From Pseudoalteromonas sp. NC201 (lineage in GTDB: Bacteria; Pseudomonadota; Gammaproteobacteria; Enterobacterales; Alteromonadaceae), in assembly GCF_002850255.1 (NCBI RefSeq), contig NZ_CP022523.1, forward strand, positions 62,001-126,000: 64,000 nucleotides of DNA, read 5' to 3'. Under the pieces are notes generated by a model. That model made no database searches, was not told the origin of the DNA, and saw nothing but the letters and a program-made list of their open reading frames with translations. Positions 1-64,000 of the stretch are shown in pieces. The position numbers and the translations under genes are program-made. Numbering within the stretch: the first letter of the stretch is position 1; every line of letters starts with the position of its first letter.

Positions 1-165
1 CAATTTAACTTAATTTTTGGTCTATTTTTTGTTCTGTTTCTGATGTTAATAACATTAGAATTTTACAAAGTAAAACAACTAAATCGTTCCTGTACCGTTG
101 ACAGAGTTTCACTACAAAAAAATACACGCTTGATTAAGCTAAAAATCACCCGCTGCTCCTATGTA

Positions 166-414
166 TTACCAAATTGTTTTGATAGTGTGTTGAACTTCAG
201 GTCTTAGTTCTGCAGATAGTTGATCCCACAGATCATCTGTCAATCCAGTCTCTAAAGAAATTTCAGTAATAATGCGTTTTTGATCTGCTGTTAAATCAAA
301 CTCAGCCATCACTTCAGCCAAGTTATCGGTCGCTCGTTGTTTCAAAGCTTCATCGTTAGTTACATTATAGATATAAGAGATTAAACCGGTTGGTAGTTTT
401 GTATTATCACTCAT
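166..414 (-). CDS. Small acidic protein of unknown function
   Basis: An 82-residue acidic protein without cysteines, signal peptide or membrane segment, probably mostly helical and cytoplasmic. It starts 11 bases after the stop of the large kinase fusion gene on the same strand, so the two are probably co-transcribed and the small protein may be a partner or substrate of the kinase. Kinase/cyclase fusions of this type are known next to thiazole/oxazole-modified microcin precursors. This protein has no Cys/Ser/Thr-rich C-terminal core and ends in Thr-Ile-Trp, so a precursor role is not supported. I do not recognise the family. Confidence 0.7.
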   Translation of the reverse strand: MSDNTKLPTGLISYIYNVTNDEALKQRATDNLAEVMAEFDLTADQKRIITEISLETGLTDDLWDQLSAELRPEVQHTIKTIW

Positions 415-424
415 TTTTCATTTC

Positions 425-3400
425 CTAATTTTCATAGTTTTGGAGGTATAAGGTTTTAGTGCTAGCCTTATCATTTAAGTATTCATTATAAGCATCATCT
501 TTCATTGTGTTTTTATTAAATAGTAATACTTTATATAAAAAGTAATAATAAAAAGTTCGATGTGAACGATACCCAGCAAAGCTTGATATTTTTTCTTCGA
601 ATTCTTGTAAACTACCTATATCATCTAAATTTGCCAAGTAGTTGAGCATATTATTATAACCCAACCAGCCAGCGTTATTAGAGTTTTTTGCAAGGCTTAC
701 CCCTGTTGATGAGTAATATTTTGCTTCATCTTGATATTTTTTAAAATTAATGGAATCGTTTTGTATTGAAGCATGTATTAGCTTAAACCACGCCCATATT
801 CCATTTGTTGCTGAGCTAATATCATTTATATTTATATCTTTGGAAAGTTCAGCTAAATTATTCATAGCGCTGTGTGCCAAATCAACCTTACCAGTGAGCA
901 ACTGTGATAGAGCTTTAAAAGCAATACAAGTGAGTTCAGAGCAAAAGCCGTAATTATCAGTTATGGCTTGAGAGCTATTATCGAAAAAGCCTTCTTTTGG
1001 TAACGTATCGACAAGCGCTATTACTTTGTCAAACTCCCCCAGTGAAAAGTAGGATTGCGATAAAAGCTCGAAGATCACTGGGTGTTGGTGAGGTGGATAT
1101 TCGCTTTTGTTTTCGTGCAGCTGTAATCCTATATTATGAGCTTTTAAAATATCACCGGTAGCGTAGGCGTGCAGCCATTCGCCTCTCATCGTAATGAAGC
1201 GCTCTTTAGGGTCTAAAATTGTGGCGAGTTCACTGATATTTTGAAGCACGTGCTTTTTTGCCAACGTATCTAGCCAACCATTGTATGCAATCCTAGATGA
1301 GGCAAGTGCATTTTTAATCTTATGGAGTAAAGGCTGGTTATCGATTAAACCATTTTGGAAGAAATTCAATGCCTCTGCATAGTAAATACTGGCCTCTGCG
1401 ACAGAATAAATCGCAGCGGCGCTTTTTGCTGATGTTAGTAATAATTCAACAGCCGCATCATGCTCTCCCACTTTTGCTAAATGGTGGGTTGTAAGCAGTG
1501 GTTGCTTTTGGCTCATTCCTGTATTGTTGAGTACCTCAATTATACTCATGTGGTGTGCATGCGATTCATGCTTACCCATACTTTCATAGGCAGCATCACG
1601 TACCAAAGCGTGTTTAAAAATATAGCTATCGTTATCAACACGACGTTGCTGCACAATAAGGTCGTTTGCTATCAACTCATTTAAGTCGTTTTGGATCTGG
1701 TTTTCGCTTAAAGAAGATGCCGCAACGAGTAAATCATATTCAAACTCTCGGCCAATTGTGGCTGCTAGTTGGGCTGTTTCTTTGGCGTGACTGAGGCTAT
1801 CTAGTTTTTGTTGTAATGACTCTCTTAAACTCGTAGGTACATGGTCAAGTTTATCTGGTGCGAGGAAGTCAATCTCTCCGCCTTTATCTCCAACTAATGC
1901 CTTTTGTTTAAGCATGTTGACGAGTTCTTCAATAAATAGCGGGATCCCGTCGGTGCGGCTGGTAAGTAATTTGAGAACTTGCTCTGACACTCGGCGGCCA
2001 TCAAACAAATTAATGATAAAATCTTCTGTGGCTTTTTCGGTTAGTTTTTTCAGACAAACATCCACTAAGGTGAGGTCTTTTAACTGAGTTGGTACCGCTT
2101 GTCTTGAAGTGCTTAGTAAAACATCACCTGAAGCGAGCGCACCGACAAAGTGATGTAAAAACTCTAAGGTGGTGCTATCTGCCCAGTGAATGTCCTCGAT
2201 AATGTAAAGCTTAAACTTGCTGAGTCCATGGCGATTTGACAATAACAATGCACAAAGCCCTTTAAACAACACTTGCTTTTGCTCATCGGGAGAAAGTGTA
2301 GAAGGCGTGATTTCATCATCAAGTGAGATATTGAGCCAAACTAGCAACACAGGGATAGCTTGTGCTAAATCGAGCTTACTATCCATGTTGGATAATACAT
2401 AACTAAAAACGGTATTGGCTGAATGAGCATCTAGCTGCTCGGTGTTAAATAGATACTTGACCAGCGTTAAAATTGGATACAAAGCATTATTTTGATGCTC
2501 TGGTAAACACTGGGCGACTAAATGTTGATATTGCGGTGCATTAGCACGAATTTCTTGCAGCAGCCGAGATTTACCTATGCCAGCCTCACCATGAATGTGA
2601 GCGATGCGGGTTGCACCTTCGACCTCGTTATTAATGAGTGAAAGTGTCTGTTCAAGCTCAAGGTGACGACCAACAAGTTCGTGATGGTTCTTTGTACCAC
2701 GCATAAAGCCAAATGCTTCGATGCGACGTTCTCCTTGCAAGTTATAAACCGGCGTTAGTTCAAATAACGGGCCTATTTGTACTTGGCCGTACAGATTGAA
2801 TTCAGAAAAAGCATCAAGGAGTGAGCGTGACTCTGCACTACATAAGACTTGGCGCTCGCCAGCTTCACGGGAGAGTGCTGCTGCAATATTCGCGTGATGT
2901 CCTTCAGGTACGGCATTAGCATAGGTAATAAATATCCCAGTGTGAATTCCTATATGGGCGTTAAGCGCGACTCTGTGAGCTTCTTGCATTAGCGCGTTAC
3001 GCTTCGCAAGCTCGCTTATCATTTCAAGTGCGGTACGGGCAGATAATCGCGCATCATTATCGCTGCTAACGGGGTAGCCAAAATAAAACAAACTGGTATC
3101 GGCGAGATTACCCACATGATAAGCGCCGTAACGAGTCGCGATATCAATAAAGTGATTGCGTTGAGATTTATAAACCGTGTCTATGACATCGAAGTCTTTT
3201 TCATTGTTGTCGAGTGCTTTGACACTTAACCTTACAGCAAGAACGGTTAGCTGCTTGCGCTCAGTAAGCGCAGTATATTCTTGAATGGCGCGATGATTAG
3301 GATCGTCATCACGGATCATTACTGTGGTTTCGTCGTAACCATGCTGGGCTTTAACATCATTTAGCACACCAACAAGGTTCGATACGTTCATCCGAGCAAG

Positions 3401-4261
3401 TTCAGAAAATGCCTCGGTTGCGGTGATCACACGTTCCAACGCACTTTTATTGAGTACACGCCTAAGCAGTCCCGCAAGGGGGTGGCCAAGTAGGGCGCTG
3501 GGAATTGGAATGTGTACATCGCTTAATTGTTTGTGATAAATCGATGCGACGCTAGTGCCCGTCACCGCAGGCACGCCTGTTAAACATTCTAAGAATACTA
3601 GACCCCATACATAAAGATCTGATTTGGCAGAAGCTGGCTCGCCACGTAATTGTTCTGGTGCGCTGTAAGAAGGCGTGCCCAATGTTTCTTGCGTAAGCGT
3701 GATTGTTTCAAAGTCATGTTGGCGGCTTTCTTGCGCAAGTGTACCGATACCAAAATCAAGTATTTTGGCGTAAGTCTTAGCACCAGATTGGCTTAGCATA
3801 ATATTGGTTGGTTTTATGTCTCTGTGAATAATGCCTTGTTGATGGGCATGAATAAGTGCATCTAGCACCTGCAACATGATGTCGGTTGCATACACAGAAT
3901 CAATCGCGCCATTTTGACTTAGATAGTCCCTTAATGTTTGTCCTTCCACATACTCGAAGACTCCAAACATTAAATTTTCATTTAATTGTCCTTTATCTAA
4001 TAATCGTACGATATTTGGGTGGTTTAATTGACTACAAAGTAAGGTTTCACGATTGAAACGTTCTGCATATCTTTGTTTTTTCGTCGCTTCTAGTTGTGGT
4101 TCTAACGCCAAAAATTTTAGTGCAACGATTTGCCCTGTGTTTATTTGGCGCGCCTTAAAAACTTTACCGAATCCACCTTCTCCAATTTTTTCAAGTAGTT
4201 GGTATTTGTCAGACTGGAATACATCGACAATATGGCTATCCGAAAACTGTGTCAGAGACAT
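425..4261 (-). CDS. Ser/Thr kinase - cyclase-like - AAA ATPase - TPR fusion regulator
   Basis: A 1278-residue signalling protein resembling the 'TOMM system kinase/cyclase fusion' family in length and order. The kinase domain spans about residues 20-290, with a GEGGFG loop at 28-33, Lys49, HRDIKPTN at 146-153, DFG at 169-171 and APE at 201-203, so it looks active. A class III cyclase-like domain follows at about 335-510. Its first metal-binding Asp position reads AVRLS (Arg344), while the second (Asp388) is kept, so cyclase activity is doubtful. An AAA/STAND-type ATPase has Walker A GEAGIGKS at 558-565 and Walker B LYIIED at 685-690. The C-terminal third is helical and TPR-like. It is cytoplasmic, with no membrane segment seen. 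No cyclodehydratase or other microcin gene lies in the window. It is divergent from the collar-protein cluster, which it may regulate (inference). Confidence 0.85.
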   Translation of the reverse strand: MSLTQFSDSHIVDVFQSDKYQLLEKIGEGGFGKVFKARQINTGQIVALKFLALEPQLEATKKQRYAERFNRETLLCSQLNHPNIVRLLDKGQLNENLMFGVFEYVEGQTLRDYLSQNGAIDSVYATDIMLQVLDALIHAHQQGIIHRDIKPTNIMLSQSGAKTYAKILDFGIGTLAQESRQHDFETITLTQETLGTPSYSAPEQLRGEPASAKSDLYVWGLVFLECLTGVPAVTGTSVASIYHKQLSDVHIPIPSALLGHPLAGLLRRVLNKSALERVITATEAFSELARMNVSNLVGVLNDVKAQHGYDETTVMIRDDDPNHRAIQEYTALTERKQLTVLAVRLSVKALDNNEKDFDVIDTVYKSQRNHFIDIATRYGAYHVGNLADTSLFYFGYPVSSDNDARLSARTALEMISELAKRNALMQEAHRVALNAHIGIHTGIFITYANAVPEGHHANIAAALSREAGERQVLCSAESRSLLDAFSEFNLYGQVQIGPLFELTPVYNLQGERRIEAFGFMRGTKNHHELVGRHLELEQTLSLINNEVEGATRIAHIHGEAGIGKSRLLQEIRANAPQYQHLVAQCLPEHQNNALYPILTLVKYLFNTEQLDAHSANTVFSYVLSNMDSKLDLAQAIPVLLVWLNISLDDEITPSTLSPDEQKQVLFKGLCALLLSNRHGLSKFKLYIIEDIHWADSTTLEFLHHFVGALASGDVLLSTSRQAVPTQLKDLTLVDVCLKKLTEKATEDFIINLFDGRRVSEQVLKLLTSRTDGIPLFIEELVNMLKQKALVGDKGGEIDFLAPDKLDHVPTSLRESLQQKLDSLSHAKETAQLAATIGREFEYDLLVAASSLSENQIQNDLNELIANDLIVQQRRVDNDSYIFKHALVRDAAYESMGKHESHAHHMSIIEVLNNTGMSQKQPLLTTHHLAKVGEHDAAVELLLTSAKSAAAIYSVAEASIYYAEALNFFQNGLIDNQPLLHKIKNALASSRIAYNGWLDTLAKKHVLQNISELATILDPKERFITMRGEWLHAYATGDILKAHNIGLQLHENKSEYPPHQHPVIFELLSQSYFSLGEFDKVIALVDTLPKEGFFDNSSQAITDNYGFCSELTCIAFKALSQLLTGKVDLAHSAMNNLAELSKDININDISSATNGIWAWFKLIHASIQNDSINFKKYQDEAKYYSSTGVSLAKNSNNAGWLGYNNMLNYLANLDDIGSLQEFEEKISSFAGYRSHRTFYYYFLYKVLLFNKNTMKDDAYNEYLNDKASTKTLYLQNYEN

Positions 4262-4517
4262 ATGATTACTAATTCTTATTTTTTGTTAATGGTATAGGGT
4301 AATTGGAATGTAAATACTTGTCTAGCATGAGAATTTTAATTGTTTTTTAAAATTGGATAATTAACAGTCTGGGTTGACTGTGGGATTTCGTAAGTATTTG
4401 AAAATATTCTATTTTTATTTGGGTGGTTTTTTTGGAATATTGCTTGTAATGGAGTGTAATTCCTTCTGCTCGAAAAAGTTGGCATACTTTACCTATAAGA
4501 ATAAAAAGGAAAAATGA

Positions 4518-5249
4518 ATGAAACGCCGAACGTTTATGTTTGCTGGTGCAGCACTCACGGTTGCATCAGTCTTGCCTCCTGTTAGTTTTGCTAGACAAAG
4601 CTTCACTGCTTCTGGAGTATCAAAAGATACAACGGAAAGGCTTCCTGAAAATCTATTGAATGAACTCGGTATTCAAGTACCTATCAGGGATGTTCTAAGC
4701 CCTTCAGGGGAACGAGTTTCTTTTAAAAAAAGAGCCAATATAATTAGGCGTTACGGAGATTCTCTCTACGTTTACTTCGAACATGAGAGGGTGATCAGGG
4801 TTTTTGATACCCAGGGTAACCCTGCTTCCAATGAATTGCCTTTACCTAAATACATTAGCGATCTTAAAGATTTTGCTGTAGATCCGACACAACAACAGCT
4901 TTATTTATTGCAACCTGGAAAGCACCACATAGTGTTAGCCGACTTTAGCGGTGAAATATTGGGCACTTTTGGTGAGTTCGGAATTGAGCAAGACTATCAA
5001 CTTAATGGTCCAAAGAGCATCACCATTGGTAAGTCTAATCAGTTATTTGTTTTGAATTCTGGCAGTTCTAGTATCAAAGTTTTTGAAAGCAATGGAGTAT
5101 TTTTAAAAAACTATACATTGAGTCAAAAGCAAAAACGCACAGTTACAAGTATCGATGGCGCTAATCAGATTATTATCAATGGTGGGAAGTTTTCAGATCG
5201 CCAATGGAAATTAGATCAAAATATTCGCAATTTTATCGAGGTGGACTAA
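4518..5249 (+). CDS. Exported six-bladed beta-propeller (NHL-like) protein
   Basis: A 243-residue protein whose N-terminus carries a twin-arginine-like signal (KRRTFM followed by a hydrophobic stretch, with a likely cut after VSFA near residue 25), so it is probably exported folded. The rest contains beta-propeller-type repeats such as YVYFEHERVIRVFDTQGN and LFVLNSGSSSIKVFESNG, typical of NHL/6-bladed propellers that bind ligands or proteins. A GGAAAA-type ribosome site sits just before the ATG. It is the first gene of the rightward series facing the kinase gene, across a 256-bp divergent intergenic region where I found no clear operator. The ligand is unknown. Confidence 0.65.
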   Translation: MKRRTFMFAGAALTVASVLPPVSFARQSFTASGVSKDTTERLPENLLNELGIQVPIRDVLSPSGERVSFKKRANIIRRYGDSLYVYFEHERVIRVFDTQGNPASNELPLPKYISDLKDFAVDPTQQQLYLLQPGKHHIVLADFSGEILGTFGEFGIEQDYQLNGPKSITIGKSNQLFVLNSGSSSIKVFESNGVFLKNYTLSQKQKRTVTSIDGANQIIINGGKFSDRQWKLDQNIRNFIEVD

Positions 5250-5347
5250 GCTGAGGAAGGGCTTGATCGGATTTTACTTTTTTGCCACTTAAGCAGTTTG
5301 GAGCTTGAGTTACGTTAGGTTAGTTATCTGTGAACTTAAGGATGGTT

Positions 5348-5965
5348 ATGCCATATAGTAAGGAACGGTTAGCTTATTTTAAGCTTCCAATTTTTCTTGA
5401 ACATCAACAAGTACTCGACGAGCTTGGGACGCTGAATGAGCTGGCCTGGACTGACCATGTAAATAAAGCAAATTACGACGGCGGGTGGGACGTAGTTGCG
5501 TTGCGTTGTTTGTCAGAGCATTTATCTGCTCACCCGATCTTACAAAACTTTGCGATTGAGTCAGGCACTCACTGGCAAAACTTACCTATATTAGAAGAAA
5601 AGCCGCTACTTAAATCATTCGTTGATAATTTCCCCTGTGAAGTTCTCTCTGTAAGAATCATGCGATTGAAAGCAGGTGCTTTTATAAAACCTCACAGAGA
5701 TGGCGGCCTTTGTATCGAAAATGGTGAAGCAAGACTTCATATACCTTTGGTCATCGACACTGCTCTTGAGTTTGTCGTTGATGGTATGCAAGTACCAATG
5801 AAAGAAGGAGAGGTGTGGTACATAAATGCGGACAAAATACACAGTGTCGCTAACCGAGGAAACCTTGATAGAGTCAATATCGTTATTGATTGCAAAGTAA
5901 ATGATTGGTTATTAGATTGCCAGTCAGGGTCAATGGGCGTTCCTTGTGAAGAGTATACAAGCTAA
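5348..5965 (+). CDS. Aspartyl/asparaginyl beta-hydroxylase-like oxygenase
   Basis: A Fe(II)/2-oxoglutarate-dependent oxygenase-like protein of about 205 residues with a cupin fold. The core motif FIKPHRDGG supplies the His-x-Asp metal ligands (His116, Asp118), and INADKIHSVANRG gives the distal His165. Arg175 in DRVNIVID is the likely 2-oxoglutarate contact. The family hydroxylates Asp/Asn side chains of proteins or amino acids. I chose ATG 5348 because TAAGGA lies about six bases upstream; a GTG at 5330 in the same frame has no such site. It is followed by methyltransferase and acetyltransferase genes, which suggests a shared protein-modification task. Confidence 0.75.
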   Translation: MPYSKERLAYFKLPIFLEHQQVLDELGTLNELAWTDHVNKANYDGGWDVVALRCLSEHLSAHPILQNFAIESGTHWQNLPILEEKPLLKSFVDNFPCEVLSVRIMRLKAGAFIKPHRDGGLCIENGEARLHIPLVIDTALEFVVDGMQVPMKEGEVWYINADKIHSVANRGNLDRVNIVIDCKVNDWLLDCQSGSMGVPCEEYTS

Positions 5966-6023
5966 AAAATGCAGTGTGTTTCGTTAGCAAGCGATTTAAA
6001 AATAATAGGTTGAAGGATCTGTA

Positions 6024-7331
6024 ATGACGTCTGGCAGCGTGTACCAAGTAAAAAAATTGCTAGAGCACTCTCAAGCTTTGCTCCTAAATGATATTGATGC
6101 TGGGCTAAATAGACCTCACGCACTATCTATGTCTGAGGCTCTAGCTGAGCTAACAGGCGTATCCACTGACTTCGATATGAATGATTGGTCTGATATAAAC
6201 ACTGACAAAGGGGTCGCGATTTCACCTGTTCAGGCAGCTAAATGTTTACTAGAAACGCTACGTAGTCAGATACTTATGCAGGGCGTTGCGAGCGCGATAC
6301 GAGACAAAATCAATCAGCAAGATAATATAAATATCCTCTACGCAGGGACCGGGCCATATGGTGTATTACTATTACCTTTTCTCGCGCTCCACAAAACGAG
6401 TCCAGTCTCAGTAACACTTTTAGATATTCATCCAGAAAATACGCAAGCAATACATGAGCTGGTAACTAAACTTGATATCGCTCATATGGTGAAACGTATA
6501 GTGCACGCAGATGCAACGACTTGGCTACCTGAAGAACCAATAGAGTTTGATCTCATTATTTCCGAGACCATGAATACCTTATTACGCAGAGAGCCTCAAG
6601 TATGGATTTTTAGTCACCTTCAACAGTTTTTAAAGCCAGATGGAGAGCTCATACCTCAAGAAATTGAGCTTACTGCTTGGCTATGCAATCCAAGTTCTCT
6701 GACGAAAAGTGAGCAAAGAGTCAACCCAGCTGAGCTTGGTTCGTTTTTCCGTCTCGATAAAAACACAGCAAGCGCACTCAATGAGAATAATCTAGATGTT
6801 TTATCTGGTTCGTTTGAGGTACCGGATTGCGGGAAAGTTTATCATACACTGGAATTGAAAACGGAAATCAAAGTCTATAGGGAGCATAGACTCACCGAAA
6901 ACCAATGCAGCTTGAATTTACCAATTAAGTACCAAGATAAAAATCTAAAGGCCGGTGATCGGATCATGTTTGAGTATATTAACGATCCAATACCTGAGTT
7001 TATCTTTAGCTTCCCTGATGAAAGTTTACCAAATCTTCCCGCTTATCATGAGGTGGGTGAGTCTGGAATTTTCCAAATTAAACGTATCTTCGTTAAATGC
7101 CAATTAAATAAAGTAAATAAGCTTGATATTAAAAACCATGAATGTGAGTGGTCTTTGGATACACAAATATGGGGTGAACTTGAGTTAAGTTTAGAATTGG
7201 TTTTAGAAGCCTTGTATCGGTTTAGGTTGTTTGAGGAATTTGAGTTTTGGCTGCTTGATAAAATTGGTAATCGACTTGATGATAAATTAGTTGGTGCTAT
7301 TAATCGAAAAGTAGTTGGTTTTTATAGTTAA
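6024..7331 (+). CDS. PRMT-like class I SAM-dependent methyltransferase
   Basis: A 435-residue methyltransferase. Motif I is ILYAGTGPYG at 104-113, an acidic ribose-binding strand LLDIHPEN is at 132-139, and DLIISETMN at 176-184 resembles the 'double-E' loop of protein arginine methyltransferases. A beta-rich C-terminal half (about 210-400), as in PRMTs, may hold the substrate. No signal peptide is present, so it should act in the cytoplasm. It lies between the hydroxylase-like and GNAT genes on the same strand with short gaps. The substrate is unknown; the downstream collar proteins are the obvious candidates (inference). An alternative is a small-molecule methyltransferase. Confidence 0.7.
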   Translation: MTSGSVYQVKKLLEHSQALLLNDIDAGLNRPHALSMSEALAELTGVSTDFDMNDWSDINTDKGVAISPVQAAKCLLETLRSQILMQGVASAIRDKINQQDNINILYAGTGPYGVLLLPFLALHKTSPVSVTLLDIHPENTQAIHELVTKLDIAHMVKRIVHADATTWLPEEPIEFDLIISETMNTLLRREPQVWIFSHLQQFLKPDGELIPQEIELTAWLCNPSSLTKSEQRVNPAELGSFFRLDKNTASALNENNLDVLSGSFEVPDCGKVYHTLELKTEIKVYREHRLTENQCSLNLPIKYQDKNLKAGDRIMFEYINDPIPEFIFSFPDESLPNLPAYHEVGESGIFQIKRIFVKCQLNKVNKLDIKNHECEWSLDTQIWGELELSLELVLEALYRFRLFEEFEFWLLDKIGNRLDDKLVGAINRKVVGFYS

Positions 7332-7349
7332 AATATAAAGGTAAGAGTG

Positions 7350-7859
7350 ATGAAGTTTACGCCTCCAGATGGTTTATATGTTAGACCGTCAAAACCAGAA
7401 GATAAAGGCTTTCTGGAAAGCTTACACCATAGCACTCGGCAAGATTTGCAGTTGATTGATGGAGATAAGGATTTTATAGAGTCAATTATTGAAATGCAGT
7501 TTAAAGCGCAAAGTAATGGCTATGGAGATCAATTTCCAAACGCTATGTATTTCATTATTGAAAAACACCATGAGCGAATAGGCAAGGCGACAATTGACTT
7601 TGGTAATAATGAAGTGAGATTAATAGAAATTGCTTTAATACCTCAAGCTCGTGGATTAGGACTCGGTGCAGCAGTTGTTCAATCTTTCCAGCAAGCTGCT
7701 GCTCAATCCGGCGTGCCGATGACTCTGTCGGTATTGCAAAATAATTACGATGCAAAGCGTTTATATCAGAAGCTAGGCTTTAAAATTGAATCAATTAAGG
7801 CTCCTTATGAGTTACTAATTTGGTATCCGCCAGCGTTGAGGAATATAGTTTTAGGTTAA
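7350..7859 (+). CDS. GNAT-family N-acetyltransferase
   Basis: A GNAT acetyltransferase of about 169 residues. The acetyl-CoA-binding loop is IPQARGLGLGAAVVQSFQ (R-x-x-G-x-G type) and the C-terminal NNYDAKRLYQKLGFK segment is typical of the fold. It would transfer an acetyl group from acetyl-CoA to an amine. ATG 7350 is eight bases after AAGG; a GTG immediately before it (7347) is also possible. The stop is followed about 120 bases later by the DUF6916-like gene. GNATs are often seen near collar-protein genes, but I cannot identify the substrate from the sequence. Confidence 0.75.
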   Translation: MKFTPPDGLYVRPSKPEDKGFLESLHHSTRQDLQLIDGDKDFIESIIEMQFKAQSNGYGDQFPNAMYFIIEKHHERIGKATIDFGNNEVRLIEIALIPQARGLGLGAAVVQSFQQAAAQSGVPMTLSVLQNNYDAKRLYQKLGFKIESIKAPYELLIWYPPALRNIVLG

Positions 7860-7978
7860 TTTAAAAAGAGGGGTAATGAACGAAAGGTAATAAAGCGCCT
7901 CGCTTGATCATTGGTATTAATAACTGTTTTTTAGTTAACAAGAGCGAGTCTAACTTAATGAGCAAAGGAGCAAGTGTT

Positions 7979-8272
7979 GTGAAACTAACTAGTAGTTTAT
8001 TTGAAGACTTAATCGGTCAGGATGTTGAAGTATTTACGGCCGATGGCAAGCATAAGCTAAACGAGTTGCAAGTTGATGCTATTGATGAGTGCAAGCTAAA
8101 CAGTAATGAATTTGAAGGATTTTCTGTAACGTTAACCGCCAAATCAAATTTTCCGCTTACTGATGATACGTATACATTAAAGCATCAAAAGTTGGGTGAA
8201 ATGCCACTGTTTTTATCTGCATACGAAAAAGACAAGTATCAAATAATTATCAGCATAAAAAAAGAAGCATAA
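7979..8272 (+). CDS. DUF6916-like small protein, collar-cluster partner
   Basis: A beta-rich protein of about 97 residues resembling DUF6916, a family I know to occur beside phage-tail-collar (microcystin-dependent protein) genes. The frame is open further upstream, but GTG 7979 is preceded at eight bases by AAAGGAG (7964-7970), which decides the start; an ATG at 7958 lies before that site. No signal peptide or membrane segment is seen. The stop lies 12 bases before the first collar gene, so the two are very probably co-translated. A chaperone or adaptor role for the collar proteins is possible but not shown. Confidence 0.6.
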   Translation: MKLTSSLFEDLIGQDVEVFTADGKHKLNELQVDAIDECKLNSNEFEGFSVTLTAKSNFPLTDDTYTLKHQKLGEMPLFLSAYEKDKYQIIISIKKEA

Positions 8273-8284
8273 AGGAGTTTAATA

Positions 8285-8806
8285 ATGTCAGAACCCTATA
8301 TTGGACAGGTTACCCTCTATGGCTATAATTGGGCACCTAAAAATTGGTCTTTATGTAATGGTCAGCTAATTCAAATTAGCCAAAATCCAGCGCTTTATTC
8401 TCTTACCGGCACCGCGTATGGTGGTGATGGTAGAACAACCTTTGGTCTACCAGACTTTCGTGGCAGAGTACCGGTGGGGCTTGGTGACTTAGGAAACGTT
8501 AGTTACGATAGAGGCAATGCTGGTGGCGCTGAAAACGTAACCTTAACCTTAGCAAATATTGCACACACCCACAGCGTGCAAGCAAGTACGAAAACGGCTA
8601 ACTTTCCATTCGCAAATTTTCCCACACCAAACCAAATGGCGACGCAGACGGCAGAGCCTATATATGCTGCAGCATCGAATTTGGTAAATGCCTCTGGCTC
8701 TACGGTATCAAGCATTGGCGGCGGTCAGAGCCACAATAATATGCAACCCAGCTTATCTCTTAATTTTGCCATCGCACTAACTGGCATTTATCCAAGCCGA
8801 AACTAA
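8285..8806 (+). CDS. Phage-tail-collar (MdpB-like) protein 1
   Basis: A 173-residue protein of the phage Tail Collar / microcystin-dependent family. The N-terminal half carries the hallmarks WSLCNGQLIQISQNPALYSL and YGGDGRTTFGLPDFRGRVPVG; the C-terminus ends with the shared FAIALTGIYPSRN. A His-rich segment (IAHTHSVQ) matches the metal-binding stretch of tail fibre tips. In phages these domains trimerise at fibre tips; the role of chromosomal copies is poorly known. A GGAG site precedes the ATG. It is the first of three tandem paralogues with 11-base gaps. No other phage structural genes are present. Confidence 0.85.
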   Translation: MSEPYIGQVTLYGYNWAPKNWSLCNGQLIQISQNPALYSLTGTAYGGDGRTTFGLPDFRGRVPVGLGDLGNVSYDRGNAGGAENVTLTLANIAHTHSVQASTKTANFPFANFPTPNQMATQTAEPIYAAASNLVNASGSTVSSIGGGQSHNNMQPSLSLNFAIALTGIYPSRN

Positions 8807-8817
8807 GGAGGCCGTAA

Positions 8818-9342
8818 ATGGAAGGGTTTATTGGACAGATAACGATGTTTGCCGGCAATTACTCGCCGTTTAAATGGGCGTTTTGTTATGGGCAGATCAC
8901 TGCAATTACAGGGAATGAAGCATTATTCTCTTTGCTTGGGAATATTTATGGTGGTGATGGAAGAAGTAGTTTTGGGTTTCCTGATATGCGAGGTCGATTA
9001 CCTATGGGATTTGGCAATGGTCCCGGGTTAACGCCAACACAGATAGGAACAATGAAAGGGGTAGAAACGGTCTCCTTAGATATCAGTCAAATACCATCGC
9101 ATAGCCATAATTTTCAGGTAAGTAACAATACCGCGACGGGTACAAACCCTGGTGGGCAAGTGTTGGGTAAAGCTGATATTTACTGTGAACCAGCAACGGC
9201 CCAGCACAATGATGGCCCTTCAGCTATGTATGATGGCATCATTGCCTCCACGGGAAGCAATCAGGCTCATGAAAACAAAATGCCTAGCCTTGGGGTTAAT
9301 TTTATCATATGCCTAAATGGCATATATCCACCTAGAAATTAA
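8818..9342 (+). CDS. Phage-tail-collar (MdpB-like) protein 2
   Basis: A 174-residue paralogue of the flanking collar proteins. It has the family signatures KWAFCYGQITAITGNEALFS, GGDGRSSFGFPDMRGRLPMG and PSHSHNF, and ends with ICLNGIYPPRN. Paralogue divergence is clear in the middle segment (about residues 100-145), where fibre tips normally vary, so the three proteins may form heteromers or have different ligands. It is preceded by AAGGAGG. The gap to the next gene is 11 bases, consistent with one transcript and balanced production of the three subunits. Confidence 0.85.
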   Translation: MEGFIGQITMFAGNYSPFKWAFCYGQITAITGNEALFSLLGNIYGGDGRSSFGFPDMRGRLPMGFGNGPGLTPTQIGTMKGVETVSLDISQIPSHSHNFQVSNNTATGTNPGGQVLGKADIYCEPATAQHNDGPSAMYDGIIASTGSNQAHENKMPSLGVNFIICLNGIYPPRN

Positions 9343-9353
9343 GGAGAAGAATA

Positions 9354-9887
9354 ATGGCTGATTGTTTTTTAGGTGAAGTTCGAATGTTTGTTTGCAATTT
9401 TACACCAGAGTGGTGGACCAGTTGTGGAGGACAGCTACTACCTATATCGCAAAATTCAGCACTTTTTGCGGTAATAGGCTGTAACTTTGGTGGTGATTGT
9501 CGCACCACCATGGGGGTGCCAAATTTACAATGTAGAGTTCCGATGGGGACGGGGACAGGTCCAGGCCTAACACCAAATTGGTTAACCGAAAAGCAAGGCG
9601 ACAATGAAGTTGTGCTAGTTGCGTCGGACTTACCTGCTCATACCCACACTTTTAATGGTACGACTTCGCTAGCTGGAACCGTTGATACGGGGCAGGGAAA
9701 TCTACTCGCTCAGTCTACAGTTGGTGCTATTTATGATAACGCTCCTAATGCGCAAGAGCAGGTAGAGATGGACTATACTGCGCTTGGTGCCAATGGTATG
9801 GCAAATGCTGGACATGAAAACCGTCAGCCATTTTTGGCGATTCAGTTTGCATTGGCACTAGATGGTACATTTCCACCAAGGAACTAG
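9354..9887 (+). CDS. Phage-tail-collar (MdpB-like) protein 3, cysteine-rich
   Basis: A 177-residue collar protein with the signatures WWTSCGGQLLPISQNSALFA, GGDCRTTMGVPNLQCRVPMG and LPAHTHTF, ending FALALDGTFPPRN. It has several cysteines in the N-terminal half (DCF, VCNF, TSCGG, IGCNF, GDCR, LQCR) at places where its paralogues mostly have other residues, which may mean disulfides, metal binding or a modification site. The ribosome site is AAGGAGAAG. It is the last collar gene; a 139-base gap precedes the subtilase gene. Confidence 0.85.
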   Translation: MADCFLGEVRMFVCNFTPEWWTSCGGQLLPISQNSALFAVIGCNFGGDCRTTMGVPNLQCRVPMGTGTGPGLTPNWLTEKQGDNEVVLVASDLPAHTHTFNGTTSLAGTVDTGQGNLLAQSTVGAIYDNAPNAQEQVEMDYTALGANGMANAGHENRQPFLAIQFALALDGTFPPRN

Positions 9888-10026
9888 CTTAGTAAGGCGC
9901 AAAGTATTGGTAAGAGATTGGTTTGGTGCTGATCCTTACTAATACTTATATTTTACGGCGGTAATTGGGTGTTATTATAGCTTTTAAATTAGTAACTTAC
10001 TGTGGTGTTTGTAAGAGTGGTAACCA

Positions 10027-11358
10027 ATGTGTAAAAAAGAGGTTTGTCAGCTTTTTTATCTAACAAGATTTAAGCTGGTGCTGTGCTTTATATTTGTTGT
10101 TTTATCTATTGGTACGACGAATGCACAGGGAATTGAGCTTGTTAATTTTGGCAACAAGATAAAGCTTGAAAAGAGCAGCGCTGAACCTAAGAGTGTGTAT
10201 AAGTTTGCTAATTCAGAACAATTGTTAGAGCTGAATAACAGAATAATCATAAAAATAAAGGCTGGGATGGGCGGTGGCGTTACAAACGCCTTAAAACAAA
10301 AAATAGAGGTGGGTCAGTTAGCCACCTTTGGGCCATTTGCAGAGCACGAGTTTATGGTGGTATCGCTAAAAGACGCGTCCGCAAAGCGCTTAACTGCTGC
10401 ACTAGCGATTGCCAGTGGTTTAGAGGGGGTAATATATGCCCAACCAGATATTTTACAAATAAAAAGTAAGCTCGAAGTTGAAAATCATAACGCTGCGCAA
10501 TGGTTAACAAAAACCTTGTCGCAATCAGGTTCTATGAAAAGCTTACCCTTTCGTTTATTTCAGTTAGAGAAATGGCAAAAACAACTACAACAATTGACTC
10601 AAGGTGAGGGAGTAAAAATAGTTGTTATCGATGATGGCTTTGATTTAAAACATGAGGCCTTAAGTAAAACTAAGGTATTACTCACCTACGATATTGAAAG
10701 AAGAGTCAAGGACGTACAGCCGCAAAACCGCTTTGATAAACATGGTACTAAGGTAGTCGGAGTGATCTTTGCCAGAGAAAATGACGCTTTGCCAGCTGAA
10801 ATGGCGGGCCTTGCAATCGACGCAGGGCTTATTGCAATAAGGCAAACAAAAAGCTGGACAAGCCATACATTGGAGTCGTTACATATTGCGCAACTGGCGC
10901 AAGCCGATGTTGTTAACATGAGTTGGCGAACACAGTTACTACTGGAACCAATAAAAGATGCCATTGATGGCCTAGCACAAACCGGCCGAGGCGGTAAAGG
11001 TGCGCTGGTAGTTATAGCCGCTGGAAACAGCGGGAAGATGATTAAAGCAAACAGCACAGAGGCGAGTATTGCATCTGCGGTGGTGGTGGGCGCAATGAAT
11101 AGCAGCGGTATGCCGGCAAGTTTTAGCAACTTTGGTAAATCGGTTAGTGCTTGGATGCCAGGTTATAGTGCTAGGGGTATTGCAAGAAATAATGCATACA
11201 GTGGTTTTGGTGGTACTTCTTACGCAGCGGCATATTGCACGGGCATGATTGCACTGCTGTTGGCCGCTGAACCCAGACTAACGGCAAGTAAAGTCAAACA
11301 AAAGCTGGCTCAAGTGTCTGGTTTAGCGTTGGACAACCAGAGTAAGCAAAGTAATTAA
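10027..11358 (+). CDS. Secreted subtilisin-like (S8) serine protease
   Basis: A 443-residue S8 protease with a signal peptide of about 34 residues (hydrophobic core VLCFIFVVLSIGTT, cut near NAQ-G). The region at 65-145 resembles an inhibitor-type propeptide. The catalytic triad is visible as Asp202 (VVIDDGFD), His239 (DKHGTKVVG) and Ser398 (GGTSYAAA), with the oxyanion Asn334 in AAGNSG. It probably acts in the periplasm or outside the cell. It sits between the collar genes and the giant repeat protein, so it could mature or release either (inference). The C-terminus is short, with no secretion or anchoring domain. Confidence 0.88.
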   Translation: MCKKEVCQLFYLTRFKLVLCFIFVVLSIGTTNAQGIELVNFGNKIKLEKSSAEPKSVYKFANSEQLLELNNRIIIKIKAGMGGGVTNALKQKIEVGQLATFGPFAEHEFMVVSLKDASAKRLTAALAIASGLEGVIYAQPDILQIKSKLEVENHNAAQWLTKTLSQSGSMKSLPFRLFQLEKWQKQLQQLTQGEGVKIVVIDDGFDLKHEALSKTKVLLTYDIERRVKDVQPQNRFDKHGTKVVGVIFARENDALPAEMAGLAIDAGLIAIRQTKSWTSHTLESLHIAQLAQADVVNMSWRTQLLLEPIKDAIDGLAQTGRGGKGALVVIAAGNSGKMIKANSTEASIASAVVVGAMNSSGMPASFSNFGKSVSAWMPGYSARGIARNNAYSGFGGTSYAAAYCTGMIALLLAAEPRLTASKVKQKLAQVSGLALDNQSKQSN

Positions 11359-11439
11359 ACGGCTGTGTTAGCTACTGATAACACAACAAGTTGGATAAAG
11401 GTCGTTCCTACCTTGGAAGTGAGCTTCTGGGTATAAAAT

Positions 11440-14400
11440 GTGGATAAAACTATGGATACAGAATATAACAGCGCAATGGTATTTACGCACAATAAACTAC
11501 AAACCCATATTAAGGCCGCATTGCTATGCAGTGCTGCTATTCAGTTGCCTGTGGCAGTGGCTTCATCAACGCTAGCAAATGCAGAGGCGCTACAAGGCGT
11601 AGTGGCTGATACAACGGTCAATCAGCAAGCGTTCGATTATGTACAGTCAAGATTAACTAGCAAAGCCATTACGGTCACGCGCGATCCAAATTGGGGACGG
11701 CTTGAGTTTTTACAATGTACGGGTGTCGGAGGGTGTTCCAGCTTTCCAGACGAGGCCAGTTGTAATGCCAACGCTCCGCTTTGTAGTTGGGATCCTGGAA
11801 CACCTAGTAATAATCCTCCATCCTTTAACAGCAACGCATCGACTAACTTTGCAGAAAATGGCACGGGCACAGTGCTGGATGTTAATGCTGACAATGGTGA
11901 TGGCGGTAGCAATGACTCAGGGATCACTTATTCCTTATCTGGTACAGACGCTTCGCAGTTCAATATTAACTCAAGCTCTGGTGTCATCACGTTTAAGACT
12001 GCACCGGACTATGAATCGCCGGGAGACAATGGCGGCGACAATATTTACAATATTACGGTTACTGCCAATGACGGTGGAAGTAGCAACAACACGGCTGCAC
12101 AAAATATTACCATTACGGTTACAGATATCGATGAGGTTGCACCTACGTTCGATGGTGGAAACTCAACACCGAATGACAATGCGACAGGGGTCTCAGGAAG
12201 TAGTAATATTACTATTGACTTCAACGAAAATATAGCCCTTGGAACTGGTAACATTACTATTCGTGACGTCAGTGGTAGTAGTGATTTTGAAGTGTTTGAT
12301 GTCGCGACAGAAAGCGACGGTACGACGACTAGCCCAAGTGCAGGTCGTATTGGCATTACAAATGATAAAATTTATATAAACCCTACTAATGACCTAACCG
12401 GTAATCGCGATTACGCCATTCGTATTGATGCAACTGCTGTTGATGACTCTGCGGGAAACAGTTTTGCGGGGATCAGTGACGATACTACCTTTAATTTCTC
12501 GACGGTTAACACCGCTCCTGCAGTTGATTTAGATTCAACGAGTGGTAGCGATAATAGTAGTGCTTCATTTTCTGAAGGTGGTGGTGCGGTAAATATCGCC
12601 GCGAATGCTGCTGTGACGGAAGCTGATGGCGACACAATTACCACCATAACAGTAAGTCTCACCAACGATCAAGACGGTGCATCTGAAGGCCTGAATGTCA
12701 GTGCATCCGCTCAAGATGCATTGACGGGAATTTCGGGTTCTTCTGATATTTCGCTACAAGATACAATTTCTATAACTGGTGCAACTGCTTCAGCGTCAGA
12801 AGTGCAAACGTTCCTACAGGCGATCACTTACAACAATACCTCCGGTACTCCCAACGAAACCGCAAGAACCGTAACTGTTGTTATAAATGATGGCACAGAT
12901 AATAGCACTTCTCGTACAGCTACTATTTCCGTAAGTAATGTTACTGCTGCGAGCAGTGTCGCAGCCGGTTTTAATACAACAAATGGCGCAAACTTATCTC
13001 CAGCAATCACCTTTACTGGCGACGATGAAACACTGACTATTGCTGATACTAGCCATATTGCTGGTTCAACTGCGGATGGGGACGGAGGTACCGATACACT
13101 ATTTGTAGTAACTGGCTCTAATCTAGCTAACTTTACGTCGCTAGCTAATTTTGAAACATTAACCCCAGACAATGACGGTTCTTTAACGCTGACCGAAGCG
13201 CAGCATGATGCGTTTACTACCATCAATGGTTCAGGTACAAACCAATTTACAATATCTAGCGCTGATGGAGATCAAACCCTAACCGGTGATAGCGATATTG
13301 AAACCTATGTGTTAGGCGCTGCAATGAACTTTACCATGGGAGCAGCAGCACAAAATGTGACGGGTAGCAGCGGGGATGACACGGTTAATGTAACCGGGTT
13401 CACGCCATCAGGTATGCTCGCAGCTGGCGCAGGCACAGATACTCTACAAGCAGATAATGGTGCAAACATCAGTGGTGCTACGCTCAGCGGTTTCGAATCA
13501 CTGACCTTAAGTGATAATGCGTCAGTCACTATGACGGAAGCTCAGCATGACAGCTTCTCAACAATCACAGCAGCGGCAACCGAGACGATTACAATCAGTG
13601 ATGTGAGTGATGGCTTAACAGGTAACAGTGCAATTGAAACTTACATACTTTCAGCGGCTAATACCTTTACGCTTGGCGCTGCTGGGCAAAGTGTGACAGG
13701 CAGCAGTGGTGACGACACCGTAAATGTTGGTACATTCACAGCTACTGGTACTCTAGCAGGAGGCAGTGGTACAGATACGCTTTCAATTAGTGATGGCGGA
13801 AATATCGCAGGCGCGTCAGTAAGCGGTTTTGAAAACCTTTCTGTAGCAACTGGTGGCTCTGCAACAGTTTCAGTATCTCAGTTGTCATCGTTTACTGGTT
13901 CGGTTTCTGGCGACGGCACTAATTCTCTAACTGTCTCTGGCAATGGTGATATTACAACGGTCTCAGCGCTTGAAAATTATACTTTATCCGATGATTCAAC
14001 CAATTCAAGAACGGTGACCGTGAGCAGTGCGGGTCATTCTGTTACTGGTACTTCAACTTCAGATGCAATTACCTTCGATTTAGGTTCGCTTACCTATACT
14101 GGAACAATTACTGGCGAAAATACCACTGCCGATACTTTGTCTTTAAGTTCTGGTGCTGATATTACGGCAGCAAGTATAAACGCGGTCAGTAATTTAACGA
14201 TAGCCTCCGGCGCGTCTGTTTCCATGACAGTAGCTCAACATGAAAGTTTTACTGGTAATATTTCAGCCGCTGGATCAGAAACTATCAATATTTCTGGTGA
14301 TGGGGATATCACCACTTTCTCTTCGGTTGAAGTTTATAGTGTTGGTGACGATTCTAGCAATACTAGGACCATTACCATCAGTAACGGTACCACTGATGTT

Positions 14401-17400
14401 TCAGCAACTGCTAATGATGATGCGATTACCTTCAATATAGGTGGTAGCACCTACACTGGCGATTTAACTGGCGACACGAACGTAGCAGATCTTGTTTTAG
14501 CGTCAGATGGTGCGGATGTAACTGGAGGTGGATTCTTCAATATAGGAAACCTTAGTCTATCAAGTGGTGCAACTGTTGCGATTGATACGGCCAATCTGAG
14601 TGATTTTGCAACAGCGATTTCAGGGGCGGCGGGCAGTGAGACATTAAAACTTATGGATGGTGGAGAATTTGACTTCTCGACCACCTCGGTTTCTGCTGTT
14701 GAAGGCATTTCAATTGGCACCAATAGCGCAGCAACGATCACCCTTACTGATAACTTTAATGCCGACGGTCAAACTGTGTCGGTTACAAATGCCAGCGGCA
14801 GTGCAATTACGTCAGACTTAGTCATAGACGCTTCTGCCTTTTCTAGTGATGTGCTAGAAATAACGGCAACAGATTTGGATGGTTCTGATACGATCACAGG
14901 TGGTAGTGGTGCAGACACTATACGTCCTGGCGGCGGTACAGATACCATGACAGGTAACGATGGTAACGATAATTTTGTCGGAGCGCAAAGTGACTTAAAT
15001 GGTGACACAATAGCCGATCTTAGCATCGGAGATAAGATAACAATTACAGGCGTAACAGGATTATCAACCAGCAATATTCGCTTTAATGGTACTAGTACGC
15101 TGGAGGTGGACACCAACGCTACTACTTTTGTTAACCCAGAAATAAGTATTTCGCTCACGAATGCCGCAGGGAACGATCTTGCGTTTACGGTCGCTGACTC
15201 TGGCAGTGATACAGTGATCACCTTTGAAGCTGCGAATGATGAGCCTATCTTTAGTAATTTAAATGGTGGTAATACCTTTACTGAAAATGGAACTTCGATT
15301 GCGATAGACAGCGATGTAACCATTTCAGATACTGAACTTGACGCACTTAATAGCGGAAATGGTAACTATGATGGTGCGTCGCTAACAATCTCACGCTCAG
15401 GTGGCGCTAACAGTCAAGATATCTTTAGTAACACAGGGTTGCTTGGTACGCTGACTCAGGGAGGCACGTTAAGTTACGATAGCACTGAGGTCGGTACAGT
15501 AACAACTAACTCTGCAGGCACACTGGTACTCACTTTCAACAGCAGTGCTACTTCTGCTCTAGTGGATAATGTATTGCAATCAATTGGCTATGGTAGCAGC
15601 TCTGAGGATCCAAGCTCATCTGTAACACTTAACTATACCTTTAATGATGGTACGGCAGACAGTACTGGTACAAATCAGGCCGCAGTTACTATTACTCCTG
15701 TAAATGATGCCCCTACCGATATTGCATTGACAGCAACAAGCATAGACCAATCGAATACCGGAACTGCTGCGACCGTGGCGACAGCCAGCACCACAGATGT
15801 GGAAAGTGGTGACAGTCATACCTATAGCTTGGTTACGGCCGGCAGTAGCGATGGTGGTACATGTAGCGCAAATACGGGTAACGGCAGTTTCCAATTTTCA
15901 GGAGCTACGTTACAAACGCAAGCATCAACATCTCCGGGTGACTATGTTATTTGCATTCAAACGAGTGATGGAACCGCAAGTTATCAAGAGTCATTCACGA
16001 TAACAGTCAACGATGACGTGGCCCCAAATGCGCCATCGACACCAGACTTGGATGCGGCTTCAGACTCTGGGGCTTCAAGCTCAGACAACATTACCAATGA
16101 CACCACACCAACCTTCAGCGGTACTGCTGAGAGCGGGGCGACGGTTAAATTATATAGTGATCAGGTAGGCGGAGGTACCACGGTCATTGGTACTGGCACA
16201 GCAACTGGTGGTAATTGGCAAATTACAACGGATCCGTTGACTGCTGGGTTATCACATTCGATTTTTGCGACCGCCACGGATGCGAGCACGAACGTAAGTA
16301 GTAGCTCTAGTGCTTTAAGCGTAACGATCGATAATACAGCCCCTACCGCGCCAAGTACGCCAGATTTGACCGCTGGGAGTGATACTGGCTCCTCGAATGC
16401 AGATAACATTACTAATGATACAACGCCCACATTCACAGGAAGTGCATCTACGGGCGACACAGTGACACTAATTTCCGATCTTGATGGCGTTGTTGGCTCA
16501 GCCACAGCTGCGGGAGGTGCATGGACTATTACCCCAAGTTCGGCGATGACCAGTGGTACGCACGCAATCACAGCGCGATCAACGGACACAGCCGGTAATA
16601 TTACCAATAGCAATAGCTTATCAATGGTCATTGATACGAGTGTTTCAGTGCCTAGTATTACGACTCCAATTGAGGGTGATGGTCAAATTAATGCCGCTGA
16701 AGACAATGATGTCTTGATTGCTGGCTCTGGTGCCGATGCTAACGTGACTGTTAGCGTGAGTATTACTGACGGTTCAGCAACGCTGAATCAAAATGTAACT
16801 TCCGATGGTAGCGGGAACTGGACTATCAGTGGCAGTGAGTTCAATGTTAGCGGATTTAGTAATGGCGAATTAACTGTATCGGCGACGCAAACAGATTCAG
16901 CAGGAAATATCTCTGGTGCAGCAAGTACCACTGTTACACTCGATAATACAGCACCTTCTGCACCGACAATTACGACACCAATTGAAGGTGATGGCCGAGT
17001 AAATGCGGCGGAAGATAATGATGTGTTGATTGTAGGAACGGGCGCTGAAGCGGGTAATAGTGTAACCGTTACTATTCATGACGGTGCAAATAGTTTTAAT
17101 CGAACGGTCACTGCGGACGGCTCAGGGGCCTGGACTATAAGTGGCTCGGAATTTGATGTCAGTACGTTTAACAATGGCACATTGACGGTCTCAGCTACTC
17201 AAAGTGACGCAGCAGGTAATACCTCAAGTGCAGCTAGCACCACGATCACATTGGATAACTCAGCACCTTCAGCACCTGCGATCACAACGCCTATAGAAGG
17301 CGATGATTTAATAAATGCATCAGAAGATGATGATGTTTTGATAGTAGGAACGGGAGCGGAAGCTGGAAATAGCGTAGTTGTCACTATCAATGATGGTGCG

Positions 17401-20400
17401 AATAGTTTGGATCGTACTGTCACTGCTGATAGTTCCGGCGAATGGACAATAAGTGGCTCAGAATTTGATGTTAGCACGTTTAACAATGGCACATTGACGG
17501 TAACGGCATCGCAAAGTGATGCTGCAGGCAATACCTCAAGCGCAGCGAGCACGACAGTCACGCTAGACAACTCCGCACCAAGTGGGATTTCAGCTGCGAT
17601 TGACCAAGATTTAATCAATGCAGGTAATGAAACTGCATTTAGCTTCACATTAACGGGCTTGGAATCAGCGGGTAGTTTTACTTATGAAATCTCAGACGGT
17701 AGCAGTTCAGTAACTAGCTCAAGTGCAATATCTATAACGGGTACTACCCACCAAGAGACTGGAATTAATGTCACCTCATTAAACGAAGGAACATTGACGT
17801 TATCTGTTACTGTAACTGATAACGCTGGGAATGAATCGAGTGCAGTAACTGACACCGTCACTAAAAAGTATAATGTTGCCCCTGTGCTTACAGGCACACC
17901 GGCAACGAGCGTCAATGAAGACAGTGAATACGACTTTACGCCGACCTTGACTGATTCTGACACAGCCGATACTCATACCTTTAGTATTACGAATAAACCA
18001 AGTTGGGCAACATTTGATACGCAAACGGGTAAACTTTCAGGTACTCCAGATGACTCTCATGTTGGCACGACTTCTAATATTGAAATTTCGGTGAGCGATG
18101 GAACGGATAGCGATACACTCACAGCATTTAATATTGAAGTAGTTAATACCAATGATGCGCCAACGGGGCAAAGCACTAGCTTCACTATAGATGAAGGCGC
18201 AACATTAACGCGGGACTTCAACAATGGCTTACTGTCGCTTGCGAGTGACGATGATCTCGATTCCAACGATAGTCTAACGATAGTAAAAGACACAGATCCG
18301 CAATACGGTACGTTAACCCTGAATGCCGATGGTAGTTTTAGTTATGTTCATGGGGGGAGTGAGAATCATACCGATAGCTTCACTTATCATGTTGAAGACA
18401 GTGCTAATGCCAGCTCACCGGTGTACACCGTAACAATCAATATGAACGCGATTGAAGACGCACCAACGGCTGTGAATGATACGCTGACTACGCTTGAAGA
18501 TGCCTCAAACTCAGTGAATGTGCTTGCTAATGATAGTGACCCTGAAAACAACATGGTTGCCTCATCGGTTACTATCAAAACTCAACCGACTAAGGGACAG
18601 TTAAGCGTTACTAATGGGGTAGTGACCTTTACGCCAACCGCGAATGAAAATGGTTCGGATTCATATACTTATACGGTTAAAGACTCGACTCTGGCTGAAT
18701 CTAATGAGGCAACGGTTAGTATAACCATTACACCTGTAAATGATTTACCAATCGCGGCTAACTTTACACCGAATATAGACGAAGACACGCCAACTTCAGC
18801 ATTGCCCGTCAGAGCAAATGCAACGGATGTCGAAGATACCAACCCAACTGGTACTATTGCACTTGAGTCTCAGCCCAGTAAAGGTCAAGCGGCAATAGAC
18901 TTGAATAATGGCACTATTACCTATACACCAAATGCCAATGAGACGGGGAGTGATAGCTTTACTTACTCGATTCTTGACAGTGAGGGTGGGAAGTCAAATA
19001 TTGCGACTATTTCCGTCAATATTGGCGCTGTAAACGACCGACCTATAGCGGGTAATGACACGGTAACAACAAACGAAGATACCGCGACAACATTGGCAAT
19101 TCTTGCAAATGACTCTGATGTTGAAGACCAAGGTTTTGATGGTTCGGATATTGCGCTTGAAGATAAAGGCGATGGTGCAGGTAACTACGACCTTGCAACC
19201 GTTACAGTTGGTTCGGATGGTGTGCTCGCGATCACTCCAAAACAAGACCAAAATGGTATATTGACCTTCACTTATACCGTAGAAGATAGTGAAGGGCTGC
19301 GTTCTGATCCGGCGACGGTTACAGTCAATATCACAGCAGTTAATGATGCGCCAGTTGCTGTTAACAATACGGCTCAATTACTTGAAGATGGCAACATTGA
19401 AATCAACGTATTGGGTAACGATACGGATGTAGATAGCCAGCTCAATGTCGCAAGTGTTGCTATTGTTAGTCAGCCTCAAGGCGGTTCACTACAAGTACTC
19501 ACAACAGGTAATATTGTTTATACACCAAATGCTAATTTCTTCGGCAATGATAGCTTTACTTATACGGTACAAGATACTGAAGGGCTAGTTTCAAACGCGG
19601 CTACAGTGAATCTCACCGTGACATCAGTAAATGATGCGCCTGTTATTTCAGGAACGCCTTCAACTTCTGTCAATGAAGATGATGCATACAGCTTTACACC
19701 GACGGCGACGGATACAGATGGTGATAGTTTAACGTTTAGCGTCACAAACCTTCCAGTTTGGGCAAATTTCAACGATTTAACAGGGGCTATTACAGGTACG
19801 CCTACTGAAGGACAAGATGGCACATATAGCGGTATTGTTATTACGGTGTCAGATGGCCAAGCTGATGTATCGTTGCCTGCGTTCAGCATAGTGGTAAACG
19901 CTGTGAATGACGCTCCAGTTATCTCAGGTACGCCATCAACAAGTGTTAAACAAGACGAAGCATATAGCTTTACGCCGACGGCATCTGATGTAGATTCTCA
20001 AACATTGACGTTTGCTGTGACCAACTTACCAGCTTGGGCAAGTTTTGATACGTCCTCTGGTAATATTACGGGGACGCCGACTAGAGAAGATGTAGATACT
20101 TATAGCAATATTGTCGTTAGTGTAAGCGATGGTGCCTTGCAAGCAAGCTTACCTGCATTTGAAATCAATGTTGAGGCAGTTAATGCAGCGCCGATTGCAA
20201 ACAATATGCAAAGAAGCGTGCTTGAAGATGGAACGACAAGCTTCTCAGCAGATGTTAGCGATCCAGATGGTGATGCATTAACAATGGAGTTAGTGTCGCA
20301 GCCACAAAATGGTGCAGTTCAAATTCAAGGCACCGTGTTTAGTTATACACCATTGCCAAACTTTAATGGTTCCGATGTATTTACTTACACTGTGTCAGAC

Positions 20401-23400
20401 GGTGAATTTAAGTCAAATACGGCTTCAGTCACGATGACAGTAACTTCCGTAAATGATGCACCTATTGCGGTTGATGACAGTTTCACCTTCGATGCTGTGG
20501 CTTCTAATCAGTATGTTCTGCCAGTCTTGAGCAACGATAGTGATCCAGATGGCGGAACGCTAAGAATTATAGGTGCAAAAGCATCGATAGGCTCTGTGTT
20601 TATTTCAAATAACACCTTGACTTACCAAGCTGTGCAAAATACACAAGGGCCAATTGTTGTTACTTATATGATTGAAGATGAAGGTAAAGCCAGAGCAAAG
20701 GCTAATGCAAGTATTACGATTAATAATACAAGCACCGGCAATGCTCCTTCAATCACTACGCCAAGTGATTTAACAGTGGATGCAACTGGGTTATTCACAA
20801 AAGTGAACCTTGGTATTGCTGTCGCTACAGATAGCTCAGGAAACCCACTGCCAGTATCTTTGGTTAGAGGTACTCCTATCTTTGCACCTGGTAAACATAT
20901 TGTTTATTGGCAGACAACTGATAATCAAGGACAACAAGCGACTGCGAGCCAAAATCTAAACGTCAATCCTCTGATCTCGCTGCAAAAAGATAGTCGAGTT
21001 GCCGAAGATCGTAGTCATTCTGTGAAGGTGTATCTAAATGGCACAGCACCAAGTTACCCAGTAACGGTGCCTTATACCGTAACTGGTACAGCCGATAGTA
21101 GTGATCACGATTTGCAGTCGGGTGAAGTGGTAATAAACGCAGGTACTAGTGCTACCATCACCTTTAATATCTTTGCTGATGGTATAAGTGAAGATAACGA
21201 AACCATTGTGATTTCCTTGAGTGACTCAGTTAACAGAGGCGCTAAATCCACTTCAACAGTAACAATTGTTGAGCAGAATGTGGCACCAAGCTTAACGGCA
21301 GTCGTGCAGCAAAGTGGTGAAGAGCGTAGCCTAATTACCGCCTCTAATGATGTGGTTACCATAGAAGCTTTGGTTGCTGATCCTAATCCAAATGATCAAG
21401 TGAGTGTCAGTTGGCAGCCAGATGCAGTGTTAGTCAATACATCGGATGATCCATTTATCTTTGAGTTTAACCCTGAAAATGTACCTACGGGTATTTATAG
21501 AGTAGGGGTTACGGCAGAAGATAATGCTAGCCCAAGTTTGTCGACATCTCGAACCGTGTTTATTGAGGTTGTTCCGTCATTAGGGTTATTGTCCGGAGAA
21601 GATACTGATGGGGATTTAATTCCTGATGATCAAGAAGGCTATGTCGATCAGGATGGTGATGGTATTCCTGACTTCATGGATGCGATCACCGATTGTAATG
21701 TGGTGCAAGAACAAGCATTAGAATCAAATCAGTTCTTGGTGGAAGGTGACCCTGGTGTTTGCTTACGTAAAGGTGCAACTGTACCGCAGAACAATACGGG
21801 TGGCTTACAGCTGTTAGAGTCTGAGTTACCTTCAGATCCGGATGCAAATAATGCAGGTGGTTTGTTCGACTTTATTGCGACGGGGTTACCACAGCCTGGT
21901 GATGTGTATAGTATCGTTTTACCTCAGCGTAAACCAATTCCATTCAATGCGATGTATCGCAAGCTAATTGGTGGTGAGTGGCAAGACTTTGTGATTGGAG
22001 AGGGGAACGAGTTGCTTTCAACTCAAGGTGAACCTGGCTTCTGTCCACCTCCTGGAAGTAACGAATGGACTGCTGGTCTTAGCGATGGTGACTGGTGTGT
22101 GCAACTACGTATAGTTGATGGTGGTCCGAACGATGACGATGGTATTGCCAATGGGAGTATTGTTGATCCTGGTGGAGTTGCAGTACCAATTACGGATAAC
22201 GCACAACCTGTAGCTAACGCCGACAGTGTGACAATTGCTTCGGGGCAAACTATTGTTATTGACGTACTTGCAAACGATACGGACAGTGATAATGATGCAC
22301 TCACCATAACTGGTGCAAGCGTTGATTTTGGTGTGGTTAGTATAGAAAATAATCAATTGAATTACACGCCACCAGCTGCATTTATGGGTAATGCTACTAT
22401 CCAATATAGTGTCACTGATGGTCAGGGGGGATCGAGTAATAGTACCGCAACGGTTTCTATTATTGCTAATCAACCACCACAAGTTGCGAACGATACGGCA
22501 ACCTCAAATGGCTCAAAAATTATCATTGATGTACTTGCAAATGATAGTGACCCTGAAGGTGGCGTGCTAAGCATTGTTTCTGCAACAGCAGGGCAAGGTT
22601 CTGTGGCCGTCAATATTGATGGTACGTTGAGCTACACACCAAAAACGGGATTTGAAGGTACAGATACAATTAACTATGTTGTTAAAGATGAGTTTGGTGC
22701 GACGGCTGAAGGCCAAGTAAATGTCACTGTAGCGGTGAAACAAGTTACATCAATAACTAACAAGTCCTCAGGGACTATGGGAGGAATGTTGATACTATTA
22801 ATCAGCGCGGTGGTGATTCGCCGCAGAAAATCACTCTTACCTGCCTTTGCATTGGTAAGTAGTAGTTGTTTATTAACAACACAGGCACAGGCAAGTAATT
22901 GGGAGTTAGAGGCGACATTTGGGCAGTCAAATGCAGACAGTGAAATTAATTCTACTGAGCTAAACGTTGTCAGCTTAGATGAGGAAAGTAGCAGTTGGTC
23001 GATAGGCGCATTTTACGAATTAATACCCAATTGGCATATTGGACTTCGTTATATCGATCTTGGCCAAGGTCGCGTTGAGTTTTCGGGCTTAAGTGCTGAT
23101 CCTGAACAAAGCCAAATGACTTTGGCACGAGTTGCTCCTGTCTTGCCTGAGGGTCTTGCGTTGCAGTTCAATTATTCAAAACCATTTGCAGACAAATTTG
23201 TAGGGAAGATGTTCTTGGGCGCATTTAATTGGGATTACAAGATTAACAGCGTTCGGGATGGTCAATTTTCCACTCGTTATGAAGATAGCGGTACTAGCGG
23301 TTACATAGGTGGTGGTGTTCACTATCAGTTAAGTGAATCATTATCACTTGGAGTCGATTATAGCCATTATTTCATTTCAGCAAATGATGTAAATGACCTA

Positions 23401-23427
23401 GCTCTTAATTTGAGCTATCGTTTTTAA
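11440..23427 (+). CDS. Giant cadherin/Ig-like repeat surface protein fused to outer-membrane beta-barrel
   Basis: A 3995-residue exported protein. A signal-like segment (hydrophobic AALLCSAAIQLPVAVASS) lies near residue 35. Start choice is weak: GTG 11440, ATG 11452 and ATG 11476 are all in frame without a clear ribosome site. In order it shows a Cys-rich patch, cadherin-like repeats, about five copies of a roughly 115-residue repeat with TEAQHD-like cores (nt 13150-14700), an RTX-like GGSGADT segment (about 14900), Ig-like repeats with ITTPIEGDG starts (about 16650-17580), tandem-95/cadherin repeats opening NDAP (about 17900-20700), HYR/Calx-beta-like parts, a DTDGDLIPDD calcium-type repeat (about 21600) and two more cadherin-like units. 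Near residue 3780 comes GTMGGMLILLISAVVIRRRK, a GlyGly-CTERM-like sorting signal, then a signal-peptide-like stretch ending QAQA-S and an OmpA/OmpW-like barrel to the final Phe. Likely an adhesin or matrix protein. Confidence 0.85.
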   Translation: MDKTMDTEYNSAMVFTHNKLQTHIKAALLCSAAIQLPVAVASSTLANAEALQGVVADTTVNQQAFDYVQSRLTSKAITVTRDPNWGRLEFLQCTGVGGCSSFPDEASCNANAPLCSWDPGTPSNNPPSFNSNASTNFAENGTGTVLDVNADNGDGGSNDSGITYSLSGTDASQFNINSSSGVITFKTAPDYESPGDNGGDNIYNITVTANDGGSSNNTAAQNITITVTDIDEVAPTFDGGNSTPNDNATGVSGSSNITIDFNENIALGTGNITIRDVSGSSDFEVFDVATESDGTTTSPSAGRIGITNDKIYINPTNDLTGNRDYAIRIDATAVDDSAGNSFAGISDDTTFNFSTVNTAPAVDLDSTSGSDNSSASFSEGGGAVNIAANAAVTEADGDTITTITVSLTNDQDGASEGLNVSASAQDALTGISGSSDISLQDTISITGATASASEVQTFLQAITYNNTSGTPNETARTVTVVINDGTDNSTSRTATISVSNVTAASSVAAGFNTTNGANLSPAITFTGDDETLTIADTSHIAGSTADGDGGTDTLFVVTGSNLANFTSLANFETLTPDNDGSLTLTEAQHDAFTTINGSGTNQFTISSADGDQTLTGDSDIETYVLGAAMNFTMGAAAQNVTGSSGDDTVNVTGFTPSGMLAAGAGTDTLQADNGANISGATLSGFESLTLSDNASVTMTEAQHDSFSTITAAATETITISDVSDGLTGNSAIETYILSAANTFTLGAAGQSVTGSSGDDTVNVGTFTATGTLAGGSGTDTLSISDGGNIAGASVSGFENLSVATGGSATVSVSQLSSFTGSVSGDGTNSLTVSGNGDITTVSALENYTLSDDSTNSRTVTVSSAGHSVTGTSTSDAITFDLGSLTYTGTITGENTTADTLSLSSGADITAASINAVSNLTIASGASVSMTVAQHESFTGNISAAGSETINISGDGDITTFSSVEVYSVGDDSSNTRTITISNGTTDVSATANDDAITFNIGGSTYTGDLTGDTNVADLVLASDGADVTGGGFFNIGNLSLSSGATVAIDTANLSDFATAISGAAGSETLKLMDGGEFDFSTTSVSAVEGISIGTNSAATITLTDNFNADGQTVSVTNASGSAITSDLVIDASAFSSDVLEITATDLDGSDTITGGSGADTIRPGGGTDTMTGNDGNDNFVGAQSDLNGDTIADLSIGDKITITGVTGLSTSNIRFNGTSTLEVDTNATTFVNPEISISLTNAAGNDLAFTVADSGSDTVITFEAANDEPIFSNLNGGNTFTENGTSIAIDSDVTISDTELDALNSGNGNYDGASLTISRSGGANSQDIFSNTGLLGTLTQGGTLSYDSTEVGTVTTNSAGTLVLTFNSSATSALVDNVLQSIGYGSSSEDPSSSVTLNYTFNDGTADSTGTNQAAVTITPVNDAPTDIALTATSIDQSNTGTAATVATASTTDVESGDSHTYSLVTAGSSDGGTCSANTGNGSFQFSGATLQTQASTSPGDYVICIQTSDGTASYQESFTITVNDDVAPNAPSTPDLDAASDSGASSSDNITNDTTPTFSGTAESGATVKLYSDQVGGGTTVIGTGTATGGNWQITTDPLTAGLSHSIFATATDASTNVSSSSSALSVTIDNTAPTAPSTPDLTAGSDTGSSNADNITNDTTPTFTGSASTGDTVTLISDLDGVVGSATAAGGAWTITPSSAMTSGTHAITARSTDTAGNITNSNSLSMVIDTSVSVPSITTPIEGDGQINAAEDNDVLIAGSGADANVTVSVSITDGSATLNQNVTSDGSGNWTISGSEFNVSGFSNGELTVSATQTDSAGNISGAASTTVTLDNTAPSAPTITTPIEGDGRVNAAEDNDVLIVGTGAEAGNSVTVTIHDGANSFNRTVTADGSGAWTISGSEFDVSTFNNGTLTVSATQSDAAGNTSSAASTTITLDNSAPSAPAITTPIEGDDLINASEDDDVLIVGTGAEAGNSVVVTINDGANSLDRTVTADSSGEWTISGSEFDVSTFNNGTLTVTASQSDAAGNTSSAASTTVTLDNSAPSGISAAIDQDLINAGNETAFSFTLTGLESAGSFTYEISDGSSSVTSSSAISITGTTHQETGINVTSLNEGTLTLSVTVTDNAGNESSAVTDTVTKKYNVAPVLTGTPATSVNEDSEYDFTPTLTDSDTADTHTFSITNKPSWATFDTQTGKLSGTPDDSHVGTTSNIEISVSDGTDSDTLTAFNIEVVNTNDAPTGQSTSFTIDEGATLTRDFNNGLLSLASDDDLDSNDSLTIVKDTDPQYGTLTLNADGSFSYVHGGSENHTDSFTYHVEDSANASSPVYTVTINMNAIEDAPTAVNDTLTTLEDASNSVNVLANDSDPENNMVASSVTIKTQPTKGQLSVTNGVVTFTPTANENGSDSYTYTVKDSTLAESNEATVSITITPVNDLPIAANFTPNIDEDTPTSALPVRANATDVEDTNPTGTIALESQPSKGQAAIDLNNGTITYTPNANETGSDSFTYSILDSEGGKSNIATISVNIGAVNDRPIAGNDTVTTNEDTATTLAILANDSDVEDQGFDGSDIALEDKGDGAGNYDLATVTVGSDGVLAITPKQDQNGILTFTYTVEDSEGLRSDPATVTVNITAVNDAPVAVNNTAQLLEDGNIEINVLGNDTDVDSQLNVASVAIVSQPQGGSLQVLTTGNIVYTPNANFFGNDSFTYTVQDTEGLVSNAATVNLTVTSVNDAPVISGTPSTSVNEDDAYSFTPTATDTDGDSLTFSVTNLPVWANFNDLTGAITGTPTEGQDGTYSGIVITVSDGQADVSLPAFSIVVNAVNDAPVISGTPSTSVKQDEAYSFTPTASDVDSQTLTFAVTNLPAWASFDTSSGNITGTPTREDVDTYSNIVVSVSDGALQASLPAFEINVEAVNAAPIANNMQRSVLEDGTTSFSADVSDPDGDALTMELVSQPQNGAVQIQGTVFSYTPLPNFNGSDVFTYTVSDGEFKSNTASVTMTVTSVNDAPIAVDDSFTFDAVASNQYVLPVLSNDSDPDGGTLRIIGAKASIGSVFISNNTLTYQAVQNTQGPIVVTYMIEDEGKARAKANASITINNTSTGNAPSITTPSDLTVDATGLFTKVNLGIAVATDSSGNPLPVSLVRGTPIFAPGKHIVYWQTTDNQGQQATASQNLNVNPLISLQKDSRVAEDRSHSVKVYLNGTAPSYPVTVPYTVTGTADSSDHDLQSGEVVINAGTSATITFNIFADGISEDNETIVISLSDSVNRGAKSTSTVTIVEQNVAPSLTAVVQQSGEERSLITASNDVVTIEALVADPNPNDQVSVSWQPDAVLVNTSDDPFIFEFNPENVPTGIYRVGVTAEDNASPSLSTSRTVFIEVVPSLGLLSGEDTDGDLIPDDQEGYVDQDGDGIPDFMDAITDCNVVQEQALESNQFLVEGDPGVCLRKGATVPQNNTGGLQLLESELPSDPDANNAGGLFDFIATGLPQPGDVYSIVLPQRKPIPFNAMYRKLIGGEWQDFVIGEGNELLSTQGEPGFCPPPGSNEWTAGLSDGDWCVQLRIVDGGPNDDDGIANGSIVDPGGVAVPITDNAQPVANADSVTIASGQTIVIDVLANDTDSDNDALTITGASVDFGVVSIENNQLNYTPPAAFMGNATIQYSVTDGQGGSSNSTATVSIIANQPPQVANDTATSNGSKIIIDVLANDSDPEGGVLSIVSATAGQGSVAVNIDGTLSYTPKTGFEGTDTINYVVKDEFGATAEGQVNVTVAVKQVTSITNKSSGTMGGMLILLISAVVIRRRKSLLPAFALVSSSCLLTTQAQASNWELEATFGQSNADSEINSTELNVVSLDEESSSWSIGAFYELIPNWHIGLRYIDLGQGRVEFSGLSADPEQSQMTLARVAPVLPEGLALQFNYSKPFADKFVGKMFLGAFNWDYKINSVRDGQFSTRYEDSGTSGYIGGGVHYQLSESLSLGVDYSHYFISANDVNDLALNLSYRF

Positions 23428-23453
23428 GCTTAACTGCAGTTTTAGCATTGAAA

Positions 23454-23482
23454 AGGCCTCAACTAAATGTTGAGGCCTTTTT
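23454..23482 (+). terminator. Rho-independent terminator after the giant gene
   Basis: A perfect 10-bp stem (AGGCCTCAAC, 23454-23463, with 23469-23478), a 5-base loop and a run of T follow the giant gene stop by about 27 bases. Confidence 0.9.
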
Positions 23483-23617
23483 ATATTGGCTGTCACTCGG
23501 TGCAGCTTGTTTCATGATGGAGCCATTTTGATACGAGGTAAGTCCCTTCAATAGCTTATTTGGAAATCTTCAGCTGCTTTGAATCGGAAAATGCGGGTAA
23601 GAAGTGGGATACACATT

Positions 23618-23646
23618 AAAGAAAAAGCTCTCTTGCGAGAGCTTTT
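23618..23646 (-). terminator. Rho-independent terminator of the lipoprotein gene
   Basis: A perfect 10-bp stem (23623-23632 with 23637-23646), loop TTGC. Read on the minus strand it is followed by a T-run, placing it about 70 bases after the lipoprotein stop. Confidence 0.8.
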
Positions 23647-23714
23647 GGGCTATGTTTACTTTAGACTAGTTATTCGAACGAACTTTTAGAAGAGGGGTAA
23701 GTTACGCTAATAAA

Positions 23715-24470
23715 CTAATTTAAAGTAATTTTGAATTCTTCAGATTCTTTTTCTTGAATCGCATTAATTCGACTACCGGGTTTAAACTTGCTATCAATAG
23801 TACCTTTTCGGATACGGAACAACTTAACTGTTGTCTCACACGGTTTAGTTTTATCCAGTGCTTCGTTATCAAAGCCAGTTAATTCACCCAACAGGATTTT
23901 ATATTGGCCGCTAGACTCAGAGATTTCAGACTCAAAATTAACAAAATGTGAAGCGCCATTATTCGCTATACAAGTTGAGTTTAAGCTGATAAGTAACGTG
24001 GTATTTATGTCACTTTCCGGTTTCCACTCGACTAAAAGATCATCATTACGATTAAACTGTTCAGAAACAGGAGAGTAAAGTTTAATTGGAGTAGGAAGTC
24101 TAACTTTGGAGGTTAGCGTTTCATCTTCTTTATCTCGAAGAAACTCAAGAGTTAACTCAGTGTCTTTTTCGGTCGCTGTAAAATAGCCTTGATAATCGAC
24201 ATCAAATAAGTCGTCATCTTTTTCTAATTGCTTCTTTTCGTTTCCTAGTTTGGCAACCACACTATCACCTTCGGAAAGAATGATGTTTGCGCCAGAACTG
24301 TTGTTTAAATTGAACTCTGTAACAACACGAGATGTGTCACCATTTGAAGTAACGCGGATATCCGCCCAAATCCCTTCTGTTTTTACTACATCTGATTGTG
24401 TTGATTCAGTTGAACAACCAATTAGTGATGCTAAAGCAATGCAGCTCGATAAAACACTGGCTCGTTTCAC
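23715..24470 (-). CDS. Putative lipoprotein of unknown function
   Basis: A 251-residue protein with a lipoprotein signal peptide: a basic start, a hydrophobic core and a lipobox LIGC at about residues 16-19, so Cys19 would be lipidated. The mature part is acidic and beta-rich (for example VVTEFNLNNSSGANIILSEGDSVVAKLG), suggestive of an extracytoplasmic beta-sandwich. A single-gene unit with its own terminator. It lies between the giant surface protein and the phosphatase operon, convergent with the former. The family is not recognised. Confidence 0.75.
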   Translation of the reverse strand: MKRASVLSSCIALASLIGCSTESTQSDVVKTEGIWADIRVTSNGDTSRVVTEFNLNNSSGANIILSEGDSVVAKLGNEKKQLEKDDDLFDVDYQGYFTATEKDTELTLEFLRDKEDETLTSKVRLPTPIKLYSPVSEQFNRNDDLLVEWKPESDINTTLLISLNSTCIANNGASHFVNFESEISESSGQYKILLGELTGFDNEALDKTKPCETTVKLFRIRKGTIDSKFKPGSRINAIQEKESEEFKITLN

Positions 24471-24703
24471 GAATATTTCCTTTTCTTCAATATGTGCAAA
24501 AAGAGTGTAGCGCTATTTTAATGTTTCTAGAATAGGGTTTAACAATTTATAACAATTTGTTGTGATGCAAAGTAGAAAGGGAACCTCCATGTTCCTAGAT
24601 AAAAACGCTGTCATATTACTGCGTAAATATGGAGAAACAATGGAGGTATACGACTTAACTGGCGGCATTTATTGAATATCAGATAGCTTAAGCATATTTG
24701 ACA

Positions 24704-25747
24704 TCACTTCTTTACCTTCCACATTTTTAAGCCGATTGTGATTGTGGGATCTGATTGAGACCAATCAATATCGATGAACCCATAGTTCACATCATGAGTA
24801 AACCCAGACACTCGGTGCCGATTTGGGCTGACTTGTTTCCACTCTTCTGTAAGCCCCGAGCTGGTGACTTCCCAAAACGGGTAGCCTTGATGTACTACCT
24901 TCGAAATTTCACCCCAGTGTGTATCACCGCTAATCATGATAACGCCACCAAGTTTTTCGCGCGTGATGAAGTTCAGAAGGCGTGCTCTATCAGTAGGGTA
25001 GTTGGCCCAAGCTTCCCACCCAGTAAACTCGGGTAATATTTGTAGACTAGAGGCAATAATTCGAATAGCGGCAGGTTTTTTTAACTCAGACTCAAGCCAT
25101 TGCCACTGTTGCTCACCCAGCATACTCGCATCTAGAACCGGGCTATACGGTTCCCTATTTTTTGGCTTACGTTTGTTGTCGTAATCTGATTTTGATACTG
25201 ACGTTAACGCCGGTCGGTTCCATCTCAAGTCGGGCATAATGACGCGAATTAGCTGATTTCCTTGGCCGTATTCATACGAGGTATAAATTCCGGAGTCTCT
25301 AGTGCGTCGCAAAGAGTTTGCAGGTTCACGCCAAAAGTCTAACATGATCTTTCGTGAGGCTTCTTTTTGAGAATATTCCAAACCTGCGTCATTTTCACCG
25401 TAGTCATGGTCGTCCCAAATGGCGATAACTTGAGATTGTTGCCTTAGTTCTTGTATACCCGCGTTTGCGTTAAGCTTTTCATATTTCTTCTTAAGCACAT
25501 CCATATCCGTGGTGTCACCATAGATATTGTCTCCGAGAAAGATAATTAGCTCTGGGTTCTCTTTATTAATTGCCGCTAATATAGGTATAGGCTTATCTTG
25601 ATGAGAACATGAACCAAAGAGAATTGTTGACAAAGGGGCTTGCTTGTTTGCATACACGTTCATTGCAACAAACGCCATTAAAGGAAATAACATTAGGCAA
25701 GTGAAACGCTTGCGCTCAGAGAGTTTAGGTCGTTTTAGTTTGGTCAT
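24704..25747 (-). CDS. PhoD-like alkaline phosphatase
   Basis: A 347-residue exported metallophosphatase of the PhoD type. A signal peptide covers about residues 1-33. Metal-binding motifs seen are LFGSCSHQ (43-50), LGDNIYGD (71-78), WDDHDYGEND (111-120) and SGDTHWGE near residue 275. PhoD enzymes release phosphate from mono- or diesters in the periplasm using Fe/Ca. It is shorter than classical Bacillus PhoD and closer to the compact proteobacterial form. Its ATG overlaps the end of the upstream phosphodiesterase gene by four bases, so the two are translationally coupled. Confidence 0.82.
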   Translation of the reverse strand: MTKLKRPKLSERKRFTCLMLFPLMAFVAMNVYANKQAPLSTILFGSCSHQDKPIPILAAINKENPELIIFLGDNIYGDTTDMDVLKKKYEKLNANAGIQELRQQSQVIAIWDDHDYGENDAGLEYSQKEASRKIMLDFWREPANSLRRTRDSGIYTSYEYGQGNQLIRVIMPDLRWNRPALTSVSKSDYDNKRKPKNREPYSPVLDASMLGEQQWQWLESELKKPAAIRIIASSLQILPEFTGWEAWANYPTDRARLLNFITREKLGGVIMISGDTHWGEISKVVHQGYPFWEVTSSGLTEEWKQVSPNRHRVSGFTHDVNYGFIDIDWSQSDPTITIGLKMWKVKK

Positions 25748-26871
25748 TGCGCTATGCCTTCAAGCGGTGGTGCTATCTTGGGGTTAAAGGTAGAAGGACT
25801 TTGCCCAAGTAATTGAAGTGCAGTCGCGGTAACTTGCGACAAGGTTTGCTCTTGCTTTGGGATCACTAATCCTTTGGCTTTTATCTTGGGTCCGATTGCT
25901 GCAAACCAAACTTGCTCAGAACCTACGATCCCCGCAGGCTGCTTCTCAAGCATGCTGGGGTAGTTCTTTTCAATCGCTGCTTTTGATGAATGATGTCTCC
26001 AATCCTCACGATCCATGCCTCGGCCGTGATCGGTAGTAATGAGTAGGTAGGTGTTGTTTTTGTATTGCGGAATTGCTTGTAAGGTTTGCCATAAGTCGGC
26101 CAATATTTTATCAGCACGGTGAATACTTTTGATGTACTCGTCGTAGTTTCCACCGTGCGCATAATCGTCTGGCTCGCCCAGTGCTAGCATCATCACTCTT
26201 GGTTTTTGGGTTTGAAGATAGGCTTTTGCATATTGATACGTAAAGGCATCTAAGCGCACAGAGGACCAAGGGCTCGGAACTTGCTCTTGTAATTCATTTA
26301 AAAATAGCAGCTTGGGATTAGTTGTGTGTTTTGCAATTTCAAATCCAGCGTTTATGTGCAATTTGCTCCTTTCACGATTAAAAATCGCAGGGAACACGTC
26401 CCAGCTACCAAACACGGCAAGATTTGGCTCGAAACTAGGCTGAGATTGCAGCCATTCTAGAAACGATATATTTGGGTTCGGATTTTTGTCATTAGAGTCA
26501 ATATTGGGATCGGCAATACCAGTAATTACTTCGTTGTAACCCGGGTATGAAAAATACCATGGATTGGAAACTCGCATTGTTGAGTTTTGTTTTCTATCGC
26601 CGAGAATGACGCCATTTTCGACCACGTATTGCCATAAGAATGGCATTAGCTTTTCACGGCTTTGTTGAGCGTTGTGTCCTTGAAAAAGTGTATTTAGCGC
26701 TTTTGGATCGCTTGTTGATTCTTTATCGGTAACTAACTGATTATCCAATCCGTAAAAAACTTCTTGCCATCTAACACCATCTATTGTAACCAGAATAAGG
26801 TTCGGATCACTTTGCTTTGCTTGAGTAAATACACTAAAAGTGAGTATGAATAACCACATTGCACGCTTCAT
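25744..26871 (-). CDS. Alkaline-phosphatase-superfamily phosphodiesterase/nucleotide pyrophosphatase
   Basis: A secreted protein of about 375 residues with signal peptide (MKRAMWLFILTFSVFTQA). It matches the type I phosphodiesterase/nucleotide pyrophosphatase branch of the alkaline phosphatase superfamily: LILVTIDGVRWQEVFYG provides the first metal Asp, and later YAHGGNYDEY and LLITTDHGRGMDREDW provide the second metal site. It would hydrolyse phosphodiesters outside the cytoplasm. The start at 26871 is chosen because GGAGAT lies five bases before it; four more in-frame residues are possible upstream. It is the middle gene of the receptor-PDE-PhoD operon. Confidence 0.75.
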   Translation of the reverse strand: MKRAMWLFILTFSVFTQAKQSDPNLILVTIDGVRWQEVFYGLDNQLVTDKESTSDPKALNTLFQGHNAQQSREKLMPFLWQYVVENGVILGDRKQNSTMRVSNPWYFSYPGYNEVITGIADPNIDSNDKNPNPNISFLEWLQSQPSFEPNLAVFGSWDVFPAIFNRERSKLHINAGFEIAKHTTNPKLLFLNELQEQVPSPWSSVRLDAFTYQYAKAYLQTQKPRVMMLALGEPDDYAHGGNYDEYIKSIHRADKILADLWQTLQAIPQYKNNTYLLITTDHGRGMDREDWRHHSSKAAIEKNYPSMLEKQPAGIVGSEQVWFAAIGPKIKAKGLVIPKQEQTLSQVTATALQLLGQSPSTFNPKIAPPLEGIAQ

Positions 26872-26947
26872 TTTATCTCCCAATCCACATTAGGGCGTAT
26901 CGGTGTTAAAAGAGCACCGAAGTGCCCTTATTTACTTGGCTTTATTA

Positions 26948-29284
26948 TTAAAAAGTGAGCTTAAAGTTCACAGCAGCGGTGCGTGGAGCACCTATCCATG
27001 CAGATTGACCAGCAATACCACCCATATAACTTTCATCGGTTAGGTTATTGATAGTTAACCTTAGCTCCATATTTTCAACACCAGATAGTGGTGAATCAAT
27101 CGCAACACCGGCATAAAAATCTGAAGTCATATAGCTATCGACTCTTTGAGTATTCTTTGCATCTATGTAACGTTCGCCCACCCATTTCGTTGAAAGACCC
27201 ACGAAATATGGCCCCTCAGCCCAATCAATAGAAATAACGGCTAAATCTTCTGCGGAGCCAAATACTGTGTTACCCGCCGGGAAGTCATTCAAACCACCCG
27301 TGTAGATGGAGTCGTTATATGTATATGATGCATAAATACCCCAGCTGTTGGTTACATACCAAGTTGCAGAAGCTTCAAAACCGTTCGACTCGATACCGCC
27401 AACATTCACGTATGAACCATTTGTGCCAATCAGATAATCAATACCATCTGGTGAATCTGGAGCTATAAAACTAATTCGGTTATCAAACGTTACATCATAA
27501 TAGGTCAGGCTGGCATTAAATTCGGTAGATGAATACCTAAAACCTAAATCAATGTTTTCAGCAGTTTCAGGCTCGATTTGTTCAAGTGCAGAGGCTTCGC
27601 GTTCTAGTACGTTGTCTTTTATAGCTGCAAAGTTTTCGGCATAGCCTGCAAATAATTCTAGGCCTTCAATTGGCATGGGGGCGACGATCCCTGCGCTTAG
27701 TAATGCGTCAGAGTCTGAGTCTAGCGCCACTTTTTGACCACTAAACTTGTCGACACCTTCTAACTCGACCAAGAATTTCTTAGCGCCAACACGCAGTCGA
27801 GCTAGGCCAAAGTCTAATTCATCCTCAATGTAGAGCATGGTTGTATCGACATTAAACTCACGGCTATATTGGATCCAATATGGCGTATGATCAAAATTAG
27901 CAGAGACTCGAGCATCAATACGCTTGTGCCAATCTCGCCATTCTTCACGTTGGTAGTCTTCATACCAAAACCCTGCGCGAATGGTGTTATCCATATCGGC
28001 AATTTTGCCGTAGAAAGTAAAATCAGCATTGATCCCGAGACGGTCTTTACCGTAGTGCGTATGTCGGTAAGAGCCTACCGGAATGGCGCCTGCACCATAA
28101 CATGCTGGGTCATACTCTTCGTCAGCACCACCGTATGGGAAAGTCAGGCTTGAGGTACATTTTGCATTTGGTTTTAGTGCTTTACCTTCGCTATCAACGA
28201 AGTAAATGCGTCCGATAGGACTACCGCCAGTATAAGGCGCAGTACCTGTTACTTCTGAATGAGGCTGATTTAATCCGTCGTTGTTGATATCAACTAAATA
28301 GGGAGGAACCCAATCACCACGACCTTCATTGGTGTGATAGTAGACATTACTCGTTAGTGCCCAATTAGTTTGTTCATAGGTTGCTTCTATGTAGCCGAAA
28401 ATGTTTTCGCGGTGCGTACGCCAGCCATTGCGGTATACTTGGTCTATATGTGGAATGCCGGTGATAGTATCCGTTAGTCTATCCCATGCTGGATCTGCTT
28501 CAAATTGTTCTTGGCTTACACGTTGGTAGTTTGCTTCAACCACATCGTCATAAGATGCATAAGCTTTTACCGTCAGCGGGCCTTTTTGGTGTTTTATTTT
28601 AGCGGCTAAATGGTCGCGTTCATTATTCGCGACTTGTTGGATCCAGTCTGAGTTGCTTGAGCTAGAAACGCTGATCCAAGCATAGGTATTCTCAATTATT
28701 TCACCGGTTTCATAACGAGCGAAGTACTTTTGCGCTTCAAAGTCACCACTGGTGATAGACAGCGTTAAACCTTTCTTTTCAGTGGGGTCAATGGTAGTGA
28801 AGTTAAGTGTACCACCTAATGCCTCATTGGAGCGTGAGGCAATATCAGCGGTACCTTGAGATACTTGCACTGCACCCAAGTTTTCAGTATCAATGTAGCG
28901 GTTTGCTTTCGCACCACCACCATAGTTTGAATTACCATTGGCAATGCCATCAACCGTAATACCGATTTGCTGCTCGTCTAAACTCAGCTGAAAGCCACGA
29001 ATAGAAACGGTGGTTGACCAGTCGTCAGAACCAAAAGTATCCCCTTCGTTGATGAGTACACCAGGTAAATTATCGATAACAGCCAAAGCCGATGTCATAG
29101 CAGACTGTTGCTTGCTCATTTCGTCACTTGTTGCGTTATTTGCAAAGGAAACACTTTGTCCAACAACCGTAACTTCTTCAATGACTTTATCGTCTTTAGT
29201 CTTGTCATCGTTAGCATAGGCGTTAATTGCTAGGGTGGATAGTAGTGCGGTAGTGATCAGATTTAGCTTGCGCTGCGTTTTCAT
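26948..29284 (-). CDS. TonB-dependent outer-membrane receptor (phosphorus operon)
   Basis: A 778-residue TonB-dependent receptor with signal peptide (ends INAYA), a TonB-box-like EEVTVVG near residue 37, a plug domain with DNLPGVLINEG and VSIRGF, and a long beta-barrel ending in Phe (VNFKLTF), as required for outer-membrane insertion. It is first in a leftward operon with a phosphodiesterase and a PhoD-like phosphatase, with a 76-base gap to the PDE start. I infer uptake of a phosphorylated organic compound or its products; the true ligand is unknown. No clear Pho box was found upstream. Confidence 0.85.
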   Translation of the reverse strand: MKTQRKLNLITTALLSTLAINAYANDDKTKDDKVIEEVTVVGQSVSFANNATSDEMSKQQSAMTSALAVIDNLPGVLINEGDTFGSDDWSTTVSIRGFQLSLDEQQIGITVDGIANGNSNYGGGAKANRYIDTENLGAVQVSQGTADIASRSNEALGGTLNFTTIDPTEKKGLTLSITSGDFEAQKYFARYETGEIIENTYAWISVSSSSNSDWIQQVANNERDHLAAKIKHQKGPLTVKAYASYDDVVEANYQRVSQEQFEADPAWDRLTDTITGIPHIDQVYRNGWRTHRENIFGYIEATYEQTNWALTSNVYYHTNEGRGDWVPPYLVDINNDGLNQPHSEVTGTAPYTGGSPIGRIYFVDSEGKALKPNAKCTSSLTFPYGGADEEYDPACYGAGAIPVGSYRHTHYGKDRLGINADFTFYGKIADMDNTIRAGFWYEDYQREEWRDWHKRIDARVSANFDHTPYWIQYSREFNVDTTMLYIEDELDFGLARLRVGAKKFLVELEGVDKFSGQKVALDSDSDALLSAGIVAPMPIEGLELFAGYAENFAAIKDNVLEREASALEQIEPETAENIDLGFRYSSTEFNASLTYYDVTFDNRISFIAPDSPDGIDYLIGTNGSYVNVGGIESNGFEASATWYVTNSWGIYASYTYNDSIYTGGLNDFPAGNTVFGSAEDLAVISIDWAEGPYFVGLSTKWVGERYIDAKNTQRVDSYMTSDFYAGVAIDSPLSGVENMELRLTINNLTDESYMGGIAGQSAWIGAPRTAAVNFKLTF

Positions 29285-29397
29285 AATTGTTCCAACTTCT
29301 AGGTTAATTGTGATCGCTGAAAGAGTCGGCGCAAGTATGGGGAGCTTTTATGACAATTCAGGCCATTTTTATTGAACGTTCAATTAATAAAAGTTTA

Positions 29398-29431
29398 AAG
29401 AATTAAGACACAGGAAGAATTAAGACACAGG
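29398..29431. repeat. Perfect 17-bp tandem duplication upstream of the receptor gene
   Basis: AAGAATTAAGACACAGG occurs twice with no spacer, 114-147 bases before the receptor start. It could be a regulator binding site or a replication slip. Confidence 0.8.
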
Positions 29432-29546
29432 GCATATTTGTATTTTATTCGTGGGACGTAAAATCTACATTTGAGAGTGGCTCTGAATAGCAAGCAAAGG
29501 AAAAGCGGAGTTATTCACAACGAATAACTCGAGGATTAGTTGGGAA

Positions 29547-29897
29547 CTAAATTAATTGGGCATTAGGAGCCGCCGAGTAAATCCAGCAGATTTTTCCCGA
29601 TCTTAGCGTTGCCGAAATGCGCTGATATTCATCCACTTCGTACCCATCTGCATGAGCTAATTCAGCTTCCGTGATTAAAAATACAGTGCCCTCTACCTTA
29701 TCCTCTGCATCACCTGTCGTGATTAAAATGGGATGAATGTCCTTTTGGCTACTGGCAATAACAGCGGGATCTGTTATTTTAACTTGGCCAATTTTAAATC
29801 CACAAAGTACCGCTTTTTCGCCTTCTAATCGTCTGCCGAATGTATCAAGTTGCACTTGCTCCTGCTGCAGTGTGCCGTACGAAAATAATGCTTGCAT
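29547..29897 (-). CDS. Gamma-glutamylcyclotransferase-like (AIG2/GGCT fold) protein
   Basis: A 116-residue cytoplasmic protein with the N-terminal substrate-loop signature LFSYGTLQQ of the gamma-glutamylcyclotransferase/AIG2 family and a later acidic region EAELAHADGYE that matches the catalytic glutamate position. Family members cleave gamma-glutamyl amines to 5-oxoproline, though many small bacterial homologues lack a proven substrate. ATG 29897 is preferred; a GTG just before it is also in frame. It is separated from the phosphorus operon by its own spacing and reads in the same direction. Confidence 0.75.
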   Translation of the reverse strand: MQALFSYGTLQQEQVQLDTFGRRLEGEKAVLCGFKIGQVKITDPAVIASSQKDIHPILITTGDAEDKVEGTVFLITEAELAHADGYEVDEYQRISATLRSGKICWIYSAAPNAQLI

Positions 29898-29959
29898 CAC
29901 TTAATTCTAATCCGTTGCTCTCCTGTAAGTTTTAAGTCTAAGCTGCGACATTTTCATGG

Positions 29960-32110
29960 TCAATCAAGATCTTGCGGTCTACCCATATCGGACTGGCTAT
30001 AATCGCATACGCCCTTAGGGTAAATTTGTTTAAGTGTGGTGAGTTGTGTTGAGATATCTACATCCCCGTAGATCCCTTGCGCGAGCGCCGCTTCAATCGA
30101 AATTTTATGACACTTAAATATATCACCAGCCCAGTTTGCACCAGCTTGAATTCTGCTGGTAGAAAACATTGGATATCTGGCGGTACAAGTTCCTTGCGGC
30201 TGGTTATTCCAGATACCATTAAACACTGCGTTGCCGCTGGCGATGACTTTACCTTGTTCGTCGAAACACGTATCAGCAAGTGTCTTCGGTTTTGCGTCTG
30301 TAACGGATAAATTCGGCTGCGCTTTGAGGTTGAGTAACCATTCATCCATTTTTTCAAATGCGAGTTGAGTTGGATTAAACGCTTGATGTGCAACCCAAAT
30401 CACTTGATTCTCTGGGGTTGAATCAGCGGCGGACATTCTCAATCGAGTATAAAATGAAGCAGACATATGATGCATATCTAACTCGTTCTCAAGATAATGT
30501 CTGGCATCAATAATAGGGATATCAACCTTGCCAATAAATACCTGTCCAGAGCGATACGCTTTTTCCATCGCCGCAAGGTTGCCACTGTGCCTTGGTGCTA
30601 TACCATTGTCATCTGGCGTGGTGATATTATGATTGCCCCAAAGAGTGAGCCAAATAGGTACTTTGTGGCCAAACGGTAATACAATTTCTTCTTGTTGCAT
30701 TTGGTTTTGGGGCTTCCATCCGCCTATTTTTTTGTTGAGATCAATAAATTCAGCCATCGTGATCTGCTGAGCCTTTAATGCTTCTAGTCCATATTGAACG
30801 CCTTCGTTATCCCAAGTGCTTAATCCTAAGCCTGATTGATCCGTGCCAAATACGTTGGCCATGTCTTGCCAGTAACTCCAGTTTGTTCTCTCTACTACCT
30901 CATCCTCAAAAAAGGCCCTTAAAAACCCTTGCCTCGGATTATTAATAAAAGTAGATAATCCAAAGTAACCATTGATGCATTCACTATTGCCGTCAGGAAA
31001 GGAGGGCACAAACCCGGACATTAATTGGTTGAGTGGTTGTAAAAAACCAGCTCGTTGCGGAAAGTCGTTGATTGCATTCATGCCTTCAATATGGCGGCGG
31101 CGGGTCCAATCACGCCATGCTTTTCTGTCATTGGCTCTAAAGGTGAAGTAATTATTCAGTAAATCACAATCTAACGCGTAAGTGGTTTGGGTGATCATAT
31201 CAGGGTAACTATAAAGTGGGATAAGGCCATCTAAGATCCCTTGGCTATTTTGTGCAATCAAATATTGAGCGAGCCCACCGCCAGAGCCGCCAATCCCAAC
31301 TGTATAGAGTGGCTCTCCGTATAAACTAGTAAATTGCTTTTTCACCCGTCTTGCAGTGTCTTCGGCCAGTAACATATTGTAGGTGTAGCTGGTTTTATTG
31401 CCACTAGAGCTTATAACTGCGTAGCCAAGCTTTAACTGCTCTAGCTGTCTATCTATTACACGCTCCGGTTTTTGCCTACCTTGTCTAAAGCCAATCCCTG
31501 AACCGCCATTAAATTGGTAGATAAGCCGGTTATTCCATTGAGACTTAGCCTGTCTATCACCCACTTCGTCAACTGTAATTGGCATAACGATAGTGTAAAT
31601 GAAGCGATTGATGGTGCCTTGCTCAACGCGTAACAGTAAGTTTGTGTCTATCGCTTTATTTCTTTCGTCTAGCGGCTTGATTTGGTTGTCAGAAGTTATC
31701 GCAAAGTAGCGTAAACGCGTTTTTGCCATGCAATCTTTACTAAAACCAAGTACTTGATTTGATAGCTCATCCATCACCGGCACACCGAGTCCCGAGTGGT
31801 TATCTATTTCTGGTTGACCAAGGCCAGAGTCCAGAGTCATACAGTAAAAAGGATATTGGTTAGGGCCAGAGTATAGGTTGGTATTCGGACCAATATCTCC
31901 TAGCGCAATCGGAAATACGAAGGTATCGACGGGCCTGTCAACTTTTGAAATATGCGGATAAAACTCAAGAATAGGATTACTTTCGCTGCTTGCTATTCTT
32001 TCTACACTGTAAATTTCTTCTTGCTCACTCGTTAGCCAAAACCAATAGCCACAAGCGCCAAGAACAATCAAAGATAATAATGTGATGAGCCAAGAAAATA
32101 AGGATTTCAT
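29960..32110 (-). CDS. Large exported alpha/beta-hydrolase-like protein (DUF6351-like)
   Basis: A 716-residue protein with a strongly hydrophobic N-terminus (about 1-26) containing LGAC at 17-20. It could be a lipoprotein or anchored by this helix. Residues 274-279 (GGSGGG) after a beta-strand look like a nucleophile elbow with Ser276, and NGGSGIGFRQG at 201-211 resembles an oxyanion region. The length and the segment QTTYALDCDLL fit what I recall of DUF6351 proteins, some of which are hydrolases of unknown esters. It is monocistronic by spacing. Substrate unknown. Confidence 0.6.
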   Translation of the reverse strand: MKSLFSWLITLLSLIVLGACGYWFWLTSEQEEIYSVERIASSESNPILEFYPHISKVDRPVDTFVFPIALGDIGPNTNLYSGPNQYPFYCMTLDSGLGQPEIDNHSGLGVPVMDELSNQVLGFSKDCMAKTRLRYFAITSDNQIKPLDERNKAIDTNLLLRVEQGTINRFIYTIVMPITVDEVGDRQAKSQWNNRLIYQFNGGSGIGFRQGRQKPERVIDRQLEQLKLGYAVISSSGNKTSYTYNMLLAEDTARRVKKQFTSLYGEPLYTVGIGGSGGGLAQYLIAQNSQGILDGLIPLYSYPDMITQTTYALDCDLLNNYFTFRANDRKAWRDWTRRRHIEGMNAINDFPQRAGFLQPLNQLMSGFVPSFPDGNSECINGYFGLSTFINNPRQGFLRAFFEDEVVERTNWSYWQDMANVFGTDQSGLGLSTWDNEGVQYGLEALKAQQITMAEFIDLNKKIGGWKPQNQMQQEEIVLPFGHKVPIWLTLWGNHNITTPDDNGIAPRHSGNLAAMEKAYRSGQVFIGKVDIPIIDARHYLENELDMHHMSASFYTRLRMSAADSTPENQVIWVAHQAFNPTQLAFEKMDEWLLNLKAQPNLSVTDAKPKTLADTCFDEQGKVIASGNAVFNGIWNNQPQGTCTARYPMFSTSRIQAGANWAGDIFKCHKISIEAALAQGIYGDVDISTQLTTLKQIYPKGVCDYSQSDMGRPQDLD

Positions 32111-32225
32111 ATGAGCTCCTTCGAGTGCTAGGCAAATGGATAAACGGATATTATAAGTGTAGGACTAGATCATCGTAGTGTGGTTATTTGTTTGTTATTT
32201 GAACATGAAATTATTGCGTTGAGAA

Positions 32226-32981
32226 TTAAAAATCATCGCCTAAGTATTTAATCTCAATAGCTTTAATTGTTTTATCTGGAACCCTTTCTAAGAGCGACTC
32301 GATACGCCTCGCCATAGTTTGGTTCGCGATGTTGTATCCCATAAATTGCTGCTCAGCATGAAAGGGACGCGGTAGAAAAGTGACCTCGAGTTGATGACGG
32401 CGGATCATCTCTAAAGCCCACACTTTATCGACTAAAATGGCATCAACTCTGTTGTTATTGAGTACGCTAAAAAACTTTTTTCCGTCGTCATGGTTTTGCT
32501 CATAAAACGAACGTCTGACAATGGCTGCGTTGATTTTTTTCAGCCCTTGTACAGCCGCTTCCGGGTAGCTGTAATCCTCTGAGATCATGACTCTTGGGGC
32601 GGCAAGTTGATAAAAGTCATCAGGGTTGCTGAAGCGACCTTGTTTTACCGCAAGAGAAAGCAGCCAGGTGGTGAATGACACATCGATAATTGGAAAGCCA
32701 TCGGCCTCATCCACATGTAAGGTAAAATCAAATGTACCATCGGCAACGCCTGCTAAACAGCGACGGTAAGGAAGTTCATGAAATGTGACTCGATAGGGAG
32801 TACCTATAAGTGCTGATTTAATTATATCAACCTCTATGCCCCGAACTTGTTTTTGCTCGTTAACAAAGCTGTAAGGCCACCACCGTTCAAAGCAAATGTG
32901 TACCGCCCGACTATCCGTTTTTGCCTGAGTACAAATACTGGAGAGAGTTAGTAGCAAAATAAAAAAAATGCGCATCGGCAA
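32226..32981 (-). CDS. Periplasmic solute-binding protein, family 3-like
   Basis: A 251-residue protein with signal peptide (IFFILLLTLSSICTQA) and the bacterial extracellular solute-binding family 3 layout: CFERWWPYSFVNEQKQVRGIEVDII near the start, and DFTLHVDEAD and VDAILVDKVWALEMI in the two lobes. No ABC transporter genes lie nearby, so it may be an orphan sensor or binding protein. Start TTG 32981 has AGGA five bases upstream; an ATG two codons later has a poorer distance. It is divergent from the iron operon. Confidence 0.7.
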   Translation of the reverse strand: MPMRIFFILLLTLSSICTQAKTDSRAVHICFERWWPYSFVNEQKQVRGIEVDIIKSALIGTPYRVTFHELPYRRCLAGVADGTFDFTLHVDEADGFPIIDVSFTTWLLSLAVKQGRFSNPDDFYQLAAPRVMISEDYSYPEAAVQGLKKINAAIVRRSFYEQNHDDGKKFFSVLNNNRVDAILVDKVWALEMIRRHQLEVTFLPRPFHAEQQFMGYNIANQTMARRIESLLERVPDKTIKAIEIKYLGDDF

Positions 32982-33149
32982 GTTTGTCCTAAATTACCTT
33001 CTCTAAGCGTAATGATAGATTGGAAAAAGCGCAACAAAAGAACATATTATGACTGTTTTACGTTTATACATAAATCAATTCAATGTGGCCGCTATTAGCT
33101 GACCGTTGCATCCAGAAGTATCAGGCTATTCGTTATATCTTGTATGTAA

Positions 33150-33168
33150 TAAAAATGATTATCATATC
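33150..33168. promoter_or_regulatory. Fur-box-like site
   Basis: The core ATGATTATCAT (33155-33165) with AT-rich flanks matches the Fur consensus half-sites TGATTATCA. It lies about 95 bases before the first gene of the PepSY operon and within the divergent region shared with the solute-binding protein gene. Iron-dependent repression is inferred. Confidence 0.7.
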
Positions 33169-33258
33169 AATTGTGTTTTGTGTTGCTGAAAATAAAACAT
33201 TCGCTATAATCTTAATCTCACCTTAATCCTCAATCTAATTGTAAAACGGAGTTTTACC

Positions 33259-33519
33259 TTGTTAAGTGTGTTTTTTGTCGCTCTTCTGAGCCTTGCAATT
33301 ACGTTAATTTACTGCACAAACAAGCATCAGCGCTTGTTAAAGCGACCACTGCCAAACAATGCTAGAACTGCTGGCTACATTCTTCTGGCAATTACATTCA
33401 TTTTTGCAATACAAATTTTCACTGGTGCTGCGGTCGTATTTAGTTGGCTTATCGGTGTCATGGTACTTACCGCGCTTATTCCCTTCACCATTTTAATACT
33501 TTTTAGGAAATCACAATGA
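33259..33519 (+). CDS. Small inner-membrane protein, DUF3325-like
   Basis: An 86-residue protein with three hydrophobic segments, resembling DUF3325 proteins that accompany PepSY ferric-reductase-like proteins in siderophore loci. The start is TTG 33259, supported by GGAG seven bases upstream; no ATG fits. Its stop overlaps the next start by four bases. Likely part of an inner-membrane complex for iron release or reduction. Confidence 0.65.
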   Translation: MLSVFFVALLSLAITLIYCTNKHQRLLKRPLPNNARTAGYILLAITFIFAIQIFTGAAVVFSWLIGVMVLTALIPFTILILFRKSQ

Positions 33520-33836
33520 GCAGGTTGTCACATGCTGATAAAATTCAGCCTGACTGGTGGGGGAAGACACTTGCAGGTGTCATACTTGGCTTGGCACTAA
33601 GCTTTGGGATCGTTGGTCTTTTCGCTTGGGTGGGCAGTGATGGTTTGATGGAGACGTTAACTCCTGCGAGACAAAGTTGGCGGACTCAATTTAGTATGTG
33701 GATGATTTCTCCTATCTGGTTGCTCATTTTGAGTTTTGTTTTTATGTTCAAAAACTCAAAACAAGCAGTACTTTGGCTTGGCGGCGCTAATTTAGTTGTT
33801 TACGTTATTTTATTTGTTGTAAGAGGGATGGCATGA
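33516..33836 (+). CDS. Small inner-membrane protein of the iron/PepSY operon
   Basis: A 106-residue protein with three predicted membrane segments (about 19-41, 62-80 and 85-103). It overlaps both neighbours by four bases, so translation is coupled. Small proteins at this position are common in Fur-controlled PepSY operons of marine gammaproteobacteria; their individual function is not known. Iron-linked role inferred from context only. Confidence 0.65.
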   Translation: MSRLSHADKIQPDWWGKTLAGVILGLALSFGIVGLFAWVGSDGLMETLTPARQSWRTQFSMWMISPIWLLILSFVFMFKNSKQAVLWLGGANLVVYVILFVVRGMA

Positions 33837-35446
33837 AGATCCGCGCCGATATATTAAGGATTTATCAAAGTGTACATACTTGGACGGGAGTAACGACCGG
33901 TCTACTGCTGTTTATCGGTTTCTTTGCTGGCGCTATCACCATGTTTGCAGGTAGCATCGACAAGTGGGCAACGCCTCCTTCTCACCATTTGCCTCAAGTC
34001 GATGCCAGCCAATATGATGCGCTTATCCACCGTGTATTTAAACAACATCCTGAAGCTCTAAGTGGTATCAATATTAGTTTCGAAGCAGACAATTCTCCAG
34101 TTAATTGGTATGAGCAAGGTGGCGCTCGGGGCTTGAGCCTTGATAAAACGCTCTGGCACGGCACTTTAAATGAAGCAGGGGAGCTTGAGGCGCATACCAG
34201 CTATATTAATGAGCTATCGTCGTTAGTGGATTATCTTCACCGCAGTGCAGGCATTGCGGGGGAAATTGGCCATGATCAGGCAGGGGTTTATGTACTCGGT
34301 ATTGCGGCAATTTTGTATTTTATTGCGCTTGTTTCAGGTGTTATTTTCTTATTGCCGAGCTTAGTAAAAAGCTTTTTTGCCCTAAGAGATAAAAAAGGCG
34401 CGAGCCGTTTTTGGCTTGATACTCATAACCTAATTGGGATCACTAGCTTACCGTTTCATATTATTATCGCCATCACTGTGATTGTATTCGCATTCCACGA
34501 TATTTTGTACGATGGTTTAGGTAAATTATATGGAGATAAACCTCTTTTTTCACGTCAAGCCCCCTCAGCTGTTGAATACAAGGTTGAAAACTTGCCAAGT
34601 CTCGACGTAATTTTGAAAAAAGCGAAAGACTACGCACCTGACTACCAAGTCAAAGGTATAACCCTGAGTCGATTAAATAGCGCCATGCCTTCTGCGTCAA
34701 TTCAACTGTTAAGTGATAAACACTTGATGCGTGGACCTAAAACTGACTATTTGTTTATGAACCCTTACACATTTGAAGTATCGGCAAGCAGTGTTGCAGA
34801 TGATGCGCAAGGGGTTTGGGGTGCGGTAGTGACCACGTTATTTGGTCTTCATTTTGGGAGTTACGGTGGTGAGTTTGGTCGTTGGGCTTATTTTATTATG
34901 GGTATTTTAGGCGCAGTGCTGTTTTATACGGGTAACTTATTGTGGCTTGAGAAGCGCCGTAAGCAAAAGCAGCCGGAGCAGTCAAAATCAACCAGAATAA
35001 TGGGGAAATTGACTGTTGGCGTGGCAATGGGCTCATTACTTGGTGTAGCTGCCGCGTTTGCTGTAACAAAATGGGCCGCCTTGACCACAATAAACATCAA
35101 TGTTGTGTATATGTGGGTCTATTATCTGTGTTTTGGTTTTACCTTGATTGCAGCGTTCGCTATCGGTATGAGTAAAACGGCAATTTGGTCACAAAAGGCG
35201 ATTGCCATTTTGTGCTTCTCGTTGCCACTGACTTCAGTCATTGCGTTTGCAATCCCAAGTCTAGGTATTTGGTCTGCGACAGCTTGGTCTTCTATTGGTT
35301 TAGAGTTAACTGCTATGATCCTAGGTTTTATTTTTTGGCGAATGGCAGATAAGACAAAGCATAGAGCTTACTATGGCGAAGCCAACAGCATTTGGTTTAT
35401 TGGTCAGCATAAAACAGAATGTGAATTACAAACGCAGTCTGTATAA
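33833..35446 (+). CDS. PepSY-associated transmembrane protein (iron uptake type)
   Basis: A 537-residue inner-membrane protein with the PepSY-TM layout: an N-terminal helix after IYQSVHTWTGVTTGLLLFIG, a periplasmic PepSY-like region, a helix pair with histidines (FWLDTHNLIGITSLPFHIII, HDILYD) and several C-terminal helices. Conserved histidines on helices suggest heme binding, and members are thought to reduce ferric siderophores at the inner membrane. It is the last gene of a three-gene operon behind a Fur-type site, with a terminator 15 bases downstream. Confidence 0.8.
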   Translation: MKIRADILRIYQSVHTWTGVTTGLLLFIGFFAGAITMFAGSIDKWATPPSHHLPQVDASQYDALIHRVFKQHPEALSGINISFEADNSPVNWYEQGGARGLSLDKTLWHGTLNEAGELEAHTSYINELSSLVDYLHRSAGIAGEIGHDQAGVYVLGIAAILYFIALVSGVIFLLPSLVKSFFALRDKKGASRFWLDTHNLIGITSLPFHIIIAITVIVFAFHDILYDGLGKLYGDKPLFSRQAPSAVEYKVENLPSLDVILKKAKDYAPDYQVKGITLSRLNSAMPSASIQLLSDKHLMRGPKTDYLFMNPYTFEVSASSVADDAQGVWGAVVTTLFGLHFGSYGGEFGRWAYFIMGILGAVLFYTGNLLWLEKRRKQKQPEQSKSTRIMGKLTVGVAMGSLLGVAAAFAVTKWAALTTININVVYMWVYYLCFGFTLIAAFAIGMSKTAIWSQKAIAILCFSLPLTSVIAFAIPSLGIWSATAWSSIGLELTAMILGFIFWRMADKTKHRAYYGEANSIWFIGQHKTECELQTQSV

Positions 35447-35458
35447 AAAACACGTAGA

Positions 35459-35480
35459 AAGGGGCTGGTAGCTCCTTTTT
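35459..35480 (+). terminator. Terminator of the PepSY operon
   Basis: An 8-bp stem with one G-T pair (35459-35466 with 35470-35477), loop GGT and a T-run. Confidence 0.7.
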
Positions 35481-35550
35481 ACTTACAAAGTGCCATCTAT
35501 TTTTTCAAATCTGTTATCCTACTCGTTTTGCAATTCTCTACGGAAAAATT

Positions 35551-36171
35551 ATGGAGCTTACAGCCTGGTTAAGCCTTGCTGCTATTTGTGTTTTTGGTGC
35601 GATGTCGCCAGGTCCAAGTTTAGCGGTTGTCTTGCGTTATAGCCTATTTCATAGTGCCAAACACGGTATTGTCGCAAGCCTTGCGCATGGCTTGGGAGTT
35701 GGGATTTATGCCAGCCTAGCAATTTTAGGGTTGTCAGGGCTTATTCATCAATTTCCGATTGTATATCAATTTTTGGTTTACGGTGGTGCTGCCTACTTGG
35801 CATGGATGGGGATAAAAATCCTAATGAGTAAGAGCCAAGGGTTGGCGGTATCACAGTCTCAAGCAGCAACGTCGTATGGCAAAGCAGCACAGGATGGTTT
35901 TGCAATTGCATTTTTGAATCCGAAATTAGCTATTTTCTTCGTCGCACTCTTTTCGCAGTTTATCGACCCAGAAAAGATGACATTAACGGTAGGTTTTATC
36001 ATGTGTATCACTGTGCTAACGATAGATGCGTTGTGGTATTTTATTGTCTCAATTTTGAGTGCTTCAGCAAGAGATAAATTCGATTTAACGGCTAAGCGAG
36101 CTGTGATTGATAAAATTCTTGGCTGTGCCTTTTTACTGCTCGCCATACGAGTGATTTACCAATCCTTGTAG
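35551..36171 (+). CDS. LysE/RhtB-family amino-acid exporter
   Basis: A 206-residue inner-membrane protein with about six helices. The N-terminal signature GAMSPGPSLAVVLRYSLFHS and the middle motif DGFAIAFLNPKLAIFFVALFSQF are typical of the LysE/RhtB translocators that export amino acids or homoserine lactones. Its own promoter is likely, since the upstream terminator ends the previous operon. The substrate cannot be told from the sequence. Confidence 0.85.
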   Translation: MELTAWLSLAAICVFGAMSPGPSLAVVLRYSLFHSAKHGIVASLAHGLGVGIYASLAILGLSGLIHQFPIVYQFLVYGGAAYLAWMGIKILMSKSQGLAVSQSQAATSYGKAAQDGFAIAFLNPKLAIFFVALFSQFIDPEKMTLTVGFIMCITVLTIDALWYFIVSILSASARDKFDLTAKRAVIDKILGCAFLLLAIRVIYQSL

Positions 36172-36224
36172 CCATTGTAAGCACTTCTTGGTCGGCGCTC
36201 TATCGTTGCGCTTATCAAGTTGAA

Positions 36225-36833
36225 CTAATCTAACCCCTTGCGCTGTATGTAGTTATGAAGAATAAATGCTTTGAGTTTTTCGTTATCGGTTTTATTCATT
36301 GCAAAGGATACGGCGAGCTCCAATGGGCTTGTCACCTTTATCGAGTGGACGTTTGCAAACAGTGGAATAGGGTCGGCAAGATATAATTTAGCTATCCGAC
36401 TGATCACATTAATTTGGATTGCATTTGCTTGGTAGGGAAAAGTATTAATCAGTCCACCGGATTGGGATATGGAGACCATGTTAAACGGCATCATTTGAGG
36501 AGACAATCTAAACCTGACCGGTGTTGATGGGCAGGTACGCCAACTACGTGGGGCACTAGAGTTAGCGGCTTCCACGATATTAGGGGCTTCTAAGTTGTTG
36601 TCTAAAATCTCCATCAATGCCGATAGGTCGCTAAGTGGAAACTCGACCTGCTCGTTGGCATTTTTGGCAACGAGACTAAACTGAGAACTATTTGAAATAC
36701 TCGCAAGTAACTTTTTAATCTCGCTGTGCGTTTGCTGCTTTTGATCCCTAGCTTCCGGCAATAGCGAACCTGCAACGCGATTACCGGCTAGGGTTCGGTT
36801 AATGAATTGTAATTCTTCCTTCGTCAATTTCAT
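36225..36833 (-). CDS. Hypothetical cytoplasmic protein
   Basis: A protein of about 202 residues, with no signal peptide or membrane helix. The N-terminal part is helical (TKEELQFINRTLAGNRVAG); the middle is beta-rich. Start is uncertain: ATG 36833 (MKLTKEEL) is more protein-like than ATG 36845. Family not recognised. It converges on the LysE gene. Confidence 0.55.
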   Translation of the reverse strand: MKLTKEELQFINRTLAGNRVAGSLLPEARDQKQQTHSEIKKLLASISNSSQFSLVAKNANEQVEFPLSDLSALMEILDNNLEAPNIVEAANSSAPRSWRTCPSTPVRFRLSPQMMPFNMVSISQSGGLINTFPYQANAIQINVISRIAKLYLADPIPLFANVHSIKVTSPLELAVSFAMNKTDNEKLKAFILHNYIQRKGLD

Positions 36834-36845
36834 GATTAAGCACAT

Positions 36846-37164
36846 CCATTGGGTGGTTGATATTTATACAGCAAGGTTTATACCAAATTCCGCTTTGATT
36901 GCTACTGCGGCGTTTCTTTTTTTAGTACGGGCTTTGCAATTTGTTCAGCAGTAGACTTCTTGCCATTTAGCCTTCAAATAGGGCAATCTAACGTACCTAA
37001 GCGGCAATGAATTGCCCATGAAGCTGTACGTGTTATTTAAGAAAATGAAATATTTCCGTGTTCAGTGGCTATTGATATCAATTCATCGGCTGATTGTTGA
37101 AAATATTTATTTGGAATAATGCTTGCAAAGATCCCTCACCGAGATTGTTTTTTAGACTTGCCCA
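36846..37164. other. Intergenic stretch with no recognised gene
   Basis: About 320 bases between two divergent hypothetical genes. I see no convincing ORF, tRNA or strong terminator. A weak imperfect inverted repeat around GGCAAT/ATTGCC (about 36982-37018) is present but has no clear role. Confidence 0.5.
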
Positions 37165-37863
37165 ATGCCAACGTTTTTAACTGGACATCAAGTAGCGCTC
37201 ATAGAGCCTACTTCACTGAACTTTTCACCTGTAGAGCGAGAGAAATTAGTGATCCCGAGCGCTCATAATCAGCTTACAGCAAATGGCAATCACCTTGCTG
37301 CTGGTGGGGGGCGTGCTCACACCTTTAAACAAAACTTTATGAATGCCATGAGTAGTGGCTCGTCTAGCGAAACGTCGCAACATGACAAAAGTGAAGCGTT
37401 ACTGCAGTTCCAATTTGCAGATCACGAAGTTCTATTCGACCTTACAAGCATCGCCTCTCATGATGAGGCTGCTTACGAAAAGCTCCGAGCGTTGTTGGCT
37501 GATATAATGACAGGGCCTGTAAAGGTTGATATCAGTAGTAAAGATCAAGCGCAGCAATTACTGTTTAAAAATTTAGAGCTAGATTTCTTAGCGTACAAGG
37601 AGCTCTCTGAGCGGCTGGAAATGTTGGCAAAGCTTGACCATGAAACTGAAAGTCAAAAAGCATTGGCACAGCAAGATAAAGATCGCATTCGTGCGGTAAT
37701 TGCAAGTTTACATGCACGCCTCGAGAAGGGCCAAGAGGCGTTACTTGGTGGAACAACATTAAAAGCGTTGGATGTAAATCGCAAAGATTTTGAGCTTGAA
37801 TTAGATAGCCTATTTACCACTATTGGCTTTGATTCGGAAATGCCAGTAACCGGCGCGACTTGA
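37165..37863 (+). CDS. Hypothetical protein with coiled-coil region
   Basis: A 232-residue soluble protein. Residues about 60-140 appear mixed alpha/beta (LLQFQFADHEVLFDLTSI), and about 145-205 form a charged helical stretch likely to be a coiled coil (LSERLEMLAKLDHETESQKA onward). No clear ribosome site precedes the ATG, so the start is uncertain. It lies just outside the integron, next to the integrase gene end. Family not recognised. Confidence 0.55.
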   Translation: MPTFLTGHQVALIEPTSLNFSPVEREKLVIPSAHNQLTANGNHLAAGGGRAHTFKQNFMNAMSSGSSSETSQHDKSEALLQFQFADHEVLFDLTSIASHDEAAYEKLRALLADIMTGPVKVDISSKDQAQQLLFKNLELDFLAYKELSERLEMLAKLDHETESQKALAQQDKDRIRAVIASLHARLEKGQEALLGGTTLKALDVNRKDFELELDSLFTTIGFDSEMPVTGAT

Positions 37864-38067
37864 TTGCCGTGATCATTATTGTTTGCTGGAATTTGTACTT
37901 TTTACCAGGTATAAAATGTAGCAGCCCATACCCGAACCTCACCGTTTAAAAAGAACGGGGCTAGACTTTACCTGACATACGTTTTGAGCGAACAAAAGAC
38001 GGTCGTTAACGTTACTTTTGTTCCACAAAGCGCACGTTCCACTAACTCATGTATGCCCCAAAACGAG

Positions 38068-39027
38068 CTAGAAAATTTTGCTCAAAGGGCTAACAACACC
38101 GTTTGCGCCTTGCTGTAAAACATGGGTATAAATCTGAGTGGTTTTAACGTCTGAATGGCCTAACTGAGCTTGTACTGTTCTAATATCTGCCCCACTTTGT
38201 AACAGGTGTGTAGCAAAAGAGTGGGGCGTTATAGGTTTTGTTATTTGTGCTTTTTTGGCTGCGTCTTTAACCGCTTTACGTACTCCTGTTTGATGAAAAT
38301 GATGTCGGCGGATCTCCCCAGTTTCAGGATCTGCACTTAACTTATATGAGGGAAATAGATACTGCCAAGCAATTGACTTATTGGCGCTAGGATATTTTCT
38401 TGCTAGTGCGTTTGGCATCCAAACACCTGCATATCGTTCATTCTGGGAATCTAATTTTAAGTATTCATCAGCCTGAGCAATTTGATTTCTTAGCAAAGGT
38501 ATAAGTTCTGTGGCGAGAGTAACCACCCGATGTTTATTCCCTTTTCCATTCCAGATCCGAATGTACTTGTAGTCAAAGTCAATGTCCTGAACTCGTAGTT
38601 GAACAGCTTCCATTACACGTAAGCCGCTACCATACATTAAGCCTGAAATTAAATAATATCGTTTATTTAAAAACGATATGAGACGTTTAACCCCCTCGGG
38701 GGTCATAACAATTGGCAACTTAGATTGGCGCTTGCTTCTGATAAACGTTAGATTGGGGCACAAATCCTGTTTAATTATTTGCTTATACAGAAAAGATAAT
38801 GCATTTAACGCTGTCGCTTGTGTTTTAGGCGACACATTACGTTTAAGCACAAGGTAGTTGAGATATTCGACAACCTCGTTATCGCCCATTGAAGCTGGGT
38901 GACGCTTATCATGAAAATGAATATAGGAAGAAATCCACTTAAGATATGTATCAACTGTTCTGAGCGAATATTGCTTAGTCAGCATAAACTCTGCGATGTG
39001 GTTTAGAAATGGTGAACGAGTTCTCAT
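38068..39027 (-). CDS. intI: Integron integrase IntI, catalytic arginine box deleted
   Basis: A 319-residue tyrosine recombinase of the IntI group. It has the first catalytic arginine (Arg137, GSGLRVMEA), the beta-hairpin lysine region (GKGNKHR), the IntI-specific extra helix (ALARKYPSANKSIAWQYLFPS), the second His (GHSDV, His291) and Tyr300 in TTQIYTHV. The canonical box PHTLRHSFATH instead reads PHSFATH here, so four residues, including the H-x-x-R arginine, are absent at residue 269 (nt 38221-38223). The frame is otherwise intact. The protein probably folds but should not cut DNA normally. A LexA box lies upstream and cassettes lie on the opposite side, as in known chromosomal integrons. 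Confidence 0.9.
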   Translation of the reverse strand: MRTRSPFLNHIAEFMLTKQYSLRTVDTYLKWISSYIHFHDKRHPASMGDNEVVEYLNYLVLKRNVSPKTQATALNALSFLYKQIIKQDLCPNLTFIRSKRQSKLPIVMTPEGVKRLISFLNKRYYLISGLMYGSGLRVMEAVQLRVQDIDFDYKYIRIWNGKGNKHRVVTLATELIPLLRNQIAQADEYLKLDSQNERYAGVWMPNALARKYPSANKSIAWQYLFPSYKLSADPETGEIRRHHFHQTGVRKAVKDAAKKAQITKPITPHSFATHLLQSGADIRTVQAQLGHSDVKTTQIYTHVLQQGANGVVSPLSKIF

Positions 39028-39048
39028 TGAATTAGCTCTAAAAAGAAA

Positions 39049-39064
39049 CTGTATTTATATACAG
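39049..39064 (-). promoter_or_regulatory. LexA/SOS box upstream of intI
   Basis: CTGTATTTATATACAG is a perfect CTG-N10-CAG site of the gammaproteobacterial LexA type, 22 bases before the intI start. SOS control of intI is established for integrons such as that of Vibrio cholerae. Confidence 0.85.
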
Positions 39065-39090
39065 TGTTGGCGTATTTCTCCTATAGTCAA

Positions 39091-39115
39091 GAAAACGACC
39101 CACTGGGTCGTTTTC
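39091..39115. repeat. 25-bp palindrome in the attI region, copy 1
   Basis: A perfect inverted repeat with 12-bp arms and a 1-base centre. The core is CGACCCA-c-TGGGTCG. It lies between the intI start and the first cassette. Confidence 0.8.
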
Positions 39116-39215
39116 ATCCTTTTCATAATGATGAAAAATATATCTGTAGCAACAAGTTAGTTATTGTGATAAAACTGGTACAATGAGAATAATGACCCAT
39201 GACTCGGTAGATAAA

Positions 39216-39230
39216 CGACCCATTGGGTCG
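39216..39230. repeat. 15-bp palindrome in the attI region, copy 2
   Basis: CGACCCATTGGGTCG repeats the core of the palindrome at 39091-39115, only 10 bases before the attI crossover. A degenerate relative is at about 39193-39207 (tGACCCAtGACTCGg). Confidence 0.8.
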
Positions 39231-39240
39231 ATATTAAATT

Positions 39241-39247
39241 GTTATAC
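39241..39247 (+). other. attI: attI core site (G/TTATAC)
   Basis: GTTATAC fits the integron core GTTRRRY. The bases just after it (TTATACGCAT) are complementary to the start of the first attC (ATGCGTATAAC), as expected when a cassette is inserted here. Flanking IntI-binding repeats were not resolved. Confidence 0.75.
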
Positions 39248-39273
39248 GCATTCGAATATTCAAGTGATGGATT

Positions 39274-40371
39274 ATGATTGAACTAGAAAAAACAAGTGAT
39301 AATTGGGAAGACTGGAATGTACTATTTAAAGGGAAAAAGTATAACCTAGCCGAATATGGGTCTAAATGGAGTGACAAGTCCTATCAATTTCCCGCGAATC
39401 GAGATTTAAAACTAACCATCACAGACTTTTCAGATTATAACTTTAGTGATTTTCATCCTGAGCTTTATTTTGGTATTGATAACGAACATGGAATCTTAGG
39501 AAAACAAATTTCAACTATCTATTTATGTACTAGCTCAGATGAAGACTCGAAGTACTTTGGCTATTGCTGGGATATTAAGCTTGATGATTGGGATGGACAT
39601 TTCAACCCTTTTATTATTAGAAATGAAGTTGCCAAAGCAATAGAGGCTCAAACAGAATTTCCAATTAGTGGCAAGTTAGGTTTATCTGATGACTCTGGTT
39701 TCGCATCAATTTATTTTGATGTAGATGTCAATGAAGTAGAGTGCTTCAAAGATTTTTACTTAAAACTAGCGAGCTTTTTGGATAGAACTTTTGAAGAAGT
39801 AGAAGAAAAGTTATCGATAGGTGGCTTTTCAAATAAAGTAGTGGCTAAATTCTCTTTTGATGAAGAGGTACAACAATCCTGTATTAGTTACCTAAATTAC
39901 TTTATCGAATTTTTGAAAGATCTAGGCATTAAATCTAAACCTCAAGTCAATTACTCAGGGCAAGATATTCTATTTTCGATAACTCCTGATTCAAAGGAAG
40001 AGTCTTTAGCTCTAGTATCTCAAGCGCTGTCTTTGTATTTGAAATTACCACAAATTGACACTGCAGAGTTAATAAATGAGTATTCAGACCCTCTTACTGA
40101 ACTTAAGCTAGAAAGACTAAAAAGCGAAATTGATAAACTTAAAGGAGATCTGCGAACAAGTGCGGCGCTAATTCGTTATCAAGATAAACTTCTTTCAAAT
40201 GGCACTGTAAAGTTAAAGGAGCCAATAGAGGCTTTACAATGTATTCATATTGATGATGAGGAAAAAAATAAAAGAGAATTTCTGAGTGGTGGAATTAAAC
40301 TTGGCGTATTTAAAAAGGCTGGTATTGAGTTTGACTGGAATGCTCTGCTAGGTCATTTCAAATCAAAATAA
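39274..40371 (+). CDS. Cassette 1 protein of unknown function
   Basis: A 365-residue soluble acidic protein in the first integron cassette. The N-terminal 120 residues are rich in aromatic and Asp residues (WDIKLDDWDGHFNPF). Residues about 275-310 (LTELKLERLKSEIDKLKGDL) form a probable coiled coil. No membrane segments. Being next to attI, it should be best expressed by any Pc promoter. Family not recognised; defence or stress roles are common for cassette genes but there is no direct evidence here. Confidence 0.75.
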   Translation: MIELEKTSDNWEDWNVLFKGKKYNLAEYGSKWSDKSYQFPANRDLKLTITDFSDYNFSDFHPELYFGIDNEHGILGKQISTIYLCTSSDEDSKYFGYCWDIKLDDWDGHFNPFIIRNEVAKAIEAQTEFPISGKLGLSDDSGFASIYFDVDVNEVECFKDFYLKLASFLDRTFEEVEEKLSIGGFSNKVVAKFSFDEEVQQSCISYLNYFIEFLKDLGIKSKPQVNYSGQDILFSITPDSKEESLALVSQALSLYLKLPQIDTAELINEYSDPLTELKLERLKSEIDKLKGDLRTSAALIRYQDKLLSNGTVKLKEPIEALQCIHIDDEEKNKREFLSGGIKLGVFKKAGIEFDWNALLGHFKSK

Positions 40372-40374
40372 TGC

Positions 40375-40480
40375 GTATAACAAGGCAATAAACACGCCCG
40401 CAAGCGGGCTGGGACAGCAACACGGTGGCGGCTTCGATATTCTCGCCACCGTGTTACTGCCCGTTATTGCGAAGTTATGT
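40375..40480 (+). other. attC: attC site of cassette 1
   Basis: It begins GTATAAC-AA-GGCAATAA and ends CGTTATTGC-GAA-GTTATGT, with a long internal inverted repeat (AACACGGTGGCG against CGCCACCGTGTT). This is the standard attC layout. Confidence 0.88.
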
Positions 40481-40506
40481 AACTATGTCGAAGTTTGGAG
40501 AGTATT

Positions 40507-41358
40507 TTGAGTTCCAAAGTATGCAAATTTTGTGAGAAGTCTCCTGCTATAGATAATTCGCATTTAATTCCTAGCTTTATCTATAAATGGATTAAAGATA
40601 CATCGCCTACTGGTTATATGAGGGCGACTAATGAACCAAACAAAAGGCAACAGGATGGGTATAAATCTGCATTGTTATGTGAAAGCTGCGAAGAAAAATT
40701 TTCAAAGTCGGAAGATCTATTTAAAAAAGAGTTATTTAATAAAATAGCAAATTATAGAAAACCTTGTCCTGAAAAATTATCTATCACAAACAATATTAGA
40801 ACTTGTTTATATATTATCGCTTGGAGAGTGTTGGCTGATGCATATCACTTTCCTAAAGAAAATGACTACACTGATGATGAAATTAATGAGTTTCCTAATT
40901 TTATAGCTGATATGAAATCAGCTATAAACTCAGGTACTACAGACAAGTTTAAAACTCATATCATACCGTGTACTAAAGATGTACTTACCCAGTTAGGGCT
41001 GCCAAAAGTAGATTGGTATTTTTATGATCGTATGACTGGAGCAGAGCCAAGAATATGGGACAATTGGGAACGGTTTATCATATTTATAAAAATACCGTCT
41101 GCAATTGTTGCTTTTGAAGTAGTACCTAATGACAATGATGACTGGTCTGGAACTCAGATTGATAAAGTCGAAAGCATATCGCTGTCTAAAATAAAGTCTA
41201 TACCTTCGTATATTTCAGATTTAGTTTCATTTTTTCATCGAGCTTTTGTTGCCAGTAAAGGTGAAGTTACTGAGTTACAACAAGAAAAAATGAAAAATGA
41301 TATTTTAGCGGGTGATTTAGAATGCGGAGCTATAAAGTCATTAAATAAAACGTGGTAG
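40507..41358 (+). CDS. Cassette 2 protein with Cys4/His treble-clef-like N-terminus
   Basis: A protein of about 283 residues. The N-terminus has CKFCEK, then SHLIPSF and later LLCESCEEKF. This CxxC...H...CxxC spacing suggests a zinc-binding treble-clef or HNH-like unit, although an HNH catalytic Asn/His pair is not certain. The remainder is helical with FYDRMTG and an FFHRAF stretch near the end. Start: GGAG (40497-40500) is six bases before TTG 40507; an upstream TTG at 40495 overlaps that site. It forms the only gene of its cassette. Confidence 0.7.
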   Translation: MSSKVCKFCEKSPAIDNSHLIPSFIYKWIKDTSPTGYMRATNEPNKRQQDGYKSALLCESCEEKFSKSEDLFKKELFNKIANYRKPCPEKLSITNNIRTCLYIIAWRVLADAYHFPKENDYTDDEINEFPNFIADMKSAINSGTTDKFKTHIIPCTKDVLTQLGLPKVDWYFYDRMTGAEPRIWDNWERFIIFIKIPSAIVAFEVVPNDNDDWSGTQIDKVESISLSKIKSIPSYISDLVSFFHRAFVASKGEVTELQQEKMKNDILAGDLECGAIKSLNKTW

Positions 41359-41363
41359 CCGTT

Positions 41364-41464
41364 ACATAACAAAGCAATCAGCGAAGGACGTAAAACGCTT
41401 GGCTTGCGCTCCTTCGCCGCTAATTATAGCCGAGCATTTTACGCCTGTTATTGCGGCGTTATGC
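41364..41464 (+). other. attC: attC site of cassette 2
   Basis: It begins ACATAAC-AA-AGCAAT and ends GTTATTGC-GGC-GTTATGC, with internal arms GCGAAGGA / TCCTTCGC. The cassette start TTATGTAAC is complementary to GTTACATAA at its end. Confidence 0.85.
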
Positions 41465-41479
41465 CTAGGAGATGAAATC

Positions 41480-41836
41480 ATGAATATGAAGGAGTTTTCA
41501 AGTTTGGTTGGCTTGTCGTCACACACTCTTCGATATTATGAAAAAATAGGCTTACTCAAGAATATCCAACGAAATAGAAGTGGGCACCGAGTATATACTT
41601 CGAAAGATTTGGGGTGGATTGAATTTGTGAAGCGCCTAAAAGAAACGGCGATGCCTCTCGAAGAAATCCTGGAGTATGCGCGGCTAAGGGAGTCAGGAGT
41701 AGATACTGTATTACAGCGTCAGGTGTTGCTAGAGCAACACAGAAAAAATTTGATAGCTCATATCGAGCAACAACAGTCACACCTTATTGCTTTGGAAGAA
41801 AAAATTAAACTTTATAATAATGGAAAAGTTCGTTGA
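41480..41836 (+). CDS. MerR-family transcriptional regulator (cassette 3)
   Basis: A 118-residue regulator with the MerR N-terminal DNA-binding signature MKEFSSLVGLSSHTLRYYEK, a recognition wing containing HRVYTSKDL, and a C-terminal dimerisation coiled coil (residues about 80-115). No cysteine cluster for metal binding, so it is of the organic-compound or MerR-like BltR/SoxR-unrelated type. ATG 41480 is preceded by AGGAGA; the frame is open through the attC upstream but this is not coding. It is paired with a carboxymuconolactone-decarboxylase-like gene 58 bases downstream, a common regulator-target pair. Confidence 0.85.
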   Translation: MNMKEFSSLVGLSSHTLRYYEKIGLLKNIQRNRSGHRVYTSKDLGWIEFVKRLKETAMPLEEILEYARLRESGVDTVLQRQVLLEQHRKNLIAHIEQQQSHLIALEEKIKLYNNGKVR

Positions 41837-41894
41837 CTTAGAGTGAACTCTAACTTGTATGGTGTGCTTGTACTTACGAAATAGGAGCATACCA

Positions 41895-42272
41895 ATGGAC
41901 AAATCACGTTTTGATACCGGTCTTGAATTATTAACAAGCATTGATGGCGAAGCCGGAAAAAATGTTATCGAAAGTTTGCAAGATATCTGCCCTGATTTAG
42001 CCAGATATACAATAGAGTTTCCTTTCGGGGATATATATGCACGCACAGGGTTGGATGTAAAATCGCGAGAAATCGCAACGGTTGCCGCATTAACAGCGCT
42101 AGGGAATTGTGAGCCTCAGCTTAAAGTTCATTTAAATGCCGCTCTTAACGTTGGTTGTAGTGAAGATGAGCTCAAAGAGGTCATATTACAAATGTCAGTT
42201 TATGCAGGTTTTCCTGCCGCTTTAAATGGTATGTTTGCTTTTAAAGAAGTGATCACCGAGCGAAAGGCATAA
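41895..42272 (+). CDS. Carboxymuconolactone decarboxylase/AhpD-like protein (cassette 3)
   Basis: A 125-residue all-helical protein of the carboxymuconolactone decarboxylase family. It shows the core DVKSREIATVAALTALGNCE and HLNAALNVGCSEDELKEVI. The CxxC of AhpD is not present; a single Cys precedes the conserved Glu-rich helix. Family members decarboxylate lactones or act in peroxide defence. AGGAG (41883-41887) supports ATG 41895. It shares cassette 3 with the MerR gene, so MerR may control it. Confidence 0.82.
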   Translation: MDKSRFDTGLELLTSIDGEAGKNVIESLQDICPDLARYTIEFPFGDIYARTGLDVKSREIATVAALTALGNCEPQLKVHLNAALNVGCSEDELKEVILQMSVYAGFPAALNGMFAFKEVITERKA

Positions 42273-42303
42273 CAAACTGTTTAAGAGTGATTCGCAACGC
42301 GGG
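42267..42303 (+). other. attC: attC site of cassette 3, left half only
   Basis: It begins GCATAAC-AA-ACTGTTTAAG and continues into GTGATTCGCAACGCG, then changes abruptly into CAAAATAAGC-type short repeats. The matching right half (ending GTTATGC) is missing. Confidence 0.75.
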
Positions 42304-42326
42304 AGCAAAATAAGCCGCAACAAAAT

Positions 42327-42736
42327 AAGCAACAAAATAAGCGACACCCATCACTATTAACATCAAAGCTGAGGAAGTGAAGTAAAAAAGCATGTAAACA
42401 CTCCAATAATTTTGGTCAAAAACGTTCCTAGATAAGTTGATTTTTAGCACTCAATCGTATTTCTACACTAAAACTGGGTTATCGCGCACGACAAAGCGCT
42501 GTAAATACAACAGTAAGAAATTCTAGAGTTGAAGCAACAAAATAAGCGACACCCATCACTATTAACATCAAAGCTGAGGAAGTGAAGTAAAAAAGCATGT
42601 AAACACTCCAATAATTTTGGTCAAAAACGTTCCTAGATAAGTTGATTTTTAGCACTCAATCGTATTTCTACACTAAAACTGGGTTATCGCGCACGACAAA
42701 GCGCTGTAAATACAACAGTAAGAAATTCTAGAGTTG
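42327..42736. repeat. Tandem duplication, two 205-bp copies
   Basis: The segment starting AAGCAACAAAATAAGCGAC (42327) is repeated from 42532 with a constant 205-base offset up to GAGTTG (42531/42736), apparently without differences. It fills the non-coding gap between the broken attC and the end of the Y1 transposase gene. A shorter CAAAATAAGC repeat occurs three times at the left edge (42305-42342). Confidence 0.9.
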
Positions 42737-42751
42737 AGAATGTGAGCTTTG

Positions 42752-43723
42752 CTAAGCCAACAAACGCTCGCAGTTTGTTAGATTTGTCCGCCGTCGTTTT
42801 TGCAGTGTTTCACAGTAAGCGGTTATTGTTCGTTCTCGACCAACTGCACCGTGAAATACCCGAGAAAATTTCGTAGTGAGTTTTATCCAGTTTTCAGGTT
42901 CTATATTGAGTCGAGTAAGAATCGGTTGTGCTTCATTGATATACCCGCGTTTATCGACTCGAATACATTGGCCCGTGAGCTCAACTAATTCAATATAGGA
43001 CTTGAGTTCAAAAGGTAGGCCTTTAGGCATATGTTTTCGCGGGCTGCCAGCAAAACGTAGTAGGCTTTTTGGTTGTTTGCCCAGCTTAGCGTGGTCGATG
43101 CGCTTTTTGATGCTGGTGTAGTCTGAGGTTTCAGGCGTTGCGGCGATTTTGGCTCTAATGGGGTTTAGGTCTACGTAGGCTAGACAAGCAGCCAATGCCG
43201 CCTCATCCAGTAATGCTTGGGATTTAAATCGTCCTTCCCAAAAACGGCCTGTACAATTATCTTCTTTATTTGCTCGGCGGGCGATGTTTTCGTTAAGTAC
43301 GCGCATAAACCAGCTAATATCTGCGAGCCTTTCCCTGTACTTGGCGACATGCTCATTGAGTATCAATCGCTCCGACTCATTGAGTGGCTCACCTTCAGTA
43401 AATTTTTGGCTTACCCAATTACCTTTAAACAACTTGTGCCATCGAATAACAATCGCTTCATCAGACAGGCGCTTAGCCTTTTTATCATCAACATATAAAA
43501 CAATGTGGGTGTGATTACTCATCACGGCATAAGCACAGACATCAATACAAAACACAGACCTCAACATCAGGAGCTTTTCTTCAACCCAATCACGGCGGTG
43601 CTCGTATGATTTTCCAGTAAATTTATCTTCACCGCACAGAAAGGCGCGCCTTACGCAGCGGGAGATACAGTGATAATATTTGGTGTCGGTTAAACTAATT
43701 TGTTTTTTACGGGCAGTTGCCAT
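42752..43723 (-). CDS. Y1 (HUH) transposase, REP-associated/IS200-like
   Basis: A 323-residue transposase of the Y1_Tnp/REP-associated type. It begins ISLTDTKYYHCISRCVRRAF; the HUH motif is seen in AVMSNHTHIVLYV, and a catalytic Tyr candidate lies in WFMRVLNENIARRANK/CTGRFWEGRFKSQ context (exact Tyr not assigned). LAYVDLNPIRAKIA is a family hallmark. Such proteins nick single-stranded DNA at hairpins. The gene is complete and read toward the integrase. Terminal hairpins were not identified. A fragment of a close relative lies at 49664-49764. Confidence 0.85.
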   Translation of the reverse strand: MATARKKQISLTDTKYYHCISRCVRRAFLCGEDKFTGKSYEHRRDWVEEKLLMLRSVFCIDVCAYAVMSNHTHIVLYVDDKKAKRLSDEAIVIRWHKLFKGNWVSQKFTEGEPLNESERLILNEHVAKYRERLADISWFMRVLNENIARRANKEDNCTGRFWEGRFKSQALLDEAALAACLAYVDLNPIRAKIAATPETSDYTSIKKRIDHAKLGKQPKSLLRFAGSPRKHMPKGLPFELKSYIELVELTGQCIRVDKRGYINEAQPILTRLNIEPENWIKLTTKFSRVFHGAVGRERTITAYCETLQKRRRTNLTNCERLLA

Positions 43724-43877
43724 AGTTTGGTTTCCTCAATCCTTTGAGTGCAGAATTTAAGCTTAGGCGAATTTTAGGAAGGTGCAAATTAGTGGTGGGT
43801 GATGAGATGGACGCTCCCAAATCGGCGTCAATGCGCCAAACTGATAGTTGCAAACACAGTTATTAGGAGAGTCCATC

Positions 43878-44909
43878 ATGAATAACGTTAGCACGCTTTC
43901 AATTGATCTAGCAAAAAATGTATTCCAACTTTTATCGTTTGATAAGCAAGGTAATAAATGTTTTTCCAGAAGGTTAGATAGAGCAAAGCTCTTGCAAACA
44001 TTGACCCAATTACCTGCTTGTAATGTTGTTATGGAATCATGCTCAACGTCTCATTATTGGGGGCGGTACTGCTTACAAGCTGGGCACCAAGTTCAGCTTA
44101 TCCCTGCGCAACATGTTACCCCTTTTGTCCGTGGCAATAAAAACGATAAAAATGATTGTATGGCGATTTATGAAGCGAGCCTTCGACCTAACATTCGCTT
44201 TGTTCCTGTAAAAACAGAGCATCAACAAGCAATCCTAGCACTACATCGCTATCGGGAACGGCTCATACATAATCGAACCGCCTGCATCAACCAAACATGT
44301 GGTTTGTTACTTGAATTTGGCATCGTCATCAAGAAGAGCTTAAAGTCTTTTCGTGCAACCATTGCTGATCTGCTCAACCGTAATTTACATGGAGCTTTAA
44401 ATCTACTCCTCAGAGACGTTTATGAAGAAATGCAAAAGTTAGACGCCAATATTAAAAATGTAGAGGCACAATTTAAGCAGTTTAATGAACAGAGCCAAGC
44501 TGCTCAAATTATCCAATCCATCCCCGGAATTGGGATTATCAACGCATCGGCATTGAGTGCCACAATAGATAAAGGGCAAGCATTTTCTAATAAAAAGGAG
44601 TTGGCTGTGTGGCTTGGGATCACACCACGTCAATATGCTTCGGGTGAAACCAATAAGATGGGAGGGATCACCAAACGAGGTGATCGTTATCTAAGAAAAC
44701 AACTCATTCATGGTGCCCGTACAGTGGTCAATCATGCGCACAAAAAGCAGGATGATTTAAACAAATGGATCAACGCATTGGTAGAACGTCGCGGTAAAAA
44801 TAAAGCGGTGGTGGCCACGGCCCACCGATTGGCTCGCTTAATGTGGATATTGCTACAAAGAAATGAACCTTATAAAGCCCAATATACACAAAGTGAGGCG
44901 CAATCATGA
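43878..44909 (+). CDS. IS110-family (IS1111-like) transposase
   Basis: A 343-residue DEDD recombinase. The N-terminal RuvC-like domain starts STLSIDLAKNVFQLLSFD and has KNDKNDCMAIYEA. The C-terminal domain contains SIPGIGIINASALSATI, WLGITPRQYASGETNKMGGI and TKRGDRYLRKQLIHGARTVV, the pattern of the IS1111 group. AGGAGA supports ATG 43878. IS1111-group elements are known to enter attC sites. Element boundaries are not certain, probably about 43.8 to 45.0 kb. The 3' flank carries a structured segment that may encode the guide (bridge) RNA. Confidence 0.88.
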   Translation: MNNVSTLSIDLAKNVFQLLSFDKQGNKCFSRRLDRAKLLQTLTQLPACNVVMESCSTSHYWGRYCLQAGHQVQLIPAQHVTPFVRGNKNDKNDCMAIYEASLRPNIRFVPVKTEHQQAILALHRYRERLIHNRTACINQTCGLLLEFGIVIKKSLKSFRATIADLLNRNLHGALNLLLRDVYEEMQKLDANIKNVEAQFKQFNEQSQAAQIIQSIPGIGIINASALSATIDKGQAFSNKKELAVWLGITPRQYASGETNKMGGITKRGDRYLRKQLIHGARTVVNHAHKKQDDLNKWINALVERRGKNKAVVATAHRLARLMWILLQRNEPYKAQYTQSEAQS

Positions 44910-44916
44910 CTCAAAT

Positions 44917-44991
44917 TATGGCTATCAAGGAGTCCGGTCGTGACAAGGGCCTCGAGCCCGAGTGGGTGTTTATGAGCCCTTGATAGCCATA
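44917..44991 (+). ncRNA. Structured 3' end of the IS110 element, bridge-RNA candidate
   Basis: Eight bases after the transposase stop, TATGGCTATCAAGG (44917-44930) pairs perfectly with 44978-44991. Inside is GGGC-CTCGA-GCCC. IS110-group recombinases use a bridge RNA from a non-coding end, and I recall it lies 3' in the IS1111 group. Full RNA extent (perhaps to 45.1 kb) unknown. Confidence 0.45.
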
Positions 44992-45291
44992 TTCTCATTG
45001 CTGTAAACATAACGATGAACAAAAGGTCAAACCTACCTAGTTAAACCCGTTATAGGCAAGGCATTCAATGCCGCGTGGGTGTATTCTACTTTTTGGGTGG
45101 CTAGGTTCGAAACTCATTAGGGGCGCTGAAAGTCAGTTAAGCCCGAATATATGTCAGAGCAGCACCTTATTTAGGGTGACTCAAAGTGACTGTTTATCAA
45201 TACATACAAATAGTAAATGAGAGATAAATAAAAGAAGCAACAAGGCTGTTAACACAACCTTGTTGGATGAGTATTACTTGACAGCAGCTGA

Positions 45292-46713
45292 GCGTCCATA
45301 TATGTCAGCGATTTATTACGTAACAATGATAAATCGGGCGCTGCGGCGTATCCGCCCACGGTGATGTTAAAGATAATTTTACTTGGTTATGCTCATGGAT
45401 TAATTAGTAGCCGCCGAATAGCCAAGGCTTGTGAGAACAATATTCTGTTCATGAGTGTGTCAGGGGATCTTCAGCCGCATTACACATCAATAGCAAGTTT
45501 CGTGGCCAAAATGCACGAGCAGATTGAACCGCTATTTACGCAAGTGCTGATGATATGTGATGAAGAAGGCTTGATAGGACGCAACATGTTTGCCATTGAT
45601 GGGTGCAAATTGAAGTCGAATGCGAGCAAGGAGTGGAGCGGTACATTCGATGAGCTAGGCCGTAAAAAAGCCAAATTAGAACGCGCAAGCAAACGCATAA
45701 TTGAGCGCCATCAAGCGCAAGATGGCTTAAGTGAAGAGCTGGTCACTCAAGACTTAAAGCAAAAAGAAAAGCTAGATAAAAGTGCAGATAAAATCACCGC
45801 GTTCTTAGCTACTCACGAAGAGAAAACAGGCAGTAAAGGTAAGCCGGTTAAAAGTAATATTACCGACCCAGACAGCGCGAAAATGACCACGTCAAAAGGC
45901 ACAATTCAAGGCTATAACGGGATAGCGATAAACGATGATAAACATCAAATTATACTACAAGCACAGGCATGGGGCTCGGTGGGCGAGCAACAAACACTGC
46001 AGCCAGCCGTTGAGCAATTAAAACGACAACTTGAAAAACTGAACAGTGATAAATTCTCTAACAAACAGGCCATTAAATTTACCGCAGACAGTGGATTTAA
46101 TAGTGAAGCGAACCTTGAATTCATGGCGCAAAGTGGCTTTGATACTTACATAGCTGATAACCAATTTAGAAAACGCAACCCACTGTTTAAAGAGAGCGAA
46201 ACCTACGAAACAGAGCAAGAAAAGCGCCGATTAAAACGCAGTAAAGGCAAGCCACGCTTATTTACCTCAGACGACTTCCATTATGATGAAGCAACACAAA
46301 CCTGCCGCTGCCCCGCAGGGAACGAGATGTGGCGAAGCGGTATCAATGTAAAAAGCTACAACCAAGAATACACGCGATTCTGCGGTTACTTAAAAGATTG
46401 CAAAGTATGTCCACTACAACAGCAGTGCATGCGAAAGCCACCGATAAAAACAGGCCGACAAGTACAGTTTAAAAATGATGAATCACGTAAAAAACTCAGC
46501 TATATCGACAAAATGAAGGTTAAAATAGACAGCCCAATGGGGCGACGGCATTACAGCAAACGACTCGGCTGTATAGAGCCCGTGTTCGGCAATATTACGG
46601 TAAACAAAGGAATGAATAAACTGACTTTACGGGGTCAAACGAAAGTGAATGCTCAGTGGCAGCTGTATTGCCTTGTTCATAACATAGAAAAGCTGCAAAA
46701 CACGATGCACTAA
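45292..46713 (+). pseudogene. IS1182-type transposase, 5'-truncated
   Basis: The homologous frame is readable from just after TGA 45289 (SDLLRNNDKSGAAAYPPTVMLK) through GYAHGLISSRRIAKACENN to the C-terminal RLGCIEPVFGNITVNKGM. The DDE core includes FAIDGCKLKSNASKEWSG and FTADSGFNSEANLEF; a zinc-like CRCPAGNEMW...CKVCPLQQQCM segment is present. IS1182-group proteins normally have some 60 more N-terminal residues, which are not found in the 170 bases upstream in any frame I checked. The longest start is GTG 45361 (450 aa). It is probably inactive. Upstream bases 44992-45291 hold no other gene I can recognise. Confidence 0.75.
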
Positions 46714-46885
46714 TTAGAGTAAGCCCTTATCACCTCAAATAAGCCAATCAAACACCTGCAATACCTTCCAAAAAGCCAATTAAAGCAACAGCAAACCCTC
46801 TTTTTATATTTTACGTAAAATCGAAGTAACTAATTGAATCAAAATGGGAACTCGGCTATGGTTAATGCATCAATAAAAATAAATT

Positions 46886-46915
46886 AAAACGAGTTATTCT
46901 ACAGGCTCGTTAGAG
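46886..46915 (+). other. attC: Right half of an attC before cassette 4
   Basis: CGAGTTATTC-TACAGGCTC-GTTAGAG ends in a core site GTTAGAG. The cassette that follows starts TTAGAGGTC and ends GACCTCTAA, so this is a true cassette border whose left half was lost when the mobile elements entered. Confidence 0.65.
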
Positions 46916-46920
46916 GTCTC

Positions 46921-47772
46921 ATGAAATCAATCGTTTACCATACTTTAACAATGCTTGAAGATGTTGGGATGTCTATCAATTACCCTGATATCCGACATGT
47001 TACATTTGATGATGAAGGAGGGAGCACTCTTCATTGCTATGCTAGTTGTATGATGGGTACAAGAGTAAGCATTGAGCAAAACCAACCAATGAAGTTTATA
47101 ATGATATTTACATTATTAGACTATTTCATTGATGCAACTTACCCTGAGCTAGAAGGAAAAAGTTTTTCTCAAAAATATAAAGCGATCCCTGAAAGTAATG
47201 ACTATCAATTGATGCTCAGAGAGCTTTTTAGGATAGCAAAATTAATCAGAAATTCCCTTGTTCATAATCCATCATCATTTACTATAAAAAATGATAAACT
47301 TGATGTTAACTATAGCTTTAGAGGAACCAAATTTTGTTTGGTAATGTCTTTCTCTGCATTAAATGATTTCTATACAGCTATTGTTATGTATGTTAAAGGG
47401 GATTTAGGTGAAGGGGCATACTTTCATGGAATCATGAGATCTATATATAGCAATATGATTAGCGGTGTTGATTATATATCTGATGAGTTTTCCAAAGAGA
47501 TAAATAAACCTTCTGATGAGTTGAAGATTATGCCCTATGTTAGGGATATTCTGATCAACCCTACTCACTCTATTAGAGACAATAAAATAAAATTTGAAAT
47601 CGATCGTAAGCACCCAGAATGGCAGGGGTTCGATGTTTATTTGAAGAAAGAAAATAATGAATACCTAGTCCCTATGGAAGCTTTAAACATTGATAAAGAA
47701 ATAGACGAATCAGATCTTTTTAAAAACTGGAGTTATGTTGGGCCTTTTCCTCAAATAAGAAAAGACCTCTAA
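46921..47772 (+). CDS. Cassette 4 protein, HEPN-like motif
   Basis: A 283-residue helical protein. The segment LIRNSLVHNPSSF contains R-N-x3-H (Rx4H), the active-site pattern of HEPN RNases found in toxin-antitoxin and abortive-infection systems. The surrounding helices FRIAKLIRN and FCLVMSFSALNDFY fit a HEPN fold. The C-terminal third (KHPEWQGFDVYLKK) is different and beta-rich. The cassette holds only this gene, so no separate antitoxin is apparent. An HEPN role is an inference from one motif. Confidence 0.7.
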   Translation: MKSIVYHTLTMLEDVGMSINYPDIRHVTFDDEGGSTLHCYASCMMGTRVSIEQNQPMKFIMIFTLLDYFIDATYPELEGKSFSQKYKAIPESNDYQLMLRELFRIAKLIRNSLVHNPSSFTIKNDKLDVNYSFRGTKFCLVMSFSALNDFYTAIVMYVKGDLGEGAYFHGIMRSIYSNMISGVDYISDEFSKEINKPSDELKIMPYVRDILINPTHSIRDNKIKFEIDRKHPEWQGFDVYLKKENNEYLVPMEALNIDKEIDESDLFKNWSYVGPFPQIRKDL

Positions 47773-47821
47773 CAAGAAAATCCAGGTGACGCCTACGGCG
47801 CACCTGATTTAGGCGTTATGC
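47767..47821 (+). other. attC: attC site of cassette 4 (short)
   Basis: CTCTAAC-AA ... GGCGTTATGC, about 55 bp, with internal arms CAGGTG-AC-GCCTACGGCG-CACCTG. This is the minimal attC size. Confidence 0.85.
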
Positions 47822-47851
47822 CTTTCTGTAGTTTTGCAAGGATATTGAAAT

Positions 47852-48940
47852 ATGGAACACTTAAAATTTGATTTAGATAAAGTTCCAGAGTTAACTTTTA
47901 AACATCAGAATAATTATGAATCTAACATACCAAATACGTTGGATTTAAGAATGTTAGATGAAGTAAGTGCAGGGAACACTTTTTTAAGGTTGGCTTCTAC
48001 ATCTCAAAATCCTTTAGTTACGGTACTTGATGAGAAGCCAAGTGATAATTCATTCTCATTGGTAGGTATAACAACTCTACCTATGTATATTCCGATTATG
48101 GCTTCCAAATTTAGAGATTACAAAAAGGAGTTGATTCCTGATTTAGATCCTAATAATTGGTACATAAAGGCTGATGGCAAATACCTTTTTAAAGACTCTA
48201 GGGTTATAGGGGTCGGACAGAAAAAAGATGATGCAATTGCTCGATGGGTACTTTTTTCAAGCTTTTTAGATCATTTTCGTAAGTATTACTGTTTACATAT
48301 TTCATACCTTAAAAAAGATGATCCAAGCTTTCAAAAAATAAAACGAAAAAAAGTTATACCTAAATATTATGAAAGTACATTTCGTGGTATCAAAGAGTCT
48401 TTACAACTATTTGGCGGTATTCCATCAGATATCATTTTTGATAATCTAGATTCAAATTGCTTTAGAAAAATTCAAAATGACAAATATAATGATTCATTTA
48501 TAAATAGCATTCAGCGGCTACCGAAAGATGATTTTAAGTCAGATATGGCTCAAATAATGCAATTTGTTGATATGCTTACATACATTTGTTCAAGGTTTCT
48601 ATTTCCCCCAAACTCGTTGGCCGTATTGTTGGATTTTGAAAAATACTCAATAGGGTTTTCTTCTGATTTATACATGCGTTATAAAGGTTATAGTCCATCA
48701 AAAACTGATGTGTGCGCTCATATGGTACTATCAAATATTCTTCATCAATTAAGGTTTTCAATTTTAGATCGCTTTATGCTTAATGATGGGAACATTTATG
48801 GATCTGTTAAAAAATATTGTAACGAAGAATATACTGACCTTTCAGGTAAAGTAGTTAACTCTATGATTTCTTTTTCTAATTTAAATGTAAGAAATTTAAA
48901 TAGCTTAAAGTCAGTTTTTTTTGAAAGCGACTTTAATTAA
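47852..48940 (+). CDS. Cassette 5 protein of unknown function
   Basis: A 362-residue soluble protein rich in Lys, Asp, Tyr and Phe. It has no signal peptide or membrane helix and no motif I recognise. The C-terminal half is helical (MAQIMQFVDMLTYICSRFLF, HMVLSNILHQLRFSILDRF). AGGAT lies upstream of ATG 47852. AT-rich compared with the chromosome around it, in keeping with a captured cassette gene. Confidence 0.72.
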   Translation: MEHLKFDLDKVPELTFKHQNNYESNIPNTLDLRMLDEVSAGNTFLRLASTSQNPLVTVLDEKPSDNSFSLVGITTLPMYIPIMASKFRDYKKELIPDLDPNNWYIKADGKYLFKDSRVIGVGQKKDDAIARWVLFSSFLDHFRKYYCLHISYLKKDDPSFQKIKRKKVIPKYYESTFRGIKESLQLFGGIPSDIIFDNLDSNCFRKIQNDKYNDSFINSIQRLPKDDFKSDMAQIMQFVDMLTYICSRFLFPPNSLAVLLDFEKYSIGFSSDLYMRYKGYSPSKTDVCAHMVLSNILHQLRFSILDRFMLNDGNIYGSVKKYCNEEYTDLSGKVVNSMISFSNLNVRNLNSLKSVFFESDFN

Positions 48941-48951
48941 GGTGCTAGAAG

Positions 48952-49049
48952 GCATAACAAACAAATCAACAAGGACTAAAAAAGTTTGGCTCCGCTCATG
49001 CCTCGCTATTTTAGCCAGAATTTTTTAGCCTGTTATTCGGGCGTTAAGT
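48952..49049 (+). other. attC: attC site of cassette 5
   Basis: GCATAAC-AA-ACAAATCAA... ends TGTTATTCGG-GC-GTTAAGT, with internal arms GACTAAAAAAGTTTGGC / GCCAGAATTTTTTAGCC region. The cassette begins TTATGCC and its end is GGCATAA, complementary as required. Confidence 0.82.
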
Positions 49050-49064
49050 TGTAAAGGAGTTCAG

Positions 49065-49646
49065 TTGGAAAATCCCATTGGTGAAAAAGTATTAGAATTA
49101 TTAGATGGCACTACTTTCCAAGGCTCAATCAGAGAAAACTTTGCATTAATGAATCACTACGTGGTGTTTGATACACAAAGGGCAATTTATGATTTGGTTG
49201 ATCTAGGTCATATCGGCTCAGCTAAAGCATTGTTAAGAGTGATCTTCGAAGCGAATGTTAAAGCAACATGGATATATCAGTGTGCCAGTGAAAAACAACT
49301 TGAACAGCTCCAAAAAGACGCTGTCAAATCCACGGTAAATAAGAAGCGAAATATTCAATTTGGTGAGATGGTTGATGATGTCGAGAAAATGAATCCTAAC
49401 CTGAAAGGTAAGCTAAAACAGTTTAAAGAAGAACACTGGAAAGGGTTAAATAGTTTAACTCATACGGGTGTTATGCAACTTAAAAGGTACTCATTAGCTT
49501 TTGAACAAAGTGGCTTAGAGACGGAAATTGAAACTATATTAGACTTTTCAAATCGAATGAGTATTAGTTCACTTGGTGATGTAGGGAAAATCACTAAGAA
49601 TAAAGCAGCAATGCAAGTAAGTATTGATCTAATTAGTGCGCTGTAA
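49065..49646 (+). CDS. Cassette 6 protein, DUF5677-like
   Basis: A 193-residue helical protein. NHYVVFDTQRAIYDLVDLGH and GSAKALLRVIFEANVKATWI followed by GLNSLTHTGVMQLKRY resemble DUF5677/DUF6988-type proteins, which are related to HEPN folds and are common in integron cassettes. Function is unknown. Start TTG 49065 has AAAGGAG six bases upstream. It is the last cassette; its attC is missing, and the expected AACTTAAC is not found after the stop. Confidence 0.65.
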   Translation: MENPIGEKVLELLDGTTFQGSIRENFALMNHYVVFDTQRAIYDLVDLGHIGSAKALLRVIFEANVKATWIYQCASEKQLEQLQKDAVKSTVNKKRNIQFGEMVDDVEKMNPNLKGKLKQFKEEHWKGLNSLTHTGVMQLKRYSLAFEQSGLETEIETILDFSNRMSISSLGDVGKITKNKAAMQVSIDLISAL

Positions 49647-49663
49647 CTCGCTCTCGGCCATTC

Positions 49664-49764
49664 TTCAATGAATTTCTAAGTTATCCAGTTGCTTTTGAAC
49701 AGCTTGTGCCAGCGTATCACAATGGCTTTATCAGATATGCGCTTAGCCTTTTTATCATCAACAT
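49664..49764 (-). pseudogene. Fragment of a Y1 (HUH) transposase gene
   Basis: Read on the minus strand, 49664-49764 encodes HVDDKKAKRISDKAIVIRWH and a short continuation with an internal stop, nearly the same as residues about 79-110 of the complete Y1 transposase at 42752-43723. Both ends are missing. It stands where the attC of cassette 6 should be and marks the distal end of the integron. Confidence 0.8.
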
Positions 49765-49896
49765 GCAAAAACAAACTTGATAGATAAACAGGCTCTTGTG
49801 CTAAATAGCCTAAAGCTAAGTAAATTTTACGCAAATTATACGGCAACGAAATTTCGACAAGGATAGAATAAAGACATAGCGCAAGTTGGAGTTACT

Positions 49897-50931
49897 ATGT
49901 TTTCCGAGAATGGATTTATTGCCAAGAATGAGTATCTCGTTAGTTTTCTGGTTTTGCTGTTAACCAGCGCCTTTGCCGTTGCTTTAGACTCGCTGTTACA
50001 TTCGGCGATCAGTGTACTGCTGGTATTACAGTTGGGCGTTGTTGTTGTTTCTCTCATCGCAAAACGTTGGATGGCACTGGGAGTGGCGATTGTTAGCAGT
50101 CTAGTGTTCAACTTTTTTATCACAGAACCCAGATACACGCTTCATATGAATAACACCGAAGACGTGGTCAATTTAGTGGTATTTATCGCGGTGGCATTAG
50201 CTACCAGCTATTTATCGAGCTATATCAAAGAGCAAAAGCAGCAGCTTTTAGTTGCGAATGTGCGCTCCAATATCTTGTTGTCGGTTTCTCATGATCTACG
50301 CACACCGCTCGCTGCGGTGATAGGAGCGCTCGAAACGCTAGAAACCTATCGTGATAAGTTAGACCAAGACGAGCAAAATGAGCTGTTGGGGTCGGCACGA
50401 TCAGAAAGCCACCGTTTGTTTCGCTATATCGAAAATATCTTGCAAGCCACCAAGTTACAGCATCAAGGGGATGAGCTTTCGCTTTTGAAGCAACCTACGT
50501 CTATTGATGTCTTGATCGATAACGTGATTTTACGGCTAGGCGCGCCATGCGTCTCGAGAATGCCACAGAATATGAGTCCAATTCTCACGATACAAGCTGC
50601 ACTCATTGAACAAGCCCTGTTTAACTTAATTGAAAATGCAGTCACCTTTAGTCCCGATGGAGAGCGGGTTGAGATTTCCTTTGGAGAAACGCAGCAAGCG
50701 TTGTTGATATTTATTCAGGATAACGGCCCTGGGATCCCCGTTGCTCGGCAAAAAGAAGTCTTTACCGCCTTTAGCTCATTTCGACAAAGCGCCAGTAAAG
50801 ACGGTGGCAGTGGTTTAGGGCTGAGTGTGGCGAGAGGTATTATTCGTGCACATGGCGGAGATATTCGCATTTTACCGACGACGCAAGGCTGCACAATGGA
50901 AGTTAGTTTGCCAAAAGAGGAGGCGCATTGA
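49897..50931 (+). CDS. KdpD-like sensor histidine kinase, short form
   Basis: A 344-residue inner-membrane histidine kinase. Four N-terminal helices (about 13-110) form a DUF4118-type domain as in KdpD, followed by the H-box SHDLRTPLAA with His132, an N-box FNLIENAVTFS and a G-box DGGSGLGLSVARGI. The large N-terminal KdpD sensor/USP domains of the usual 890-residue protein are absent. It senses potassium or turgor stress in the family. It overlaps the response-regulator gene and precedes Ktr-type transporter genes rather than kdpFABC. Confidence 0.85.
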   Translation: MFSENGFIAKNEYLVSFLVLLLTSAFAVALDSLLHSAISVLLVLQLGVVVVSLIAKRWMALGVAIVSSLVFNFFITEPRYTLHMNNTEDVVNLVVFIAVALATSYLSSYIKEQKQQLLVANVRSNILLSVSHDLRTPLAAVIGALETLETYRDKLDQDEQNELLGSARSESHRLFRYIENILQATKLQHQGDELSLLKQPTSIDVLIDNVILRLGAPCVSRMPQNMSPILTIQAALIEQALFNLIENAVTFSPDGERVEISFGETQQALLIFIQDNGPGIPVARQKEVFTAFSSFRQSASKDGGSGLGLSVARGIIRAHGGDIRILPTTQGCTMEVSLPKEEAH

Positions 50932-51632
50932 TGACTCACACCATTTTATTGATTGACGATGAAGAAGAGATCCGTCGTTTTATCCGCTTAGCATTAAAAG
51001 CTGAAGGGCTGAATTATGTGGAAGCCAGCACCGGAAAGGAAGCCATGTCGGTGTTAAAAGGTGAGCTGCCAGACTTAGTTATCTTAGATCTCGGGCTACC
51101 AGATTTTGATGGATATAGCATTTTGAAGAAGATCCGAGAAACCAGCAAGTTACCTGTATTGATCTTAACTGCGCGAGATCAAGAGGCTGAGAAGATTAAA
51201 CTGCTTGAGGGCGGCGCAAACGACTACCTGACGAAGCCTTTTAGCATCAAAGAGCTAATAGTGCGCGTCAAAGTGCTATTACGAGATTTAGTACCGAACA
51301 AACGCTTGCTCGCCATTGACTACGGCAAGTTGATGATAGATCTACAAAAGCATCAAGTCATTATGGATAACGCACCATTAGCACTATCGAAAAAGGAATT
51401 TGCACTACTTAGTATGCTTGCACAAAGAGCACAAGAATTAGTCAGTCAGCAAACCTTATTAAAGCAAATTTGGGGCGAAAGCCATGTGGAAGATAGTCAC
51501 TATTTACGGATTGTGGTCAGCCAGTTACGTAAGAAACTCAGTGATGATGCTGCTACACCAAAAATCATAGAAACTGAGCCCGGGGTTGGTTATCGGTTTT
51601 TACTTTTACCGCTCAATAAGCATTTCTCATAA
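50931..51632 (+). CDS. kdpE: KdpE-like response regulator
   Basis: A 233-residue OmpR/PhoB-type response regulator. The receiver domain has IDDEEE acidic residues, phosphoacceptor Asp in LVILDLGLPDFDG and Lys in YLTKPF. The C-terminal winged helix (about 130-230) matches KdpE. ATG 50931 overlaps the kinase stop and is preceded by AGAGGAGG. It very likely controls the following ktr genes (inference). Confidence 0.85.
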   Translation: MTHTILLIDDEEEIRRFIRLALKAEGLNYVEASTGKEAMSVLKGELPDLVILDLGLPDFDGYSILKKIRETSKLPVLILTARDQEAEKIKLLEGGANDYLTKPFSIKELIVRVKVLLRDLVPNKRLLAIDYGKLMIDLQKHQVIMDNAPLALSKKEFALLSMLAQRAQELVSQQTLLKQIWGESHVEDSHYLRIVVSQLRKKLSDDAATPKIIETEPGVGYRFLLLPLNKHFS

Positions 51633-51652
51633 CGGGGTATATAGAGGTTGTT

Positions 51653-52309
51653 ATGGCACAATTTGTAGTTATTGGTTTAGGTCGATTTGGTTTTGCGGCT
51701 TGTTTGGAATTAAAGCGGCTTGGAAACAAAGTGATAGGGGTAGATAGTCGCGAACGTGTGGTGAACCAAGTTGTTGAGCATATTGATTATGCCACCTCTT
51801 TAGACGCGACCGATGAAACGGCATTACGCCAACTAGATATTACGAGAAGCAAAGCGGTATTGGTCGCCATAGGTGAAAACCTAGAATCGAGCATTTTATG
51901 TGTACTGTCGTTAAAGAACTTAGGCGTTGAGCAAATTTGGGTTAAGGCCAGCTCAGAAGCGCATCATACAATTTTATCCCGCTTAGGCGTAACACGCGTG
52001 ATCCGCCCTGAAGAAGAAATGGGGATCAGGGTCGCACAAACACTGAATTACCCCATGGTGAATCAATATATGCAGTTGGGGCATGGCTTTTACATGGTGG
52101 AAGTCATCGTGAATAAATTAAGCTGCGGACAGTCTTTGGCGACGCTATTAAAGCGTGCAAAGGGCGAAATCAAGGCTGTGTTAGTACAGCGCGGCAAAGC
52201 GTGTTATACCAATCCGGCAGAGTCATTTTTGATCAACGAAGATGATAAAGTGATCCTCAGCGGTCAGTTAAAAGCGTTAAATTCTATCGCGCTAAAACTG
52301 GGGGCGTAA
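51653..52309 (+). CDS. ktrA: KtrA/TrkA-type potassium channel regulator
   Basis: A 218-residue cytoplasmic RCK protein. The Rossmann motif GLGRFGFA with ADP/ATP/NAD-binding acidic residue in VIGVDSRE is clear, and a C-terminal RCK-C (TrkA-C) domain begins near residue 135. One RCK unit indicates the KtrA type, which forms an octameric ring on KtrB. Its stop overlaps the KtrB start by one base. Confidence 0.85.
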   Translation: MAQFVVIGLGRFGFAACLELKRLGNKVIGVDSRERVVNQVVEHIDYATSLDATDETALRQLDITRSKAVLVAIGENLESSILCVLSLKNLGVEQIWVKASSEAHHTILSRLGVTRVIRPEEEMGIRVAQTLNYPMVNQYMQLGHGFYMVEVIVNKLSCGQSLATLLKRAKGEIKAVLVQRGKACYTNPAESFLINEDDKVILSGQLKALNSIALKLGA

Positions 52310-53679
52310 TGAAAACATGGAGTCCCCATTATTATCCCTATCCAAGTAGCCAGCCCAAAGCCCGCAAAAAGCCGCTTAGGTTAAGCCCCCCAGCAGTTCT
52401 GTTTATTGGGTTTTGTGGGCTGATAGCTTTAGGTACTATGTTGCTGTTGCTACCGATAGCACACACCCAAGACATCAAAGTGATGCAAGCGTTATTTACA
52501 GCAACTTCCGCGGTAACGGTAACAGGACTTGCCGTATTGAGTACGCCAAATGATTTTACGACCTTTGGCCATCTCGTTATTGCTAGTCTTATTCAAATCG
52601 GTGGACTTGGTTTTATGACCATTACGGTTGTGGTGCTGCGGGGGATGGGGCAGCAAATGGACATTAGTAAACAACTTATCGCAAAAGAAAGCTTTGGCAT
52701 AGCTCGATTTGATCAGTTGGTTGATACAGCCAAATGCGTGTTAGTTTATGCACTGATCATCGAATCTATAGGGTTTACCATTTTGCTTGCCCATTGGTAT
52801 CAAACGCTACCGCTTGGTGATGCGATAATGCAAAGCTTCTTCTACACTATTTCGGCTTTTAACAATGCGGGATTTGCATTGCATGAGGACAGCCTAACCA
52901 GTTTTCGTGGTGATTGGGTCGTTAATTTTGTGATATCGGGATTATTTGTGATTGGCGGACTTGGATTTGTGGTGTTGATGGATATAGTAAAAAGACGCCG
53001 TTGGAGCCGGTTTGGATCTGCCACTAAGTTAGTCTTGATAGCAACAGCGGTGTTAAATGTGCTGGCATTTAGCTTATTTTGGCTTTTTGAAGCAAATAAC
53101 CCAGAGACCCTTGGAAATTTGCCGGTGTCTGAGCAAGTGATCACCGCCTGGATGCAAGCTGTGACGCCACGAACAGCGGGCTTTAACAGTATCGACTTTG
53201 CGCTGGTGAATGACGAAAGTACCGTGTTGACCATTTGGTTAATGATAATAGGAGGCGGCTCTATGAGTACGGCCAGTGGTCTTAAAATAACCACGGTTGT
53301 GGTGCTATTAATGGCAACTTACGCTTATCTAAGACGCAGAGATCAAGTCGCTATCGGACACAGACAGATCTCGCCTGAAACGGTATTTAAGGCGCTTAGT
53401 CTCACCGTGGTTTACTTTTTTACCGTGATGCTCGCAACCCTTATTTTAACGATCACCGAGAAGGCAAATTTAACGGATATCACGTTTGAAGCAGTGTCGG
53501 CATTAGGCACGGTTGGCTTGTCTCGAGGGATCACCGGCTCATTGTCTTCACCCGGTGAAGCGGTAATCATCTTTTTAATGCTGATTGGACGCTTGGGGCC
53601 GTTAACCTTTCTATACTTGATCGCTCGCCCGAAACGGGAGAATTTAAAGTATGCAAAAGCGGAAATTCAGGTAGGATAA
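52309..53679 (+). CDS. ktrB: KtrB/TrkH-type potassium transporter
   Basis: A 456-residue inner-membrane protein of the TrkH/KtrB superfamily. The four pore loops are visible: TSAVTVTGLAV, SAFNNAGFAL, TPRTAGFNSID and SALGTVGLSRG, each with its filter glycine. An SSGLKITT-like loop (GGGSMSTASGLKIT) lies between helices. With KtrA it makes a sodium-dependent potassium uptake system. The size fits KtrB rather than the longer TrkH. Confidence 0.88.
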   Translation: MKTWSPHYYPYPSSQPKARKKPLRLSPPAVLFIGFCGLIALGTMLLLLPIAHTQDIKVMQALFTATSAVTVTGLAVLSTPNDFTTFGHLVIASLIQIGGLGFMTITVVVLRGMGQQMDISKQLIAKESFGIARFDQLVDTAKCVLVYALIIESIGFTILLAHWYQTLPLGDAIMQSFFYTISAFNNAGFALHEDSLTSFRGDWVVNFVISGLFVIGGLGFVVLMDIVKRRRWSRFGSATKLVLIATAVLNVLAFSLFWLFEANNPETLGNLPVSEQVITAWMQAVTPRTAGFNSIDFALVNDESTVLTIWLMIIGGGSMSTASGLKITTVVVLLMATYAYLRRRDQVAIGHRQISPETVFKALSLTVVYFFTVMLATLILTITEKANLTDITFEAVSALGTVGLSRGITGSLSSPGEAVIIFLMLIGRLGPLTFLYLIARPKRENLKYAKAEIQVG

Positions 53680-53699
53680 GCAAAAAAATAACGGAAATC

Positions 53700-54731
53700 A
53701 TGATGAAGTATCCCAATCCGTTGAAAGCGGGCAGTAAAATTGCGATCACGGCATTCTCAGCGGGCGTACCTGCTGCTATGCACGCGAGACTAGACAGCGC
53801 TTTGGATTATCTAACGCAACAAGGTTTTGAACTCGTGGTTGGTGAATGCCTGCGCGATAACCACAACTACGTTAGCGCGGATGTCAAAACCCGTGCTAAT
53901 GAGCTTATGGGATACTTACTCGACGACACAATAGACGCGATTATGCCGCCATGGGGCGGTGCAATTGCAATGGATTTACTGACATTACTTAATTGGGAAA
54001 AGTTGGCGCATGCTCCGCCAAAATGGCTCATCGGTTTCTCTGATGTCAGCACTTTGCTGAGCGCAGTGACTTGCAAACTAGGCTGGGCAAGCGTGCATGC
54101 AACTAACCTTATGCAATTAAATGCCCATCAACAAGACCCTTTAACGGTTGGACTTTTTAACCATTTGAGGCGCGCGCCTAAGGACTCTTTTACGCAGTTT
54201 CCCTCGACACATTTTGAAGCTGAGCCACTCAATTTTGTTGATTTTCCCGATGCTGGATTTAACTTGTCCGCGAGCACTCAATGGCGTATTTTGGCCAATG
54301 GCAATCACCGGCAGCAGTTTGCTGGTCGATTATTAGGCGGCTGTTTGGATATTCACATGTTATTGGCTGGTACGGAATATTTTGATCTGGACGCTTTTTC
54401 ACAGGCGCACCCTGATGAGTCGATTATCTTATATTTTGAAAATGGCGAAATGCCGCCAGCGGCGTACTATCGTGCACTGCAAAGTATTAAATTACGGGGC
54501 TGGTTTTCGAAAGTCGCTGGAGCTTTGATTGGTCGAAATCCAGAGCCGCTAGCAAAAGATAGCGACTGGACGCACCTAGATGCATTGAAAAAAGTCTTTA
54601 CTGGTTGCGATTTCCCTGTGCTATACGATGTGGATATAGGCCATCAAGCGCCGAATTTAACGCTGATTAACGGCGCTTATGCCGAAGTGACTGTTGGCGA
54701 TACCTTTTCAATTACACAGACATTAATATGA
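53700..54731 (+). CDS. S66-family LD-carboxypeptidase/MccF-like peptidase
   Basis: A 343-residue cytoplasmic serine peptidase. The nucleophile elbow is LIGFSDVSTLL, with the typical WASVHATNL following. Catalytic Glu and His lie in the C-terminal half (LYFENGEMPPAAYYRAL; DVDIGHQAPNLTLINGA). The subgroup looks like the MccF/MccC-self-immunity branch rather than LdcA, but this cannot be settled from the sequence. It overlaps the following GNAT gene by four bases. Confidence 0.82.
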   Translation: MMKYPNPLKAGSKIAITAFSAGVPAAMHARLDSALDYLTQQGFELVVGECLRDNHNYVSADVKTRANELMGYLLDDTIDAIMPPWGGAIAMDLLTLLNWEKLAHAPPKWLIGFSDVSTLLSAVTCKLGWASVHATNLMQLNAHQQDPLTVGLFNHLRRAPKDSFTQFPSTHFEAEPLNFVDFPDAGFNLSASTQWRILANGNHRQQFAGRLLGGCLDIHMLLAGTEYFDLDAFSQAHPDESIILYFENGEMPPAAYYRALQSIKLRGWFSKVAGALIGRNPEPLAKDSDWTHLDALKKVFTGCDFPVLYDVDIGHQAPNLTLINGAYAEVTVGDTFSITQTLI

Positions 54732-55171
54732 ATCTAGAATATAAAGTCGGCTCGATAGATGACCTCCTTGCGATAGAAAACCAAATTCCTGAATTTGCCA
54801 CGCCAAGAAAGGGTGAGGAAGTTGGAGACAAACTGCGAGATAAACAATATTTATTGCTGGTGGCGTACGCTCAAGGCAAGCCTGTAGGGTATAAGCTAGG
54901 TCACGAACTGCCAAACAACGAGTTTTATAGCTGGTTAGGCGCGGTCATCCCCGAATATCGCGGCAAAGGTATTGCCAAGCAGCTGTTGGTGATGCAAGAA
55001 ACTTGGTGCAAAGCGCAAGGCTATGGTGCCATTAGAGTAAAGTCGAGAAACCTATTCAAAAACATGCTATTGATGTTAATAAGCCGCGATTACCAGATTG
55101 TAAATTGTGAACAAATCAACGGCTCATCGGATTGCAAAATTCACTTTTATAAGCAATTACAAAAAGCCTAA
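54728..55171 (+). CDS. GNAT-family acetyltransferase
   Basis: A 147-residue GNAT protein. The acetyl-CoA loop is VIPEYRGKGIAKQLL and a late beta-bulge contains IRVKSRN. It is coupled to the S66 peptidase gene by a 4-base overlap. In MccF-type immunity a GNAT (MccE-like) can acetylate the same toxic nucleotide peptide, which makes the pairing worth noting, but no microcin genes are seen. Substrate unknown. Confidence 0.78.
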   Translation: MNLEYKVGSIDDLLAIENQIPEFATPRKGEEVGDKLRDKQYLLLVAYAQGKPVGYKLGHELPNNEFYSWLGAVIPEYRGKGIAKQLLVMQETWCKAQGYGAIRVKSRNLFKNMLLMLISRDYQIVNCEQINGSSDCKIHFYKQLQKA

Positions 55172-55189
55172 CCTTTGATATTAGGCTTT
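55163..55189. terminator. Bidirectional terminator
   Basis: A perfect 9-bp stem AAAGCCTAA (55163-55171) with 55181-55189, between convergent GNAT and BASS genes, with T-runs possible both ways. Confidence 0.75.
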
Positions 55190-56122
55190 ATTGTTATCAG
55201 ATGAGCTGGTGGCGCTTCGTCTCCATATTCCAGCTAATATCGAGCCGCTGACATTATGCCAAATAGAAAATAGGGTACCTGCTACGGCCGCCGCAGGAGT
55301 AAAAAACTTCATGGCAAGCGCAACAGCAAGCCCCGAGTTTTGCATGCCCACCTCAAAGGCCATGGTGCGACATACCTTCTCGTCAAAACCGAGCCGTTTC
55401 GGAATGAAATAGCCCAAAAGTAGCCCTGTAGTATTGTGCAGGATCACTGCAACCAGCATAACGAGCCCGATGCTTTGAAGTTTAGGTTGATTAAGAGCAA
55501 CGATCACTGCAATGATAAAAACGATTGAGAGCATTGAAAGTAAAGGCAGTATCGGAGTTGTTTTGATAACAGAGTGCGCTAGTGGTTTGGCAAACAAGGT
55601 ATTGAAAGCAACGCCCACAGCCACCGGAAGTAGCACAATTTTTAGCAGGCTCGTCAACATATCAGAAAACTGAATATCAACCACCTGGCCTATCATCAAT
55701 GTGGTAATCAGTGGCGTTAAGAACACGCCGAGTAAAGTACTAATCGCGGTCATAGAAATCGATAACGCGACATCTCCCTTGGCGAGATAACACAAAACGT
55801 TACTTGCCGTGCCGCCTGCAACCGTGCCCACTAAAATCATACCAATTAATAAGTCAGTTTCTAAGCTCATGGTGGTTGCAATCAAGTAGGCAACACTCGG
55901 CATTACGGTAAATTGAAGCAGTACACTAACGCAAATGGCTTTTTTGTTGTCAAGCACGCGTAAAAAGTCTTTTGTAGTGAGGGTTAAACCCATTGTGAGC
56001 ATGATCAACATTAATAACGGAATAATACCGCCTTTAAACGCGCTAAATAGAGTTGGAAAAAGATAGGCAACTATTGAGCAAATAACGGCCCAGATTGGAA
56101 AGAGCTGTACTATTCTACTCAT
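55181..56122 (-). CDS. Bile acid:sodium symporter (BASS/SBF)-family transporter
   Basis: A 313-residue inner-membrane protein with about nine helices. Family signatures include LMLTMGLTLTTKDFLRVL, GTVAGGTASNVLCYLAKGDV (sodium-binding GTASN) and FEVGMQNSGLAVALA. BASS proteins carry organic acids such as pyruvate, pantothenate or sulfates with sodium. It overlaps the EamA gene by four bases in an operon. Confidence 0.85.
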   Translation of the reverse strand: MSRIVQLFPIWAVICSIVAYLFPTLFSAFKGGIIPLLMLIMLTMGLTLTTKDFLRVLDNKKAICVSVLLQFTVMPSVAYLIATTMSLETDLLIGMILVGTVAGGTASNVLCYLAKGDVALSISMTAISTLLGVFLTPLITTLMIGQVVDIQFSDMLTSLLKIVLLPVAVGVAFNTLFAKPLAHSVIKTTPILPLLSMLSIVFIIAVIVALNQPKLQSIGLVMLVAVILHNTTGLLLGYFIPKRLGFDEKVCRTMAFEVGMQNSGLAVALAMKFFTPAAAVAGTLFSIWHNVSGSILAGIWRRSATSSSDNNKA

Positions 56123-56970
56123 TTTTCGCCTTTAGTTCCGAGTTTGCTGTACAGAAGGGCTGCAAAAATAATAGCACTACCAATACCAAGGCGAACGAGG
56201 TCAGCTTCTCGGTTCCAAATCAGCAAATTGACAATGATCCCAGCTGGGATCAGCACATTGTTCATTACCGCGAGTTCACCCACCGAGACGCGGGTCAGTC
56301 CTAAGTTCCAGACGTAATATCCTACGCCTGAAGCAATCAAGCCTAAATAAATGAGTATTTCCCATTGTAGATTAGTACTTGGGAGTTGCTGGGGATTACC
56401 GAATAATATAAATCCAATGGCGAGCACTAGAGACGCACCAATAAAGAAAAAGCCGAAGCTTTGGTGGTGTACCAGCTGGTAATGGTTACTTAAGCGTTTG
56501 TAACTTACTTGGCCTATCGCAAAGCAAAGGTTTGCGCCTTGCACTAGTAGCAAGCCAAAAAGGTAATCGCTAGTAAGCTCTGTATATCTAATGGTGATTG
56601 CACCAATGATAGCTATGAGTGCAGACAGCAAAAAGGTGGCATTGAACGAGCGGTTTAGTAAGTCATTGAGTGCAGTAATATAGATGGGTGTCATCACAGT
56701 GAATAGCAACACTTCAGGTACGCTTAGGTATAAAAAAGAGTGATAGTAAAAGCCATACATCAGACCAATCTGCACTGCACCGATTGCCATCAGCTTGATT
56801 ATCAACTCTTTATTCACTGAGTTCAATTTCAAAAATGGAATAAACACAATTGCAGCAAGCAAGGTTCTAGATAAAGCGCTAAACCAAGCATCGACTTGGC
56901 CTGCCAAATAGACACCAATTAAAGAAAACGAGAACGCCCAAAGTAAAGTAACAATCCAAAGTAATGGCAT
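56119..56970 (-). CDS. EamA/DMT-family transporter (carboxylate/amino-acid type)
   Basis: A 283-residue inner-membrane protein with ten predicted helices in two EamA halves (FSFSLIGVYLAGQVDAWFSA start; YYVWNLGLTRVSVGELAVMN in the second half). The longer VRxxxxAL hallmarks of RhaT-like members are absent, and the substrate is unknown. It is the first gene of the leftward two-gene operon with the BASS transporter. Confidence 0.82.
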   Translation of the reverse strand: MPLLWIVTLLWAFSFSLIGVYLAGQVDAWFSALSRTLLAAIVFIPFLKLNSVNKELIIKLMAIGAVQIGLMYGFYYHSFLYLSVPEVLLFTVMTPIYITALNDLLNRSFNATFLLSALIAIIGAITIRYTELTSDYLFGLLLVQGANLCFAIGQVSYKRLSNHYQLVHHQSFGFFFIGASLVLAIGFILFGNPQQLPSTNLQWEILIYLGLIASGVGYYVWNLGLTRVSVGELAVMNNVLIPAGIIVNLLIWNREADLVRLGIGSAIIFAALLYSKLGTKGEK

Positions 56971-57059
56971 GGTTAATTAGTTGTAATTTTTAATCCCGCA
57001 ATTGTATCACGAGTGTCGTAGAAAATTGACTGTTCGAAAAAAGCGATGATAACAATCTT

Positions 57060-57172
57060 TATAATGTGATTTTAATTTATGGTTATTCGCATAGAATGGC
57101 CTGTGTATTCACACTTACATCCCTTCATTGTTTTACCCATGATGTGTTTGGCCGCCGCTGCGGCCTTTTTTT
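57060..57172 (+). ncRNA. Candidate small RNA ending in a strong terminator
   Basis: The 410-base gap 56971-57381 has no ORF. A TATAAT at 57060-57065 is followed 84 bases later by the hairpin GGCCGC-CGCT-GCGGCC (57150-57165) and seven T (57166-57172). No plus-strand gene lies between, so a short transcript of about 100 nt is likely. The family is not recognised, and the -35 spacing is not good. Confidence 0.4.
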
Positions 57173-57381
57173 ATTTAGTCTATTATTTCGATAATCTCTA
57201 CAGCTGACTCTCAGCGTTTAAATCCCTTGCCATCAAGTCGAATGAACATGGCCTTCTGAACTTATTGTGAATTTTATGTTTTTATTGGGTTAAAATAATT
57301 GAATTTTTTATTTTTATTGTGTAGTTTATTTTTTAACCAAGGTTTCTTGGTTGTTAACATAATAAATATAAGGAGAGCAAG

Positions 57382-57750
57382 ATGAAACAAAAAATAACTA
57401 AGATACTTGCAGCTATTGCACTAGTTGGTACCTGCAGCGTTGGCGCAACAGAGTTGAATTGCGACCTACAAGTGAAAAGAGGTGGCAACGTCATCGGTAA
57501 CGGACAAACCTGCTTTGGTATGGACTTCTCATTTGGCAACTCAACTACAGGTAAATTTTACTTAACAAATATCAGCAAGCCGATTAACAAAGTGATTTGG
57601 AATGGTGATGCAAACTGCTCCGGAGGTGTTGAATGTGCACTTACTGTTTATGCGTATCAAACACATACAGCAACGGCGACTATCTTATACAAAGATGGCA
57701 CATACGAAGAAACGAATGTATCACGTATCTCGTATGAAACTGGTCACTAA
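57382..57750 (+). CDS. Small secreted four-cysteine protein 1
   Basis: A 122-residue exported protein with signal peptide (cut after SVGA near residue 23). The mature 99 residues contain four Cys (LNCDLQV, QTCFGM, ANCSGG, VECALT), probably two disulfides, and a beta-rich fold (FYLTNISKPINKVIWNGD). GGAG is eight bases before the ATG. It is adjacent to a close paralogue. Function is unknown. Confidence 0.75.
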   Translation: MKQKITKILAAIALVGTCSVGATELNCDLQVKRGGNVIGNGQTCFGMDFSFGNSTTGKFYLTNISKPINKVIWNGDANCSGGVECALTVYAYQTHTATATILYKDGTYEETNVSRISYETGH

Positions 57751-57787
57751 AAATTACTTAACTTATTCTTAATCAAAGGAAATAATA

Positions 57788-58159
57788 ATGAAATCAACAT
57801 TAATTGCTTCAGTATTGGTTGTACTAGGTGGCCTGTCTTTTAGTTCGCAAGCGGCAGATTTAAAATGCTCTTTGAACGTGAAATCAGGCGGTAATGTGTG
57901 GGGTAACAATACTAGCTATTGTTCTGGAATTGATTTTTCTTTCGGTAATTCAACTTCTGGTAAGTTCTATATCGCAAATGCCACTAAAGCGATTAGTAAA
58001 GTAATTTGGAATGGTGATGCGAGCTGCAGCGGTGGTACGACGTGTAACATGACCATTCGTGCTTATCGTCAGTACAATGCGACTGCAACTATTCTTTATA
58101 CTGATGGTACATACGAGACGACAAACTCTGCTCATATTGATTATGAAACCGGGTTCTAA
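57788..58159 (+). CDS. Small secreted four-cysteine protein 2
   Basis: A 123-residue paralogue of the previous protein, about 55-60% identical by eye in the mature part, with all four Cys kept (LKCSLN, SYCSGI, ASCSGG, TTCNMT) and the shared DFSFGNSTTGKFY-like and YETG ends. Signal cut after SSQAA. AAAGGA precedes the ATG. It is 37 bases after the first copy, then a terminator. The pair looks like a tandem duplication with continued selection. Confidence 0.75.
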   Translation: MKSTLIASVLVVLGGLSFSSQAADLKCSLNVKSGGNVWGNNTSYCSGIDFSFGNSTSGKFYIANATKAISKVIWNGDASCSGGTTCNMTIRAYRQYNATATILYTDGTYETTNSAHIDYETGF

Positions 58160-58181
58160 GTCTCGACTTTTATAATAAAAC

Positions 58182-58205
58182 AGCGGGAAAGCCTTTTCCC
58201 GCTTT
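58182..58205. terminator. Bidirectional terminator
   Basis: A perfect 9-bp stem AGCGGGAAA (58182-58190) with 58195-58203, loop GCCT. It ends the small secreted-protein unit and, on the other strand, the fructokinase operon. Confidence 0.8.
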
Positions 58206-58210
58206 AGGTA

Positions 58211-59182
58211 TTAACCTAACAAAGCCTCAGGGTTGAAGGAAGAAAACCGTTCAGACACATCTATAAGCGTTGGCATAAAGGGCATGACACCTTTGTGTTC
58301 ACAAGTAAACGCACCACATTTCACAGCAAAGCTAAGTGCCTTTTTTACGGTTGGGAAGTTTTGCACTAGTGTATCTTTTGAGATCCCATGTTGGCTGAGT
58401 TGAAATAGAAACCCTGCCATTAAGCTATCCCCAGCGCCGGTTGTATCAACCGCATCAATAGTAGGAGAGGCGACGGAATAAAAGTCTTTAGCTGTTAATA
58501 CACTGCAAGGGTTTGGCCCATCGCTTGAGATCACCGCTTGTACGCCGACACTGAGTAACCAATCTAAATAGCTAGCCTCTCTCATGTTCTTTTCTTCAGC
58601 AAGATATCTCAGCTCATCTTTACTTACTTTTAATATGTCGACATAGGGGTAGCAAGCCTCTATACGTTCGGATAAGCAAGATAAGTCCTGCCATAGATTC
58701 AAGCGCAGGTTAACATCAAATGAAATTAATTGATTATGAGCCGCAGCAGACTTTAATAACGCCATGGTGGTACTTGTCACTTCTGCATCGGTAAGCGTGT
58801 TGGAGCAAAAATGAAATATCCCGTGATCTGGCCATTGCAAATGCTCAAAGTCTTTTGGGCGGATTGCAATATCAGCGGTACTGTTGCGGTAAAACGAAAA
58901 GCTTCGTTCTCCTTGAGCGTCTAGGTGGACGATAGCCAAGGCGGTTTGCGCTCCTTTTATGGATACACAATATTCGGTTCCAACAGCATATAGCGCCAAG
59001 GTTGATTTTAATTGCAGCGAAAAGGGATCTTCAGCAAAACCTCCCACAAACCGAGCACTGCCACCAAGTTTAGCAAAGCCTACCGCCACATTCGCTGGAG
59101 CGCCGCCAGCAATAGGTTTAAAGCTACCGTCGCCGGTAGGTAACAAATCGATAAGCATCTCGCCAAAACATGTTAATTGCAT
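58211..59182 (-). CDS. PfkB-family fructokinase
   Basis: A 323-residue sugar kinase. The N-terminal PfkB signature GGAPANVAVGFAKLGG and the C-terminal DTTGAGDSLMAGFLF (catalytic Asp, anion hole) are both present. Beside sucrose phosphorylase it would phosphorylate the fructose released from sucrose. It follows the TonB-dependent receptor gene by 15 bases in an operon. Confidence 0.85.
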   Translation of the reverse strand: MQLTCFGEMLIDLLPTGDGSFKPIAGGAPANVAVGFAKLGGSARFVGGFAEDPFSLQLKSTLALYAVGTEYCVSIKGAQTALAIVHLDAQGERSFSFYRNSTADIAIRPKDFEHLQWPDHGIFHFCSNTLTDAEVTSTTMALLKSAAAHNQLISFDVNLRLNLWQDLSCLSERIEACYPYVDILKVSKDELRYLAEEKNMREASYLDWLLSVGVQAVISSDGPNPCSVLTAKDFYSVASPTIDAVDTTGAGDSLMAGFLFQLSQHGISKDTLVQNFPTVKKALSFAVKCGAFTCEHKGVMPFMPTLIDVSERFSSFNPEALLG

Positions 59183-59197
59183 AACTACTACCCCTAA

Positions 59198-61591
59198 TTA
59201 GAAACGGTATTTTAAAGTGACAGACGTAGTTCTGCCGTTAATACTGCGAGCGCGAATAATATTGTTAGTTGGAATTACACCTTCCTCGGCTTCTGTTAAT
59301 CCAGTGGTATCAAAGAGATTGTTTACGTTTAACGCGATATTGAAGCGTTCAGTCAGATCATAACTTGCAAACGCGTTGACCTGAGTGTAACCGTCAAATT
59401 TTAACTCGTTGTTGTCTTGTGCGTACGCGTCAGTGGTGCCGATTAGGCTTAAACCGATAGCACCTTGATCGAAGTTATATTTACCCAATAAGGAATAAAC
59501 AAAGTCAGCTTGCCGTCTTGGCGTGTTACCCTCGACTTCGGGAGTGAGTGCATCTTTTGCGATTTCAGCATCGGTCCAAGTTAAGCTACCTCGTAAGTCG
59601 AAGGAGCCAATAAAATAGACACCTTCAAGTTCAATACCTTGTGCTTCGTATTGCCTGTCAAAGAACTTTTGGCTGGTTGCCTCAAAGTTTTGCTCTTCTG
59701 TTTCGGCGTAAAATAAAGTTGCAAATAGACGACCTTGTTCAAACTTTTGTTTGATACCAAATTCATATTGTGTCACTTCATCCACAGCGTCTTCATCAGC
59801 AACACTGCCATCAATATTCACTTTACCGAACAATAGTCTGTCTGCATTTGCACGACCGCCCTCACTAAATCTGCCGAATATGGCGCTGCTTGAGGTCATT
59901 TGGTAGTTTGCGCCGACAGAGTAACTTGTGTAACTCCAATCGTAATTAACTACATTGGGGTTAGCGAGATCGATGGCTGCAACTTGCTCCTCTGGCTTCG
60001 AAATAGTGCCATCACGGTTGATATCTACACGAGATGTTACAGCACCTGCAAATGTACCTGTCGCTTTACCTGAATCATGACGCACACTCGCATCAACTGA
60101 AATATCGCCGAGCTTTGTTGAAAAGGCGATATATGGGGCACGAGTATCGTATTCAGTGTCGTAGTTGCGCTGGCAGCAATTTCCCCAATAGGGCGTACCG
60201 TAGGCATATAATCCGTTTTCAGAATATGCAGTGCCATCCGCAGCGGCCACGTTGACAAGCGCTGCGTTATCTCCTTTAACCTCGAGCAAGTATGAATTCC
60301 ATAACCAAGACATATTGATATTTTGCGATGACATGAAGTAGCCGAAGGTGAGTGACGTGTCAGTACCAAATGACTTGGTGAGCTTTAGGTCATTCATGAT
60401 GTTGTCGAAATCATTCATTTCCACTTCGAAGGTATGAACGCGCATTAGTAGTGCTTGATTGAACGCTTGATCCGTTTTTGGTCCGTTGGCAAAGGTGAGT
60501 GTTGCACCGGTACCGGCTATGCTCTCGGCAATTGCTTGGCTATTAGCGACCTCAGCAGGGAAAGGCGACATAAATGTGCCTGAGATACTCGACTTTCTGG
60601 ACCTGTTTTCGATTTGCCAGTCATTACCTAGTTTGAAATTTGCTTCAAAGCCGATACTATCAACAACAGGGTGCATTCCGTCTCGCATATCCCCTTGACG
60701 AATTTGATTGTTACCACCTAAGCCTTGCGTGGCGGTGAAATAAACAGAGTGAGGTGTATCTGACAGTACATCAAAGCCGCTGATGGAGTCGCCATTAGAA
60801 TACATTGGCATAGGAAGGTAGCCTGCTGTTTTATCATCAAGGTGTTTTATATACAAACGAACGTAGCCACTTTCAAATTCCTTGGTGATATTGGCTTTGA
60901 GTTGGCCGCCTTTATTTGCGGTATAGCCGGTGTCACGTGGGCCTTCACCTTGGCGCACAAAGCCACCAATATGAAATTTTATGTTGTCACTTAAATAACT
61001 CCCATACTCAAAATCAGTTCTAAACTCGTCATAATCTACACCAAACGTGGTGGCAACACTGCCTGACTCATTTTCACCCGTTTTTGAAATCAAGTTAATA
61101 ATGCCTCCGGGAGCGTCGCTGGCGGCAGTCGAAGCCGAGCCACCACGAATAGACTCGATTGACTCCACGGTATTATCAAGGCGCATAAAAATATCGGCGT
61201 TACCAAAAGCAATGTCACCAAACTGCAAAATAGGCAAGCCATCTTCTTGTAACTGCAAAAATTTAGCGCCACCGGATGCGACAGGAAGACCACGTACAGC
61301 GATATTTGCATTACCTTCACCACCGGTTGATTCAGACCTTACACCAGGAATTAGTTTGAATGCTTCAGCGGTAGTTCTGGGGATTGCAACAGAGATTTGT
61401 TCCAGTCCTATGCTGCTAACAGAAACACTCGATGCCATAATGGTTGTTCGCTTTGGTACACCCGTTACGACTATTTTCTCGAAGCCATCGGCAGGCGTAG
61501 TGTGTGCTTTTTCTTCAGCGGCCGCCGAGTGAGAGATTGCAAGCGTGAGTGCGCTGAGTGTAAATAGGGTGGTTTTGATTGTTGTCATCAT
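59198..61591 (-). CDS. TonB-dependent receptor of the sucrose locus
   Basis: A 797-residue receptor with signal peptide, TonB-box-like EKIVVTGVP near residue 38, plug motifs KLIPGVRSES and IAVRGLP, a 700-residue barrel and a final Phe (KYRF). The position in the sucrose locus, shared with fructokinase, and an operator upstream suggest sucrose (or sucrose-containing oligosaccharide) uptake through the outer membrane, as known for other marine gammaproteobacteria. RBS AAGAGG supports the tandem Met start. Confidence 0.85.
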   Translation of the reverse strand: MMTTIKTTLFTLSALTLAISHSAAAEEKAHTTPADGFEKIVVTGVPKRTTIMASSVSVSSIGLEQISVAIPRTTAEAFKLIPGVRSESTGGEGNANIAVRGLPVASGGAKFLQLQEDGLPILQFGDIAFGNADIFMRLDNTVESIESIRGGSASTAASDAPGGIINLISKTGENESGSVATTFGVDYDEFRTDFEYGSYLSDNIKFHIGGFVRQGEGPRDTGYTANKGGQLKANITKEFESGYVRLYIKHLDDKTAGYLPMPMYSNGDSISGFDVLSDTPHSVYFTATQGLGGNNQIRQGDMRDGMHPVVDSIGFEANFKLGNDWQIENRSRKSSISGTFMSPFPAEVANSQAIAESIAGTGATLTFANGPKTDQAFNQALLMRVHTFEVEMNDFDNIMNDLKLTKSFGTDTSLTFGYFMSSQNINMSWLWNSYLLEVKGDNAALVNVAAADGTAYSENGLYAYGTPYWGNCCQRNYDTEYDTRAPYIAFSTKLGDISVDASVRHDSGKATGTFAGAVTSRVDINRDGTISKPEEQVAAIDLANPNVVNYDWSYTSYSVGANYQMTSSSAIFGRFSEGGRANADRLLFGKVNIDGSVADEDAVDEVTQYEFGIKQKFEQGRLFATLFYAETEEQNFEATSQKFFDRQYEAQGIELEGVYFIGSFDLRGSLTWTDAEIAKDALTPEVEGNTPRRQADFVYSLLGKYNFDQGAIGLSLIGTTDAYAQDNNELKFDGYTQVNAFASYDLTERFNIALNVNNLFDTTGLTEAEEGVIPTNNIIRARSINGRTTSVTLKYRF

Positions 61592-61629
61592 TTGCCTCTT
61601 GTTATCGTTGTCAAACTCGTGCGGTCTAT

Positions 61630-61663
61630 TAAAAATAAACTTAATCGATTAAGTTTATTTTTA
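61630..61663. promoter_or_regulatory. 34-bp perfect palindrome, LacI-type operator
   Basis: A perfect palindrome of 17-bp arms centred between 61646 and 61647, core ACTTAATCGATTAAGT, 39 bases upstream of the receptor start. The same core is at 63145-63160. The CG centre and AT arms are typical of LacI-family sugar repressors. Confidence 0.82.
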
Positions 61664-61771
61664 GCACAATTTAATTTGGTTGCAATTAAAAATTAATCAA
61701 TAATTCAAACAAAATTTTAATGCTTTGGTTTTTATGAATTTTAACCCGTGAAAAATTTGTGGTTGGAGGGG

Positions 61772-62998
61772 TTACACTCGCTGCAACTTAGCGTTTTTGC
61801 TCAATAGTAAGCGGGCAGGGTCCTTTAACCAGTTGTACAGCATGGCCGCAAAGAGTAAAAATGCAAACCCAGTCGCAAGTACAAAGCCATAGCTAACATG
61901 GCCAAAGTAATCGCTCACCATGCCCATCAGAAGTGGTGCTAGCGCAGCTGAAAGCGCGGTGAAGAACAACATCACACCAGCAACAGAGCCATGCTGAGTT
62001 TTGTCAAAACAGGAGATCCCTTTTGAGTTTAATGTTGGGTAAATCATAGACATAAATAAACCACTTAGCGGGAGCGTATAGATAGCGGCATTAACACCAT
62101 AAAGATAAGTCAAAAAATAGCATACAAATATAGCAAAGCTCAGCGCTAGCATTACGCTTTGCCAACGGTACTTAGCGAGTAACCATACAGCCATAAAGCG
62201 ACCTACTGCACGTAAAATAAAAAAGATGGTGAGGGCATAAGTTGCAAGCCAAGTTAAATCACCTTGGTAATCCTGTAATAAAGTGGGCATCCAGACATAA
62301 ATTGCGACTTCAGTTGCAACGTAGAGTGCTATGGCGAGGGAAAAGCCAAGTGCATATTTGTTCTTGAGCATCGCTGCTGTGTGTGAGAGGCCCGCATTGT
62401 TTTGTGCATGAGCGGTATTAAACTTGGGAAACTCAGTGCTTAAAGTCACGATACTGAGTATTAAGCACAGCCCACCAGCAAGCACATAAAGATAGGTCCA
62501 ACTCACCCCCTGTATCAATAGATAACTGACAATTGCAGGGCCAATTATCGCGCCGATGGCAAAGAAGCCTTCGACTTTATTCATGGTTTGAGTATGTTCT
62601 TGTGCGCCGTCAGAAATGTCGCCTAGAAGAGCGAGGGCCCCTGTTTTAAATAGGCCAATGGCTAATCCAATCACACATAAAAGCATTAAAAACATGGTGA
62701 AAGTTTCACCCAGTGCGAACAAGAAACATGCGGATGAAAATAGCATGAGGCCAATTAACACCGTGAGCTTACGACCTATTTTATCTGCCAAAAATCCTAA
62801 ACATAAGCCGCTAAAGGCAATTAAAATCATTGGCGCATAGTGAAAGGCGCTGGCTTGGGTCATGCTAAGTTGATATTCGCTGATCAGTGTTGGAATGATC
62901 ACGCCAACGGCGTCTGATGTCATCGCAAACATCAAAAACATCATATAAGTTAACCAGCGCAATGTGTTGAGCTGAGTGTGATTTGACTTGCTGCTCAT
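61772..62998 (-). CDS. MFS sugar permease
   Basis: A 408-residue transporter with about 12 helices and the MFS loop motif GFLADKIGRKLTVLIG. It sits between the receptor and the sucrose phosphorylase, divergent from the latter across an operator, so sucrose import through the inner membrane is inferred. A TGA/T-rich stretch follows the stop without a clear terminator. Confidence 0.82.
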   Translation of the reverse strand: MSSKSNHTQLNTLRWLTYMMFLMFAMTSDAVGVIIPTLISEYQLSMTQASAFHYAPMILIAFSGLCLGFLADKIGRKLTVLIGLMLFSSACFLFALGETFTMFLMLLCVIGLAIGLFKTGALALLGDISDGAQEHTQTMNKVEGFFAIGAIIGPAIVSYLLIQGVSWTYLYVLAGGLCLILSIVTLSTEFPKFNTAHAQNNAGLSHTAAMLKNKYALGFSLAIALYVATEVAIYVWMPTLLQDYQGDLTWLATYALTIFFILRAVGRFMAVWLLAKYRWQSVMLALSFAIFVCYFLTYLYGVNAAIYTLPLSGLFMSMIYPTLNSKGISCFDKTQHGSVAGVMLFFTALSAALAPLLMGMVSDYFGHVSYGFVLATGFAFLLFAAMLYNWLKDPARLLLSKNAKLQRV

Positions 62999-63144
62999 TG
63001 TTCACCTCTTGAAGGGCTTTGTTATGTAGCTGGTCTACTTCTTTACATAAGACTGAGTGTAATACTAATCTGCATTAAGCGAATTATTTTTAGTAGAACG
63101 CTACGATAAAACTTGATTATTGTTTGTTCATGATTAAAGATATA

Positions 63145-63160
63145 ACTTAATCGATTAAGT
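63145..63160. promoter_or_regulatory. LacI-type operator, second copy
   Basis: ACTTAATCGATTAAGT, a perfect 16-bp palindrome identical to the core at 61630-61663, in the divergent region between the MFS permease and sucrose phosphorylase genes, 24 bases before the latter's ATG. Confidence 0.85.
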
Positions 63161-63184
63161 CTCAACTTTTTTAATGAGTAAATT

Positions 63185-64000
63185 ATGAAAAACCAAGTTC
63201 AGTTGATCACGTATGCTGACCGCCTGTCTGGCGGCGGCCTTGCACAATTAAATACGTTACTAACGGGCCCGTTAGCTGGACTATTTGGTGGTGTCCACAT
63301 TTTGCCTTTTTACTATCCAATTGATGGTAGTGACGCAGGTTTCGACCCGATTGACCATGCCAAAGTCGACGAGCGATTGGGCGATTGGCAACATATTAAG
63401 TTGATTGCCGAGCACTATGAGGTAATGGCAGATCTTATCGTTAACCATGTGTCAGGAGAGTCAGCAGAATTTGCAGATGTGTTGGCTCATGGCCAAGAGT
63501 CACAGTTTTGGTCGATGTTTTTAAAAGAAGAAGATGTCTTTCCTAATGGCATTACGCAAGTGCAAGCGCAAGCAATTTATCGTCCGAGGCCAGGAAGTTG
63601 CTTTTCTAAAAAGGTGTTAGCGAGTGGCGAAGTTGTAGATTTTTGGACCACTTTTACTGATAACCAAATTGATATTAATGTTGAGTCAGAAGCGGGGCGC
63701 GCTTATTTAGAAAAAGTCTTAACATTGTTTGCAGACAGTGGAGTGAAAATTATTCGACTAGATGCCGCAGGATATGCAATCAAACGCGCAAATACCAGCT
63801 GTTTTATGACTGATGAGGCCTTTGCTTTTATCAATCAATTATCTAAGCGCGCCAATGAACTTGGCATGGAAACCATTGCCGAAATTCACAGTTATTACAA
63901 AACTCAAGTAGAGGTTGCCAGCAAAGTCGACCGTGTTTATGATTTTGCGCTCCCTCCGCTTATTTTACACAGTTTATTCAATAAAGATTTTTCGGCTTTA
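63185..64000 (+). CDS. Sucrose phosphorylase (GH13_18), cut by the window end
   Basis: The first 272 residues of a cytoplasmic sucrose phosphorylase, which makes glucose 1-phosphate and fructose from sucrose and phosphate. GH13 signatures are GVHILPFYYPIDGSDAGFDP, DLIVNHVS, nucleophile Asp193 in IIRLDAAGY and acid/base Glu233 in TIAEIHSYY. The family is about 490 residues long, so almost half is missing. No SD-like site is strong at ATG 63185, but the N-terminus aligns with known members. Confidence 0.9.
   Translation, partial: MKNQVQLITYADRLSGGGLAQLNTLLTGPLAGLFGGVHILPFYYPIDGSDAGFDPIDHAKVDERLGDWQHIKLIAEHYEVMADLIVNHVSGESAEFADVLAHGQESQFWSMFLKEEDVFPNGITQVQAQAIYRPRPGSCFSKKVLASGEVVDFWTTFTDNQIDINVESEAGRAYLEKVLTLFADSGVKIIRLDAAGYAIKRANTSCFMTDEAFAFINQLSKRANELGMETIAEIHSYYKTQVEVASKVDRVYDFALPPLILHSLFNKDFSAL

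Follow-up and report, generated by a model that had tools for sequence, protein, structure and literature searches.

The integron integrase gene of Pseudoalteromonas sp. NC201 described here would appear, with a probability that we put at roughly 0.85, to be a recently inactivated integrase on a secondary replicon, a young pseudogene whose cassette array is frozen unless an integrase is supplied. The stretch of DNA that was analyzed, 64,000 nucleotides in length and referred to as the window, lies on C2, a contig of 1,244,003 bases that is the second of the two in this Pseudoalteromonas genome. The features on which the argument rests are given below in window coordinates.

38068..39027, minus strand: intI, without four residues of box II (H-x-x-R); from the frame, TIGR02249 and sister alignments
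38221..38224, minus strand: junction of the 12-bp deletion; from comparison with sister DNA
39049..39064, unstranded: putative LexA-type operator, CTGT-N8-ACAG, upstream of intI; from the pattern and sister loci
39065..39247, unstranded: attI region, with a core-like GTTATAC at 39241-39247; sister homology ends at 39244-39246 in most cases
39242..40474, plus strand: cassette 1, with a 365-aa ORF (39274-40371) and attC1 (40375-40482); R'' end matches its own start
40475..41458, plus strand: cassette 2, with a 287-aa ORF and attC2 (41364-41466); R'' end matches its own start
41459..42301, plus strand: cassette 3, with a MerR-family regulator and a carboxymuconolactone decarboxylase-family protein; from family matches
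48952..49051, plus strand: further attC-like site, 68 bits, beyond insertion sequences; from the attC model

The frame at 38068-39027 is open, codes on the minus strand for a full-length protein of 319 residues and corresponds to intI, the integron integrase gene. A family profile search returns 438.8 bits over positions 1-314 of 315 of TIGR02249, the curated IntI model, whose cut-off is 265. An extra segment between the boxes is the feature that separates IntI from Xer, and the region in question, residues 203-251, aligns gap-free with close IntI relatives and with 2A3V. Among solved structures 2A3V is the nearest in sequence (E 4.2e-113, nearly the whole length aligned) and also the top fold match of the predicted structure (TM 0.73); it is an integron integrase of the Vibrio cholerae type, named IntI4 in its PDB entry, and differs from the window protein in that the latter is missing the H-x-x-R of box II. 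Among the best 120 of 7996 matches in the protein search the nearest named relatives are P. piscicida and P. maricaloris, and box-bearing IntI proteins of the Pseudoalteromonas piscicida group (for example CP074588, L121) are ∼96-98% identical to that of the window. Judged by its sequence, the window gene is IntI by descent with an incomplete catalytic set, so that it is not a complete IntI enzyme.

The original prediction was of a full-length integron integrase in which PHTLRHSFATH had become PHSFATH. The full-length frame and the loss of four residues both stand, with the correction that the nearest sister integrases, 323 residues long, read PHTFRHSFATH. In an alignment that took in 20 of the 120 proteins listed, only these four residues are missing relative to the nearest sisters, either H-T-F-R or T-F-R-H, the placement being ambiguous by one residue. 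Of these 120 proteins, the best among 7996 matches, 119 have a T[FL]R[HY] box, the sole exception being the window protein. A comparison of genome contigs, in which 80 loci were kept out of 487 related stretches found, gives a similar picture: intI is full length and stop-free with the box at 70 loci; a stop is combined with the box in 6 full-length genes and in 1 partial gene; 1 further partial gene has a stop and a match that does not cover the box region, and 2 partial genes are stop-free with boxes present. There is no full-length, stop-free, boxless intI among the 80 loci, and set against them the window alone has an in-frame loss restricted to box II.

In the DNA, the deletion junction is at 38221-38224, where the coding-strand CCAC that is found twice in the two nearest sisters occurs once. 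These sisters, L121 (P. piscicida 2515) and L092, represent the same locus as the window and carry 12 extra bases there, bounded by CCAC twice, which is the layout that slippage requires; in the other six clade members compared CCAC is found once or is absent. Relative to its two nearest sisters the window intI is thus seen to carry a 12-bp in-frame deletion. A deletion of this size had been expected at CAC repeats, the repeat being in fact CCAC, and the alignments with related IntI proteins and sister strains that had been proposed as a check show the four residues, or the 12 bases, to be present in the relatives.

The remaining catalytic residues, R137, K162, H291 and Y300, are all present, as the original prediction held, and do not vary across an alignment of 77 rows whose members include relatives at 41-44% identity and two Xer-like proteins. 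The loss of a catalytic arginine is likewise borne out, since the box-II arginine is gone under any alignment, from a column that is near invariant in the 77 aligned relatives including the two Xer-like proteins. One of the two HxxRH histidines is left in either possible alignment, so that the window protein lacks the box-II arginine and one histidine of the complete set R-K-H-R-H-Y. Loss of the box-II arginine in studied tyrosine recombinases abolishes or strongly reduces strand exchange, and it is because of this chemistry that loss of activity and freezing of the array are predicted here. An AlphaFold model based on 20 close sequences is poor (pLDDT 45.7), and one based on 77 rows reaches a pLDDT of 83.2 with a confident N-terminal part; pLDDT falls under 50 at residues 294-306 of the 77-row model, a stretch that is not informative without an intact control.

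In order to gauge constraint we have counted private codon changes, nonsynonymous (N) and synonymous (S), among 11 aligned intI genes, the window and ten sisters.

Window: 5 N, 0 S
L121: 1 N, 0 S
L092: 3 N (one a stop), 0 S
L093: 2 N, 10 S
L094: 4 N, 9 S
L095: 2 N, 6 S
L096: 12 N, 25 S
L097: 6 N, 5 S
L098: 11 N, 10 S
L012 (outgroup): 45 N, 75 S
L017 (outgroup): 45 N, 85 S

The window counts (5 N, 0 S) depart from those of the six farther clade sisters when pooled (37 N, 65 S; Fisher p 0.008) and from L093-L095 pooled (8 N, 25 S; p 0.0026), the chance of five changes out of five being nonsynonymous amounting to ∼0.2 under neutrality and ∼0.001 under an omega of 0.1. Once 14 close proteins are compared, E112G and M117I turn out to be common to other strains, leaving three private changes, for which the comparison with the six sisters (3 N, 0 S vs 37 N, 65 S) gives p 0.053. 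Direct pairwise comparisons with L121 and L050 place intI beside its neighbors.

Window vs L121: intI 7 N, 2 S; LysE 2 N, 8 S; orf206 1 N, 10 S; orf232 21 N, 17 S
Window vs L050: intI 9 N, 3 S; LysE 3 N, 14 S; orf206 7 N, 20 S; orf232 11 N, 12 S

With L121 as partner intI differs from LysE and orf206 together (3 N, 18 S) with p 0.0017, which becomes 0.069 on addition of the fast-changing orf232; with L050 the corresponding values are 0.0014 (against 10 N, 34 S) and 0.008 (orf232 included, 21 N, 46 S). Nonsynonymous excess is often found in young changes anyway, and the substitution counts are suggestive of lost constraint on the window intI, not proof of it. L121 and L092 show the same nonsynonymous skew, and the intI of L092, very probably from the same strain as L050 (HM-SA03), has a stop at residue 46; relaxation of constraint on intI may therefore have begun before the deletion.

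The surroundings of the gene are those of an integron platform, with a divergent intI, attI and attC-bounded cassettes, attC1 and attC2 being among the training sites of the attC model. An intact LexA-type box, CTGTATTTATATACAG at 39049-39064, lies between intI and attI, in agreement with the LexA box that had been placed upstream. Chance alone would give 0.81 occurrences of the loose pattern CTGT-N8-ACAG in the window, so that weight rests on the position of the box and on its presence upstream of intI, at a distance of at most 80 bases, in 8 of the 10 sister loci (for L098 and L093 the start pattern was not matched). Homology to L121, L050, L092, L094-L098, L010 and L011 ends at 39244-39246, within the attI core, and that to L009 and L093 ends earlier, at 39110. 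L121 resembles the window in its flanking genes, LexA-type box and attI and differs from it in having the four residues. Beyond attI other cassettes are read in L121 and L092, and from 39246 on the L121 array has only an attC stretch in common with the window (blastn). Over the intI-attI stretch, 38000-39246, the window differs from L121 or L050 at 1 to 7 positions in each full 200 bases, as if the platform had been recently exchanged between these strains; the pattern of lower divergence in intI-attI than in the flanks is absent in the comparison of the window with L097. Parts of the flanks show up to 19 mismatches per 200 bases against L121 and L050, above the level of the intI-attI stretch.

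The array itself begins with two cassettes of which copies exist in other genomes. The unit of cassette 2 (40474-41463) is found as a 98.9% copy with the same core-to-core ends in another genome of the genus (G047, L154), where it sits among attC-like sites, and cassette 1, joined to attI and the beginning of intI, is found as a 93.8% copy in G104 (L153), in which only two pieces of intI align; these cassettes have therefore moved not long ago. Cassette 3 retains only an apparent 5' half of its attC (42262-42301), matching Vibrio plasmid records at 35/35 to 38/40 bases (95-100%). It is followed by a perfect 205-bp tandem duplication (42327-42736) beside a transposase-like gene, this next gene matching REP-associated tyrosine transposases weakly, at 38.3 bits for a cut-off of 80, and then by IS110-type and DDE transposase genes. 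The attC-like site at 48952-49051 is located beyond these insertion sequences, and the array therefore probably once extended that far. An Rfam search of 37000-50000 gave no match, nor did PADLOC on the ORFs 39274-40371, 40495-41358, 46921-47772 and 47852-48940, and no occurrence of cassette 1 in viral contigs was confirmed. The ORF at 49065-49646, after the last attC-like site of the window, is matched by the PADLOC family PDC-S52, a candidate defence family (E 1.5e-26), and also by DUF6988.

Whether the array is frozen hinges on what other integrases the genome encodes, as the original prediction allowed with its proviso that another integrase might help. A search of the whole assembly did not find a second intact integron integrase, though it did find one frameshifted copy that has the box. 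In this second IntI, at C2:747426-748378, a shift of one base in a T run leaves two overlapping frames, and the C-terminal part scores 290 bits, over the family cut-off. Were its frameshift a base-calling error, this copy would be the one candidate helper. Fragments are found at C1:1731963-1732208 (an N-terminal piece of 86 codons) and at C1:3884291-3885891 (two scraps, starting at 3884291 and 3885754, that flank a transposase-like gene), and C1:1251960-1252403 gives a weak score in the integrase search. No source of rescue by another integrase was found in the assembly, where the remaining IntI-like places are the frameshifted copy or fragments. L007 and L129 contain what are, by inspection, Xer-like recombinases with an H-x-x-R box.

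Sites that an integrase could act upon are more numerous. With a model built from nine sites, two of them (attC1 and attC2) from the window, and a search that scored 150 of 912 first-look candidates, so that counts are lower bounds, the genome has at least 16 attC-like sites with an E value of 1 or less, at least 14 of them below 1e-5. The window accounts for three, four more lie next to the split integrase and five at C1:1963106-1969705, and the other four are isolated, two of these being weak. The second integron (G000 C2:747426-752242, L090 9424-14243) consists of the split integrase followed by four or five attC-like sites, and the five sites at G000 C1:1963106-1969705 are in a row with no IntI match nearby, an attC cluster without an integrase. 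On chromosome 1 (L089 9300-10994) a transposase-like gene is flanked on both sides by integrase scraps that resemble the window integrase at 89-96%, and its unit is 92% alike to that at window 42327-43801, after the half attC of cassette 3; stretches related to these units are also located near the integron in HM-SA03 (L050, L092).

The most serious alternative to an inactivated gene is an error of sequencing or assembly, the gene of the strain being intact. The deleted allele is known from assembly in one genome alone (one member, one contig), and in the same genome the frameshift of the second IntI falls in a T run, where base-calling errors occur. Homopolymer errors, however, look different from the lesion considered here, which spans 12 bases, keeps the frame and is placed at a short repeat, and we consider error an unlikely source of the box loss.

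It is also conceivable that the protein is a dead catalyst with a kept role, SOS-induced and binding attI and attC so as to block or compete with other integrases. The full-length frame, the intact LexA-type box and the confidently modelled N-terminal part are what such a role would call for; yet the private changes are all nonsynonymous, the same gene carries a stop in a sister and no intact competitor integrase was found in the genome, making a kept role highly improbable. Its most specific form, a DNA-binding guard in which the dead SOS-induced integrase occupies attI and folded attC, poisons the tetramers of incoming integrases and so locks the array, merits still less credence. Finally, the window IntI might be an active recombinase even without the box-II arginine, its four other catalytic residues being in place. 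Both the near invariance of the arginine column in the 77 relatives and the loss or strong reduction of strand exchange seen when this residue is lost in studied tyrosine recombinases speak against activity, to which we assign only the slightest chance.

We thus favor a recently inactivated integrase, and the course of events may be pictured as follows. Replication slippage between the CCAC repeats is the most likely cause of the 12-bp in-frame deletion, which removed the box-II arginine and one of the two histidines and left a frame that is still full length and, in layout, SOS-regulated. The protein may partly fold and bind attI and attC; strand exchange should be lost. As no other intact IntI was found in the genome, cassette capture and excision would have stopped at the window array, and the other attC clusters are probably also halted unless an integrase is supplied.

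A large share of the chromosomal-integron intI genes surveyed is reportedly broken, so that broken chromosomal integrases are already known as a kind, of which the window would be one more case. As in those, function appears to be lost in a resident integron, and at 8 of our 80 loci the match contains a stop. The broken intI genes among the 80 loci, however, have stops, frameshifts and truncations, unlike the in-frame loss of box II in the window. What is offered here is a clean, probably young natural allele, with one in-frame lesion at the active site and with operator and attI intact. Together with near-identical box-bearing sister alleles at the same locus, and with a genome that has 14 or more attC-like sites and no intact integron integrase that our search could find, it would provide a natural before-and-after pair for the fate of cassette arrays after loss of the integrase.
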